Source of the DNA: Terramyces sp. JEL0728
Lineage: Eukaryota; Chytridiomycota; Chytridiomycetes; Rhizophydiales; Terramycetaceae
Direction of reading: 5' to 3'
Assembly (NCBI GenBank): GCA_027603945.1
Contig: JADIIU010000028.1
Location: 62,001-126,000 of the forward strand
Length of the DNA stretch: 64,000 nucleotides
Shown here: positions 1-64,000 of the stretch, piece by piece
Numbering within the stretch: position 1 is the stretch's first letter
How the letters are laid out: every line of letters starts with the position of its first letter
Program-made: the position numbers and the translations under genes
Notes under the pieces: generated by a model
Database searches by the model: none
The model's input: the letters and a program-made list of their open reading frames with translations, nothing else
What the model was told of the DNA's origin: nothing

Positions 1-516
1 AGCCATCCAAACAAGTTGAGTCGGTAGTTAATGGTTACAATAATTGCGTTTGGGTTCTCCTTGATAATGTTTCTTCCGTCAAAGACTGCTTCTTGGTTGC
101 TTCCATCGTTGAAACCGCCTCCAAATACATCTATGGTTAATCGCACTATTACAAACGATAACAGGAAGACCAAATGCATCTCTCGGAGCATAAATGTTCA
201 AGTTCAAACAATCTTCGTCTCCAAAAACACCAGGACCTCCAAATGAACCCGTTTGTTTACAGATATTTCCATATTTTGTTGCATCGTGTATGCCAAAGAA
301 TGGAACAGGTGGTTGAGGAGCTTTGAATCGAAGTTTGCCCACTGGAGGAGCTGCGAATGGAATGTTCAAGAAAGTAACAGTATCTGCATTTGCAACACCT
401 TTAAATGAGCCGTAATCTAGGAATGCATATGCATTTCCGAAAGCATTGACAGAAAAGTTTGGGTTTGGAGCGGCAGCGACGAGTGACGCAAATGAAGCGA
501 GAATGCTGATTTTCAT
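1..516 (-). CDS. Type-B carboxylesterase/lipase, N-terminal part (runs off window)
   Basis: Secreted alpha/beta-hydrolase of the carboxylesterase type B family, hydrolysing ester bonds outside the cell or in the secretory path. The protein begins with a clear signal peptide (MKISILASFASLVAAAP). The family's EDCLNLNIY signature and the GGGF oxyanion-hole motif are present, followed by the NYRLNLFGW block that precedes the nucleophile elbow. The catalytic serine would lie beyond the window edge. One 22-nt intron (131-152, minus strand) separates the VIV strand from the GGGF motif; removing it restores the frame. Seen: signal peptide, motifs and intron. Known: family assignment. Substrate cannot be inferred. 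Confidence 0.9.
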
Positions 517-1086
517 CTATAATCTAAGTTGGATCATCCTTGGTTTCCCGCTTTTTATTTTGCAGGGAACGTTGCCTAAATTAAAAAGGAAGGTCGCGAA
601 CCACAAATGTGATGAGAAGCTAATCTGCGTGGAACTGATGAATCGCAAGTGCCTAGCCAAAACAAGGCAGCGGCAATGGGCGATCTTCAAAAGCAAACAC
701 CTCCTTTGGCTGATCCTATTTCTTTTGATCCGCTGTGAAAAACATGATTTTGACATCGGGTTTCCTGTTTCATTTGATTTGTGAAATCAGGAACTAACTG
801 ATAGTGACACAAGGTCAAGTGAATAGATTATCTTAAACGAAACGGCCAGTCCCTTTGTTTGGTTCGCAGGAACACATCTCATTGGGGAATAACATTGCTG
901 TATTAAACCGAGTCGATCTGAAGCAGAGTTGCAAAGTATACTCTGACAGAATGTGCGGATGGACAACAAGCAGCTTACTTAACGACGGCTATTCACAGTT
1001 CGGCTGAATCAACCACCGGTTTGTAGTCCGGAACGTTTCCGATTATGAGTACAGGTTCTTCTGAATAAGGAGCAGTGGCATTAGTT
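517..1086. other. Intergenic region, possibly with a terminal exon of the neighbouring EDEM gene
   Basis: No independent gene is convincing here. On the minus strand, about 1085-1008, an open stretch ending in a stop reads as a plausible coding tail (motifs PVLIIGNVPDYKPV and VVDSAEL). It is in the same frame as the upstream EDEM gene but separated from it by two stop codons, so it could be its last exon after an unresolved intron. The rest would hold the carboxylesterase promoter. Confidence 0.4.
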
Positions 1087-3837
1087 TATTAACAACAGCA
1101 TTGATCACTTGTACGGCTAGAAGTACACCTTAAATTATTCCGTTTGCGGTAATCAGTAGCATAGTAAGAATCGGGCTTGACAACAGCTTCGCCTTGTCCA
1201 ATGACAACATTCTTGATTGATGACCCAAAGTATGATACCTGATCGTTCAGCTTCCTGGTTGGATGAACAGCTTCTTTATCCACGATTTTGATGAACACTC
1301 TGTCCACCTTTGCTTTCAAAAACTTTTTGGATTCCTTGTCATCGAGGAAAAAGCTGGGTATCGGGATAGTATCTACTCTGTTTACCATGCCTTCGCCGTA
1401 AAGCATATTTGGTCTGGTCATTGAAATAAATGGTGTTTCTGAAAGCACAAGAACACCTGTCGCTCCGGCCAAATAAGCATTTTCTACTTTTTGCACAAAA
1501 TTACAATCCCCTCTTCGAACAACCACCATAGAATGTTTAAGCAAAACACGCTGTTCCAAAGTGTACGATAGACAACCACTTTCCAAGCCATTTACCGACG
1601 ATATTGGTTTCATTTTCGTTAGAAATACCAGATTACCAGTTAAAGTTAATCCATGGTAAAGCAGAGGCCCGATAGCTCCGGGAAGTGCGTATACACTGGT
1701 AATTCTGTTCTTTTGCTTCAATTTCAAAATTGCAGAGAGATACTGATTGCTTGGCGAATATTCCGTCCCTGCCAATGCCCTTAAAGATGTATAAACTTTT
1801 CCGCCGCTTTGCAGTTTAATATGGTTTATAGCTGTAACAACGTATGCTTTTTCATGGCGATCGTATTTTACAGTCATCAAAGCTCCTCGTAATTGATCAA
1901 TTAATATATTGCCAGCATGCTGGGTAAATACCAAATTACCATAACAATTGTGCCACTCTTTTTCTGATTCGCCAATGTAGGTAATCTAATTTATAAGATT
2001 AAATCTTCGTAATAGGTTTAAGACAGAAAATATTATTACTAATCTAACAAAAAAGCTTGGTAGATTAGAATAAAAAAGAGAATTGAAGATACTTTCATAC
2101 ATCACTTCTACAGGATCAATAGGCTGTATAGTTTCCGTCACTCCGTCCTTGTTTATCCCGACAAACGCTTCACACATTAATCTTAGTTCAGGTGGTATAT
2201 TTGGACCTGAATTTAATGGCACTTGACGAATATTCTGGCAAGTTTGTGTAGATTTAGAACCATTTCTGTCCGTAAACTGATACGGCAAGGGGAGAAAATG
2301 TCCTTCTGTTGTAAAAATTGCGTTCGTATCCAATCTGTTTACAAAATTATCTACATTAGGCAAACAGGCACCTGTGTCGAATAAAAGATACAGATACTTT
2401 AATGTTTCGCTTAAAAAGAAGCTTTCCATCCTGGTATCATACGATTGCTTGTCCAGAACATTGGAAAACCCTGAAAACCCGCAGGGCACTCTGGCGTACT
2501 TGTTTAAATCTTCCAAAATCTGTTCTCCTACTTCAAGGTAGTAGTGATTTTGCGTCGCCTGAATAAATATTGGCTTACTTGATACAGCATATAGGTAGAT
2601 TCAACGAATTCAGGCCGGAGCGGGTATGCAGATATGCTGAGACCTTGGCTTTGGAAATTGTATCTCTCCGGAATACAATTAAATCTTTTCCACAGAGAAG
2701 CGTACAGATAATGCGGTCTGATTGCGCTGGCGACATCTCCTGCCAGAACCTGCAAACCCGGAAAGAATGCCGACAGCGAATCTAGCCAGGGTGCTGCTAA
2801 CTTTCCGTTTGCCATTTTTACATTTTTATAAATAAATCCTTCTCCGTCCACAAGATGAGACATAACTCCATTATATGCTTCGTTGTATATCTCTAAATAT
2901 TCGTCATTTCCAAATAATACATACGCTTTAAACAAATATTCATAAAACGAATCAACTCCAGCCCCAATGCCGGCCATGTCATCGACCCATTTATCATCAA
3001 ACAGGTTCATTGTATTTCCCACCAGATTCAGTTTGGATCTTCTCGCCCAAATTTCGTATAATGCCTTGTCAGTATAATCGAACCTTTTCAGCCGCTTTTT
3101 CGTACTTTCCATCCCCCAAAAGCCTACTTAACGTGCCAAACTCTAGCAACAATGTTCTACATGAAATTTCAGATACCCTGCTCCTGCTGTACATGCTTCC
3201 TGGACTTCGTATGGCAAAACGCCAGTTTTCAAATTAACCCTGGGAAATGGCAATCCATATGGGGTATCAAAGGCCGGCATCAATCTATCAGCCAAATCCC
3301 TTGCTAAATACAGCAATTCACTGTTATACCATCCCAAGTAGCAATCTAACTTTTTGTTGGAAGCAAGCAAATGGGCCGAAAGCAATCCTCCTAAAACACG
3401 AATCGTCACTTCAAACACCTGAACTCTGCTATCCAAATCAAAATGAACATTTGAAATGACTTTATGCACAGCATCAGAAAATTCCCTGTTCTTGCCCAGA
3501 ATCTAGATTACAAATCGGGTACTGCAAGTGTATCCAGCGAATCGATTAAGGTTAGCGAAAAGTTTCCAAGCACATCGTTTACGGCCCTTTGGTTAAAAAC
3601 AGTTACCAATTGGACTCGTCAGCGTCTCTTGACCTTCCTTTACAAGTGATTGGATTTAATTCGTCCTCTGGGTAGGCGTTGTTCATATACGACAAATATG
3701 CTTGGTTAGTTTCTGCGTACCGTGGTCAAACATTTCCAATGCTTTATCCCTATGTTAACGGGCAATCACTTTAGGCTTTTGCGATGAGCTTCACTCATGC
3801 ATTGGACAGATATCAGCACGAGAAACCAGCACCACAT
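1087..3837 (-). CDS. EDEM3: EDEM-type GH47 protein with PA domain (EDEM3-like)
   Basis: ER-lumenal GH47 alpha-mannosidase-like protein that trims or recognises N-glycans on misfolded glycoproteins for ER-associated degradation. After a signal peptide (MWCWFLVLISVQC) come GH47 blocks MFDHAY, ELNPITCKGR, NFSLTLIDSLDTLA, FEVTIRVLGGLLSAHLLA, CTAGAGTLLLEFGTLSRLLGD and DSFYEYL. A protease-associated (PA) domain follows (RRGDCNFVQKVENAYLAGATG), which points to EDEM3 rather than EDEM1/2. Seven introns of 19-20 nt are resolved: 3750-3769, 3701-3720, 3587-3606, 3503-3522, 3157-3176, 3065-3083 and 2559-2578. Between about 2090 and 1986 an AT-rich stretch with an in-frame TAG must contain at least one further intron that I could not place. 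The stop at 1087 may be bypassed by another intron, so the C-terminus is uncertain. Confidence 0.9.
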
Positions 3838-3931
3838 TTAGATTTCGGGAAAAATCTTTCAAAGCAAATAACGGGTTTCAACATCCAAGAACCGTTGCCA
3901 GCTAATCATCTAATTACAAGAAACTTTATTG

Positions 3932-4697
3932 CTATGGTGATTTTACTGGCTGATAAGGCCCTTTGCCCTTATGAATGAAAGCTTGCCGTGCAGTGCGCTT
4001 TTGGTACAGCAGGTAAGCAGAAACTATCGAAGAAACACCAATCACAAAGGCAAAGATTGTAGCACAGGCAGTCATGTATAAAAAGTACTGGAAATACGAA
4101 ATACCAGCTCCGTGACATCCGCTGTGCGTAATAGAATTGATTGCGCACGCATTCACCAGCTCCGTGCCATCAGGATTGAAAAACCCAGTTTTGCCAGTGT
4201 ATGCACTACCATCACCAGGGTTAAATCCACAGCAAAACATCTATGTTAATTGTAAATTACTTTAACTTGAATATAGTCTTGTACTTGAGGATTGAGTTTC
4301 TTCCAATCAAACAGCGAGAATGATTTCCAGGTGTTGAAGCTACTGGACAGTTTAATAAGAGCGTAAATCCCCCCAGCTGAAATCAACAAGACGTCAACCA
4401 CAATAGAGATAATGTAGAACCATAGAACAGCCGTAACTTTCCTGTAAATCGCTACCAAGCTGCCAGAGATTGCTGATATGGTGAACAGTCCAGCGAATGT
4501 GAACAAGACAAAGTTAATATATTTTTACAATAAGCGACGTAAACCAGGTTGAATTGAACATAATCCGAATCCGAATTTGAAGCGTTGATCTGTATAATCT
4601 CAATTCCTACTACTGCTGCAAAGATGGCTAGTGCCAGGAATATGATATTTGACAACACCAACCAAATTTGTCCAATGAATATTCCCACTGAACTCAT
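3932..4697 (-). CDS. Tetraspanin
   Basis: Four-pass membrane organiser protein, 241 aa. It shows the tetraspanin layout: TM1 (residues ~8-33), a short first loop, TM2 and TM3 (~57-115), a large second extracellular loop carrying the CCG motif (FCCGF) plus further cysteines (NACAIN, SGCHG), then TM4 and a short Lys/Arg tail. Introns are 4241-4260 (normal 20-nt GT...AG) and 4509-4528 (20 nt, GT...TG). With both removed the coding length is 726 nt, exactly 242 codons, and TM2 is continuous. Tetraspanins scaffold partner membrane proteins; partners are unknown here. It ends about 95 bp from the start of the convergent-side EDEM gene. Confidence 0.85.
4509..4528 (-). other. 20-nt intron with non-canonical GT...TG ends
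   Basis: Minus-strand sequence starts GTAAAAATA, has a TTAAC branch-like motif and ends TTTG instead of NNAG. Spacing from TTAAC to the end is four nucleotides, as in normal introns of this window. Exon phases match only if exactly these 20 nt are removed; the nearest downstream AG would destroy TM2. Confidence 0.65.
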
Positions 4698-4699
4698 GA

Positions 4700-4909
4700 A
4701 TGATTGAAGAAATTCCTGATTTTAAAGTGGACGATTTTTGGGCAAAGTTTTCAGCCTTCACTTTTGCCTACACTGCCTTCAATGATTACAACCTTGGAAT
4801 GGCCAACATAGGAACTGCCAGACGATTTATTATCCAATTTGATTGGCTTGAGCACAAGGACTTCCATCCGGATTATGTGCCAATCGAAATCCCAACACCA
4901 AAAATCTAG
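4700..4909 (+). CDS. Small uncharacterised protein (uncertain)
   Basis: Open frame of 69 codons with normal-looking codon use, rich in aromatic and acidic residues; residues 40-69 include QFDWLEHKDFHPD and end IEIPTPKI. I recognise no domain. Its ATG lies only 2 bp from the divergent start codon of the tetraspanin gene, leaving no room for a promoter unless 5' leaders overlap, and the next gene starts 30 bp after its stop. It may be a genuine small protein, a piece of a spliced gene, or chance. Confidence 0.35.
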   Translation: MIEEIPDFKVDDFWAKFSAFTFAYTAFNDYNLGMANIGTARRFIIQFDWLEHKDFHPDYVPIEIPTPKI

Positions 4910-4939
4910 TCTTTTTTTTTTGCTTTGAAACCTCTAATT

Positions 4940-5557
4940 ATGGTGGAGGTTGTAGAATTCAATTTACCAACAGCAAAGAGAACGACAACACAGCCAAAGC
5001 ACGAATACAGGCAATTCATGAATAGCAAAGTAAAGAAACTCTCTGCACCAGTCAGTCGGAATGAAAAAGTACAGGAAGACGAGGACCAAAAAAACGATAT
5101 CGAATTGGCAAACCTTATCAAGACATCGAATTTAATTCAGCAATATACAGAATCGGAACTCTTTGGAAAAGACCGTTTGAATTTATTAAGAAAGAAAGCA
5201 GACCTTTTGGCTCCCACAAAACAAAAACAGTCGCTGCCAATGTATTTGGGGCTGAAAAGAGCCGCAGAGAGTAGAGTAGACTCCAAAGTTAGAGAAATGA
5301 GAGATTTGGGCACATATACGAAAAAAGCGGTTGTGGAGCTGCGCAAGAACGAAGTTACGCTGAAAGCAAAAAAGAAGGAAAAGATTGACAAAGGGATAAT
5401 CGGCAGTGTTGGCAGGATCAATAAGGGTATAATGACTGTGTCCAAGAGCGTTATTGATGGTGTTGGTGGTGTCAAAAAGAAGGTGTCGATGAGAGGCACT
5501 GGGTTTGGTGGAAATGGAAATAGAAAGAAAGGAAAGGGAAGCAAATTCTCATTCTAA
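4940..5557 (+). CDS. Basic, Lys/Gly-rich protein of unknown function
   Basis: Single exon, 205 aa. The first ATG is at 4940 (MVEVVEFNLP). The N-terminal half is acidic and helical (ELANLIKTSNLIQQ); the middle has LGLKRAAESRV and a charged helix (TLKAKKKEKID); the C-terminal ~45 residues are strongly basic and glycine-rich (GTGFGGNGNRKKGKG). That composition suits a nucleolar or RNA-binding protein, but this is inference. I do not recognise the family. The antisense open frame over the same stretch is a shadow of the low-complexity lysine codons. Confidence 0.7.
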   Translation: MVEVVEFNLPTAKRTTTQPKHEYRQFMNSKVKKLSAPVSRNEKVQEDEDQKNDIELANLIKTSNLIQQYTESELFGKDRLNLLRKKADLLAPTKQKQSLPMYLGLKRAAESRVDSKVREMRDLGTYTKKAVVELRKNEVTLKAKKKEKIDKGIIGSVGRINKGIMTVSKSVIDGVGGVKKKVSMRGTGFGGNGNRKKGKGSKFSF

Positions 5558-5653
5558 TATATATCCATCCTAATTACCATTATTCTCGTTTCCAGAGACC
5601 CACAGTTTCTGCACCAGATAGCATTGTCGATCGTAATATAAACCAACCTCCGC

Positions 5654-6754
5654 TTAGAATCTTTTATTTGATTTTTGTTGAGAAGTGCGATAAATTACAA
5701 ATCCAACATATCCTACAATGGCGAGCAACACAAAGTAGATAAACATTTGCACTCCACTTGTTCCTTTCTTTTCGGTAATTGGTGGTTTGTTGTATTGGTC
5801 TGAAGTGTCGAATTTGTTGTCGTTACGTTGCACGTATGATTTTTGACGTTGCTCTTCGCCTGCTTTCTGCCAGTTAGTGGAATTTACCTCAAGAGTAACT
5901 GCATAGGTTTTTGCGTAAATCAAATCGTGTTTAGAAGATACACCACCGGTTGCTGCAGTGAAGCCAAAAAAGTAGTTTAGGGGAATCTTTTGTTCAATCT
6001 TGAAACATTGAATCCACTGTTTAGGATCATGCACACTGGTCAACTCCAACTGAAGTTAGAAACAGATTGCCTTCAAATAATTACCGTCCAAATATGTAAG
6101 TCTGGCTTTTGTTGGATTATCTTGGTTTCTGAAATCATGGGAACAACCTCCTGCCTCTACACTGTTTCCATCAAAATCGTGATCATAGGTAGTCTTTTCG
6201 TCTCCCATCATCGCCATTACGTATGGGTAAGAGTGTCTAACCCTAGAGTTGGCATAAGTATCAAAAAATAATCCCAATCCTTCGAAATGATCTTTGGAGC
6301 CAAACACAGGACCTGGACATTAACAATCTGTACCTTGAACTTCCTTTTCTTTTGTAACCCAAAAAGCAAACCCGTCCCCACTGAGGGCACCTTCGTGCTG
6401 GACTTTAAATTCAAATTCAACGATCCAAGAGCTGTAATACATTGGCGTATTACTCCATAGCCATCCAGACTGCGACTGAGTATCTCTTGTTAGCCTGATG
6501 TATTCATTAACATTTACAAATGCATCTCCACCAAATTTCCACCATCTATTGCGAAGTGAATCTTCCACGTATGGTGCTTGGAAACTGAATGCTTGTAATT
6601 CATGGGTTGATTTAATTAGTGGATCGTCGAATGTTGGAGTATCGTTTGGCTGGCACTTTGCAATAGCAAGCAGTAAGTGGATGAGCATTGCGAAAAAGCA
6701 AAAAGTGCAGACAATAAATTTGCGTCTGCGTAAGGTCACCGATAACAGCAGCAT
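5654..6754 (-). CDS. L-type lectin cargo receptor (VIP36/ERGIC-53/Emp47 family)
   Basis: Type I membrane lectin that binds high-mannose glycoproteins and escorts them between ER and Golgi, 352 aa. The N-terminal hydrophobic segment (residues ~13-32) is a signal peptide or anchor. The lectin domain shows GDGFAFWVT and the metal/sugar-binding block (GLGLFFDTYAN), then FRNQDNPTKARLTYLDGNYLK. A glutamine/asparagine-rich stalk leads to one TM segment (FIYFVLLAIVGYVGFVIY) and a short basic cytosolic tail (SNKRF). Two 21-nt introns: 6313-6333 (GT...AG) and 6050-6070 (GC...AG). The tail lacks a clear KKxx signal; its terminal Arg-Phe could serve ER exit. Confidence 0.93.
6050..6070 (-). other. 21-nt GC...AG mini-intron
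   Basis: Retained, this segment gives an in-frame TAA within the lectin domain. Removing 21 nt starting GCAATC, with a CTAAC branch motif and TTCAG end, joins DGNYLK to LELTSVHD, the expected lectin strand. The donor second base is C instead of T. Confidence 0.8.
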
Positions 6755-6977
6755 TGCGTTATTCAGACATTCTTATTGTATTATCAATAGTATGGTTTTG
6801 TATTGCTTGCATGTCGTGATTTGATTGGCTAATCCCCATGAACTCTGGATGCCTCGCAATTTCACTGGATCCAATATCTGCATTGCGCTTATTGCAATTA
6901 ATCTCTTAGGTATCAAAGATATTTTGTAGGGCTAGGGCTTGACCTGTTTTTTATGATTTTTTTTTCTCTACAAAAAC

Positions 6978-7358
6978 ATGTCTGCACCTAATCCAAAAGC
7001 TTTTCCATTAGCTGATGCTCAATTAAGCAACAAAATCATCGACCTGGTTCAACAAGCTTCCCATTACAAGCAGTTAAAGAAGGGAGCCAACGAAGCAACA
7101 AAGACACTCAACAGAGGGATCTCTGAATTCATCATCATGGCAGCCGACACTGAACCAATAGAAATCCTCTTGCACATTCCATTGCTATGTGAAGATAAGA
7201 ACGTTCCCTACGTTTTTGTACCAAGCAGAGCCGCATTAGGAAGAGCTTGCGGTGTTTCCAGAGCAGTTGTCGCTTGCTCTGTTACTACCAACGATGCGAG
7301 TGAATTGAAATCTCAAATTCAAAACATCAAGAATGAAATTGAAAAACTTATTATTTAG
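6978..7358 (+). CDS. SNU13: SNU13 / 15.5K RNA-binding protein
   Basis: L7Ae-family protein, 126 aa, single exon, full family length. It binds kink-turns in U4 snRNA and box C/D snoRNAs, so it serves both the U4/U6.U5 tri-snRNP and rRNA 2'-O-methylation. The L7Ae signature is obvious: [14 protein letters not shown], then [20 protein letters not shown] and [13 protein letters not shown]. It is part of the spliceosome that must handle the 19-22 nt introns seen throughout this window. ATG at 6978 gives the family N-terminus ([13 protein letters not shown]). Confidence 0.97.
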
Positions 7359-7651
7359 ATACCTTTTAATACACTCTAGTGATCCAAGTGTGAAGAGGTT
7401 AATATAATAATATTACTTTTTATTTATTTTGCGATTGGTTTATTGCTTGCTCAAGCTGGACAGCGACTCGAATACAGTTGCAATCCGCTGAATTCAACTT
7501 GGAATGATTATTTCCTGGCGAGACTCTGACACCACAATCCCGTTTAAATACCACACTTTTGCCTAAACAATTAGAATCTCCATTTCACTGCCGAAATTTC
7601 ATTTATCGTTTCCCCATGTGAAATATTGGCTAAAAAACTTGCCACCAAAAA

Positions 7652-8632
7652 ATGCAGTTGTTCATGGATATCGTAAAGTTCAGCTGTATGTTGCCAGTGC
7701 TGCTACTCTCGCTTCCATTCCAATATATTGCCTCCACATCAAGATATAATATCGTGCAGTATATCCTCATACATATTACTCGGCAGGGAAATACTCTTTC
7801 TTACCATTTCATAAGGCTGATCTTTATCCTTGCCAGTTGTATTACGTATACAAAGATAGAAAAGTGCGATTATGGATATTGGATTGGAGATGAGATTGAT
7901 TTGGATAGCCCTGAAACTATGTTGATTTTGTAATTTTATATTGACTATAGATACATGCACGGAGGAGGTTTTGTTGCTGGCCGTCCTACCCAGTTCAATT
8001 CCTTTCATTTTAAACTTCTATCGGAGCTGCCAAAGTCGAGAATCCTTTCTATTGATTATCCGCTAGCACCTGAACAACGGTTTCCGGGCCAATTGGAATA
8101 CATCTCTTCTGTTTACAGGCAATTTGAACATTTGAAATGCAAGAAGGTTATGATTGGGGATAGTGCTGGTGGAAATCTGGTGTTGACTAGTTGCATCTAC
8201 ATGTCAAAACTAGGATTCAAAGTGCCTCATATACTGGTTGGTATCTCTCCATGGGTTGATTTAAGCAATGATTATCTTGACGTGGAAACCGATGTATTGC
8301 ATTCAGAGATCTTGGAATCATTCCAAACAAATTACTGCTCGCTGACAGATACAGAAAACAAGTTAGTATCGCCGCTCTTGATCAAAGAAAATGAAATGGG
8401 TTGCTTTTCAGGAAAGAATATCATGCTGACAAGCGGTGCTCAGGAAGTTTTGGAGCCCCAAATTAAAGAAATGGCAGACAAACTCTCCAAAGTTACTAAT
8501 GTGGTATATGATTGTGATCCGGATATGCCGCATATATACCAGTGTCTGCCAGAAGGATTTGGCGAGAAGAGTACCAGTGGAACACAAAGAATTGCTAATT
8601 TTATACTTGAAAACATCAATAAATCTTTATGA
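7652..8632 (+). CDS. HSL-family alpha/beta-hydrolase (esterase/lipase)
   Basis: Predicted membrane-anchored esterase or lipase of the hormone-sensitive lipase type, ~319 aa. The N-terminal ~70 residues are hydrophobic and could anchor it. The HGGGF oxyanion hole, GDSAGG nucleophile elbow, and a late histidine (MPHIYQ) fit the catalytic triad; the acid residue is not certain. A 21-nt intron (7930-7950) joins LIL to YMHGGGF. Starts at 7652 or 7667 are both possible; upstream of the intron the sequence is less conserved-looking and another small intron could be hidden there. Substrate unknown. Confidence 0.85.
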
Positions 8633-8767
8633 AATCAGCGTTGAAAACAGAATATAATCATGAATGCAAAAGTAGACCATACATAATGAACTGTCGTTTC
8701 GCTTAATCAGTTGCAGTTATGGAAATGACATTATTTAGTGCGCGATATTTGTAACGCTGAGAGAGCG

Positions 8768-9831
8768 CTATTGCTGAATAGAAGAATCACCAGACAAGTA
8801 CCTTTGTAAATGAAACCGGAGCATATACGCAGAGGTCGACCAAATATACACGTCGACAATAAGTTTAATGCCGACCTGAACTCCTTTGTACTCTTCCAGA
8901 AATTCAAATGCCAACACGATAGCAAGCATTGAAAATATGTTGAAGAAATACAACCAGAAAGAAGACAGTATCAATAGTTTACCTAATGACTTGTGGCTCT
9001 TGTACTCGTGTTTCCTTGCTGTCTCTGGTAGAACACTCTGCACCGTGTTTCCTGGGTCGGCACTGACAGATGACTGTATCTCCGAAACTGCTTTATTTGT
9101 TACAGATTTCCGAATACTTTTTCCAAAATGATAGAGGACGGGAAAAGAGACGAATAATGCACTGAACGCAAACAGCATGTAAAAAGTCCTTCGGTACATT
9201 TTGTATGCCTGCTCGTTATTATTCAACCCTGGGTTAGTGGCTAGTACCTATGGTGCACCAGAGTGTGTCAAATAGGATATACAATGGCACGCTGATAAGC
9301 CGGATTGTTTTTAGAATATTTCCCAGCGGTATTTTGCAGCCGTTAACTGTCACTTGCTCAAATAAGTCGCTCTTATCTGCCATTGTGACAATAGAGAATG
9401 TAATTAGGCTATGTTAGTGCAACGCTACTTTACAGTAATACCGCCAATAATGTAGTACAGCATTTCAAGAATAATATTGGTGATAATATACGCTTTTATA
9501 CTATAATCTGTCCAGGCAGAATAGTCGATTCGGGCAATAGACGAGGCTGAGTCAATTCGCATTTACTATTAAAGAAAAAAGCTATTCGAATTCCTTGGAA
9601 AATCGGTTGTATTGCCATTACGCTTTCCATTGTACTCCACGATCCTTTCCGTCCCTTCCAGTATCCAGATTTCCTCAATTGCAAAAATAATAATAATATG
9701 TACGCCAAGGTAGATAGCGCGTACAGACAGATTGTTGCATAATCTACGAATGCAAAATAACGCGTGTATGCACCACATCCTGCATAGTTTATATGGAAAT
9801 CACAGATATCAAACAAGAAAGATTGATTCAT
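8768..9831 (-). CDS. Seven-TM protein, tandem copy A
   Basis: Integral membrane protein of 334 aa with about seven TM segments: after a short N-terminus (FDICDFHINYAGCG) TM1 starts near residue 30 and TM7 ends near 320, followed by a short tail. Three introns: 9547-9566, 9409-9428 and 9229-9247. Exons of 265, 118, 161 and 461 nt give 335 codons exactly. The downstream neighbour at 9945-10992 shares the first three exon lengths and most motifs (WCTIGLN, STMESV/TTMESV), so this is a local duplication. I do not recognise the family; receptor or transporter are both possible. The third loop is longer and Ser/Lys-rich. Confidence 0.8.
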
Positions 9832-9944
9832 ACTGGTTCCCTTTCGTTAATGTTGCACTATTTGTAAAATGATCAACAATGTGTGCTTCAACAATGTTTG
9901 GACAATGGTAATCGGCTTTGACAAAATTTTATTCAGAATGCTGG

Positions 9945-10992
9945 CTATTTCTTTGAGCGGTACCGCTCATAAAGGAATATCAAAAGATATGCAGACGACG
10001 ACCATATATAAATATCGACAATGGCTTTTGTGATCAATTGGACCATGCGGTTTTCTACATACTCAAAAACCACTACTATTGCCACCATTGCGAATACATT
10101 ATAAAAGTACAAGCAATACGATGATGCAATCAGTAGCTTTCCAAGTGATTTCTGTCCCTTGTTCCCGCCTTTTTTGACAGACTTTTTCTTTCCTAGTGTA
10201 CCAGACATTACTTCTGTTTCCAAAACGCTACTCGTTTTGATCTCCATTGTAAGTGTTTGCACAGTATCGAGGATTGCTGTGCCAAAGTGATGCAGCACAG
10301 GAAACGAAACAAACAACGCGTTGAATCCGAAAAGCACATAAAAGCACCTGCGGAATAACTTGTAGTAGTAAATATTCGAATTTAAACCTTCCGTTAATCA
10401 AACTTGAACCAATTGTGCACCACAGACTATCAAAAACAATGTACAGCGGAATAGTGACTACACGAACGTACTTTAATATCTTGCCAGTCGGTATCGGAAT
10501 CCCTTTGACAATAATTTTATCATACAAATCGCACTTGTTTGCCATTGTAACTATAGAAAATGAAACAAGACTCGTTAATCAGATTGTACTTTACAGCTAT
10601 TCCTCCAATAATGTAAAACAAAAGCTCCATTAGGATGCTAGTAATTATATATAGTTTTATGTTGCTATCGGTCCACTCGGTGTAATCGGTTCGTGATAGA
10701 TATGAGACTGGTTTAGTTTGTAGTTACTGTTGGCGTACATTGCTATTCTTAGTCCTTGAAAAACCGGTTGCATCAGAGCAACACTTTCCATAGTTGTCCA
10801 AGCACCTTTCTTTCCCTTCCAAAATCCTGCCCGATTGAGGTGCAACAGCAGCAAGATCATATAGCCGGATATTGAGAGGGTATACAGCGAGATGGATACG
10901 TAATCTATTATTGCAAAATACCGCGTGTATTCGCCGCATCCAGCATAGTTTATATGGAAATCACAGATATCAAACAGGTAGGATTTGTTCAT
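9945..10992 (-). CDS. Seven-TM protein, tandem copy B
   Basis: Paralogue of the adjacent gene, 328 aa. Introns at 10708-10727 (20 nt), 10571-10589 (19 nt) and 10388-10409 (22 nt) split it into exons of 265, 118, 161 and 443 nt, so all three intron positions are conserved with copy A while intron sequences differ. It begins MNKSYLFDICDFHINYAGCG and keeps the WCTIG motif at the end of TM4. The intracellular loop between TM5 and TM6 is lysine-rich (KKKSVKKGGNK). Both genes point the same way, 113 bp apart. Function unknown; the fold resembles a GPCR-like arrangement only in TM count. Confidence 0.8.
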
Positions 10993-11102
10993 TGAAATGG
11001 CAAGCTATTGTTTCCTGATTATCCCGAAACAATACCGCTACGGTGGACAATAAACAATGGCTGAGTGCTCTCTAATTTGTGAACAAACTAGACTGAGGAC
11101 AA

Positions 11103-11303
11103 TCATTTGGTATTGGCTAGTAATCGCATGGGAATATAATTATATCTGAAGGTCGAATGGTTTCCGGTTTGATCTGTGAATTTCGGTGGTGCAAACAATG
11201 CAAAGCTCATTGTTAGCTTGACAATGGGTATGAAAGCTAATACATGCCCCTTAAATCCATTCATTCCCCTCAAGTGAAACCGTTGCGGTCGTGTGGCGTC
11301 CAT
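11103..11303 (-). CDS. Small basic protein with one hydrophobic segment
   Basis: 66 aa if started at the internal ATG (MDATRPQRFHLRG), chosen because the longer reading would put its start 2 bp from the divergent secreted-protein gene. One possible membrane segment (GHVLAFIPIVKLTMSFALFA) in a basic context suggests a small mitochondrial or membrane subunit, but I do not recognise it. Could be a chance frame. Confidence 0.4.
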   Translation of the reverse strand: MDATRPQRFHLRGMNGFKGHVLAFIPIVKLTMSFALFAPPKFTDQTGNHSTFRYNYIPMRLLANTK

Positions 11304-11356
11304 TGTGATAGGCTCAGCAAAGTCAATATAAAAACACAAACTAGGACGTATCATTC

Positions 11357-12139
11357 ATGTTCAAGTACCTTGCAATTTCGGCTTCTGCTTTGGCCTTTGT
11401 CCCAACCGGCCTAACTGCTGATTTTACACTCCCAGACAACGAAGTCTTGTTCAACAAGTATTTCGGAAAGGGCACGCAAAACTACAAATGTAACGGTACA
11501 GTCTGGGCTTTGGATAGTGCTGATGCAGACCTATTTGCTGGTAAAGGATATTCAGGGGCTGCAGTAATTACTCATTTCTTCTTACCAGCACCTGGAGATG
11601 CTAAAGGTGGCCGACCAACTTGGAAGTACAATTCTGATGGAAGCCAAGTTACTGGTGTAGTTACCAAAAGAGTTAGTGCGCCATCAGCTACAGATATTCA
11701 GTGGCTCATCGTTAACAGAACATCTAGCACCACCAATACTGGTGTAATGGATACGGTAGATTTTGTCTTTAGGCTTTACACTGTCGCTGGTATTGCTCCA
11801 GCTGCCAGCCAGTGTTCTTATGGTAACGCTGGCAGCATTACCAAAGTTCCTTATGAAGCTGAATATTGGTTCTACCAGCCTGCTGTTGCAACCACCACAA
11901 CAACCACCGTCGCAACCACCACTACCACTGCAGTAAACTTACAACCTGCAGTTACAGTAAACCAATATCAATCTGACCCAGCAGTTGCCACAACTGCCTA
12001 TGGTGACAGTGCAAATTACGGCGGTAGTGCACAAGCAACAGCAGTTACTACTAATCCAGCCGAATATGGAATTGTTTCTTCTGCAAACAAAATCGCAGCG
12101 AGCTTGTTTGGCTTTTTCATTTTCGTCCTTTTCGCCTAA
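11357..12139 (+). CDS. Secreted DUF3455-type protein with Thr-rich stalk
   Basis: Extracellular, probably GPI-anchored protein of 260 aa. Signal peptide residues 1-20; then a DUF3455-like domain (GKGTQNYKCNGT ... FAGKGYSG ... HFFLP) of the kind found in many fungal secretomes; a threonine-rich stalk (residues ~170-190, TTTTTVATTTTT); and a hydrophobic C-terminus (SLFGFFIFVLFA) preceded by small residues, fitting a GPI-attachment signal. Single exon. Biochemical role of the domain is not established. Confidence 0.85.
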   Translation: MFKYLAISASALAFVPTGLTADFTLPDNEVLFNKYFGKGTQNYKCNGTVWALDSADADLFAGKGYSGAAVITHFFLPAPGDAKGGRPTWKYNSDGSQVTGVVTKRVSAPSATDIQWLIVNRTSSTTNTGVMDTVDFVFRLYTVAGIAPAASQCSYGNAGSITKVPYEAEYWFYQPAVATTTTTTVATTTTTAVNLQPAVTVNQYQSDPAVATTAYGDSANYGGSAQATAVTTNPAEYGIVSSANKIAASLFGFFIFVLFA

Positions 12140-12342
12140 TACAATAAACTAATATCCGATTATTTGCGTTTTGATTTGGATTCCATTAGTGGTAACATAG
12201 GAATACGCACTGAGAACCTTATTGATTGAGCAGCCGTGTTGAATTCCAATCTAATACTATTTAAATGGCTACTCATCAAAGTAAAGTCCCAAAAAGTCTT
12301 GTCAGGTGTTTCAAACTTGGCGGCGTATCGGCTTTCTAAAAA

Positions 12343-12813
12343 ATGGTCAACCTCAGTTTGGTTGCAGGAGCTAATTACACTGTCTACCAAATAGAAAAGT
12401 TCTACAAAGGACACTTGGAATTGTTGACGCCGGCTCCAGACACTTATATTATATACAAAGACCCTTATGATATCCAAGACAACGGAAAGACTCCAGACCC
12501 TTCCACAGTCCATATCACTTACACTGCGCAAAACACTTTTCAGTTCAATCAAGTATCGGCAGAACACTACCAAATAGAAATAAACAGCCAATGCCTGTGG
12601 TTTGACAGTGAAAACTATGTCAGGGCTGCCAAGTGCGACAACACCACCGTTTGGAGCATCCAGTGTGGACAATTTGACGGCACTGCTTACTCGGAATGCT
12701 ACCTGGTTCCAAATTCTGGCGGTTTGGTGTTGCATGGCGGTATGAGCGACAATCTTATCACAGTTCAAAACAACTGGAATGTCTCCAACTATTGGGCAAT
12801 AAAACAAGTTTGA
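12343..12813 (+). CDS. Hypothetical Cys-containing, secreted-looking protein
   Basis: Open frame of 156 codons. It contains beta-rich, Asn/Gln/Tyr-rich sequence with N-glycosylation sites (NTT, NVS) and four cysteines (SQCLWF, AAKCDN, SIQCGQ, SECYLV), typical of extracellular proteins. No signal peptide is visible at the first ATG, so an upstream exon is likely; a TATTTAAA box lies at 12257. A longer open frame exists antisense but has shadow-like composition. Family not recognised. Confidence 0.6.
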   Translation: MVNLSLVAGANYTVYQIEKFYKGHLELLTPAPDTYIIYKDPYDIQDNGKTPDPSTVHITYTAQNTFQFNQVSAEHYQIEINSQCLWFDSENYVRAAKCDNTTVWSIQCGQFDGTAYSECYLVPNSGGLVLHGGMSDNLITVQNNWNVSNYWAIKQV

Positions 12814-13117
12814 TAGTCGTTTGAAACCATAGTCTTTTCAACTATTGTTGCTGGTGAGGATGCAGGAAATGGCAGAGTTGAGCAGTCCCCAATCATGCGA
12901 TTAATTGGCAGACTGAATAATGAAATAAACAGATGCCAGGTACAGATAAACCAAGGCGGTAAATTCAGTTTAATCAAACAAAAGTCACGATTGATTTTTC
13001 TACTAGCCAAGCAGCTGCATTGCTCTGGTATTAGGAAAATAATTTTCCATCCAGTCTTGTGAGAGAGAGCAAGTGTGATTTTTTTTGAGAAACTCTGGTT
13101 CATCTGAAATCTTGAAA
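12814..13117. other. Intergenic region upstream of SDHA
   Basis: About 300 bp between two plus-strand genes. No convincing coding signal on either strand; presumably the SDHA promoter and 5' leader. It ends with a T-run just before the SDHA start. Confidence 0.5.
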
Positions 13118-15072
13118 ATGTTTCGATTACAAAAACAACTATCAAAAGTACAATATCGCTAACCCAGCTACCACTTCGTTCATTTTCATCTACACCAGCA
13201 CCTAAATTTGCGGTAAATACTCGCTAATTGCAGGCTGGAAAATCCACTTATCCAATGATTGACCATACCTATGATGCTATTGTAGTTGGCGCTGGAGGTG
13301 CTGGATTAAGAGCCGCCTTTGGTTTAGCAAAAGAGGGATTAAAGACCGCATGTATTACAAAGCTTTTCCCGACTCGTTCCCACACCGTCGCAGCTCAAGG
13401 TGGTGTTAATGCTGCATTAGGGAATATGTCTGAAGACGATTGGAGATGGCACATGTATGATACAATTAAAGGATCTGATTGGCTGGGTGACCAGGATGCA
13501 ATCCACTACATGTGTAGAGAAGCACCACAATCTGTAATTGAATTGGAACACTTTGGTGTGCCATTCTCCAGAACACCAGAAGGAAAAATATATCAACGTG
13601 CATTCGGTGGACAGTCCTTGAATTATGGAGAAGGTATTTGTTAATTCATCCAGGTGGTCAAGCTCGTCGTTGTGCTGCTGTAGCCGACAGAACAGGACAT
13701 GCTATTTTACACACTCTTTACGGCCAGTCATTGAGATACGACACCACATTCTTTATCGAGTACTTTGCACTTGATTTGATCATGGACAATGGAGTATGTC
13801 GTGGTATCATTGCCTTGAATATGGAAGATGGCACTCTTCACAGATTCAGAGCACACAAGACCGTCTTGGCTACCGGTGGGTACGGACGTGCATATTTCTC
13901 TTGCACCTCTGCTCACACCTGTACTGGTGATGGTAATGCCATGGTATCCAGAGCTGGACTTCCGCAACAGGATTTGGAATTTGTCCAATTCCATCCAACT
14001 GGTATTTATGGCGCTGGCTGTTTGATTACTGAAGGTTCTCGTGGTGAAGGTGGCTACTTGCTGAACTCACAAGGTGAACGTTTCATGGAAAGATACGCTC
14101 CAAACGCCAAAGATTTGGCTTCCAGAGATGTTGTATCTAGATCCATGACTCTTGAAATTAGAGAGGGACGTGGTGTTGGTCCAGATAAAGACCACATCTA
14201 TTTGCAACTTTCTCACTTGGATCCAGAAACCTTGCACACTCGTTTGCCTGGTATTTCTGAAACCGCAGCTATCTTTGCTGGTGATTTATATTTTGATTTT
14301 AGGTGTCGACGTTACCAAAGAGCCAATCCCTGTGTTACCAACTGTCCACTACAACATGGGTGGTATCCCAACTAAATATACTGGCGAAGTTATCAAGTAT
14401 GAAGACGGAAAAGATGTCGTTGTTCCAGGACTTTATGCCGCCGGTGAAGCTGCTTGTGTCTCTGTCCACGGGGCAAACAGATTGGGTGCCAACTCCCTCT
14501 TGGATATCGTTGTTTTCGGAAGAGCTTGTGCCCTTCACATTGCTGAAACCTTGAAGCCAGACACACCGCATGCCCCACTACCTGCCAATGCTGGTGAACA
14601 AACCATTGCAAACTTGGACAAGATCAGATTTGCCAATGGTGGCCACTCTACTGCCAATGTCCGTTTGGAAATGCAAAAAGTCATGCAAACCGATGCTGCT
14701 GTATTTAGAACCGAAACCTCCTTGCAAGAAGGTGTCAAGAAGATTGATCAAGTTGCAAAGAAAATACACGATCTTAAAGTCACTGACAGAGGTTTAATCT
14801 GGAACACAGACTTGGTTGAAACCCTTGAACTCCAAAACTTGATGACTTGCGCCGTTCAAACCATGCACTCTGCTGCTGCTCGTAAAGAATCCCGTGGTGC
14901 TCACGCTCGCGAAGATTTCACCCAACGTGATGATAAGAACTGGATGAAGCACACTCTTTCGTACAACAACTTGGAAACTGGTGTAACCCGCTTGGATTAC
15001 AGAAAAGTTATCAGCACGACCCTTGATGAAAAAGAAGCCAAGAGTGTCCCACCAAAGGTCAGATCTTATTAA
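13118..15072 (+). CDS. SDHA: Succinate dehydrogenase flavoprotein subunit, mitochondrial
   Basis: Complex II flavoprotein oxidising succinate to fumarate in the mitochondrial matrix face; 623 aa, the normal length. The N-terminus ([10 protein letters not shown], then [10 protein letters not shown]) is an Arg/Ser-rich presequence without acids. FAD-binding [16 protein letters not shown], the flavinylation block [15 protein letters not shown], substrate loop [15 protein letters not shown] and [13 protein letters not shown] are all intact. Four introns: 13148-13167, 13213-13233, 13634-13653 and 14281-14302 (20, 21, 20 and 22 nt). Without removing them the gene looks frameshifted; with them the frame is perfect. 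This gene is the best calibrator of the mini-intron rule because the protein is so conserved. Confidence 0.99.
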
Positions 15073-15143
15073 ATAATAAAACAATTTTCATTGAATTTGT
15101 AATGGTTTAAAAGTCACTGATTTATTAGCATTGCAGCCCACAA

Positions 15144-15290
15144 TCAATTTCTTACCAGCACTGCAATATTTTGAATATTAGCTGAACGAGTTTGTCCTTC
15201 GCCAGCATTCCCACTATTCCCGCTATTCCCGCTGTTCAAAGGAGCACAAAACACAACAGCCAAAATCTGAATAATAAATACACTGTACAT
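15144..15290 (-). CDS. Possible small secreted peptide with SGN repeats
   Basis: 48-codon frame: a clean signal-peptide-like start (MYSVFIIQILAVVFCAPL) followed by tandem NSG/NSGN units and a short polar tail. The repeat is also visible as DNA (a CGGGAATAG-type unit). Such a layout fits a small secreted peptide or pheromone-like precursor, but the frame is short and there is no independent support. Confidence 0.35.
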   Translation of the reverse strand: MYSVFIIQILAVVFCAPLNSGNSGNSGNAGEGQTRSANIQNIAVLVRN

Positions 15291-16023
15291 TTCGGATCTA
15301 CAAACATTTCACGGTTTTATATGCGGAATGGTGGACGAGTACACTGATCAACACTGGCTTTTTTTAACAATTAGTAACTGTGAATCTTTTCAAGGGTAGT
15401 AAATCGGGGTTACGTGGACTAACGCGTCTAATGGTATTAGTGTAGTCTAGATCAATATTGTAGTTGGTAGGTATTGCGATGCAGATAGCTGGCTGATCGC
15501 GAATGTCTTTTGCAGTGGACTGACCGTCCGATGAACACGATAATTGATGAAAAAACGTACTATTAGGCTCTGATATTACAATGCTTAATCTAGTCTAACT
15601 CTACATATTATTCGTGATCTAGAGCACTTAATATTCTGTAGAGATCAAATATTTAATCACATCTATTCTATAATCTCATTACATACTTTGAATCGTAATC
15701 TAGCAGATCCACTGCAAAAACAAGGCTTAGACACATAATCTAGCAAGGCAGATCCACAAATAAAAAGGCATAGTCGCGTCACTTGATAGGCGGTGCAAAT
15801 AAACTTTCAAAGATGTCCTAATCTCTCTCTTACAGCCGGTGAATGTATAATAAAATAAAAAGGAATGTTGGTTATATTGATCTGCGTATCCATGCAACGT
15901 TTCTCAACGCGTAGATGAACTTTTTGCATGAAAATCAATAATTTTGTTTTGTGTTTGTTTACATTACCTATTGGGAGAAAAGTAAACAACCGGAATATAA
16001 ATACAGTCGTATATCTATTCATC
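15291..16023. other. Intergenic region with dispersed AATCTAG motifs
   Basis: About 730 bp without a convincing gene. Several copies of AATCTAG occur, and AATCTAGCAGATCCAC is followed ~35 bp later by AATCTAGCAAGGCAGATCCAC. A TATAAAT box (about 15998) lies just upstream of the next gene. Confidence 0.4.
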
Positions 16024-16530
16024 ATGCTCTCTCTACTATTCTCTCTCGCAAGCGCGACTACTTACCCACTCTCGTGTTCAGAAGAACTAAACTGTGATTC
16101 AAATGATAAACCGGTACAAATTGTTTGCCACAATTCAGCGTATGATATCCAAACGCCATGCTCATCGTCATGGACAGCCAACCAGAGTTCATTCGACTTG
16201 CTAGCAGATTCAAACAAATACTTTAAATCTCCATATTTCGTATGGACAATCTACTCTGACTCTGGATGCAACACACCGCTAGACGATAACCAATACTCTA
16301 CACTATCGTTTTCAGCGCTGTTGAATGTTTGTGCTGGTGCTAAAATGGATAGTGGGGCTAATTCGATAATGATTTATTATGACGGTACATCAAGTGCGTA
16401 TTTGGCTGAATTCAGTGATGATAAATGCGAAGATTTGAAGGTAGCTTTGCCTTCTTTGACTGTTGGTAGTTGCTCTAAATTCCAAAACTATTATCAAATG
16501 GTTAGCGTTTACATTCCGATTAATACTTGA
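16024..16530 (+). CDS. Secreted Cys-rich protein, copy 1
   Basis: 168 aa from the ATG at 16024, which immediately starts a signal peptide (MLSLLFSLASA). The mature part has regularly spaced cysteines (LSCSEELNCD, QIVCHN, TPCSSS, DSGCNT, NVCAGA, DDKCED, GSCSKF). The final block NYYQMVSVYI is mirrored in the next gene (DLYQMVTLHH). An upstream in-frame ATG would bury the signal peptide, so it was rejected. Unknown family; likely disulphide-rich extracellular protein. Confidence 0.75.
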   Translation: MLSLLFSLASATTYPLSCSEELNCDSNDKPVQIVCHNSAYDIQTPCSSSWTANQSSFDLLADSNKYFKSPYFVWTIYSDSGCNTPLDDNQYSTLSFSALLNVCAGAKMDSGANSIMIYYDGTSSAYLAEFSDDKCEDLKVALPSLTVGSCSKFQNYYQMVSVYIPINT

Positions 16531-16599
16531 TAAAAATGATTATTCGTTTTGATATTTAATAGTGAATCACTCAATGTTGGTAACCAAATATTTCTGCAA

Positions 16600-17055
16600 A
16601 TGTATACGCGTCAAATTTTGGATGTGCTTTACTTGGCTTGTGTTGAGCAGTTTAATTGTGGTGAATGTGATGATTATATACAGATTGGGTGTGATGATGG
16701 AATATACGGTTTAAACAGCAGCTGTTCGGATCCACAGACTACTAATGCGCGTTTTGATATCCTAACAGCATCAAAGTACTTTACAGCACCGTTTTTCTTA
16801 TGGACAGCATACACAGACTCCAAATGTACTGATCTATCGCAAAAGTATATCAATTCAACGTATGTTGCTGCAGTTGGCACTTGCATCCAGGCACATTATT
16901 TCAATGCGAAATCAATTACAGTAACGAATGCGCATTTGATTGGGTATGAAGATTCGGAGTGTCAGAAACCAGCAGAGTCTTTTGTAGAGTTGAAATTAGG
17001 AGCCTGCGTTCCTTTTTATGATTTGTACCAAATGGTTACTCTCCATCATAATTAA
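16600..17055 (+). CDS. Secreted Cys-rich protein, copy 2
   Basis: Paralogue of the preceding gene, sharing the Cys pattern and motifs (NARFDIL versus SSFDLL; KYFTAPFFLWTAYTDSKC versus KYFKSPYFVWTIYSDSGC). The start at 16600 gives 151 aa but a weak signal peptide (MYTRQILDVLYLACV), so the true N-terminus may lie in an unrecognised upstream exon, or the copy may have lost secretion. It follows copy 1 by 69 bp. Confidence 0.65.
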   Translation: MYTRQILDVLYLACVEQFNCGECDDYIQIGCDDGIYGLNSSCSDPQTTNARFDILTASKYFTAPFFLWTAYTDSKCTDLSQKYINSTYVAAVGTCIQAHYFNAKSITVTNAHLIGYEDSECQKPAESFVELKLGACVPFYDLYQMVTLHHN

Positions 17056-17177
17056 AATTGTATTCTCTGGTAGGTTTGCAGTTGGTTTTCAAATAAAAGC
17101 GCTAGATCGTGTACAGCTGTATCATGTAAACATTATTGGCATTCCAATATTTAAATCTTGAAATTGTAAATCTAAAA

Positions 17178-18531
17178 ATGAGGAGCAGAGAATTAGAAAA
17201 ACAGTACAGACAAACACTGAAACAGTATGGAATAACAGACAACAAAACGACAATAATAGTAAACAAATTCCGTGATTCTCTTTTACAAGATCTGCTAAGT
17301 GAGCCAAACAAGGCATTTGAAAACAATACAGAGCATTTGATTTGGAAGATTTCAACTTATAAAATTATTGAAGAATACCGCAAGAAACTAAAACAAGAAA
17401 AAACACAGCAATTATCAACTGGGTTTAGATTGTTTCTAATTGACGCATCTGGGTTTTATATCCAACTGCTTGTTAAGCTGAATCAGAAATATGGATTGCT
17501 CGATAGCCAGATACTAAATGAATTGCAATTGATTAATGAAACAAACAATCAAGAGAATGAAAACAGAATAGATTTGGATAAGGAAACTAGAGAACGGCTC
17601 ATTCAATTTTACTACAAGTCTTTAGTTTACTTGGGCGACTTGGCAAGATACAGAGAAACTCACTCTGAAAAGAGACAAAAAGAATACAAAACAGCAAGAA
17701 AGTTTTATCAAATGTCTCTGGTAATTAATCCAAATGTCGGCAATCCATTCAACCAACTGGCTGTACTGGATACATATGAATCAAAGGATATCAGTGCTAT
17801 TGAAATGTACTTTAGGAGTCTGGTTGTGGAGAATCCATTTCCTACTGCAAGGGACAACCTTAAAGTCATGTTTCAGAAAATCAAAAAGAATTATAAAGAT
17901 GAAAAGGAGGCATTCATAGCTAGTTTCGTGTCCATTCTAGGCGATATTTTCCAGCAAGAGCAAACAAACGAGTCAGCAGATAGAGAAATACAAGAGATTC
18001 TTGATTCCTATAGATTTCAATTGACAAAACAAGAATTAAAGAGTATTTTAATCTCTTCAATTTCAATCATTCACGTCAGCAAAGAAATACCGAATTTAAG
18101 CAGGTTTTGTCTGCTGACGCTCGAAAAACAACCACCAGATGAAATTTACTTGCTGCTACTACGAATGATTACAAACAAATTACTAGCAAATGCGCAAGAT
18201 TTAATGCCATTAATAGCTGAAAAAAGCACAAATCTAAAGAATCTCTTTAATTTCAAGATTGAGTTTGATTTCAAAGGGTTCTTGCCACTTGACCCACTGC
18301 TTACAAATGACTTGTACAAGGAGATTGGTAATCAGACAAAACTACTTGTGAAAATGGTAAGTTTTATTAAGATAGGGATTATTGTATGAGACTAGACAAG
18401 GGTATACTACTACCCCGTTTACTACCCTAGGGTTTGTTAATCCGTTTCAAATGAAGCATGATTGGGTGAGTGTTTATGAAGATGATACTGAGATGAAGCA
18501 GGATTTTTCATGGATTGATTCTCTCCAATAA
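17178..18531 (+). CDS. EST1/SMG7-family 14-3-3-like/TPR protein
   Basis: 444 aa protein of the EST1/SMG5/SMG6/SMG7 family, which acts in nonsense-mediated decay and telomere maintenance. The signature helical region is present: FYYKSLVYLGDLARYRE, then ARKFYQMSLVINPNVGNPFNQLA and AIEMYFRSLVVENPFPTARDNL. The C-terminal part has GFLPLDPL, like the SMG7 helical extension. A 19-nt intron (18357-18375) precedes the last exon (GLLYETRQGY ... SWIDSLQ). No PIN domain is present, so it is closer to SMG7/EST1 than SMG6; which role it plays here cannot be told from sequence. Confidence 0.88.
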
Positions 18532-18622
18532 ACCTGTTGCTCGCTTTCTCTACTACTTGTTGCTCCACTTGGTATAAAATGATATACAAATAACAAATGT
18601 CCGAAAGTTTGAGAATTTAAAA

Positions 18623-19159
18623 ATGGATTACTGGGATGCAAATACAATACTAGCTGAACAAACACCACTAAAAGTATCATTTACCTCACAGCTACTCAAC
18701 TACGGGTTCCTAGTAGGTGAAAAACACATTCACCCAGGAACAACCACAGCAATCCCAACATGGTTCGCCTTGCAAATAGAGTACTGTTCACTAACCAAGC
18801 GATCTGATAGAATACAAAATACCGCAGATATTTGAAATGCTGAAATCTGACCTTGAAGCATCAGCAGTCTCAGTTAATTTCACAAACTCGCCGTATTTCT
18901 ACGAATTCTGTATTTTACTATCACAGCAGATGCGGCTACCTGGTGTTCAGCAGCAGTGTATACAAGCGATAAAGAATAGATTAAAGGGGATTTACGATGC
19001 TGGAGTTACTGGTAACAAGAATGATTTTTACCTTTGTCTGTCTGAATGTGAGAAGGAGTGTAAGTTTGTTTTCATTTAGTGTTTGAGTGTGCTCGGTTCA
19101 AGAAGGATGAGATGAAGCGGTGGGAAGGCAAGGAAGGAAAGCGCAAGCGTGTTGATTGA
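18623..19159 (+). CDS. PSF3: GINS complex subunit PSF3
   Basis: Component of the GINS tetramer of the CMG replicative helicase, 165 aa. The N-terminus MDYWDANTILAEQTPLKVSF and the block HIHPGTTTAIPTWFALQI match the PSF3 beta domain; the helical part includes SPYFYEFCILLSQQM. Introns at 18781-18799 (19 nt) and 19060-19079 (20 nt). The last exon adds a basic tail (KEGKRKRVD) after FECARFKKDEMKRW. It starts 91 bp after the EST1/SMG7 stop on the same strand. Confidence 0.9.
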
Positions 19160-19264
19160 TAATATATCCCTATGAATTGATTATGTAGGCTTTGCGGTTA
19201 TGTTTTAATGCACGGCCGCACCGTCAACAATTGCACTAATTTTTCACAAAACTAAAACCAACTA

Positions 19265-20868
19265 ATGACTGAAAAAGGATCTTCAATTCAAAAACTAACC
19301 AACCAAGTGCTAAATCCAAACTTGCCAACATCGTCATTCCAGCAGAAGCGATCTGAAATCAACCAGAGGGATCATCAAGAATTCTTGCAGCAAAATGGAA
19401 TTCAGTATGAGATGGATATGCAAATGAACATGACTAATCCAAATTTGATTAGCGGACCCATTAACCCTCCTCCGCAAGAATGGGCTGGCGAATTCAATGC
19501 AAGACCAATGGACAGAATCAAACCAATGGATAGACAAATGGACTGGGCAGGCGAATTTCAAAAAGAAGACTGGTCGCAACAATTCAACAGAAAAGATGAT
19601 TTCGAAACTATATTTACACAGTCGCAACAAAAAGACCACCAGTGGATGCAAGAGTTTCAAAATTTGAAAATAAACCAAGACTGGAACCAAGAGTTTGAAA
19701 AAATCAAGAATACTCCGGAATGGAAGGCTGAATTTGAGAAAATGATGAATCCAGACAATACGGATTGGCAAGCGCAGTTTGAAGCGCTAAAGAATGAGAA
19801 TCCACAGCAAGATTGGTTGAATGATTTTGAAAACATTTGGTCTGCCATGCGTGAATCTCAGAACCCTGACTGGAAATCGCAATTTGATGATATTCTCATG
19901 CCAGACGATATCCAAGCTACTATATCTGACAATTTAATCTATACTTTTGAAAAGGAAAATCCATACTTGAATCATCAAGATCCATTCAAATTAGGACTAG
20001 AGATATCACAATCGCAGGGGAACTTGGCCGATGCTGCTTTGGCTTTTGAAGCTGCTGTTCAGCAACAGGGTAATAATGACGAAGCGTGGAGATACCTTGG
20101 TATAGTACAACAAGAGAATGAAAAAGAGATTGCAGCCATAGCAGCACTGCAACATGCGGTCAAGGAAAACCCAAAGAACCTGGATGCGCTAATGGTACGT
20201 TAATACTTACTCAGAACCTCGCTGTTTCGTATATCAATGAAGGACATGAACTTCAAGCTTTCGATTCACTCGAAAAATGGTTGCTAAATTCGTACCCTGA
20301 TGTAAATATCCCGCCAAAAATCGGAAACGAACACGAGCGCTTGACACTATGGTTCCTTGACATTATCAAACAAACTGCCAAATCCAAGTTTGATGCCAAT
20401 TTGCAAATCGGATTAGGATTGTTATTTTATAGTGTACAAGAATACGAAAAGACTGTCGATTGTTTCAGTTCTGCATTATCTATCCGGCCTGACGATTACA
20501 TTCTTTGGAACCGCCTTGGTGCAACTCTTTCCAATTCCGGCCAAAGTACATTTTATTAACGTAGGCGAATCTGCTATTGACGCTTATTACAAAGCACTTC
20601 AACTTAAGCCTACGTTTGTACGTGGCAGGTATAACCTTGGAGTAGCTTGTTTAAATATCGGGTGCTACAAGGAAGCTACTGAGCATTTCCTTGCTGCTAT
20701 TGCATTACAGGGAACTAGTGATTCCAATTACAGTGCAACTATTTGGGATACATTGAGACGATCGTTGCGATTGGTAAGTGTTTTTTGATCTAGCTGGACC
20801 GACATGATTTGGCTGATCGTGTAGATGAGCGAGATTTATCTATATTTAGAAAAGACTTTGAGTTTTAA
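19265..20868 (+). CDS. PEX5: Peroxisomal import receptor PEX5
   Basis: Cycling receptor for PTS1 cargo, 514 aa. The N-terminal half holds nine WxxxF motifs (WAGEF twice, WSQQF, WMQEF, WNQEF, WKAEF, WQAQF, WLNDF, WKSQF) that dock on PEX14/PEX13. The C-terminal half holds the TPR array that grips the PTS1 (AWRYLGIVQQENEKEIAAI, IRPDDYILWNRLGATLSNSG, GRYNLGVACLNIG). Introns: 20195-20214, 20546-20564 and 20774-20793. The usual N-terminal cysteine that is monoubiquitinated for recycling is absent in this model. A PTS1-bearing thioesterase is encoded at 48.6 kb. Confidence 0.95.
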
Positions 20869-20933
20869 TAAATCTCTGGAATACTAGCTTTTAGTCTGAC
20901 ACAGCAATAGTGAAATCTAATAAAATATATTCT

Positions 20934-21846
20934 TTACAAACTCAATTGCTCAATGATCTGGCTAGACATGTCATCCAGCTCATAGAATCTCGTTTCTTCT
21001 AGTAACTCGTTTAAAACGGTTTTGTCACGGATATGAGAAATAGAGTCGGCGCCTACAATAAAATAAATAGTACCCCGCAGGTGGTTCAGGATGTGTCTGA
21101 AGTGGGTTCCGTCTCTATCAATAAAGACGGCAGAATTGTTTTTTCTGTTGAAAACCAATCTTCCCAAATATGTTCTTTTCCTACTCATCAGGTGTTGTAA
21201 TTGAGTAGTAAAAGACTGGCCGCCGACTGAAAACGTTACTAGACAATCATCGTTATTGATATAAGCTGATACCCTAGATTCCGCGGCAATCATTTTCCTC
21301 TCTTCTCTACCCACGCCAGGCGCATTGTGGTATGCAATCTAATTAAATAATAGGTACCATAGCTTGTAGGATGGCGGTAATAAATGTAGAAAAGACCGCA
21401 ACGAGAGCAGTGACAAACGCATGTCCAATTTGTTTTACTTTTTCCTTTATCGCATAGTGCTGATCCATAACACTTCCAAATTCAATGGCGTTTGCAGTCA
21501 AGTCGGTCAAAATATCAGGGACTTGCGTCGATTTCAAAAACACTGCAGAATTAATTGCGAAATTGATAATAAAGGAGGAAACGTCGAAATTTGTGAATGC
21601 TGGTTCCTGCTCCTTTAGTTTAAAGTTATCTGCGTTTGTGTATTTTGCTTTTTCGGTATAAATTGTTTCTAGGAACTCGTCTGACGATTCAGTTTCTTTC
21701 GGACCAAATTCAAATTCTTGTGGTGCGATTAGTAGTTCTGACCAGGTGTAACTGTAAGCCTTCATTTTCTGTGGTATGAGGTTTTGAGAAAAAGTTTCAA
21801 AAGCTTTTTTGAAGGGACTTTTTGCGGTGAAACAAAAACTGGGCAT
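20934..21846 (-). CDS. BTB/POZ (KCTD-type) protein with novel N-terminal region
   Basis: 297 aa. The C-terminal ~100 residues are a T1/KCTD-type BTB domain (VTFSVGGQSFTTQLQHL, RDGTHFRHILNHLRG, LLEETRFYELDDM), used for oligomerisation and often as a Cullin-3 adaptor. The N-terminal ~165 residues are unrelated to known domains I recognise and end in a hydrophobic helix (AFVTALVAVFSTFITAILQAM). The two parts are joined by removing a 19-nt intron (21339-21357); without it they look like two genes. It is convergent with PEX5, 65 bp between stops. Confidence 0.8.
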
Positions 21847-22229
21847 GTGCTTATATGGTGATGAGCATTGACAATTGGGATTAATATCGCTAGGGGTTGG
21901 CGTATTAAATTTTCATGTGAAAAAATGGTCTAGATCTACAGCTCTGAATCATGTATCCTACTCTAAGCTTGCTACGAGCCGGCTTATGGATTTACTAAAT
22001 ATGCGGGCAGTGCTGGTCTACATACGGTAGTAGAAACTGGAATTTAACGCATTTTGATAAAATATATCTTTGCGGAAAAGTGGGTTTAATCTCCTTGGTA
22101 ACTAGGCTGCGATTCAGTATTGATAATCACAAACCTCACGAAAGGGTCAGATGCTAGTATAGACGATTCAATTGATTGCATGACATTATGACGCGTAATC
22201 TTGTTCACGCCAATCAAATCTAGAATAGA
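21847..22229. other. Promoter region between divergent BTB and receptor genes
   Basis: About 380 bp with no coding signal. It carries the TGACGCGT element described for receptor 1 at its right end. Confidence 0.5.
22189..22196. promoter_or_regulatory. CRE/bZIP-like element, receptor 1
   Basis: TGACGCGT, ending 33 bp before the ATG at 22230. A divergent match to the TGACGTCA palindrome seen before the other receptor genes. Confidence 0.45.
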
Positions 22230-23688
22230 ATGAACATAAACAAATTCTCTGATGCGGCTTTTGCTATCCAATCACAGTGGCTACAAGCGGAATGCTCTGG
22301 CCCGCCAGATTTAATAGCTGGAAACACAAGAATAAGTGAAACTATTCCCTTCACATCGCTTGTGTTGAGCGGTTCAAAGATTTGCGGGCAGAGTTGGATT
22401 ATGGATTGCAGCTGTCCAGGTATTTGTGCGGCATCTTTAGATACTGAAGCTACCTTTGGGTTCTCGAGTTTCCAAGATTCTTATTTGTATCAGATACCTA
22501 GTTACGTTGACGAATGGTTATTCCCTTTTGGCGCAGCTGGGCATGGCTATTGCGTGTATGAGGGAGAGAACGAAACCAACATGGTACTACAGAATGCGGA
22601 ATTATGTTTGGATGGCATAAAGTGTACTAGAAATAGTACAGTCCAATTGTACTTTGATCAAAAGTGTATTGGAAGTTATTCAGAACACAGAGTCAATCAA
22701 ACCATACAGCAAATAGATCATAATAGCAATTTGTACAACATTTCAGCATATAAAGTCACAAAAGCTACCGAGGGAATTGTGTGGACAACTTATATTCCCA
22801 TAGTCGGAACACCGCTAAAAGAGCCAGAACCTTTATGGGTAATAGCGCTAATTATTGGACTGATATCCGTACTGCTGCTCATTGCGCATCTCTTGGTTTC
22901 AGTGGCCGAATATGTAGTTACCAGGAGATGGAAATACTTGGGATACACGATAGGCTATCTCTTTGTGATTGCTGAAAATATACTAATGTTTTTATCCGCA
23001 ATCAACGGTTTCTTTCCCACATACACCGCCAGTCCAGTCTATGGCTTGGGATCAGCATTCAATGTAGCACTAAACGGGATCTGTCTGATGGAAATTGTAT
23101 TTAAGCACAAGTACCAGCAAATTATTATTATTACCTTTCTAGTGCTCACATTTCTGTGTTTCGGGCTGCCGTTTTTATTTAACCCAGTGTTTGCTACAGA
23201 CGGAACCACTGATTTTGGGGTTTGGATTAATTACTATTACAACGGTGTCAGTTATCCTGTTTGGCAGACCTTCTGCGTCGCCTTTGATCCGGTTACAGCT
23301 GGTATTTTATCTTAATCTAGTAATCATTATATTTTTCGTTATCAGGGAAACATTATGGGAGGTGGACGATGGGATGCTCTCAGTGGCCTGCATTATGTTT
23401 AGCGACACAAAATTAGTAGTGCTGTTGGGCATAAGTGTGGTGAATTTCGGTACCAGCGTATTTCTTCAATTCGCTACTTCCTATACATTTTTTGCTAGAA
23501 ACGACAAGATTATGGTGATGCTCCAAATGGTATTTTCATTGCAGCACTCGCTCAATTCTTGCTGCACGCTGTGGTACAACCTATACTTTCCTCAAGTCCT
23601 AGTTAAAATGTTGATGCTGAAAAAGAACTTGAAAATTAAACGAACGCGGCAGCCTTTGCTTCAGTCTTCACCCATGAGGGATCAATAA
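22230..23688 (+). CDS. 7TM receptor-like paralogue 1
   Basis: 479 aa member of an eight-gene array. A ~195-residue N-terminal domain with conserved cysteines (ICGQSWIMDCSCPGICAASLD, SFQDSYLY, CLDGIKCT) precedes seven TM segments between about residues 200 and 455, then a short basic tail. TM3 carries the family motif NGICLMEIVF, TM5 has AFDP.TA, and TM6-TM7 have LQFATSYTFFARNDK and QHSLNSCCTLWY. A 19-nt intron (23302-23320) lies after TAV in TM5, a position unique to this copy; the intron site after NEW used by copies 2, 3, 5 and 7 is absent. No signal peptide. Ligand and signalling partner unknown. Confidence 0.85.
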
Positions 23689-24231
23689 GTCCCCAGAATG
23701 CCAATCGCGGTACATGTGACTTGGTAGCTGTCCAGTCAGGTTTGTGGACGGCGACTAGAGTTGGGCATATGCAATGTAATTTTGGTTAATAAAAATTTGA
23801 GTGGAAACTGCGTCACTCTTCTCAGTGATCGTCAAAAATCATAGTATTGGAACTTTATATGTGCTCATAAAACTATACCAATTAATGTATCGTTGCTGCT
23901 CTTGTAACAAGCGATCTTAGATACTATCAAATCGCAAGTTCAACATCATTGTTCAACCGCAGCCCGTACGAAAGAATAAATGGCTTTTTTCTGCTGTTTA
24001 GGCTCGCCCGCTTTGCTGGATTTTGACGTTCAGTTTCGCGTCGTGGGGATTTATAACATTTCGATGAAAACAAATTGCAAGAATTACCATGTATAATATC
24101 AGTGACAACCCAACCTTATTCTTTCGATAATCTTGAACAATAACAAATAATGATGTTTTTATCGTTTGTATTAATTTACAATGACTGGCTTGTAGAAATC
24201 AAACTGATGTCATCCTCCATTCTTTCACTAA
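23689..24231. other. Intergenic region between receptors 1 and 2
   Basis: About 540 bp, the longest gap in the receptor array. No open coding segment with family motifs was seen, so it does not hold an obvious receptor relic. Confidence 0.5.
24205..24212. promoter_or_regulatory. CRE/bZIP-like element, receptor 2
   Basis: TGATGTCA, one mismatch from TGACGTCA, ending 19 bp before the ATG at 24232. Confidence 0.5.
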
Positions 24232-25764
24232 ATGGCAACAAACAAATATGCAGATGCGCAGTATTCCATCCAATCACAGTGGCTGCATTCTTATTGTAAG
24301 AACGCGCCAGATATTATTGTTGGATCCCAAGCGGTTATGGAAACGATTCCATTCACTTTAGATTTTACTGGGGTTATTTATTGTGGGCAAGAATGTAAAA
24401 CACATATTAACGTAGGGATTGAAGACTGCAGCTATCCTGGGATCTGTTCTGCATCATTGAACACTGAGATTACGTTTGGATTCCAAAGTTTTCAAGATTC
24501 GTACTTGTATGAGATTCCTTCCACTCTATCGGACTGGCTTTTCCCAAAAACTGCCAGTGGACAAAGTTATTGTGTTGTAAAAGCAGTCAATGAGACTGAT
24601 TTGATACTAGCAGGCTCTTTGCTATGTTACAATAACATGCAATGCTCGTCAGACAGCCGATTACTCACTTTTGCTGATAGCACTTGCCAAGGAAATAGTA
24701 CAGCCTATCCGCTAACACAAAACGAGGTATCTGCCAACCTAGGAGGCGAAAACTACAATATTTCAACTTTCACGGTGACCAAAGGAACTGAGGCAATTAC
24801 ATGGACAACGTATATATCAACAACAAATACTACTTTGGAACGAGGAGAGCCACTATGGATTATCGCTCTTATTCTTGTTATACTCCCCATTCTTCTGAAT
24901 TTCTTTCACGCAGGCGTCGCTGTCAAGAAAGCAATCCAATACAAAAGCATTGCAAAAAGGACTAAATTTCTGGCGTACTTGGTCGGCTATATTTTGAATA
25001 TTCTAGAGTGTGTGGTGGTATTCATGTGTTCCATTGAAGGAACCGCTCCTGTCTGGATGGCAGATTTGTTTTATGGTTTAGATTCAGGATTCACTGCTTT
25101 CTTGAACGGGGTTTGCTTGATGGAAATAGTATTTCGTGCTACGTGGCAAAGGGTTTGTATTAGCATTACCCTTGTCGCTGTTTACGTTATTTTTGGTTGG
25201 CCGTACTTGTTTGATTGGGTATTTGGAAGCGATTATGCGACACCGACCGGTATATGGATGAATTATTATTTCAACAGCTACAGTTATCCAATTTGGCAAA
25301 TCATTTGTTTCTTTTTTGACCCGTTCACTGCTGGCACCATTATCTTTCACATAATCAAAAGTTCCATGACTTCATTCGAAGACAAGTTCCTGCAGTTGGT
25401 GTTTATAATGTTCAATGATGTGTACTTGATTATCTTGGCTAGTATCAGTTTGATCAACTTTGCCACGAGTGTTTGGATTCAGCTAGCTACAACTTACTCC
25501 CTATTCGCTCAAAATGACAAGATCATGCAAGTCTACCAAGTGATGTTTTCTTTGCAACACACTATCAATTCGTGCTGCACCATTTGGTATTGCTTGTATT
25601 TCCCTCAAGTGTTGACAAGAATGCAAGCACTGAAAACAAAGATCAAAACCAAAAAATCATTCAAATCCGCACCAGGGAAATCTAGGGCTACCGACTCGAA
25701 AGTTTCCAAAGTTACTGAACCCAGCTCGAAAATAACTAATCCCAGCGGAGAAAGTCGCCAATAA
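24232..25764 (+). CDS. 7TM receptor-like paralogue 2
   Basis: 503 aa. The intron 24395-24415 (21 nt) is in phase and has no stop, so unspliced message would simply gain seven residues; splicing joins CGQE to WIEDCSYPG, the family consensus. TM3 (NGVCLMEIVF), TM5 (FFDPFTAGTIIF) and TM7 (QHTINSCCTIWY) motifs are intact. The cytosolic tail is longer than in copy 1 (~55 residues), rich in Lys and Ser (KTKKSFKSAPGKSRATD), a possible phosphorylation region. Confidence 0.87.
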   Translation: MATNKYADAQYSIQSQWLHSYCKNAPDIIVGSQAVMETIPFTLDFTGVIYCGQECKTHINVGIEDCSYPGICSASLNTEITFGFQSFQDSYLYEIPSTLSDWLFPKTASGQSYCVVKAVNETDLILAGSLLCYNNMQCSSDSRLLTFADSTCQGNSTAYPLTQNEVSANLGGENYNISTFTVTKGTEAITWTTYISTTNTTLERGEPLWIIALILVILPILLNFFHAGVAVKKAIQYKSIAKRTKFLAYLVGYILNILECVVVFMCSIEGTAPVWMADLFYGLDSGFTAFLNGVCLMEIVFRATWQRVCISITLVAVYVIFGWPYLFDWVFGSDYATPTGIWMNYYFNSYSYPIWQIICFFFDPFTAGTIIFHIIKSSMTSFEDKFLQLVFIMFNDVYLIILASISLINFATSVWIQLATTYSLFAQNDKIMQVYQVMFSLQHTINSCCTIWYCLYFPQVLTRMQALKTKIKTKKSFKSAPGKSRATDSKVSKVTEPSSKITNPSGESRQ

Positions 25765-25985
25765 TTATTATTTACCTGGCTTGCATAATAAACCAAATAT
25801 TAATCGTATTGATAAGTTTCCTCTCACTGTTATCAGCATCGTGCTCATTAACGCGGAACGCTTTCAGTGTGCTTAACCATCAATATTCCCGTTAATTGGT
25901 TCACACAAAGAATAATTGGCGCATTATATCTCAACCCTCGCCAAAATTGTACAATAGGATCCACATCTGCTTGTTTCTGTGGTGC

Positions 25986-25993
25986 TGACATCA
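25986..25993. promoter_or_regulatory. CRE/bZIP-like element, receptor 3
   Basis: TGACATCA, one mismatch from TGACGTCA, ending 27 bp before the ATG at 26021. Confidence 0.5.
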
Positions 25994-26020
25994 TCCCATA
26001 TTCCTTACTAATTTATTGCC

Positions 26021-27509
26021 ATGTCAGAAAACAGAAACGCAGATGCATTATTTTCAATTCAGTCGCAGTGGTTGCTTGGCGAATGTTCAGGTCCTCCAGA
26101 TATCATCGTCGGCTCTAAAGATGTGCTTGGAACTGTACCGTTTTCCTCGCTTGTTTCGTCAGGCACAGGGTATTGCGGAAGCGAATGTAAATAATACTAA
26201 GTTAGGGTTGATAGACTGTAGCCATCCCGGTATTTGCGCAGCGTCTCTGGATTTGGAAATAACATACGGTTACAAAAGCTTTCAGGATTCATACCTGTAC
26301 TTTATACCTGAATCACCGTCAAGCTGGCTATTCCCTGTTGGAAGTAGTGGGCAAACGTACTGCCAAATTTCAAATATTAATGAAACAGATTTGATCCTAC
26401 CTGGATCTCCTGTTTGCTACAACAACTTTCAATGTGCTACAAAGTCAGAGATACGATATTTTTCAAACTCTGAATGCAAAGGGAATTATACCACCTATTC
26501 ACCAACAGGACCGACGATTAATCTACAGACCGATATAGCTCTGTATAACCTGACATTTTTTAGCATAACCACCGCTAGTGAAAAAGTGGTTTGGACAACT
26601 TACATCACTCCGTTCTACACCACACTAAAAGCCCCGGAATTGCTATGGGTGGTAGCGCTTGTACTAATCGGGTTTTCAATGCTCCTTAACGCATACCATG
26701 TTTTCAGAGCCGGGATCCTGATGGTGCAGCACAGTCACACTATCAGATTGAAATATTTTGCGTATTTCTTTGCATTTGTCCTAAATATAGTTGAAAATAT
26801 ATTGGGATTCCTTACTAACGCGCAGGGTACTGTGAATGGTGGATATTTTAATCTCATTTATGGCATTGATTCTGGATTTACTGTTGCCTTGAATGGAATC
26901 TGTCTTATGGAAATAGTGTTCCAAAAGCGATGGCAAAGAGGAATTATCTCGATTTTGTTGATTGCTATCTACATTATGTTTGGGCTGCCATATGTATTGG
27001 ACTTGATCTATTTAAATGACTATGAGTCAGCCCTGGGAATTTGGATGAATACTTACTTTAACAGCATCAGCTTTCCGGTGTGGCAAATATTCTGCTATGC
27101 ATTTGATCCAATAACTGCAGGCATAATAATTTTCTACATCATTCAGCAATCATTGCATGAATTGGATGACAACATATTTTCATTGCTCTACATCATGTTC
27201 AATGATCTGCAGCTTGTCTGCTTGTCCTTTATTAGTTTATTGAACGTGGTATGCAGCATCTTTTTGCAGCTAGCAACGACGTACACGTTGTTCGCGGGGA
27301 ATGACAAGCAAATGCAACTGTACCAGGTGGTCTTTTCGGTGCAGCATTCAATCAACTCGTGCTGCACTTTATGGTATTGCACCTACTTTCCAACGGTGCT
27401 AAGGAAAATGAAAGCGCTGAAAAAGTCAATTAGAACTAGGGGAACTGTAAGAACGGATAAATTCAAAAGTTTCAAAGATTCTCTCACTACCCAAAAAATG
27501 GAAAAATAA
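26021..27509 (+). CDS. 7TM receptor-like paralogue 3
   Basis: 489 aa, started at ATG 26021 (MSENRNADALFSIQSQWL), which matches the N-terminus of the other copies. A 19-nt intron (26187-26205) follows CGSEW; read through, the frame closes at once, which is why the N-terminus is easily missed. Conserved blocks: DCSHPGICAASLDLE, NGICLMEIVF, AFDPITAGIIIFYII, QLATTYTLFAGNDK, QHSINSCCTLWY. N-glycosylation sites are frequent in the N-terminal domain. Confidence 0.87.
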
Positions 27510-27688
27510 CTACAAGTCTAAATATGGTAATAATTTTGTAATAAACATTTTGCTAGACTTTTTTCTAACCATCTTGAATTGAATTGAACGAAATTCAAGA
27601 CATTCTATGGAAACCTGACAAGCGCTTTACTTTTAAATCCATAATTTTTTCAAGGAAAATTTGAACTTTTTAGCACTATCAGTTTAGT

Positions 27689-27696
27689 TCACGTCA
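27689..27696. promoter_or_regulatory. CRE/bZIP-like element, receptor 4
   Basis: TCACGTCA, one mismatch from TGACGTCA, ending 17 bp before the ATG at 27714. Confidence 0.5.
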
Positions 27697-27713
27697 TCTA
27701 CGATACGTTTTTC

Positions 27714-29156
27714 ATGTCTTTGATCGAAAATGCCGATGCTTCTTTTGCTATTCAATCACAGTGGCTTAATTCAGAATGCAAATCGCCACCAGATATTATC
27801 ATTGGCTCCACAGATGTATTTGGAACGATCCCTTTTGGCTCTCTCGTAGTCTCTGGTCCAGGGTATTGTGGAAATGAGTGGATCAAGGATTGTACCTATC
27901 CAGGGATCTGCATGGCTTCTTTGGACGTTGAATTGACAAATGGATTCACCAGTTTCCAGACATCGTATTTGTATGATATTCCCAAAACTCCTGATGGATG
28001 GCACTATCCAATCGGCGCGAAAGGATATTCGTATTGCCAACTTACTTTTGCAAATGAAACAAATCTTATTCTTGCTGGCTCTCCAATTTGTTACAACAGC
28101 TTTCGCTGTATCCCTCCTGCCCAATTGCTGCATTTCAATGATTCTGACTGCTACACCATAGACCAGGCTATCGCACTTGATGATTCTCTCTATAGCTGGC
28201 AAGTTGGAGCGGCGACTTACAATCTCTCCCTCTTCACAGTGAAAGATGCAACAGAAGGTGTGGTCTGGACTACCTATATAACAACAAATTCAACACCTTT
28301 AGAACAAGGCGAACGGTTGTGGGTCTTTGCTCTGTTTATTATGATAGTTTCTCTTGTAGTTACATTGGTTCATACAATAATTGCAGGGGTTTTAATGTAC
28401 AAGCACAAGGCAACCAGGAAAATCATTTACGCAGTATATTTCGTTGGCTTTCTATTGAATATGTGCGACAATGTTACTTCCTTTTTAGCTTACGCGGACG
28501 GCTGGTTCAATTCTGGCTACAACGGAATCCTATATGGGCTTGATTCGGGGATAAACTTTGCTTTGAATGGGATGTGTTTGATGGAGATAGTATTTCACAA
28601 ACCTTGGCAGAGAGTCTTGATCATTGCTACGCTGCTGGTTCTATATGGAATGTTTGGCGTACCATATCTGTTTTACATGCTATTTGAAAACGATTACACC
28701 AGTAATTTTGGATTATGGATTAATGGATATTTCAACAGTATTGGATTTCCTGGATGGCAAATGGTGGCTATGGCATTTGATCCCATCACTGCAGCAATCA
28801 TCATCATTTTCATCATTAGAACTTGCCTGTCGGAAATGAAAAACAACTTGATCCCCCTATTGCGCGTACTATGCACTGACTCTCAATTAATTTTTCTAGC
28901 TTCTGTCAGTGTCTTTAATTTCTGTGTCTGCTGTTTCCTGGAGCTTGCAACTACGTATACTTTCTTTGCTCAGAATGACAAGATGATGAATGTTTACCAA
29001 GTAATTGCTTCTGTCCAGCATTCGATTAGCTCTTGCTGCACGCTTTGGTTCTGGACGTATTTCCCGCGTTTGCTGAATCAAATGAAAACTCTAAAGAAAT
29101 CAAGTCAGGCGAAACGCTCTGATGATACCAGAAAGGGAAAAGCACCAAAGAACTAA
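27714..29156 (+). CDS. 7TM receptor-like paralogue 4 (intronless)
   Basis: 480 aa in one exon. The junction CGNEWIKDCTYPG, which carries an intron in copies 2, 3, 5 and 7, is uninterrupted here. TM3 motif NGMCLMEIVF; TM6-TM7 LELATTYTFFAQNDK and QHSISSCCTLWF. The TM5 region AFDPITAAIIIIFII is conserved. The tail is short and basic (KSSQAKRSDDTRKGK). It is followed by the decayed copy at 29.6 kb. Confidence 0.87.
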   Translation: MSLIENADASFAIQSQWLNSECKSPPDIIIGSTDVFGTIPFGSLVVSGPGYCGNEWIKDCTYPGICMASLDVELTNGFTSFQTSYLYDIPKTPDGWHYPIGAKGYSYCQLTFANETNLILAGSPICYNSFRCIPPAQLLHFNDSDCYTIDQAIALDDSLYSWQVGAATYNLSLFTVKDATEGVVWTTYITTNSTPLEQGERLWVFALFIMIVSLVVTLVHTIIAGVLMYKHKATRKIIYAVYFVGFLLNMCDNVTSFLAYADGWFNSGYNGILYGLDSGINFALNGMCLMEIVFHKPWQRVLIIATLLVLYGMFGVPYLFYMLFENDYTSNFGLWINGYFNSIGFPGWQMVAMAFDPITAAIIIIFIIRTCLSEMKNNLIPLLRVLCTDSQLIFLASVSVFNFCVCCFLELATTYTFFAQNDKMMNVYQVIASVQHSISSCCTLWFWTYFPRLLNQMKTLKKSSQAKRSDDTRKGKAPKN

Positions 29157-29631
29157 AGGTTCTTACCATGGAAAAATAATCAGAGATGGTTGCGCAAGAA
29201 ATTATCAATGAAAGGAATATTCCATGGAAAATAAACTAGTTTGCAAGCGTATTATAACTGCAATAGTCTTTTTTGAAATAGTTATCGGAATCCTCACCTG
29301 AACTTTACAATCGAGAAATTTCTGATAATCAATTTGAACTTTTAAACTAAAGAGCGAGTAATATCCTTGGTCAGTTGGTGCAACTGAGAGGCAGATTTCT
29401 TGATCTTTCCATAACCCAAATATCGTCCCAACAATATAATTCTTGCTTTTTCGGTTTACCAAAAAGTGAAAAAAATTACGAGGTGAATTACACACGAATA
29501 CTAATTAACGAGAAATATATATTGGCGAGCGATACTAAATGTATGGGAAGCATAGTCTGGTGATTTCTCAATTTCTTTTCAAAGATATTTTCAATTTCCT
29601 GGCAAAACTCTTGTAGTAACGAATAGCTAGT
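29157..29631. other. Non-coding gap before the receptor relic
   Basis: About 475 bp with no readable family motif. It may include eroded 5' parts of the pseudogene that follows; no TGACGTCA-like element was seen. Confidence 0.4.
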
Positions 29632-29929
29632 AGATTGCAGTCATTCTGGAATATGTTTTGCATCTATGGATTTAGATTTGACTTTTGGTTACACTGGATT
29701 CCAAGATCCATATTTGTTTAATGTATACTTGGGTACATTAACAGCGTTTTTAGCTTGTGTTAATAGTTTGCTTGACTCTGGAATTAGCGATATGATATTT
29801 GGGATCGATTCTGGATTTAATATTGCACTGAATGAGAGCTGTCTTGTGGAAATTGTGTTCAAGGAGCAGTGGTGTGATTTCCGTCAGAGACTCAGAAGCT
29901 ATAGGAAACCGTGTTTTAGATCTGCTTAA
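29632..29929 (+). pseudogene. Internally deleted relic of a 7TM receptor paralogue
   Basis: Begins abruptly with the N-domain block DCSHSGICFASMDLDLTFGY and GFQDPYLF, then jumps to the TM2/TM3 region (MIFGIDSGFNIALNESCL, VEIVFKEQW) and ends at a stop about 15 residues later. The start, half of the N-domain, TM1 and TM4-TM7 are missing, so some 800-1,000 bp have been lost internally and distally. NESCLVEIVF shows substitutions at the usually invariant NGxCLMEIVF. Clearly a decayed gene rather than a functional short form. Confidence 0.8.
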
Positions 29930-29982
29930 TAAATATCCCGTCTGTATTAAATTCATATCTAAAAAGGATGACTAGAAAAATT

Positions 29983-29990
29983 TGACGTCA
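29983..29990. promoter_or_regulatory. CRE/bZIP-like element, receptor 5
   Basis: Perfect palindrome TGACGTCA ending 12 bp before the ATG at 30003. Confidence 0.55.
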
Positions 29991-30002
29991 CCACCTTTGA
30001 AA

Positions 30003-31467
30003 ATGTCGGTGAATGAAGCACTCTACGCTATTCAGTCGCAATGGCTTCATTCAGATTGCTCCAGTGCCCCGGATGTCGTAATAGGCACGGTCGATATCTA
30101 TGACACGATTCCATACAGTGACATTGTAATGTCAGGACCAGGATATTGCGGCAACGAATGGCAAGACGAATAATAACCGTAGGATCCACGATTGCGCATA
30201 CCCTGGCATATGTGCTGCATCGTTAGACCGGGATATGTCGTTTGGGTATCAAAGTTTTCAAACATCTTTTTTGTACAAAATGCCAAATTCACCCGCAGAT
30301 TGGGTGTTTCCAAAAGATGCCAAAGGAAAAACATACTGCCAGATATCAAAGGTGAATGAGACTGATCTGTTGCTCGCGGGATCCTCGATATGCCTCAACA
30401 ACTTCACGTGTACATCCAACACACAGTTACTGTACTACAATGATTCCACTTGTACCGGAGTTCCAAATTACATTTCTAACGGTGAAGCTGTTTCATTTGA
30501 ACTAAATCAGATTGATTACAACTTTACATTATTCACGGTGACATCTGCAACAGAGTCAGTGGTTTGGACAACATACATAACTCCAAACTATACACCACTT
30601 ACGGCACCAGAACCCTTATGGATAGCCATATTAATATTACTAGTTTTATCGCTTATAGTGAATGCCATACATATTGGGAAAACGGTTCATTTAGTTTATA
30701 ACGCGAAAACATTCAAAAAGGTAATGTATGCGGCATACTTGCTTGGATTTATCTTGACAATTGGCGATAATATTACCTCCTTTTTATCTTATGCACAGGG
30801 ATCGATTAATGCAGGATATAACGATTTGTTATACGGAATTGATTCTGGATTCAATCTTGCTCTAAACTGCTTATGTTTGATGGAAATTGTATTCCACAAA
30901 AAATCACACCGCATAATCTTATCCTCCTTGTTGGTCTTGATTTACGTTTTGTTTGCATTTCCATATATTTTTGCATTGGTATTTCAAAACGACGAGGTAA
31001 CAGATTTTGGGACATGGCTAAACATTTATTTCGATACAATCAGTTTTCCAGTTTGGCAAATTTTCTACTTTGCGTTTAATATTATTACTGCATCAACAAT
31101 CATATTTTATATCATCCGCATTTGTATGTTTGAATTTGATATGACGGTTCTGTCTCTGCTGTATTTGATGTTTGATGATATACAATTGATTCTTTTAGCC
31201 GGAGTTAGCTTGCTGAATTTTTCTACCAGTATAGTTTTGCAGCTGGCGACGACTTATACCTTTTTCGCTCAGAATGACAAGGTAATGCAAGTCTACCAGG
31301 TCTTATTCTCTGTTCAGCACTCGATCAATGTATGCTGCACCTTGTGGTATTCAACTTATTTCCCACAGGTTCTTACCCGCATGAAATTGGTTAGAAAATC
31401 AATCCGGTCGCAGTCAAAACTATTTACCAACAAGGATTCAACAGTCTGCACAACAAAAAAAATGTAA
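30003..31467 (+). CDS. 7TM receptor-like paralogue 5 with a GC-AG intron
   Basis: 480 aa. The 22-nt intron 30161-30182 starts GCAAGA rather than GT and ends CGTAG; splicing joins CGNEW to IHDCAYPG, matching the family exactly. TM3 reads NCLCLMEIVF (N-C instead of N-G), TM5 reads AFNIITASTIIFYII (DP replaced by NI), the most divergent TM5 of the array. TM6-TM7 LQLATTYTFFAQNDK and QHSINVCCTLWY are standard. Confidence 0.85.
30161..30182 (+). other. 22-nt GC...AG mini-intron
   Basis: Located at the same codon position as the GT...AG introns of receptors 2, 3 and 7. Contains TAATAAC before the CGTAG acceptor. Without removal the frame hits stops immediately. Confidence 0.8.
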
Positions 31468-31527
31468 TAAAATATTCAGCAAGTAAATAATCAGAAATAT
31501 CAAAGAAGTTTTATTGTAGCTATGAAA

Positions 31528-31535
31528 TGACGTGT
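31528..31535. promoter_or_regulatory. CRE/bZIP-like element, receptor 6
   Basis: TGACGTGT, retaining the TGACGT half, ending 29 bp before the ATG at 31565. Confidence 0.5.
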
Positions 31536-31564
31536 CCTACTTTTCCTATCTTACCAGCACATAA

Positions 31565-33079
31565 ATGGCTCTCCCATTCGAGAATGCTCATGCGATCTAT
31601 GCAATTCAGTCTTATTGGCTACAATCGTATTGCCAAACAGCACCAGATTTGATTGTAGGAACAAGGAATATCACCAATACCGTTCCATTTTCAGATATTG
31701 TATATACCGGTATGGGTTTCTGTGGCGAAGAATTTATATATGACTGCACTCATCATGGGATATGCATGGCGTCTCTAGATTTAGAAATGTCATTTGGGTT
31801 CACTGGATTTCAGGACTCTTATATGCATTACTTGCCTACTTCGCCGTATCAATGGATGCTTCCGAGTGCAGTCAACGGGAATACCTATTGCTCGCTCAAT
31901 CAGGATGATCACGAATCATTCCTAATTCGTTCCGGCTCTGATATCTGCTATAATCACTTCAAATGCACTGAAAAACAGTTGTCCTATTATACCAATATTG
32001 ACTGCACGGGCACATATACATCAAACACAATTTATCAATACCCAATGTCAGTGTTTTTAAACGGCAAGCAATACTCCCATTTCCTAATCACGCCTGCAAA
32101 CGGGACGGAAACGATAGTGTGGACAACTTTTATTACTGGTCTTAGCACGGTACTAGAGCAGCCGGAACCTCTGTGGGTGTTATCCTTGTGCGTTGTTATA
32201 ACGTCAATGGTTTTACTGCTGGTTCACTTTAGTATTGCCACATATAAATACGACAAATCCAAAAAATGGAAATATTTAGCATTTTCAATCGCATTCCTGA
32301 TCAGCATTACTGAGTGCTTTGTGGTGGTATTTGCTTCGTTGGAAGGAATGATTTCACTCTCCTACACTAATCTACTGTACGGATTAAACTCTGGCTTCAA
32401 CTTTGGGCTGAATGGCCTATGTCTGATGGAAATTGTATTCCGCACAACCGCACAAAGGATTTGCCTTGGGGTTTTACTATTTCTCATTTACTTTGTTCTC
32501 GGTTCGCCCTACGTTTTCTGCTTCTACTTTGTCAATGACCAAGTATCTCAATTTGGATTATTCATCAATTTCTATTTTGATACCTACGCATATCCAATTT
32601 GGCAAATAGTATGCTTTGCGTTTGACCCGATAACAGCAGTAACAATTATTGTATATATTATTCGAATATCACTGAAAAATATACAAAAGTCTTGGTACGC
32701 AACATTCCTGATCGTATTTGGAGATCAGCGGCTACTTTGGCTGTCATTTGTCAGCGCCGTAAACTTTTCATCCAGTGTAATTTTACAGATTCTTACTACC
32801 TACACGCTATTCGCCCAAAATGACAAGATGATGATAGTGTACGAATGTATATTTGCGCTTCAGCATTCAGTGAATATCTGCTGCACATTTTGGTATTTTC
32901 ATTACTTTCCGGTGATCCTAATGCGGATGTTGTCGATTAAACTCGGCACAGAAGAAATGAAAGCGCCAAGCTCAAAGAAACTTACAGATTTGATCAAAAT
33001 CGGCTCTAGGAAAATCCAAGTTACTAGAAATGAAGGCCGATCGATAATGGAAGGCAATACATTCAAAATGAAAGAATAA
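31565..33079 (+). CDS. 7TM receptor-like paralogue 6 (intronless)
   Basis: 504 aa, single exon. With copy 8 it forms a subgroup: CGEEFIYDCTHHGIC in place of CGNEW.xDCxYPGIC, TM4-TM5 GSPYVFCFYFVNDQ, and FVSAVNFSSSVILQI in TM6. TM3 is NGLCLMEIVF and TM7 QHSVNICCTFWY. The cytosolic tail is ~55 residues with several Lys/Ser/Thr. Confidence 0.87.
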   Translation: MALPFENAHAIYAIQSYWLQSYCQTAPDLIVGTRNITNTVPFSDIVYTGMGFCGEEFIYDCTHHGICMASLDLEMSFGFTGFQDSYMHYLPTSPYQWMLPSAVNGNTYCSLNQDDHESFLIRSGSDICYNHFKCTEKQLSYYTNIDCTGTYTSNTIYQYPMSVFLNGKQYSHFLITPANGTETIVWTTFITGLSTVLEQPEPLWVLSLCVVITSMVLLLVHFSIATYKYDKSKKWKYLAFSIAFLISITECFVVVFASLEGMISLSYTNLLYGLNSGFNFGLNGLCLMEIVFRTTAQRICLGVLLFLIYFVLGSPYVFCFYFVNDQVSQFGLFINFYFDTYAYPIWQIVCFAFDPITAVTIIVYIIRISLKNIQKSWYATFLIVFGDQRLLWLSFVSAVNFSSSVILQILTTYTLFAQNDKMMIVYECIFALQHSVNICCTFWYFHYFPVILMRMLSIKLGTEEMKAPSSKKLTDLIKIGSRKIQVTRNEGRSIMEGNTFKMKE

Positions 33080-33257
33080 ACGTCATTAACTCCTGCAATT
33101 GATTGAGATATACATAAAATTGGAACAAGTCAACCCCTCCAGGTTGTGTTTTCAAGCCAGAGAGGTAGCGATACCAAGGCTAAAAGATTAGTTTTGGAAA
33201 TATAATGATCAAATTAAACTTGGTACTATTTGAAAAATACACTTTTGTCAAATATTT

Positions 33258-33265
33258 TGACGTCA
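33258..33265. promoter_or_regulatory. CRE/bZIP-like element, receptor 7
   Basis: Perfect palindrome TGACGTCA ending 25 bp before the ATG at 33291. Confidence 0.55.
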
Positions 33266-33290
33266 CTCTAGTTCTCCTTTTCTTTATTTT

Positions 33291-34795
33291 ATGTCAGGAA
33301 ACAAATTTGCAGATGCTTCGTATGCTGTTCAATCGCAGTGGTTGCTCACGGAATGCTCAAATGCCCCAGATCTTATCATTGGTACGCAAGACGTGTTTGG
33401 CACGGTTCCGTTCAGTTCATTGGTCATCTCTGGCCCGGGATACTGTGGTAATGAATGGTACAATTCTCTAACGGTAGGATAGAAGATTGCAGTTACCCCG
33501 GAATATGTGCCGCGTCATTAGACCTGTCAATGACTTTTGGTTACAAAAGTTTTCAGGATTCTTACTTTTACACAGTCCCTCAATCTCCGTCAGATTGGCT
33601 ATTTCCTGCAGGTGCAAAGGGAAACACTTATTGTCAAATATCAAATGCAAATGAAACGGATTTGATTCTCGCCGGGTCTTCAGTTTGCTACAACAATTTC
33701 AAATGCTCCTCTGCAAATGAAATTCTTTATTACACCAGCTCTACGTGCGATGGCTCGTATTTGGCGTATCCCTCAAATACTCTTGGGGTTAGTGTACAAA
33801 TTGCGCAGGTGGATTATGCACTCAGCGTCTTTACCGTGACTAGGGCAGCCGAAACAGTGTCATGGACAACTTACATTACTCCATACGAAACTACGCTACA
33901 GGGGGGAGAGACATTGTGGATCCTCGCCGTTTGTATTATTATTTTTGCAATTCTGCTCAACGTCATTCATTTGGCACTATCAGTAAAAAAAGCCTATCTC
34001 CACCATCATGCAAAACGAATCAAATATTGCGCCTACGTAGTTGGTTATATTTTCAACATTCTGGAATGTATTTTCGTGTTTTTCACTTTTGCACAAGGAA
34101 CTGTTTCTGGGACGTATGTTGATTTGCTCTTTGGTTTGGATTCAGGTTTCAATGTTGCATTGAACGGTATTTGTCTGATGGAAATCGTCTTTCAAAAGCC
34201 GTGGCAGAGAGGTATTATCTGCCTCGGTCTGATTGCAATGTATGTGCTCTTTGCCTTCCCTTATGTCTTCAATTTTGTGTTTTCTCAAGACTGGGTATCA
34301 GACTTTGGGATCTGGCTCAATGTGTACTTTAACACAATCAGCTATCCAGTTTGGCAAATCTTTTGCTTTGCATTTGACCCGATTACCGCCGGGATTATCA
34401 TTCTCTACATCATTAGAAGCTCCTTGCATGAATTGAACGATGAACTCTCAACTTTGTTGTTTATCATGTTTAATGATGCACAGCTGATCGGGTTGGCTGC
34501 CATTAGTTTCTTGAACTTTTCTTTCAGCGTGTTCCTTCAGCTTGCAACTACCTATACGTTATTCGCAAGAAACGACAAAGTAATGTCAATTTATCAGATC
34601 ATTTTCTCCCTGCAACACTCAATCAACTCCTGCTGCACGCTATGGTACTGCTCCTACTTTCCTCAAGTGCTAACAAGAATGAAAGCTCTTAAAAAAACCG
34701 TAAAGTCAAAGAAAAGTGTTAAATCTGGCATTGAAAAGCGATCACATACTGTCAAATCTGAACCTCAAAAGGAATCCCAGGTGCAATCACTGTGA
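33291..34795 (+). CDS. 7TM receptor-like paralogue 7
   Basis: 494 aa. The 20-nt intron 33458-33477 (GTACAATTC...CTAACGGTAG) follows CGNEW and joins IEDCSYPGICAASLD. TM3 NGICLMEIVF, TM5 AFDPITAGIIILYII, TM6 LQLATTYTLFARNDK, TM7 QHSINSCCTLWY are all consensus, so this copy is a good representative of the family. The tail is Lys/Ser-rich (KTVKSKKSVKSG). Confidence 0.88.
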
Positions 34796-34848
34796 ATTAT
34801 TTTAAATATCTTTTGCAAATAAAAAGTGTCCGCGATATTGTCTTTGAA

Positions 34849-34856
34849 TGACGTTT
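34849..34856. promoter_or_regulatory. CRE/bZIP-like element, receptor 8
   Basis: TGACGTTT, retaining the TGACGT half, ending 14 bp before the ATG at 34871. Confidence 0.5.
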
Positions 34857-34870
34857 GTAGTTGTTTTTTT

Positions 34871-36382
34871 ATGATTCCTGTATTAGAGAACCAGAATGCA
34901 GCGTTTGCCATCCAATCTCACTGGATAAATTCACATTGTGAATCGCCACCAGATTTAATCATTGGTACGACTGATATCATGGCAACTGTGCCGTTTTCAC
35001 AATTGGAGATAGGCGGGATAGGATACTGTGGAGAGGAGTTTGTATATGACTGCACTCACCATGGAATATGTGCCGTATCATTAGATTTGAAGTTAACTGA
35101 CGGATATCAAAGCTTTCTTGTTTCATACTTGCAAAATAGCCCTGGATCGATTTCAGATTGGGCATTTCCGCGTTCTGCGAACGGTCAGGCATACTGCTCT
35201 CTGACATCAAGCAATACAAGTTTTCTGTTACGGGCAGGATCCTTACTTTGTTACGATAATATAAAATGCGGTGATGGCCAAATTGACGTTTATGCAGATG
35301 AGAATTGTTTGTTGCATGCAGTTTCATACCAGCTCGCCAGTGCCCCAGCCTCATTAAACATTAGTGGATTCAATTACAGTGCTTTAATGCACACGATACT
35401 CGGAGGAACAGAAAAAGTAGTCTGGACTACGTTTATCACCGACAGGACAACTGTGCTTTCATACCCAGAACCGCTGTGGATATGCGCATTTTTCATTATT
35501 ATCAGTGCTATTATCCTGATTGCCGTCCATTTAACGATATCTGTGCATAAATTCAACTCTACAAAAAGATACAAATACGCAGTGTTTAGTGTAGCTTTTA
35601 TTCTATGTATCATTGAATGTATAATGCTGATATGCGGGTCTTTGGAAGGATATGTACCGCTGGGTGCCATCAACTTGGTTTATGGATTGGTTTCTGGTTT
35701 TAATTTTGCATTGAACGGACTATGCCTGATGGAAGTCGTACTTCGAAAAAACTTTCAAAGGATTGTACTAGCATTAGTGTTGTTGATAATCTATGTGACC
35801 TTGGGCTCGCCATATGTATTTTGTCTGTATTTCGTCAATGATCAGGCATCAGAATTTGGCGCATTTATCAACTATTACTTTGACACTTACAGTTACCCCA
35901 TATGGCAGATTGTTTGTTTTGCGTTTGATCCTATCACTGCAGCAGTAATCGTCACCTACATAGTCAATGTTTCCCTTGTATCGCGCAAAAGGAGCTGGAT
36001 TGTGACCTGCATACAAATATTCAGTGATTCGAAACTGTTGTGGATTTCATTTGTTAGCTTGCTCAATGTAGGTTCCAGTTTGTTTCTTCAGATTGCTACC
36101 ACATACACGCTCTTTGCCGGGAATGACAAGATGATGATTGTATATGAATGTCTCTTTTCCTTGCAGCATTCAGTGAACCTTTGCTGTACGTTTTGGTATT
36201 CGTTTTACTTTCCAGTAATCCTACGGAGGATCCTTTCAATGAAGGAGGAAGGAGGGACCATGTCATCTCTTAACACAGAGCGAAAGAAATCATGGGCGAC
36301 CACAATGAGAAAGAAGTCTAGTCACTTGAATCAAGTTCGCCGGGCAACGCTAAAGACAACAATCAAGATGAGCCATGATTAA
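34871..36382 (+). CDS. 7TM receptor-like paralogue 8 (intronless)
   Basis: 503 aa from ATG 34871 (MIPVLENQNAAFAIQSHW); a longer in-frame reading upstream has no ATG and would span the regulatory element. Closest to copy 6 (CGEEFVYDCTHHGIC, GSPYVFCLYFVNDQ, QHSVNLCCTFWY). TM3 NGLCLMEVVL is slightly altered. The basic tail is rich in Lys/Arg/Ser (KKSWATTMRKKSSH). It closes the receptor array. Confidence 0.87.
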   Translation: MIPVLENQNAAFAIQSHWINSHCESPPDLIIGTTDIMATVPFSQLEIGGIGYCGEEFVYDCTHHGICAVSLDLKLTDGYQSFLVSYLQNSPGSISDWAFPRSANGQAYCSLTSSNTSFLLRAGSLLCYDNIKCGDGQIDVYADENCLLHAVSYQLASAPASLNISGFNYSALMHTILGGTEKVVWTTFITDRTTVLSYPEPLWICAFFIIISAIILIAVHLTISVHKFNSTKRYKYAVFSVAFILCIIECIMLICGSLEGYVPLGAINLVYGLVSGFNFALNGLCLMEVVLRKNFQRIVLALVLLIIYVTLGSPYVFCLYFVNDQASEFGAFINYYFDTYSYPIWQIVCFAFDPITAAVIVTYIVNVSLVSRKRSWIVTCIQIFSDSKLLWISFVSLLNVGSSLFLQIATTYTLFAGNDKMMIVYECLFSLQHSVNLCCTFWYSFYFPVILRRILSMKEEGGTMSSLNTERKKSWATTMRKKSSHLNQVRRATLKTTIKMSHD

Positions 36383-36478
36383 TACATTCACACCATTCAA
36401 ATAATCATTGAGATATCCAAGCTGGTAATTATAAAGTTGTTTTTGAATCTAAAATTTTGTCCGAAATTCGAATTTCCA

Positions 36479-36837
36479 ATGACAGTGCAAGATCAAACAC
36501 ACCACGAAATCCTGCTGCTAAATCAGATAGAGAATCAAAAATATGTTCGCACCGTCGGATAGTACGTTACTACTAACCAGTCTAATTTCATACAATGTAA
36601 AAACAAATCAAGCAGTAATAGAATACAATGGCCATCAGCTAAAAGTAAAAACCAATTTGCTTGGAGTGTTCCAATATAAACTCAACGATATTTATTATTT
36701 TGTTGGGGAGATGGTAGGGATTGACTAATAAGGAATCTGGCCTATTGAATGCGAAAATCATTAGAAATTGCAGAGACTTGGATCTTAAATTGTTTGAAAA
36801 GGTGTTGGAAATCCGTAGTTTTGTTCAAAGCCAGTAA
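36479..36837 (+). CDS. TEN1: TEN1, CST-complex subunit
   Basis: Small OB-fold protein, 106 aa, which with STN1 (and CTC1/CDC13) protects telomere ends and stimulates lagging-strand fill-in. Two 19-nt introns (36562-36580, 36714-36732) hide it in simple translation. Spliced, it shows the TEN1 pattern: YVRTVGYLISYNVKTNQAV, NLLGVFQYKLNDIYYFVGEM and the C-terminal helix LLNAKIIRNCRDLDLKLFEK. Length and motif order fit the family; TEN1 is poorly conserved, so the call rests on this overall pattern. Confidence 0.8.
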
Positions 36838-37215
36838 TATAATGTCATTTACTTGGATCAGATATTTGCCTGTTATTTGGACGCTCGTGAATTAATTGTT
36901 GAATCTAGCATGCAGATCAAGTACTTGATGTACCTGGCTGGACATCAACATCTGCAAGTAAGCTTAATTTGGTAAAAGTCTATAATTCCCGAATTGCCTC
37001 AATGAATTGATTGGCCGTTTCATTACTGCTTTTTCGTTGGTGAAAAATCTACGGGGCCTCGCTGGTTGTACTCCAAATACTATAAATAGTTGCGGATTAA
37101 ACGGCACTTTCTCCATACCGCCTAAACCAATTTTACTGCCATTTACAGTTTGGAATTTTTTAATTTTGAAACACACAAGCCCTTCAAACGACACACGGCA
37201 AATTTTCTCCCAACA
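36838..37215. other. Unassigned region with a possible exon
   Basis: On the plus strand about 36845-36957, an open segment reads as plausible protein (DQIFACYLDARELIVESS then QIKYLMYLAGHQHLQ) and is followed by a 21-nt intron-like unit (36958-36978) and a short end. It is in frame with TEN1 but beyond its stop, and no start is visible. On the minus strand 37116-36964 a 50-codon frame also exists. I cannot decide which, if either, is real. Confidence 0.35.
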
Positions 37216-38100
37216 ATGCAAATAGATTTCATATTCCAGATTATAACGATATCACTGGCAATATACAACTCGATAGAACTAACGTTCATCATAATGACAA
37301 AATTCAACTCTGGGAAATCGCTGTACTTTAAGAGCATGATGATCAGCAATATCGGAATATTTTTGTTTTCTGTTGGGTTTTTGATTCTATTCAACAGCCT
37401 GCTTCCGGTTTTGTATCCGCTGATCATTTTAACTATCGGATGGTACGGAATGATAACCGGCTTTTCAACTGTACTATATTCCAGACTGTTCCTCATTGTT
37501 TCAAACAAGAATGTCATCAGGAGGTGCAAGTACATGATCATCATGAATGTGATCTTGTTCCACCTTCCTACAACCGTATTTACCTTTGGCTCTAATTTGA
37601 ACGGAGGGCTATGGACGGAATACTATGGTATTTACGAATCGATCCAAATAACCGCCTTTTTTTGCCAGGAAGTTGTCCTTGGATGTATTTATTTAAAGCA
37701 CATTACGAAAACCACAAACCAGCTCAAAAGGGACAAGGAAACAAAGGATTACGTTATATTTCATACCGTCTGGATCAATCTGTTTGTTTTCCTACTGGAT
37801 ATCTTGATGATCTCTATCGAGTACATGAACTTTTACGAATACCAAATCACACTGAAAGCCTTCCTGTATTCACTCAAGCTCAAACTGGAATTCAGTGTTC
37901 TTAACCAACTCACTTTTCTCTTTGAAAGAGAGAGCTTCCAATTGCCGGAAGATAGTAACGAAGTAGAAGATGAAACTACGCTTGAAAAAGAGATGGGAGC
38001 TTTCTTTACTGGGTTTACCAGTGGATTTCCGTCTCGGTTTACCAGCACTTCTGAAGAGTTTAGCGAGGATCCGCTGCAGAACCTGGATAAGATACTCTAA
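37216..38100 (+). CDS. Fungal-type 7TM integral membrane protein (DUF7703-like)
   Basis: 294 aa, single exon, seven TM segments within residues ~5-225 and a ~70-residue acidic, Ser/Thr/Phe-rich tail (repeat-like FFTGFTSGFPSRFTS). The topology and blocks KFNSGKSLYFKSM, GWYGMITGFSTVLYSRLFLI and YFYESIQIT-like segment resemble a family of predicted 7TM proteins common in fungi (DUF7703-like). It is distinct from the eight-gene array upstream. The start at 37216 (MQIDFIFQII) was chosen because TM1 begins there. Function unknown. Confidence 0.7.
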   Translation: MQIDFIFQIITISLAIYNSIELTFIIMTKFNSGKSLYFKSMMISNIGIFLFSVGFLILFNSLLPVLYPLIILTIGWYGMITGFSTVLYSRLFLIVSNKNVIRRCKYMIIMNVILFHLPTTVFTFGSNLNGGLWTEYYGIYESIQITAFFCQEVVLGCIYLKHITKTTNQLKRDKETKDYVIFHTVWINLFVFLLDILMISIEYMNFYEYQITLKAFLYSLKLKLEFSVLNQLTFLFERESFQLPEDSNEVEDETTLEKEMGAFFTGFTSGFPSRFTSTSEEFSEDPLQNLDKIL

Positions 38101-38257
38101 TATAATAAAACTATTTTAATTGCATTTGTGTAATCTTGCCACGTCGCACAGTCAATTGCGGATCTCATATGGTGCTGCGGATCCATTTCCCGCAACTTGA
38201 AAATCTCCCTCAAAACCAAAAGATTAGCAATATGCTTTAACTGTATAAATCGGTTGT

Positions 38258-39590
38258 TTATTTCGTTACTTCATGAATAGCTTTTGCGAGGTATTCAACG
38301 TTTCCGCTAGTAATACCAGCAATAGAAATACGTCCATCCTTGGTTAAATAGACACTATATTCCTTTCTAATACGCTCTACTTGCTCTGGCGTCATTCCAG
38401 TGTAGCAGAACATACCGATTTGTGAAGTGACATGTTCCCAGGATTTCTTTGAGCCATAGGTCTTTTCCAAGTGTTGGCGAAGTTGGGTTCTCATGGAGAT
38501 AATACGGTCTGCCATCAACTTGACTTCAGATTTCCATTGAGCAGTTGCTTTTGCGTCTGCAAGCACTTCCTTTACGATACGAGGTCCGGAGATTGGTGGG
38601 TTGGAGTACATTGGGCGAATAAGAATTTTGATCTGAGAATCAGTTCTCTTTTGTTGTTCAGCGGTTTCATTGACAACAGAGAATAAGCCGACACGCTCAC
38701 CATAGAGACCCATGTTCTTGGAGAAGGACTACTGTTAATGTTAAAATACTTGGGCTAAAAGAACGTTGTGTCCCTGCTCTACGAAATGGCGGACAGCAAA
38801 TGCATCTGCATCACAGTCGCCGGAAGCGAATCCTTGGTAAGCCATATCAAAGAATGGTGTGAACTTCTTTGCTTTTGCCAATTTAGAAAGTTCAATCCAC
38901 TGCTCTCTGGTTGGATCAACACCAGTAGGATTGTGAGCGCAAGCGTGGAACAAAACTACAGATTCATCTGGAATCTTTTCCAAGTCTGCAACCATTCCTG
39001 CAAAGTCAAGTCCGTTGGTGCTTTTGTCAAAGTATTTGTATTGCACGACTTCTAGACCAGAATCTTTGAAAATTGGAATATGGTTACCCCAAGTAGGAGT
39101 TGGTAAATAAATCTTTTTTCCTCCTTTTCCTTCAAAGAACCTAGCTAAAAATACACCTCCGATTCTCAGAGCTCCAGTTCCGGAGATTGATTGCGTAAAC
39201 GAGAGTCTTCCTTCCTTAAGAGGGCGAGAATCTGGTCCATAAGCCAATTCGGCAGCGAGTTTATTGAACTGAGCATCACCTACATTAAATATAGCTACCT
39301 GTGATACCAAGGTATTCCTTGTCGTGGAAATTCTTGAAAACACGGGTTTCTGCATCAATTACTGATGGTAAAACAAACGGTTTGTTGCTGTCGTCTCTAT
39401 AGGCACCAACACCTAGGTTCATTTTCTTTGGATTGGTATCTGCTTTGAAAGCCTCAGTTACACCCAAGATTGGATCTGGAGGACCTACGATAAAAATTAA
39501 AATACCTTGAGGAACATTCGCCCATGAGTTAATAAGAGCTCTGCGCTGTAATGCACTTCTGAATACGGATTTTGAGGTTGTTCTCAACAT
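38258..39590 (-). CDS. AAT1: Aspartate aminotransferase, mitochondrial
   Basis: PLP enzyme interconverting aspartate/2-oxoglutarate and oxaloacetate/glutamate, part of the malate-aspartate shuttle. 423 aa with an Arg/Ser-rich presequence ([20 protein letters not shown]). Conserved blocks: [48 protein letters not shown] and the PLP-lysine motif [14 protein letters not shown]. Three introns: 39485-39505, 39280-39298 and 38729-38749. In the last, two consecutive AGs (CAGTAG) occur and only use of the second gives the correct QSFSKN junction. Confidence 0.97.
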
Positions 39591-39939
39591 TTTTTTTTGA
39601 TGAGGTTGAAAAAGATGAGGAACTTTGAAATTTGGCTTTTATGCAGACGTGCCAAACTGGTCATCTGATTTCCGAATGCCACTGTTTGTTTTACTGGACC
39701 TATTTGGAAAGAGTTTGATTCCGTTTCGATTCAAATTATTCTCGCGAAATGATTGCCCACTACTTAGGCGGGAACACGGAACTTTTTTGTTTTCAGCACA
39801 TTACTTTACGGAACACATCCGAGTTCCTCAACCAAGCGTTTGAAAAAGTACCAGTGTCAATCTGTCTAATGCACTGTCAGCGTGACGCACTATCAACAAT
39901 GGTTGAAATAAAAATCTCCATGATTCAACATTTGTAAAA
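39591..39939. other. Divergent promoter region
   Basis: About 350 bp between the mitochondrial aminotransferase and the SH3 protein gene, transcribed outward in both directions. Short plus-strand frames exist but lack protein-like composition. A TGACGCA motif lies near 39881. Confidence 0.5.
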
Positions 39940-40888
39940 ATGGATAATGAACAGCAAGAAGCAGACGCACCAAGTATCAAAATCGAAAAGAGGATCCTTC
40001 CTCAGAATTTAATATTACCACAGATGAATTTAGAGTCAGATTTGACGACACCGCGCTTGTATTCATCGCGTATGGAATCACTGCCAACTTCAAACAGATT
40101 TGGTACCATGCCATATACACCAGCAAATGCAAAATTAGGCACTATGCCTAATACGCCTTTAGCATTTAAATACGGCACGATGCCAATCACACCCAGCGCA
40201 CAATCTCTGAATTTGCATCATGCTAGCTCTGTGCCAACTTCGATAGCAAGTGTACTACAAACACCATTTCTAAATAGACCAATGCCAAATTCGCCATCAT
40301 TCCTAAAAAATGATCCGATAGTTAGAAATTCAATTCAACCAGTCTCGTTCACCCCATCCGAAAGAAACGCTTCTATATTGGAAAAGGAAGATTCATTTAC
40401 CAAATCAATGGATACAATGGATAGACGGTATACGGCAGCCAACGTAGAAATCCCTTTCCGCACAATCAGCAGGAACGGTAATATTGCTATTGCTGTTTCT
40501 GATACGCTACAAAGGCCGTCAGTAGCATCCGAAACAATAAAAAGGATGGAGCAAGCTATTCCTGAAGAAGAGACTTTACCGTCGCTGCATATAGACATCG
40601 AACCAGAGGAGCCTCTGTTTGTTGCCATAGAAGACTATGTCCCCAACTTGCCTGATGAAATTCCAATCAAAATTGGAGATAAAATTCAAGTATTGATACA
40701 ATATCCAGATGGTAAGCTTGATTAACGCAGATTGGGCCCTTGGCATCAACAAAACACTGGATAAGCAAGGTGTCTTTCCTTGCGTCTGTATCAAGCCAAT
40801 CTTTGTTAAACGAAAAGTAGTAACACCGACGAGTATATTCAAGACGCCAACAGGAATGGTGAATTTGAATGATAGTAAATCCCACTAA
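39940..40888 (+). CDS. SH3-domain protein with GTMPxTP repeats
   Basis: 309 aa. A long Ser/Pro/Thr-rich N-terminus includes three spaced repeats FGTMPYTP, LGTMPNTP and YGTMPITP, each offering a TP phosphosite, followed by PMPNSP. The C-terminal SH3 domain (FVAIEDYVPNLPDEIPIKIGDKIQVL, then DDWALGINKTLDKQGVFPC) is completed only after removing a 19-nt intron (40712-40730); the ALYDY, DW.G and GLFP-like blocks are recognisable. Likely an adaptor in signalling or actin/septum organisation; partners unknown. Confidence 0.85.
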
Positions 40889-41027
40889 AGTAGATTACGT
40901 ATCGCCTAGTATTACAGAACATCCACGGTTCAAGACGGCTGTCAGCGTTACTTGTTTGGTTTTGATGATTTTGATTTGTTTTTTAGGGTTGTATTTTGGA
41001 AAATAGCTGGAATAAATTTATTTAATA

Positions 41028-42242
41028 TTACTTTGGTGGGATTTCGGGTATTTGACCAAACTCGAACCTTGGGGCAGCGAATGCAGCAGCTATTTGCTCT
41101 TGTGTCATACTCGAATTTGCAGCAGGTGGTGGTATTTGTTCACCTTGGGCAGGGACAGATGTGGTATTCACAGTAGGTGTTTGGCCAAAGGCTGGTGTAG
41201 TATTTGTCTGTGCAACTCCAACCTGACCGAAAGCAGAGTTTGGATTTTGTTGACTGTTTGTTGTACCAAAGGCAGTATTGGTATTGTTAGTGCCAAAGCC
41301 AGATGTATTATTGGTTCCGAATGTTGATGTTGTGTTATTGTTACCAAACGCAGGAGTATTATTGTTTGCACCAAAAGCAGCGGTATTGTTTGACCCAAAT
41401 GCTGATGGATTAGTACCTCCAAAGGAAGTTGTAGTTGTATTCGCCCCAAATGCAGAATTATTTGCAGAACCAAAAGCAGATGTGGTATTTTGTCCTCCAA
41501 AAGCAGACGTCGTGTTCCCACCAAATGCAGATGTTGTATTATTCCCACCAAAAGCAGATTTGGTAGTGTTGCCGCCAAAAGTAGGAGTATTTGCACCAAA
41601 GGCAGCTGCTTTGTTGCCTCCAAACGCTGTAGCACCACCGCCAAAAGCAGATGTTGCAGTTTTGGTAGGTGTTGAAAAGGCAGAAGCGGTACTCCCAAAA
41701 GCGCTAGTGTTATTGTTTCCGAATCCTGTCTGTCCAAATGCTGTGTTTGTCTGTCCAAATGCTGTATTCGTTTGTCCAAAGGAAGATTGGCCACCTAAAC
41801 CTGCTGTATTCGTTTGTCCAAATGCAGATTTAGTTGGAGTTGCAAATGCAGATTGAGTATTTGCAGTATTACCATGTGCTTCGTTATACGCTAGTTGCGG
41901 ATTTTGAATTACACGCTGCAACTCGCTGGTCATTTTCAAATTCATTTGATTTATGGTTGTAATGTAATTGCTGATTTGTCCAGTGCTTTTCAGCTCCATC
42001 ACTGCATTCCATCTAGCTTCTTCTTGAGACAAATCTGTTCCTCTAATTACATTCACGTCATATTTTGTCAGTCCAAAACTTGACAAGAACCATAATGGTC
42101 TTTCGGTTTCCAATTCGGTTCGGACAGAGTCTTTATCTAGTGCAGATTTCGTCGTCGCACTTTTTTCATGAAGGAATTTGCAACTATTTCCATTCTTACA
42201 TCTTCCTTCCAGAAAGAATTTACAAGGAACTCGATTTGCCAT
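41028..42242 (-). CDS. NUP42: NUP42-like FG nucleoporin with CCCH finger
   Basis: 404 aa. The N-terminal CCCH zinc finger (C-x7-C-x5-C-x3-H within PCKFFLEGRCKNGNSCKFLH) and the following helical region (ERPLWFLSSFGLTKYDV, EEARWNAVMELKSTG) are followed by a long Asn/Thr-rich FG domain built of SAFG/AFGxNNT units. This is the NUP42/NUPL2 layout; the protein sits at the cytoplasmic side of the nuclear pore and helps GLE1 activate DBP5 in mRNA export, and DBP5 is encoded 3 kb away. ATG 42242 (MANRVPCKFF) starts the finger. The C-terminus (FEFGQIPEIPPK) fits the GLE1-binding tail position. Confidence 0.88.
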   Translation of the reverse strand: MANRVPCKFFLEGRCKNGNSCKFLHEKSATTKSALDKDSVRTELETERPLWFLSSFGLTKYDVNVIRGTDLSQEEARWNAVMELKSTGQISNYITTINQMNLKMTSELQRVIQNPQLAYNEAHGNTANTQSAFATPTKSAFGQTNTAGLGGQSSFGQTNTAFGQTNTAFGQTGFGNNNTSAFGSTASAFSTPTKTATSAFGGGATAFGGNKAAAFGANTPTFGGNTTKSAFGGNNTTSAFGGNTTSAFGGQNTTSAFGSANNSAFGANTTTTSFGGTNPSAFGSNNTAAFGANNNTPAFGNNNTTSTFGTNNTSGFGTNNTNTAFGTTNSQQNPNSAFGQVGVAQTNTTPAFGQTPTVNTTSVPAQGEQIPPPAANSSMTQEQIAAAFAAPRFEFGQIPEIPPK

Positions 42243-42284
42243 ATGATTTCCAAATTTCAAAGTGAAAAAAGATTGGCAATTTAT

Positions 42285-44215
42285 TTACATTTTCTCCTTC
42301 ATTACTTCGGGGGCAACGTATGTTCGTCTATTCACAGTCGATAATTCTCTAATGTGCTTGAATTCATCTCCACATTTGGTGATTTGTGGATGTAAATGAC
42401 CCTCCACTTGATCGTGAGGTGGGTTGAAAGCACTTGGTTTAGGGACGCTGAGCCCTTTATAGGTTTGTTGAACAGTTGTTTGGAAGGTGTCTGTAAAATA
42501 CGGATATCTGTGTTACTTTCAGGTTACCTTGTGATTGTATTGTTTACTGTAACTTGGAATTGGTCGTTCTGTCGAGTGACAGAGTGATTTCCGCCATAAC
42601 CAGCTGGAAGTACATCTCTCAACTTGTTCAATTTGTCATAGTCGATGCCATCTTCTCTCTTTTTGAAGTTGCTACCTCCTTCTAAATCACACTCAAAGCT
42701 GAAATGAGTCTTTCGCAAGTCCTTGGTATCTACTCTGACAGTGTCAGTAAATTTGGAAAGGTCGATTTTCTTATAGTCTTGACGGTGGACGGATTCGTAA
42801 TTTGGTGTTTCTTGGTTACCAACTAACGACTGGTACGGAACGCAGCCTGGGACAGATTCAATTCTTCCTCCTTTTTCGTATCTTTCTCTGGCAATTTTTT
42901 CATTCTTTTCCAAGGGCTTAACAAAGTCATGTTTAGTTGAAGATTTCAAAACAGAAAAGCTCTCTCCGTTACCAAAAACGATTGACGAATGACTATTCGT
43001 TTTCTAAATTAATATTTCTTACTTTAATATCATTAACATCTACCATGGTATTGGATTTGAGAGACAGCGCTGGATAGTCGTCTTTTTGAGAACTCTTTCC
43101 AATATGGCGGTCTTCAAAATCTTCAGCAATGATACAAAGACTATTCGAATTGCCCGCTTTTTTGATTTTCCTCTTTGAATTCTTTAAAGGAACAAATGAG
43201 GTTTTGTATTCCGAGTGTAATTGGTTTTCAGGATCAGTTCCCAAAGAAAAGTGAGTTCCATTTAGCGCTTTCTTTGAAACTGAATTATCAAAGATGAGAG
43301 AATTCCAATCAATTTCCGTTCTAGTTTTAAATTCTGCGTTAACTCTACTCACCTGCTTGATGAACTGTTTCCATTGGATCAAGTTCCAAGTCGGGATTGT
43401 CCAAAACTGTCGATTTGGTCTTTTCCAACAATTCATATTCTGAATGTTCTTTCTTTTGCGTATCCTCATGCGGCAATAAAGTTTTTTGTGATATACTTTT
43501 CCAATCATTGGTGTCATTCCCAAAGGAAATATGCGAAATTGACTTTGTTGATGGGTCAGTTCCTAATGAAGAAGCACGTTCATCGAGTCTTGTTTTAATG
43601 GTGACCTAGGTTAAAACAAGGTACTGCTGGTTTTCTTTTTGCCAGTCTTAACGGTTCTCCCATTTCTTCACATCGAATTAGTGGAAATTTGCCTTCTTTG
43701 ACTGGATTAGACCCGTATCTAGATGGAACAATAATATTCTGCATTACCAAGTATTTACATTTAAATCGTATTTAACATAATCTGTTTTGATGGAGCTTTT
43801 TGAATACTTTGCAGGCTCGCCAAATTCCATTGAGAAATGCGTAGAGTTCATAGAGTGAGCGACTATATTAGCAATCTACCAACGTTTCTTTGCATATTCA
43901 GTGTTATTTGGGTTTAATTGTTTTGACACGTAGTCGTCTCTCATAGTACTTTTCCACGGATCCAATTCTTCGTCCGCATAGCTGCATTTTGATGTACAAA
44001 AGTTTGAATAGTCTGGTTAATCAGCAAATACTTTGTTTTGGCTTATAATTTTCCTTTTTCGAATATATCTTTCTTCTCATTTCTTGTCGGTGGTCTTGTG
44101 AAGTGTCTACCAATGCAGGGTCAAAGTCGTGGGGCGATACTTGTAACGGGTCATTGAGCAACAGTTGCTGGATTACATGCTTAGATCTGTTGTCCGGAAT
44201 CAAATCTGCGTTCAT
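42285..44215 (-). CDS. Predicted axonemal protein with THFxxG repeats
   Basis: 597 aa encoded by eight exons with seven introns of 19-21 nt: 44013-44031, 43863-43883, 43739-43758, 43606-43624, 43334-43352, 43004-43022 and 42508-42527; the spliced length is exactly 598 codons. The protein is built of degenerate units such as STHFSMEFGEPAKYSKSSIK, SHISFGNDTN, GTHFSLGTDPENQLHSEYKT and KTHFSFECDL, each followed by S/T..DY/DF motifs. This resembles microtubule-associated axonemal proteins (SAXO4/PPP1R32, TEX45 group), implying a flagellated stage. Family-level identification is tentative; the repeat structure is directly visible. It ends 42 bp before NUP42. Confidence 0.75.
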
Positions 44216-44289
44216 TTTATTTTTTAAAAGGTGACGTGGGCTTTAAATTTGACGTGTAACTGCAGCTAACTTTAAGAGTCATATATTCT

Positions 44290-45249
44290 TTATTCATCTA
44301 CATTTTCTTGTACATTAACAACTGGTTCTAACGACTCCACTTGAATCTCCAATTCATCCTGTTCTACATCAACTTCCGATTCATGAAGCAATTGCTCTTG
44401 CTCTTCTTGCTTTTCAACTGGGAACAGGCAGAATACAACCCACATCGAGACAAGAATTCCTTGCAGAATCCCGCAGATTACAAAAGAAATCCATGAAGTC
44501 CAGTTAGTACCTGGTTGAATTGAAAGTGAATATGCAAATGCGAATGAACCTATGTCACCAAGAACATACCTGGGCACTGCATCATCAAAGTGGATAATGA
44601 TAGGGATCCAAACTCTCTCGTAATTCCTGTATGTACAACTTGCGGAACAAATTGAAAGATTCCGCTAACAGCACTTACAATCCCAAGTAACGCAGCCCAT
44701 CCAAACTTTATGTTTCCAAATTTGTCCAAATTATCCAGTACCAAAACAATGACGACTAGAAAGAACACAATAATCAAATAAGAAAACATGAAATAGAGTA
44801 CATTTTGAGCCACAGCCCAGGTGGTTGTCTTTGGTTCATCGCTTTCTTCGACAGGAAAATGGGCATAAAATAACGAAACGCTAGATTAGCAAAGAGTACA
44901 ATGTGAGGAAGCAAGTAAACTGAACTGCGACTTGAATAATCCCCATTACATCCTGGAAGCAATACGCGATTGGCCACTAGATCAACATCAAATTACAATA
45001 TTGATACAGCACTGAATAGATTCGAATTGCAGAATAAATACATTCCCTGGATTAAAGTAGCGTACCAATAGTCGCTGTTGATCCGATAATCCCAAGCAAC
45101 AAATACCAAATTGAGATTCCTTGGCTTGTTTTTGTAATTGATAGTTTCAAGAGCTGCGGGAGGTAGGAGATCAGTAACCCAACGCAAATGAATATTCCAA
45201 GTATTAGTTTCGCTGCATTTGGGTTTTGCGGACAAGTGTCTTGAAACAT
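44290..45249 (-). CDS. PQ-loop repeat membrane transporter
   Basis: 293 aa, seven predicted TM segments with two PQ motifs (LLISYLPQLLKLSITKTSQG and GIFQFVPQVVHTGITRE), the hallmark of the MTN3/PQ-loop family that includes lysosomal/vacuolar cystine and cationic amino-acid exporters. Four introns: 45047-45065, 44977-44996, 44881-44899 and 44550-44569. Spliced, CFQDVMGIIQVAVQF and GSFAFAYSLS become continuous. An acidic Glu-rich tail (EVDVEQDELEIQVESLE) follows TM7. Substrate unknown. Confidence 0.88.
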
Positions 45250-45291
45250 AAAGAAAATAGGCTTTGATCAAAGTGAAAAAACTGCAAATGC

Positions 45292-46705
45292 TTATATTTC
45301 CTTTTTCAAAATCTTTTCAATATCGGCAATGTTATCAGTTGGTACTCTGATAATTTCACGGCCAATGTAGCTTTCGATTGCCTTCATTTCGTCAAAGGAG
45401 CGTTTGTCGTGGCAGAAATTGATGGACACTCCCTGGCGACCAAATCTACCGGTTCTTCCGATACGGTGAATATATGTTTCCGCATCTGGCCGCATATCCT
45501 TATCAACTGGCATATCATAATTTATAACCAGATTAACTTGAAGAATATCTATTCCTCTGGCTAGCACATTTGTTGTGATTAGTACTTTGGATCTTCCTTC
45601 TCTGAAATCATCAATTGCTTTATCTCTATCCGCACCTTCAAAATCGCCGTGCAATGATGAAACCGAGTGTCCTTCACTTGTCATTCTCTGTTGCAAATAA
45701 TCGGCTGTTCTGCGGGTTCTCACAAAGATGATAGATTGGCCGATAGTGAGTAGATCATAAATGGAGGAAAGGATTTCGGCTTTGTGTTGCTCATTCTTGC
45801 AATCCATATAGAATTGTTTAATCGAATCAACCGACAGCTCTTCTTGCTTGAGACTGATTGTATTGGCATTTACTGCAAATTTAGTTGCATATTCACGGAC
45901 ATGATCAGGGAATGTTGCAGAGAACAATACCATCTGACAGGTCTTTGGCATGACACTAAATTAGCAACATGTACTTTTTGATTCGAACACTGGTATCCCC
46001 CAACCCTTGTTGATCCAACATAGAATCTGCTTCATCCAACACGAATACAATGATTTTGGACACATCCAACTGTCTTTTTTTGATCAATTCCATAACAGTT
46101 CCCGGTGTGCCAACGACTACATGAGCAGAGACCTTCTCCCCCCTTTCAATTGCACCAGGAACAGCCAGCCTGGTAACAGCTTCAGTAAATTTGCCCATTT
46201 CTCTCAGATTATCCAAAATCTGTCTGGCTAATTCTCTAGCAGGTGCAATTACAAGCGCTTGAGTGGTTTTAGACGAGATATTTATCCTTGACAATATGTT
46301 GAGGGAAAACGCAGCTGTTTTCCCTGTACCTGCTTGGGATTGTCCAATCATGTTCTTTGGCGGAGCTGCTAAAAGCAGCGGAAGTGCTGTAGCTTGGATT
46401 TTCGATGGTTTCTGATATCCCATTGCATACACGCCTTTCAATAATTCATCCTTTAATTTCAAATCTTCAAAAGTAGATACAGAATGGTAAATGTCATTTG
46501 AATCGGCTAATGTAACCTGCACATCGTGTTCTACTTTAGAAAGGTGAGGATGCTTTTTTATATCTTTGATTTCTTTTTCAAGCTGGTCCATTTTAATTGT
46601 ATCTGTGGGTTCATCTGCCCAGGATGATTCTTTTTTAATCGGTGTTGTTTCTGGATCCTTTCCCCAAGAAGATTCTTTTGCATTAGTTTCACCCCAGCCA
46701 GACAT
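45292..46705 (-). CDS. DBP5: DEAD-box mRNA export helicase DBP5/DDX19
   Basis: 464 aa ATP-dependent RNA helicase that remodels mRNPs at the cytoplasmic face of the nuclear pore. The N-terminal extension with two SSWGxD/SSWADE-like repeats is typical of DBP5. Motifs: Q-motif region PSKIQATALP, GQSQAGTGKTAAF (I), PARELARQ (Ia), VLDEADSML (II), SATF (III), and HRIGRTGRFGRQG (VI). A 19-nt intron (45956-45974) joins the two RecA halves at VRIKN-VMPKTCQM. ATG 46705 (MSGWGE) chosen; the longer reading lacks an ATG benefit. Confidence 0.96.
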
Positions 46706-46971
46706 TTTAGATTTCAAAAAAAATAAAGCTACTTTGTTCCAAAAATAGAGAGCAGCCGGTTATTCTAATTATTATTTATCAATCGCTTTGGCAGTATTGG
46801 GAACTTGCACTCTATTTATCTCGATCGTCAAGATGGTTTCCGATTGCAATGCAGATTGAACCAAGCAAATCGTCTGGTTACGCTGCCATAAATGAAGCGA
46901 TTAAGTTATAGAGCCAAGCGCCACCGAATTCGTTTATTTGCGGCGTAGAGATATTTTTTCAAAAGAACAAT

Positions 46972-48530
46972 ATGGTTGTCAGTGCTTATTATTCACGCAT
47001 GCCCACAATTAGATGCCAAGATTGCAATGCGGTCGTTGAATGGGCGAATGAGCATACACACGTTTGCGGACAAGACGAAAATCCAATGCCATCCCACAAG
47101 TTCCACAGACCACCCAGCTCAGTTTATGGAATGAACCAATTGAATGATGGTATGAAGGATATGAAAGTATCTCGATTTGAAGAGCGCTCCGCTTCAAAAA
47201 AGAAGGCAGACCCAATTCAAGCATTCCAGCAGTTTAAAAACAAAAAATCATTCGACGATAGCCATGATGATTTCAACAGGTATGATGACTACCAACCTAC
47301 TCCGTTTGAAGAGCCAAAGAAGCGATATGACGACAGAAATGGGCGTTATGAAAACGACCAAAATTATGACAGAAAGGAAAAGAGTTATCAGGATGAATAC
47401 AGCGACAGGTATCAGGACAGGGACGACCGATATCAAGAGCGAAAGGATCGACATCAACCGGAACCTATGCGAAATGATGATAGATATCAACCGGAGCCAA
47501 TGCGCAACAATTCTTTCAGGGAAAAAGATCGAAATGACCGCTTCCCTTCACCGATGGATTTGCAAAGAAAAGATTCGTACAGAAACAATCTTGAAAGAAA
47601 CGATTCATTCAAGGACGATTTCCAACACGATTACAGCCAGCCGTATTTTGAACAGCGAAAGCAGGCGTCACCGGTTGATGAGTACGATTTGAATTGCGGT
47701 GATTGCAAACAACCAATTTACGATACAGGCGACGCTTTTGAAATTGAAGTGTTAAACAAGGTAATTTGCTTTTGATAAAGTGGTTCCATGTCGACTGTTT
47801 CCGCTGCGAGGTATGCCACATTCCATTTGATGACAGCTTTCCCTATGTTCCTCATGAGGGAAAAGCATTCTGCGAGCAACACTATGCTGACAACTTCCTT
47901 TCAACTTGCGCTGCATGGTATTTATCCGTTAATCGTAGCAACAAGCCAATCACTGACGGTAAAATCAGCCATGCGTTTGGAAGAGTTTTCCATGCCAGAC
48001 ATTTAAGAGTAATTAGTTATTCATGGTAGTGTAATATTTGCAAACACAGAATCAGAGGTCCACATGTTGAGCATAATGGAAAAGCATTCTGTGCCGAAGA
48101 CTATGAAAGGCTTACTCAGTCCAACTGTGCTCGATGCCAGCAGCCAATTGACGGGAACAGTGTTCATGCTTGTGGTGGTGTGTACCATAGAGACTGCTTT
48201 GGATGCACTACTTGCTACACCCCATTCCCAGACAAGAAATTCTTTGTTTATGAAGGACAGCCATACTGTCTTGTACACTACCACGAAGCTAGCAACACTC
48301 TATGTGGTACATGCAGAAACCCAATTCAAGGCCAATGTGTAGATATTAGAGAGACGAACAAACGTTACCACCCAGATTGCTGGACCTGTGCAGTATGTAG
48401 AATGAGGCTCACTGGTGTGTACTTTTCATTCAACGGAAAGCAATACTGTGAAGCTGATATAGATAGAGTCTACAAGCAGGGCAATGGTCGCCATAAGCCA
48501 AGTAAGCGCAACACTTATTTGCGTGAATAA
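46972..48530 (+). CDS. Four-LIM-domain protein with Asp/Arg/Tyr-rich N-terminus
   Basis: About 490-498 aa (ATG 46972, or 46999 giving MPTIRCQDC). The N-terminus starts with a single C-x2-C ... H-x-C-like zinc motif (CQDCNAVVEWANEHTHVC), then ~200 residues of repeated RYDD/RYQ/RDDRYQ units. Four LIM domains follow (first begins LNCGDCKQPIYDTGDA; last ends GKQYCEADID). Three introns: 47761-47780, 47918-47938 and 48009-48029; unspliced, only the last two LIMs are visible. Paxillin/PINCH-like LIM arrays act at actin-adhesion sites; a scaffold role is inferred. Codon 1 is ambiguous. Confidence 0.88.
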
Positions 48531-48608
48531 ATACCGGAATTTTTATATTCTTTCTGCCGTTGGTGATGGCATTGATTTTGCAATGTGAAAAAGTCTAAAA
48601 ATCGGCCG

Positions 48609-49571
48609 ATGAAAATTCAAGACACATTTGAGCTTGAAGGTAAACTATACTTGACAAGAACTTGATCAAAATCTATACCGCTCAAAGGTCCTCGTCAAGC
48701 CCTTCAGAGCACGGGGAGTATTTGGAGGAGTAAATCATCCCTAACAAAGCATATTCTAGCATTGTCAATCCACGCAGCTGCAAAAACAATGGACAGCAAA
48801 TTCCAATTCCAATCCGCACACTGTTACTTTTTACTTGCTGGAGACGATCAAATACCAGTGGTGTTCAACGTAATAAACGAACGGACTGGGACAAGCTATG
48901 CGAAACGAATAGTACGAGCAACACAAAATGGAAAAACCATATTCTCACTAATAGCTTCATTTGCAGTACCTGAACCATCGCAATTGCAATTCCAAGTAAA
49001 GATGCCTCAAGTACCTCTTCCAGATGAATTTGAATGTGAAATGGCTGCTGGATTGTCGACTGACGAAAAAGCATTAATGTTTCATAATAGTATCCGTTTG
49101 CCGGTGGAATTGCAAGTCAGAGTCATTCCAACTGAATACATTGTCAAAAACCAACTTCCATCAAACAAATTGTATTATTGGATGAGGAGTAGTGCTGAAT
49201 TGCCCCCGGATCAACTGTTACATTCGTTAATAGCTGCGTATATATCTGATTATGAAATTTTAAATTCTAGTTTGGCCCCATATGGACTGAACAAACACGA
49301 TGACACCAGACGTGGTGTGCTGAAAATGATTGTTAGTCTGGACCATGCTCTATGGCTACACCAGCCGTATAAAGCGGATGAGTGGCATTTATTTGAATTG
49401 CAGGTATTTGTTACTAACAAGAATACGCGATCTAATAATGGTAGAGCGTTTTGCAATGCCAAAGTTTTCAACTTGAAGGGCGAGCTGGTGATGTCTGCTA
49501 CACAAGAAGGCGTAATCAGAATCAATCTGACAGGGGATCGTATTAACCTTGCCAAGAACGCAAGGTTATGA
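48609..49571 (+). CDS. TES1: Peroxisomal acyl-CoA thioesterase (ACOT8/TES1, TesB type)
   Basis: 307 aa hotdog-fold thioesterase hydrolysing fatty acyl-CoAs. Introns 48640-48658 and 48730-48749 hide the N-terminal exons; spliced, RGVFGGHILALSIHAAAKTM is the TesB signature. The late block GRAFCNAKVFNLKGELVMSATQEGVIR is also typical. The protein ends in ARL, a match to the PTS1 consensus (S/A/C-K/R/H-L), so import by PEX5, encoded at 19.3 kb, is expected. ATG 48609 gives the family N-terminus length. Confidence 0.93.
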
Positions 49572-49632
49572 AATCGTACATTCAATAAATTGCACGCCGA
49601 TAATTAGAATACTGGTGAATTATGCCGGTTTA

Positions 49633-51751
49633 TTATTTTTTGAATTGCAAGACAAAAGCGGTACGGCATGGAATGTACAATGAGATGCAGTATTCACGGT
49701 CGCAATAAGGACCTTTGACAGGCTGGTGTTTAACCGTGTGATCAATTCTGCAATGGCCACCAAATTCTTTGCTATCAGTGTCAAGCACGACACGGTGCTC
49801 TGCTTTCCCACTAGTTCCAATCTTGTAGTCGGTAAAGCTTTTAGTTGGGTGAAAGTTGAATACAAACAACAAATCATCTTTTTCAAACACGATAATCTTG
49901 TCGCCTTCATGCTTCAGACTGGTGTATTCCGTTTTTGCCAAGAAATTGGTTTGAGCTTCCAGGTGAAGCATTGCCTTGTCAAACTGGTACAAGTATTTGT
50001 AGCGCAACATATTGTCGTCAATCAAATTGAATTGTCTTCTTGCATGATGGAAAGAGTTTCCGTTTCCTTCTCTTGGGAAATCAAGCCATTCGGGATGGCC
50101 AAATTCGTTTCCGATAAAGTTCAAATACCCTTTTCCGCCCATTGAGCAAGTAATTAGTCTATATTAGCTAAAATTACCTAATCATTTTATGGAGGGCTAA
50201 TCCTCTATCAATGACTGGTGTCAACGGACTCAATTCTGACATGTTGAAATACATTTCCTGGTCCATCAACCAGAAAGCCAAAGTTTTGTCTCCGACCAAT
50301 GCCTGATCATGACTTTCGGCATACGCGATGGTGGATTCCTTGAATCAATACAAATTACATTCCAGCGTCTGTTTGTTAAGGTGTGGACAATGTTCCCGAT
50401 ATCCCAATCATCGTCGGATTTCTCTTTGAGCAATTTAATCCACATATCTGGCACTGCCATGTTCAAACGATAGTCAAACCCAATACCGCCTTCTTCCACT
50501 GGACGGCACAATGCTATGGTTAATTTGGATTACTTGGCATTCCAGATACGTCCTCGGCGATGGTAGTAACATGCGGGAACAGAGACTTTAACATGTAATT
50601 GGCAACCATCAAGTAATTAACGGCATCCAAATCGACTTGATCGCCAAAATAGTCATGGTAACCTCCGCCAAAAGCAGTTGCTAACCCATGGTGGTGGTAA
50701 AGCATGCTGGTAATACCATCGAATCTAAATCCATCAAACCGGTATTCCTCAATCCAGTATCTGAGATTCGATAACAAGAATCTCAAAACCTCATGGTGGG
50801 AATAGTTGAATAATCGTGAATCCCATAAATTGTGATACCCTCTGCCACCTTCATGGAAATATTGATGATCTGAGATTTAATTCCATTTACCTGTTCCATC
50901 AAATTGGTTCAATCCGTCCAATACATTCTTGCAGGCGTGCGAATGCACAACATCAAGCAGCACAGTAATTCCATAAGAGTGGGCAACGTCAATCAGTCGC
51001 ATTAGTTGCTCTGGAGTTCCACAACGGCTGGTAGGAGCAAAAAAGTTTGTAACTTGATAGCCGAATGAAGCGTAATAAGGATGCTCCATAACGGCCATCA
51101 ATTGGATTGTATTATAACCTAAATCCCTGATCCTTGGCAATACATTATCAGTAAAATTATCATAATCCGCAACTTTATACTCTGGTGAAGCAATACCGAC
51201 GTGCGATTCGTAAATCTTTAGTGTTTTTGGCTTTGGTGGAACAGGATGTTGGAATTTGTATTTTGGCGGATTCCAAAATACACCGTCGTAAACTGGAGAC
51301 TTTGATAGATCTTGAACAGCTCTCTTTATCCAAACGGGGATCCTTTCCACTCGTTCTCCACTTGGCAAAACAAGGGAAATCTTAACTTTGGTATTGTGGG
51401 GAATAGCTGGTTTTTTGTTTACATGCGGGAGCTTGATTTCGAATACTCCAAATTCATTTCGCTTCATTTCATGTTGGTTGCGATCCCAGTTATTGAACTC
51501 GCCAATCAAGAACGCTTGCTTTGCATTTGGAGCCCATTCTCGGTACAGTATTTCAGTATCATTAACAAAGAACCCCATCTTTGGCTTGGTAAACTCTGCA
51601 ATCCCGTGTTCGGTATCTTGGATGGACTTTATAGTTTTTTTGAAAGTAGAGATTCTGGATTAGCGGATCTGTACCTGTAATCAATGTTTCCTTGGAAGGG
51701 AGCGAGATAAGGGTCGTCTTTGATCAGTTGCGCCGAAGTTATTGCATCCAT
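49633..51751 (-). CDS. GLC3: 1,4-alpha-glucan (glycogen) branching enzyme
   Basis: Cytosolic GH13 enzyme that forms alpha-1,6 branches in glycogen; 672 aa. N-terminal CBM48 region ([20 protein letters not shown]), then the GH13 barrel with DVVHSHA, the nucleophile block [17 protein letters not shown], the acid/base AEDVSGMP and third acid [12 protein letters not shown], and [17 protein letters not shown]. Five introns: 51656-51675, 50870-50890, 50514-50533, 50339-50358 and 50159-50177; with them removed the coding length is exactly 673 codons. The start at 51751 ([16 protein letters not shown]) fits the family. Confidence 0.97.
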
Positions 51752-52188
51752 CTCTGAAATATTTGGAAAGAATTTGAACTGAATCTCCTCAATTAAACCT
51801 GATTCGGAATTTTGTACAACTGAGCTCGCGAGCCTGAAATACAGTCAGAATTACTGATGATGAAAAAATGGGTATAGAGCAGTTGAAATAACCAATAAAA
51901 GGTCGATCTGTATCCCAGCCATCCTTCCGTTTACAATGGCCCAATTCATGCCAAGACGAATTCACGACAGAACTTTGACTTTTTAATTATTTTCAGTGGA
52001 TCTGGCGTCTCTGCTCTGTCCTTGGAGATACAATCACCGTCCCTTAAGTTATTCCTAAGCAACATGTAGACAGAAATGCGGCCATTCAATCCAAGTTTGA
52101 TTGGCACTTGTTCGGACCGTCAAATTTCGGATAGACAGAACTTGTGCCTCCAACATCACGAGCCAAACCCCACCAATTTTTCACAAAA
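51752..52188. other. Divergent promoter region
   Basis: About 440 bp between the branching enzyme and the Zn2Cys6 factor genes, transcribed outward. No coding signal seen. Confidence 0.5.
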
Positions 52189-53997
52189 ATGAAATTAAAG
52201 AAAAATTACAACCCGTGCAGTAACGATTACTAACCATAGCCAACTGCAGGAAAAGGAAAATCAAATGCGGAGGCGAAAGACCTGGTTGTCAGAAATGCAA
52301 GCTCAGCAGAAAGCCTCTTGTCTGCGAATATGAAGATTATATTTTTAACGAAAATGAAGATAGCGGACACACAAGTGTTGATATCGACGCTAATATGACT
52401 GTAGATCCAAGCTTAGCTGATAACTATGCATTCGGGCCGTTTGATTTCCCACCACAACCTCTTCAATTTGAACCATCAATTTTCTTTAATTCCAGCAACG
52501 TAATTACTGACCCAAATGTGTCATTTGCTGAATATACCAATCCAAACGCAATTCTGGATTCGATTGATTTATCATTATCGTTTTTGTCTAAATGCTGTTC
52601 TCCGTCAGTAGGTCCGAATTACAAGTGCATTTTGCAATCGTCAAGGTAACACTCTATTAATTTTGAAAAAACATGTCCCGTAATCTCAAAGCGGCCATGC
52701 AGTGCGACGCTTTATTTTATACAAAGCTGGATCTCGACAAGAAACTTGAATTGGTTTACAATACAAAGTTGAAGATCAAGAATTATGAAGAATATGATAA
52801 TAATGAAGAGTTGTGCGATGATTTCCGGGCTTTTATCATGTACAGCGTGTTGCTTTACGGGCTGGGGAATGCCCAAGAAGCACTAGTTATTTTCAGTATC
52901 CAGGCTTAATAGTAGGTGATACGTATATGCTTGCAGTTCGATACGGCCTATTCCATCGAGAAAATGCGTCAAAGCAAGTGTCCATGGATGATTTGGTCAA
53001 GTTAGTAGAAAAAGTCAATATAAAGGCAAATACGGTATTTCCAGTTGGAGAACAGGAAAAAGTGGAACGCTTTATTGTTTATGTGTTGATATTATACAAC
53101 GACACTTATATTTCAATGATTTCAGGGGATAATTTTATCGTTGATGATTCGCTTTATCTGGATTACTTGAAATCTAGACCACTTTCGATTACTACACTTG
53201 TTCCAGATGATGCAGCTACTCCGATGCCGAGTTTTTACAACCCAGAAACAAGCCCTATTTGGTATGGCACCAGATGGCAATATATCTACGACGAACTACT
53301 AAGTGAAGCCCTTGGGCCAAAATCTATCCATGTATTCAATTACTTTTTGTCGCAATACAAGCGGGTTTTGCTTTATAGAAGGATCATTTCATTTTCAAGA
53401 CGGCAGAAGGTTTCAGGGATTGCCGCCAAAGGTGTAGAAGAGCGACAGGAATTACACAACGAACTGCTTGTGTATTTAGAGAAGGCTGATAAAATCGAGC
53501 CAATATTCAAGACTCTCAAGGTAGATGCTGATATCGACACATATGTTGGCCATGTCCCTTTGAAATATGGAATTTACTACTTGTACTTGACAAACCTGAC
53601 TTTTTTTTCCTACATTCACATTTCAGGGATACAAAAGAATGACGAGACACCGTACAAGTTCAGTCTCAACTCGGACGAAACTATTACAACATACCAAGTG
53701 TTTAAAAACATTATGAATTGTCTTTTAAAATGTATCACTTTCCTAGAAAAACCATTTAAATCTGTTTTGAATGAAAAAGTACCACCAAACCCACATCTTA
53801 CAGACACGACAACTGCGTTTTTGATTTACTGTATCAGTACGAGCTGTATTATTACTCTAAAAGAGGAGGATCTGCAATCCGCTATTGAAGGCGTGGAAAC
53901 CATTATTCTTCCTTGCCTGGAGCGTATTGGATCTGTTTGGCCAATGACACTGATGTATTATAATCAGCTAAAGAAAGTTGCTGAAATGAATAAATGA
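52189..53997 (+). CDS. Zn2Cys6 (GAL4-type) transcription factor
   Basis: 582 aa nuclear DNA-binding protein. The N-terminal binuclear zinc cluster has the full C-x2-C-x6-C-x6-C-x2-C-x9-C spacing (PCTNCRKRKIKCGGERPGCQ then KCKLSRKPLVC), completed only after removing intron 52220-52239. A Pro/Asn/Phe-rich linker follows, then a helical middle-homology-like region (FRAFIMYSVLLYGLGNAQEAL, DTYMLAVRYGLFHRE). Other introns: 52646-52665 (GT...TG) and 52896-52915. The spliced length is exactly 583 codons. Zn2Cys6 factors are characteristic of fungi. Targets unknown. Confidence 0.88.
52646..52665 (+). other. 20-nt intron with non-canonical GT...TG ends
   Basis: Starts GTAACACTC, has TTAAT, and ends TTTTG. 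Removing exactly 20 nt keeps the frame between QSSR and KNMSRNLKAAMQ. The next AG (52691) gives a frame that soon meets a stop. Same length and same terminal TTTG as the tetraspanin intron at 4509-4528. Confidence 0.6.
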
Positions 53998-54312
53998 ACT
54001 TTTACTGTCCGTATTTCGGTCTTGGCTCTACACTAGTGGCAGAACCTATTGAGGTATATTTGCTATCAAGTTCGCCAACCAAGTCACCATCACGTGGTTA
54101 GTATGAATATAAATATGTAGACAAAGGTTAATATTAATCAAGTATGGACTGCAATGAAATATATGGTTTGCAGCACCAACCGATCCTATCCTTGTCGAAA
54201 TTAATCAATAGTCCAACTTACACATCCAACTTGCACATCCGACTTGCACATCCAAATTACGTGGCTGGGCAAGCCAGATCTATTTAAACACAAAATAATT
54301 TGTCCTCTGTAA
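53998..54312. other. Intergenic region with a short tandem repeat
   Basis: About 315 bp upstream of the first monooxygenase gene, AT-rich, with the 13-bp repeat below and a TATTTAAA box near 54281. No gene seen. Confidence 0.5.
54213..54251. repeat. Three 13-bp direct repeats in promoter
   Basis: Units CCAACTTACACAT, CCAACTTGCACAT and CCGACTTGCACAT follow one another without gap, about 60-100 bp upstream of the copper monooxygenase start, then a degenerate CCAAATTAC. Could be an array of factor sites. Confidence 0.7.
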
Positions 54313-56046
54313 ATGATCAGCTTTATTTTATTCGTGAATACGCTATCAGCTACGATCAACAGTTTCTCACGCGTCCAAGGATCAGCTTCATGGATTCCGT
54401 TCAGTACCGATAAATATACTGGACACCAAACCCTTAACTCGGGAAACGTCAGCGTGGAACTCTTTTGGGCTGTGAATCAAGGGCAAGATACCATCGAGTT
54501 TGGTGTTGCTTCTCAAAATGGAAATACTTGGGTAGCTGTTGGAACTAGCGGTGCTGGGGGCATGATCGGAGCAACTATTTGGTTGGGGTACAACAAACAA
54601 GTAAGTTTAATGTAATTGCAGGGGAGTTTTGTGTTGGAAGATCGATACGCACCAACATACGGCAAACCAGATTTATCTGCAACCCAATCTTCAAAGTTGC
54701 TTTCCAGTTTCCAAACTTCAACCGTCACCGCGTTCACTTTCCAGAAAAGTATATCTGGCTGTAACAGTCAAGCTGCTGCATTAGACTTGGACCAACCAAT
54801 GTGGTTTATTTATGCCGTTGGTGCAGATAATACTTTTCAAATGCATCAGCCTGGATATAGCGGCCAGGGATTAGTAGATTTGTCCGAAACTTACTTTAAG
54901 GATTATGTTGAACCAGCGCTGGATGCAAACACTGCTTTACTCCCTGTGGTCGCACCTAGTATCAATATTCCCGGCGAAGCAACTGCCTACTGCTATCACT
55001 ATATTGATATGAAGCAGCTAATTCCTGATAAGAGACATATTATCAAAGAAGGGTCTTCCATCAACCATCCTTTTGTTCATCATATTGTTGGGTACTTTTG
55101 TGATACTCCTCCACCTGAATTCACAACAAACAAGTACTATTGCAATATTTACAGACCTGATGGAAATGATACAATCACTTTTAATAATACGTGTGCGCTA
55201 TTGAAACTAGCATGGGCTAAAGGCGGTGTTGATCGTTTGTATCCGTTGGATGTTGGAAAACCTATTGGATCCGACACTGATTATACCAGACACTTGATGC
55301 TTGAAATCCATTACAATAACCCCAATCAAGTCAGCGGACAGATTGACCCTGGCAGCGGGTTCAATCTCACAGTTACTTCGAAACTTCGACCTCAAGAAGT
55401 TGGGATGATTACCAGCGGCGTCGACCAAGATTTCATTATGCTGCCACCAGGTTCTACACCTTCAGTTGTCGGTGAATGTGGCACAAAGTGCACAACCACC
55501 TTCCCATCATCAGGCTTGACAGTCCTCAGCTCACTGAACCATATGCATAAACACGGCAAATCTCTAACTGTTCAGCACATACGTAACGGCCAAGAATTGC
55601 AACGGCTGCCCTCCATTGCAAATTTTGATTTCAACTACCAATCATACACCTTTGTATCGACAAATCAATCGAAAATCCTTCCTGGTGACCGCATTCGAGT
55701 AAATTGTACTTTTAATACCCTTAGCGACACAGCGCCAGTTGTCGGTGGATATGCATCATCAAACGAAATGTGCTACAGTTTTATCGAATACTATCCTGCG
55801 ATGGATTATTTCACTTTCTGCATCCAAGTACCAGATGTATCATATCTTCCGAAATATGCCAACCGCAGCTATTCAATGTATTGTCCAGCTAACGCCAACC
55901 TCAGTTCCACAACGATTCCAAACTCGCTAAGCGATATGCCTTTGTTTACTGCGTTGAATTTACCGACTTGTTTGATTAAGAATGGGGATAGCGGACTTGC
56001 TACCAGCATTGTAGGCTTGGCGTTGGCTCTGCTGTTGCAATTGTAA
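54313..56046 (+). CDS. DOMON + copper type II monooxygenase, copy 1 (DBH/MOXD1-like)
   Basis: 570 aa secreted or GPI-anchored protein. Signal peptide (MISFILFVNTLSATI), DOMON domain (residues ~25-150, DTIEFGVASQNGNTWVAVG), then the two copper domains of the dopamine beta-hydroxylase family: CuA/CuH histidines in HPFVHHIVGYF and MLEIHYNNP, CuB/CuM HxH in LNHMHKHG and its methionine ligand in SNEMCYSFIEYYP. The C-terminus is hydrophobic (SIVGLALALLLQL), fitting a GPI signal. One 21-nt intron (54601-54621). It would hydroxylate an unknown substrate using ascorbate and O2. Confidence 0.9.
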
Positions 56047-56206
56047 TTCATTTTAAAAGTAAATTTGGTTTGATTGTTATACTGTTTCTCGAGTTTAATA
56101 TCCTACCGCTTGATTGGTATTTCCTTTATCGTAGATGCAAGATACCAGAGCGTGACGCGCCAGCTATAAACAAATAACTTTAACCAGCCGTATTTCCTTG
56201 TCTATT

Positions 56207-57985
56207 ATGCAACTTGCCAAACTTGTTCTTGCTGCTTACTCTTTAGCTGCCACTATTGATGGATCGTCGCGTATTTCAGTTTCCCTTTCTTGGATTCCTT
56301 TTAGCACAGACAAATACACTGGCCACCAAACACTAAGTTCAGGAAATATCAGCGTTGAATTATTCTGGGTTGCGAATCTTGCCCAGGACACTATTGAGTT
56401 TGGAGTAGCTTCGCAAAATGGAAACACTTGGCTTGGACTAGGAACCAGTGATGCTGGAGGTATGGTTGGAGCAACTATTTGGCTGGGTTATAACAAGGAC
56501 GTAATATCAAATTTACAATAGGGGACGTTTGTTTTAGAAGATCGATATGCAACAGCCTATGGGGGACCAGATCTATCTGCAGCCCAATCTTCAAAGTTGC
56601 TCTCCAGCTTCCAAACTTCAACTGTCACTGCGTTTACTTTTCAAAGGACTCTATCAAGCTGCAATCTGCAGGCTGCAGCACTCGCTCTCGACCGTCCGGT
56701 GTGGTTCATTTACGCAGTTGGAACAGACAATACGTTCCGTAAACACGCTCCAGGTAGAAACGGCCAAACACTTATTGATCTATCGCAGACTTACTTTAAT
56801 GACTATACTCAGCCAACAATAGATTCGTCTACAACGACTTTGCAGCTGCTTTCCCCTGCTCTCAGTTTAACCAGCGATACTACAACTTACTGCTACACCT
56901 ACTTTGACCTTAACCAATTTATCCCAGGCAAAAGACACGTAATCAAAGAATCAACCATAATTTCTCACCCATTTGTTCACCACATTGTTGGCTATTTCTG
57001 TGAAAGCCCACCTTCTCAGTTTAGCCATACTGGAGCATCCTTGTGCAACATTTACCGCCCGAACGGAAACGATACTATTGGATTTGATAATACCTGCTCA
57101 TTGATCAAGTTTGCTTGGGCAAGAGGCGGAAATGATCGTCTATATCCATCAAACTTGGGTAAGCCAATTGGTTATGCACCAGGGTACAGCAGATACCTGG
57201 TGCTTGAAATCCACTACAATAATCCAAGTAATCTCGTCGGCCAAGTTGATCCTGGTAGTGGCTTTAATTTTACGATTACCAGCAACTTGCGACAGTATGA
57301 AGTTGGTATGCTCACAACTGGCGCCAAGCAAGAGTTTATACTTCTCCCACCAAATCAAAAAACTTCAATCATTGGAGAATGTGGAACAAAGTGCTCTGCA
57401 AACTTTCCACCTGCTGGTTTAACTGTTCTTAGCTCTTTAAATCATATGCATAGTCACGGCCAATCCCTTACTGTTCAGCATGTTAGGAATGGCCAGGAAC
57501 TTCAACAATTGCCCTCAGTCAATTATTTTGACTACAATTTCCAATCTTACTCTTATGGGTCTACAAATCAATCAAAATTATTGCCTGGTGATCGTATAAT
57601 AGTAAACTGCACCTACGACACCACAGGTGCAACAAGCGTGGTGTTGGGTGGGTTTTCATCTTCAAACGAAATGTGCTACAGTTTTATTGAATACTTTCCA
57701 GCGCTGGACTACCAATCGTATTGCTTGCAAGTACCAGATGTTCGCCAGTATTTCCAAATTGCGACTTGGAGTTTCAAAATGTACTGTCCTGCAAATTCTT
57801 CTCAAGAAAACCAATTGGTTCAGAACAGTCCCAGTGATATGCCTGCCTTTATTTCTCTCCCTCCAACTTGCCCTGCAAACAAGCTTGCCTCTCCAGCAGC
57901 CATTTCGCCAACAGCTACTTCTAGCAATCAACCATTGTTTACCGGATTTGCTTGGCTGTCTGCAGTTTTACTCGCTTTCATTTAA
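56207..57985 (+). CDS. DOMON + copper type II monooxygenase, copy 2
   Basis: Tandem paralogue of the preceding gene, 585 aa, 160 bp downstream on the same strand. All copper-ligand motifs are kept (HPFVHHIVGYF, LEIHYNNP, LNHMHSHG, NEMCYSFIEYFP) and the intron (56501-56521, 21 nt) lies at the same position after YNKD. ATG 56207 starts a signal peptide (MQLAKLVLAAYSLAATI). The C-terminal Ser/Pro/Thr stretch and hydrophobic end (GFAWLSAVLLAFI) again suggest a GPI anchor. Both active sites look functional. Confidence 0.9.
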
Positions 57986-58021
57986 TCGAAAATAAACAAT
58001 ATATTTTAAAACAAGGATTCT

Positions 58022-61000
58022 TTAAATTACTCCAACTTTAGCTGATACTGGAGCCCTGACTCGAACCATTTCCAAAAAGACATGTTCCAATGTCATTCCA
58101 GCAAGAGAAAACTCTTTTAATTCTCTAGTTTCTTTCAACTCTGAAAGTCTGCTAACTAGAACCCCAAGAGAAGTCTTGAAATTCTTTAAATCCACAATTG
58201 CAATATCACCTACCACACTGTCAATTCCAATTTCAACTTTGGGATCATCAGGGAATAGTCTGCTGCGCAAGTAGTCTACAAGGTTTGATTGGGATGTCGC
58301 AAATTCAATTGTTGCCTTGTATCCATTGGCATTTGATTTTGTTAGCTCATATTCAGTTGCGCAACAACGTAAATTGCCCTCAGTCATGATTGCAATTTTA
58401 TCGCAGTAGGATGTTTCGCTGATATAATGGGTTGTCATAATAGTTGTTCTGTTTACATTTAGCAAACGAACTGTATTCCATAACTTTTGTCGCGCCAGTG
58501 GATCTAAACCAGTAGAAGCTTCATCTAGAACAACAAGAGACCGAGGCAGCATGACTGCGATTGCAGCACTAACTTTTCTTTTTGTTCCTCCGGATAAACA
58601 ACCACAGGGAGTATCTTTAAATCGTTCAATACCAAATGCATTCAGCAAATTGTTGATATACTTGTCGGAATTTTCTTTTGGAATCCCGTTCATTGCACAA
58701 AACAAGTACAAATGTTCTGCAACAGACATGTTTGCAATTAGCAAATCATCAAACTGAGGACAGAAGCCAATCTTTTTAATCGCTTGAAGTTTGTTTGACG
58801 CAACGTGAAGCGAATCCATATGAATATGGCCCTCTGTGGGTAGAGCTTGAGCAGTCAACATACTGAGCGTTGTCGTTTTACCACAGCCGTTCGGTCCCAA
58901 GAATGCAAACATTTCATTCTTTTCAATCTTCAAGTTTAGGTTGTTTACTGACACTTTCTTGTTTCTAAAGAACCCAAATATTTTTGTTACTCCATTAAAC
59001 GAAATAAATGCATTATCAGATTGCGGGATCTTTTTGATCAGGATATGCTTTAATTCAAGGCAAACGAATATCAAAAAGTAAGCAATAAGCCAAACGACTA
59101 CATTTGCATACATTGCATCAGTAGAAGGAGGGGAACAGCTTGAAGGTGTCATCGCTACTGATAGTGGCACATAAGGACCTAGATAAAACAAAATATTGAT
59201 AAAAATGTTGTAAGAGTCACAATTCCACTGTTTGATTCCACCGACAACGGAAGCAACGATAAAGATGAGTATCCCAACCAGCCTGATTGCTTGACCGATT
59301 CCTCTTACCATTGTTTTTGGGAAAAGAGTCCCTAGTACAGCAGCAGCAATCGACGGAGCCAGCAAATAGATAAAGGCAACTCCAGCATTGAAATTGTACA
59401 CCGATGGGATAATTGATACAGATAGAATAATAAACGGAGCACTGATAAGTAAATTTCTAAAGATATTTACCAGCCAATAGCTACCAAGAGGAACACCGGC
59501 AGATAGTAGCAAGAATTTGATCTTTTCTCTTGAATCAGCTACATCTTCAGACAAATTCATGATCAAATCAGCGTACAATAGCTGCATTAATACATGGACG
59601 ATCAATACTGGCAAAGTGTTAGTAACGGTTTCGGCATTGATTGAAATATATTCCAAATTTGTGCTTATTGTTGATGGAAATAGACTTTGCAGCGCCAAAA
59701 ATGGAGCTCCAGCGTATCCACCATAGATAGTCAACAAGTAATCCGTTTGATTCATGATGATGTTTCCAATCGATATCGACGATCCGGTTTGATTGATAGG
59801 AACAAATCTGTCTGGATAGGAACTGATTAAACTGTTAACACTGGTTTCCAACACAAACTGACTTGGAAGCAGTCGTTGTAAAAAGTCACCGGCAATTGGA
59901 ATTTTCGTTACAGTGGTTGAATCCACAGCAACAACCTTGATCACTACCCATAAAGCAATAATCAGCAATATTGAAAAAGTCATTCGGAAGACAACTTCCA
60001 CCAGTGAAGAATATAGTCTCTTCAGCTCAAAGTTCAAGTAGAAAATAGTTTTTTCAACAACAGTTGGTTCAACAAACGAAGCCATTTGATCAAGCAAATC
60101 TTTCTGTTCCTGCGGAGAAATAGTAATATCCTTTTCATCTACTAGTTCCTTGTTTGTAAATATTTGCTCAAGTCCGTTTTCTCTAATGCTAAACGATTTC
60201 ATCATTTTCTTTACGGCCGGATCAGACTCGAATTGATCAAGAATCCTTAAATCGTTTGAGCTAATTTGGTATTCTGATATTTCCTTGTTTGATTTTGTAC
60301 AGCTTGTTTGAACATTGCGAGCTTTAAACCAATCGACAAAGTATTGGTTATCAACGTTTGAAGCCTTTTCCACCGAAATGGTGTATCCAGTGTTGTATAT
60401 TTGTTTCAGGAACGAAGAACCGCCAATGCAAACTAGTTGTCCAAGAGTAAGCATTGCTTTGCGATCACAAACAATATCAGCTTCGTCCATGAAGTGTGTA
60501 CAAACCAGAATAGCCCTCCCTTTTTTCTTTTTCATCAAGAAATCCCAAATAACACGCCTGCATCAGTTGCATCTTACCTGTTTTCTGGGTCGACTCCGCT
60601 CGACATTTCATCAAGCACAACTAGTTCAGGATCATTAATAAAAGCTAGAGCAATACCGAGCTTTCTTTTTTGTCCGGCTGACAGTGACATTGATTTAGTA
60701 TTGAGCATATCATCTGGTATCTTCAAATCCTGGACTATTTGGTCAATTCGATTATTAATTTCACTTGCAGCAACACCGCGCATCAAACCAAAGTAGTACA
60801 AGTGTTCTTTGGTTGTGAGCGAATCATACAGAATATCTTGCTGTGAACATACACCCGTTCTAGCTGCAATATCGTACCGTGAATGTTTAGCGTCAAACCC
60901 AAATACGTTGACAGAGCCTTCAGTAGCACTGATAACTCCGCAAAGGATATTGATAAAGGTGCTCTTTCCGGCACCATTATATCCCAGCAATCCAAAGATT

Positions 61001-62364
61001 TCACCTTTGTAAAATTCAAGGTTCAATCCAGTTAGTGCTTTTGAAACCGAGCCTTTATAAACTTTGTGCAGGTTAAGAATTCTTATTTTTTCAGAATCGT
61101 TGCGGTCCTTTTTGACGTTTTCTATCTTTGGCTCAATCCTGTCTCGTTCTTTGACTTGAACTGGTTTTTCAAAGAATTGCGAGATTGGATAGTAAATTGG
61201 TCGCCTTTCATCTTGACTGACTTCTAACCAGTCCAAATAACTACCAATCAAAATCCAGCCAACTGTAGAACATACTGATGTTATGATAAGGGTGTTTACA
61301 GATGGAGCAGTGTAGGGGACTGGGATTGAGCTGAACCCCTTTCCCGCTGGCGAGAATCCAGCAACGTACTGATAAATAGATAGTGCAACTCTAGGATTGA
61401 TGACACAGCACAAGATCAAGACACCATAAGGAAGACTGTCAATCAAATCTTTGGTTAATGCTTGTGAAAGCACTCCAGCAACCAAGTATAAAGTAACGAC
61501 AAGCGTGGCTCCTCTGCCAGTAGGCACAAGTTGAGCACAGATCCATGAAAAGGCAATATACGCAAACGAGCTGCTAAATATCAAGAAAATCAAAGGTCCT
61601 TTCGCGCTGCTATCGCCTCCAAGATCCAAAAACATGTACAAACTGACAATAGAGAAGATGATTGTAATTACCAATGGAGTAAAGAATAATCCAATGTAGT
61701 AACTGGTACGTCGAATTCCGGTGGTAAACAAACCAAATTTGAGCCCTTTTTGCTTATCTTCAAACAAAGCCATGATAATCATTGTGCAGACGCCAAAGAA
61801 AAAGTAGTCTGAATACATGTTAATACTACTAAATATATCCTTCAAGCTAAAGTTTGTGGTTTGGTACATTTCCAGGGTGCTTGCTCCAGACAAGGCTTTA
61901 TCAATCATGTACTTTACATCAGCTAACGAGTTAATATTTGGACTGAATGTACAGTTTGATGCACTAATACACAAGTAGATTTGATTAAAAGGTGAGTTAG
62001 TTACAGTTGTGAGTGTGTATTCATATTTCTGGTTTGGAGCGTCGAATTCCGTAAAATTCAAAAGGACAGACCACGAATCGACGGTGTTGACAAAGCCAGC
62101 CCTGTCAACCACAGACAAGTTGTACAACTGCGCAATGTTTAATCCAAGCGACTGCGAATCTACTTTTACACGCAATGGTATCACAGGCGTAACTGAATGT
62201 GTATCTGGAGCACTAATAGATGCGGAAATGGATTTCACGACAATAAACGGAAGCATAGAGTACAGAAACAGTATAATTACTACTATTCGCAGCTTGCTCT
62301 TGATGAGTTGCCGTGCAACGTTCAATCTAATGATTGCCAATGTTTGCGTTCTCCAAGGAATCAT
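58022..62364 (-). CDS. Full-length ABCA-type ABC transporter
   Basis: 1440 aa lipid or xenobiotic exporter of subfamily A, with TMD1-NBD1-TMD2-NBD2. TM1 (~28-48) is followed by a large extracytosolic loop (~50-195), then TM2-TM6. NBD1: GYNGAGKST (Walker A), MSLSAGQKRKLG (signature), LVVLDEMSSGVDP (Walker B). NBD2: GPNGCGKTTT, CLSGGTKRKV, LVVLDEASTGLDP. NBD1 signature is LSAGQ rather than LSGGQ. One 20-nt intron (60558-60577) interrupts NBD1 just after Walker B. ABCA proteins are absent from most yeasts and moulds but kept in zoosporic lineages and protists, consistent with the placement. Confidence 0.96.
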
Positions 62365-62828
62365 AAAGAATTAAAAAATCTCCGAAGTGATGTCAACCCG
62401 ATTAACCAATCGGATGGGTTGGATTGTTCGGTATATGGATATCTGTCTTTGGTTTATCCATTAATTGCTGATGTCGAGAATAACCATGTACAAGGCATAC
62501 TCATATGTTTCAAGTTTTACGAGAAATTCAGTCAAAAGAGAGCGGCAATTATATGTCTGTGGTTCAGCACCATTATTTCATGCTTCTTTTGATCAAGAGT
62601 GCTAGTTTAATGCGATTAAACGCGTAATCCAACAGAATGGTAATTAACAGTACCTCCAAAAACAGCCTTCCATCAATATAATTGAACGGAAACTCAACTT
62701 GTAATTATCAACAAGAGCCTCTTTATGAAATCCATTCATTATCCCAAGAATAAACTGATTCAGCAATTGTGAATAACTTGAACACGTGACAAGTTGGCAT
62801 AAAAACCGAGTATGAAAATTCTTTCAAC
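62365..62828. other. Divergent promoter region
   Basis: About 465 bp between the ABCA and CBS genes, transcribed outward. A plus-strand frame overlaps the ABCA start but has no protein-like features. A CACGTG E-box occurs near 62784. Confidence 0.5.
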
Positions 62829-63725
62829 ATGTCTACGATTTACGAGGTTGCAAAGTTGAAAAAGACTGTAGTCGATATTGAAGGTAATTTCTTGTTAATT
62901 CCTAGGTAAATCCGGCATTAACTATAGGTACAAGCAACTAACATAGGTACCGAATAACTAATCTAGTCCATACCTCGATCCAAACAGCGCTTGAAATAAT
63001 GAAAACAAACAGTATTACGAAAATCCCAGTCTACGGCCAAGCTGGTCACTTTATCACTTCGTCCGATCCAAAGAAATCTACTTTTAACGACAAACAGTAC
63101 ATTGCGATCATCAATATCCTGGATTTACTAAACAATTTGGATAAAAAGAGTGTGTTTGAGTGTATCGGGTCTTGCTTAGAAAGCCAGTCGTTGTGGGTAA
63201 TCGACGGGTCAGAACCGATAAAGAGTGTAATGGAATTAATGTCGAAATCAGTCCACTCAATCCTAGTCTCAAATGTCGACCTGTACTTTGTAACCCAAAC
63301 GGATATCCTCCGTTATATTACAAAGACAGATGGAAAAGTCAAGGATATAATGAGTAAATCCATTAAACAAATCGAGAATTGCAAAATCAAGGGGTTGATA
63401 AGGTACATGGTTGAAAATTCTGTTCAATCCATTGTATGCGACAACAAGATATTCACTAGTAAAGATATCTTGGAGAATCTCGACATGTTGAATTTTCTTG
63501 AACAAGATACATGCAATATCATTACTAGATCGGCAGTAATCGTACATCCGAATGATTCCATCCTCACCACTTGTTCCAAATGTAATTATATTTGATGTAG
63601 GTTTGGAGAATGGCGTTAATCAAGCTTGGGTTTATGACGAAGGTATGATTGCGGGTGAAAAAGTCAATAACTTGCTTGGCATTTGCACCATGACTGATAT
63701 GATCAAGTTTTATTACTCTCAATAA
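62829..63725 (+). CDS. CBS-domain protein (SDS23/AMPK-gamma-like architecture)
   Basis: 264 aa with about four CBS motifs arranged as two Bateman pairs: HTSIQTALEIMKTNSITKIPV, PIKSVMELMSKSVHSILV with TQTDILRYI, KGLIRYMVENSVQSIVC with TSKDILENL, and NDSILTTCSKC with GICTMTDMIKFY. Such proteins bind adenine nucleotides and regulate kinases or phosphatases (AMPK gamma, SDS23). The first exon (62829-62883) is separated from the rest by 83 nt composed of four abutting intron-like units; a further normal 19-nt intron is at 63582-63600. The spliced length is exactly 265 codons. Precise orthology not assigned. Confidence 0.85.
62884..62966 (+). other. Tandem array of four abutting mini-introns
   Basis: Four consecutive GT...AG units, each of normal intron size with its own branch-like motif: 62884-62905 (22 nt, TTAAT), 62906-62927 (22 nt, TTAAC), 62928-62946 (19 nt, CTAAC) and 62947-62966 (20 nt, CTAAT). 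Each unit's AG directly abuts the next unit's GT. Removing all 83 nt joins DIE to VHTSIQTAL in the correct frame; removing any smaller set breaks the frame or meets stops. Confidence 0.85.
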
Positions 63726-63773
63726 ACCTTTTGCAGTATTGGTCCGCAACCACCTTTGAACAAAAAAGTTTAT

Positions 63774-64000
63774 TTAACAGCAGGATTGCTGTTGATTAGA
63801 CTGCCCAAGGACAACCATCGGTTTGCGCGGCCCCACTTTAACTCCACTCTACGGTTAACTATTATTACTGATTCCAGGGTCTTTAATTCCTGTTCGTTAT
63901 AATGGTCCCTTTCCAGTTTTAAATCATTGAAAATAGTTTCTCCAAGTATTGTAAATGACTCCTTGACTCCTTGTCCGGACTTGGCGCTTGTTTCTATATT
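63774..64000 (-). CDS. Rab-family GTPase, C-terminal part (runs off window)
   Basis: The visible part holds the G5 motif ETSAKSGQGV followed by the last helix (KESFTILGETIFNDLKLERD), a variable tail and a terminal CC, the geranylgeranylation signal of Rab proteins. A 20-nt intron (63849-63868) precedes the last exon; only with it removed does the protein end SCC. The first four GTP-binding motifs are outside the window, so the subfamily is not assignable. Confidence 0.85.

Follow-up and report, generated by a model that had tools for sequence, protein, structure and literature searches.

The window, the whole 64,000-nt stretch of DNA from the chytrid fungus Terramyces sp. JEL0728 analysed here, is located on contig C28 and contains a gene for a CBS-domain protein that starts at 62829 and ends at 63725. 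The gene is interrupted at two positions, by a compact array of four adjoining GT...AG units and by one ordinary intron. Its features, in window coordinates, are as follows.

62829 to 62883, forward strand: exon 1 of the CBS-domain gene, 55 nt (18 codons plus 1 nt), assigned by translation and by identity to NCBI HDV01_003934
62884 to 62905, forward strand: putative intron unit 1, 22 nt, GT...TTAAT...AG, matrix score 1.6
62906 to 62927, forward strand: putative intron unit 2, 22 nt, GT...TTAAC...AG, matrix score 3.5
62928 to 62946, forward strand: putative intron unit 3, 19 nt, GT...CTAAC...AG, matrix score 3.3
62947 to 62966, forward strand: putative intron unit 4, 20 nt, GT...CTAAT...AG, matrix score 4.4
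62967 to 63581, forward strand: exon 2, with the bulk of the CBS-domain match
63582 to 63600, forward strand: ordinary single intron of 19 nt, called by the length-blind gene model; its removal is required for the 264-residue deposited protein
63601 to 63725, forward strand: exon 3, terminating with the stop codon

The four units (22 + 22 + 19 + 20 = 83 nt) lie in phase 1, inside codon 19, and abut at three internal AG/GT junctions with 0 bases between units. A YTAAY motif is present in all four and ends 6, 5, 4 and 4 nt before the respective 3' splice site; in the 106 single introns with a TAAY motif the same distance is 4 nt in 54, 5 nt in 35 and 6 nt in eight. The initial annotation had read 62884–62966 as four such units with branch-like motifs at the spacing of single introns, and its coordinates, lengths and motifs proved correct. 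On both strands of the window, the array is the sole run of at least two adjoining TAAY-bearing units of 18–23 nt. A looser matrix scan of the window adds one weak pair (2351–2391, reverse strand), with a total score of 3.5 versus 12.9 for the CBS array. An Rfam scan of the window returned no match. On the reverse strand, the window also contains two long adjoining reading frames at 58022–62370 that look by eye like the halves of an ABC-type transporter.

That all 83 nt are absent from the predicted CBS coding sequence is well supported at the protein level. After removal of the array and of the intron at 63582–63600, the translation is identical at 264 of 264 residues to HDV01_003934 of Terramyces sp. 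JEL0728, a deposited model that is itself an annotation. A Pfam scan places the array in a CBS gene, as had been proposed, with a match (34.4 bits; cut-off 24) that spans the array junction. Only three of the 16 possible subsets of unit removal leave an open frame: all four units, units 1 and 3, and units 2 and 3. When an 86-residue piece is compared with the CBS profile, full removal reaches 20.1 bits and matches without gaps from residue 12 onwards, compared with 17.0 bits for each of the two partial removals and 18.2 bits for exon 2 alone. The genome search matches include no second copy of the gene. In the relative from Boothiomyces, the first residue of the deposited model corresponds to Met30, which lies beyond the array junction, and the model is therefore uninformative on the array. 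The length-blind model did not call the array as an intron; exon 1 is only 55 nt long.

This gene model scores codon log-odds, allows GT...AG introns of 12–200 nt, takes no account of intron length and is conservative. It was applied to the window and to 200 kb of contig C8, together 264 kb of the 15.0-Mb genome. With splice-site matrices, 164 of the 202 intron calls in this sample are 19–22 nt long (22 of 28 in the window alone). The initial annotation had counted about 70 single introns in the window, all of 19–22 nt. The 28 calls of the conservative model fall short of this count, although 70 unit-like motifs with scores above 3 are present on the two strands. Without the matrices, GT...AG yields 85 calls at 19–22 nt, versus 6, 5, 7, 15 and 11 for five decoy dinucleotide pairs. 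At 24–115 nt it yields 56 calls versus 92, 88, 94, 83 and 92 for the decoys; there is no excess of GT...AG over decoys in this range, and therefore no sign of a longer class of single introns in the 264 kb. Introns in this sample thus form a narrow length class near the functional minimum, and a plain intron of 83 nt would fall outside it, as had been argued. The donor reads GTA in 136 of 147 introns, TAAY is found in 106 of 147, and 48 of 164 exons end in AG.

The CBS array is not unique in this genome. The genome-wide search for adjoining units that had been suggested in the initial annotation reveals arrays as a recurrent feature, with runs on C1, on C8, on C91 and on other contigs. The strongest case, stronger than the CBS array in the window, is a five-unit array in a phosphatidylinositol (PI) synthase gene on contig C8. 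The arrays considered individually are listed below.

C8:174282-174386: five units of 21, 20, 23, 22 and 19 nt, 105 nt, in the PI synthase gene
C1:242424-242503: four units, 80 nt, exact borders picked by the length-blind model
C37: five units, 106 nt, removal joins 65 and 66 open codons
C56: four units, 85 nt, removal joins 70 and 68 open codons
C91: about nine units, 198 nt, removal joins 39 and 62 open codons
C48: four units, 86 nt, removal joins 64 and 73 open codons
C85: four units, 84 nt, removal joins 56 and 69 open codons
C53: four units, 88 nt, removal joins 69 and 68 open codons

The PI synthase assignment is based on a CDP-OH_P_transf match (65.9 bits). Without all 105 nt the gene reads QFGAVLDMVTDR followed directly by STTACLL, so that the array interrupts a conserved motif between VTDR and STT. 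The 25-column stretch around this junction is free of gaps in 120 of 120 homologues (best 120 of 2064), and the complete array is, at the protein level, absent from the predicted coding sequence. A genome search with PI synthase recovers the array locus strongly, together with one weak relative elsewhere (35% identity). Unit 3 of this array, 23 nt long and with a GTG donor, is weak (score -6.6), and the length-blind model missed the PI synthase array as it missed the CBS array. No Terramyces entry is found among the best 120 of the 2064 PI synthase homologues, the gene itself lying at C8:173997-174797; perhaps the array defeated gene prediction.

The genome-wide pattern, consisting of a branch motif, AG/GTA and a second branch motif, gives 136 matches, 100 of which are among those listed. 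With 1, 2 and 3 nt inserted between the two motif-bearing half-introns, the number of matches is 19, 22 and 42, respectively. Among the 100 listed matches at 0 nt, 32 form 12 runs in which adjacent matches have a unit in common, so that each run contains three units or more; such runs are absent from the matches to the 1-nt and 2-nt patterns and, for the 3-nt pattern, are confined to C106. A possible upstream unit of 17–24 nt was present in 20 of 30 listed 0-nt matches that were read and lacking in ten. All seven matches on C8 were assigned: three are part of the PI synthase array, and the other four are ordinary introns whose preceding coding exon has the motif at its end; with such non-array matches included, 136 is not a count of arrays. 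The four ordinary introns (C8:58853, 66719, 114196 and 163703) follow coding exons ending in YTAAYN{1,4}AG, of which about 0.55 would be expected per 164 introns. A reversed-pattern control was tried as a yardstick and rejected: the 0-nt count lay above it (136 versus 54), but the 1-nt and 2-nt counts fell below it (19 versus 50 and 22 versus 56), so that the control is not neutral and the comparison across spacings is better. This comparison is in turn inflated, because exons often end in AG and some single introns follow a motif-ending exon. The case therefore rests on the runs of at least three units and on the coding tests, not on the figure of 136.

In three of 13 candidates (the C1 four-unit array and two two-unit arrays), the borders called by the length-blind model coincide exactly with those of the array. 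For the six arrays tested individually (C37, C56, C91, C48, C85 and C53), removal joins at least 56 open codons on each side in five, the exception being C91. The same model picked the exact borders of three of the six (C48, C85 and C53); for C37, C56 and C91 it either drew different borders or called no intron. Poor scores were obtained for unit 1 on C85 (-6.8) and for unit 9 on C91 (-8.3); the end of the latter array is therefore uncertain.

Neighbouring units differ greatly in their resemblance to one another. In the CBS array their similarity does not exceed that of introns drawn at random from this genome (p = 0.31, 0.36 and 0.18), and the same is true on C1 and C53. On C37, C48 and C85 neighbouring units are far more alike than random introns, and C91 has a pair of identical units with nearly identical neighbours. 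The C37 and C56 arrays belong to near-identical copies, with 474 of 480 aligned bases equal and a single 21-nt gap that corresponds to exactly one unit. Identical neighbours and the one-unit difference between these copies together indicate that whole introns duplicate in tandem. The initial annotation had noted that the CBS units are not copies of one another, which holds as an observation; as an argument against tandem duplication it is weak in view of C91, C37, C48 and C85 and of the one-unit difference between C37 and C56. The CBS, C1 and C53 units may be old duplicates or separate insertions, and by analogy we favour old duplicates. Near-identical duplicated segments also occur within single contigs, on C3 (3009 of 3027 positions equal) and on C18 (2993 of 3025).

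An alternative origin, to which we give only tentative credence, is the repeated insertion of independent introns at AG/GT, in an introner-like manner or by reverse splicing, with splicing then proceeding unit by unit. It would account for the CBS, C1 and C53 units, whose similarity is not above that of random introns, and the AG/GT junction would presumably re-form after every insertion. It sits poorly with the identical or near-identical neighbours on C37, C48, C85 and C91 and with near-identical copies that stand one unit apart.

We put at roughly two in three the probability that the 83 nt consist of four complete minimal introns arranged head to tail at AG/GT, separated by zero-length exons, excised unit by unit and derived by tandem duplication. 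According to this reading, the spliceosome of this fungus seems to rely on intron definition across some 20 nt; each donor would pair with the branch point and acceptor 19–23 nt downstream, and each unit would be excised alone, in any order. As every junction is AG/GT, any order of excision, or a skip from one donor to a later acceptor, yields the same mRNA, and extra copies are therefore nearly neutral. An array would grow by duplication of a whole intron; the period equals the intron length, so the mRNA would not lengthen. The duplicated units would then diverge, each retaining its own splice signals; on this view the CBS array is an old and diverged example. Separate excision of each unit is the most likely course, and we infer it from the absence of longer introns and from the diverged arrays that still consist entirely of complete units, the second argument being weakened because the search pattern requires intact internal signals and is blind to how often these decay.

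Removal in a single step, from the first GT to the last AG as one 83-nt intron with the internal AG/GT junctions left as unused fossils of duplication or insertion, would deliver an identical mRNA. Since mature mRNA cannot separate the two routes, single-step removal retains some probability, and we consider it unlikely. A fission yeast intron is reported, in the available excerpt, to span four tandem repeats (PMC4974935), and some internal units of the arrays score poorly, both of which would suit a single step; the failure of GT...AG to exceed decoys at 24–115 nt in the 264 kb argues against it, as does the retention of GT, AG and a branch motif by every unit of the diverged CBS, C1 and C53 arrays, with the reservation that detection favours arrays of this kind. 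Very improbable is the reading in which part of the 83 nt is kept as exon (units 1 and 3 or units 2 and 3 removed) or the parse arose by chance: the frame does stay open for both subsets, but their fit to the CBS profile is poorer, none of the 83 nt is represented in the deposited protein, and 0 of 20,000 83-mers drawn from a first-order Markov model of the array's own dinucleotides contained a run of at least three units.

A variant with minute exons is found in a formin gene on C106. At C106:25000-25420, introns of 20–23 nt alternate with 3-nt exons reading ACC. This triplet accounts for 19 of the 42 matches to the 3-nt pattern, and 16 of these 19 lie on C106. FH2 matches are located at C106:25933-27206, and the ACC-exon series upstream of them therefore falls where a formin would be expected to have its proline-rich region; each ACC exon would contribute to a proline codon. 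The frame is preserved when an intron plus 3 nt is duplicated, as it is when an intron alone is duplicated. On the reverse strand of C35 (112294-112343), matches to the 3-nt and 1-nt patterns share a motif, as would be seen with 1-nt and 3-nt exons; this may be chance.

Taking the arrays together, and on balance, we lean towards regarding them as intron minisatellites in a nuclear genome: each would comprise from two to about nine complete introns, some 20 nt in length and separated by zero-length exons, with units gained and lost by tandem duplication and removed one at a time by a spliceosome that gauges about 20 nt. If so, introns multiply in place at almost no cost, and the C106 formin variant gains one codon per duplicated intron. 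The arrays provide a natural test of strict intron definition, with no exon between adjacent introns, and of the minimum and maximum intron length. They also catch intron multiplication at several stages (identical units, copies that differ by one unit and diverged arrays) and so bear on intron spread. In addition, they may break gene models.

Several known systems share parts of this arrangement. Minimal introns have been described in mikrocytids (16–17 nt), the chlorarachniophyte nucleomorph (18–21 nt) and heterotrich ciliates (15–16 nt), and the available part of that report makes no mention of tandem arrays (PMC10245619). Terramyces resembles these genomes in its narrow length class near 20 nt and differs from them as a fungus with a 15-Mb genome. 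A literature search, with limited coverage of subscription journals, brought up no account of complete minimal introns in exon-free series, and none of Terramyces introns of 20 nt. In fission yeast SPOG_01682 and Cryptococcus CNN00420, introns are reported in the excerpts available to have been gained through short tandem repeats (PMC3629103, PMC4974935, PMC2395259). As described there, the fission yeast case is one intron across the repeats (PMC4974935, PMC3629103), with the remark that further study is needed to establish the true situation (PMC3629103). By these partial accounts, a single intron spans exonic repeats in fission yeast and duplicated introns lie within repeated gene segments in Cryptococcus, whereas in Terramyces the intron alone is the repeat unit and no exon is included.

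In stwintrons, consecutive splicing reactions clear one compound intervening sequence (PMC9024468, as excerpted), and one intron interrupts a splice signal of another. The stwintron reading of the CBS array was tried and rejected: the array parses exactly, end to end, into complete units, and no unit interrupts the splice signal of another, in line with the distinction originally drawn. In the human polyubiquitin gene UBC, according to the accessible text, a tandem repeat has AGGT boundaries that serve as donor or acceptor (dual-specific splice sites; DSS), and the DSS expansion model holds that repeat expansion is tolerated since it can be spliced out (PMC10809524). The CBS array and the arrays tested individually are likewise tandem units bounded by AGGT, as known here from the DNA sequence. 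The UBC units, as that text presents them, are coding sequence and vary in the number included, whereas those of Terramyces are non-coding minimal introns, and most subsets of unit removal in the CBS array lead to stops or frame shifts. Recursive splicing in Drosophila and vertebrates is described, in the portions consulted, as the stepwise removal of one intervening sequence with juxtaposed AG/GT acceptor and donor (PMC5126111, PMC8605326), the ratchet points sitting in long introns and requiring a cryptic exon (PMC8605326). The CBS array shares the juxtaposed AG/GT within one intervening sequence and, as we infer, the stepwise removal. At 83 nt in all it is no long host intron and has no space for a cryptic exon and, unlike in recursive splicing, every segment is in itself a complete intron, about 20 nt long.
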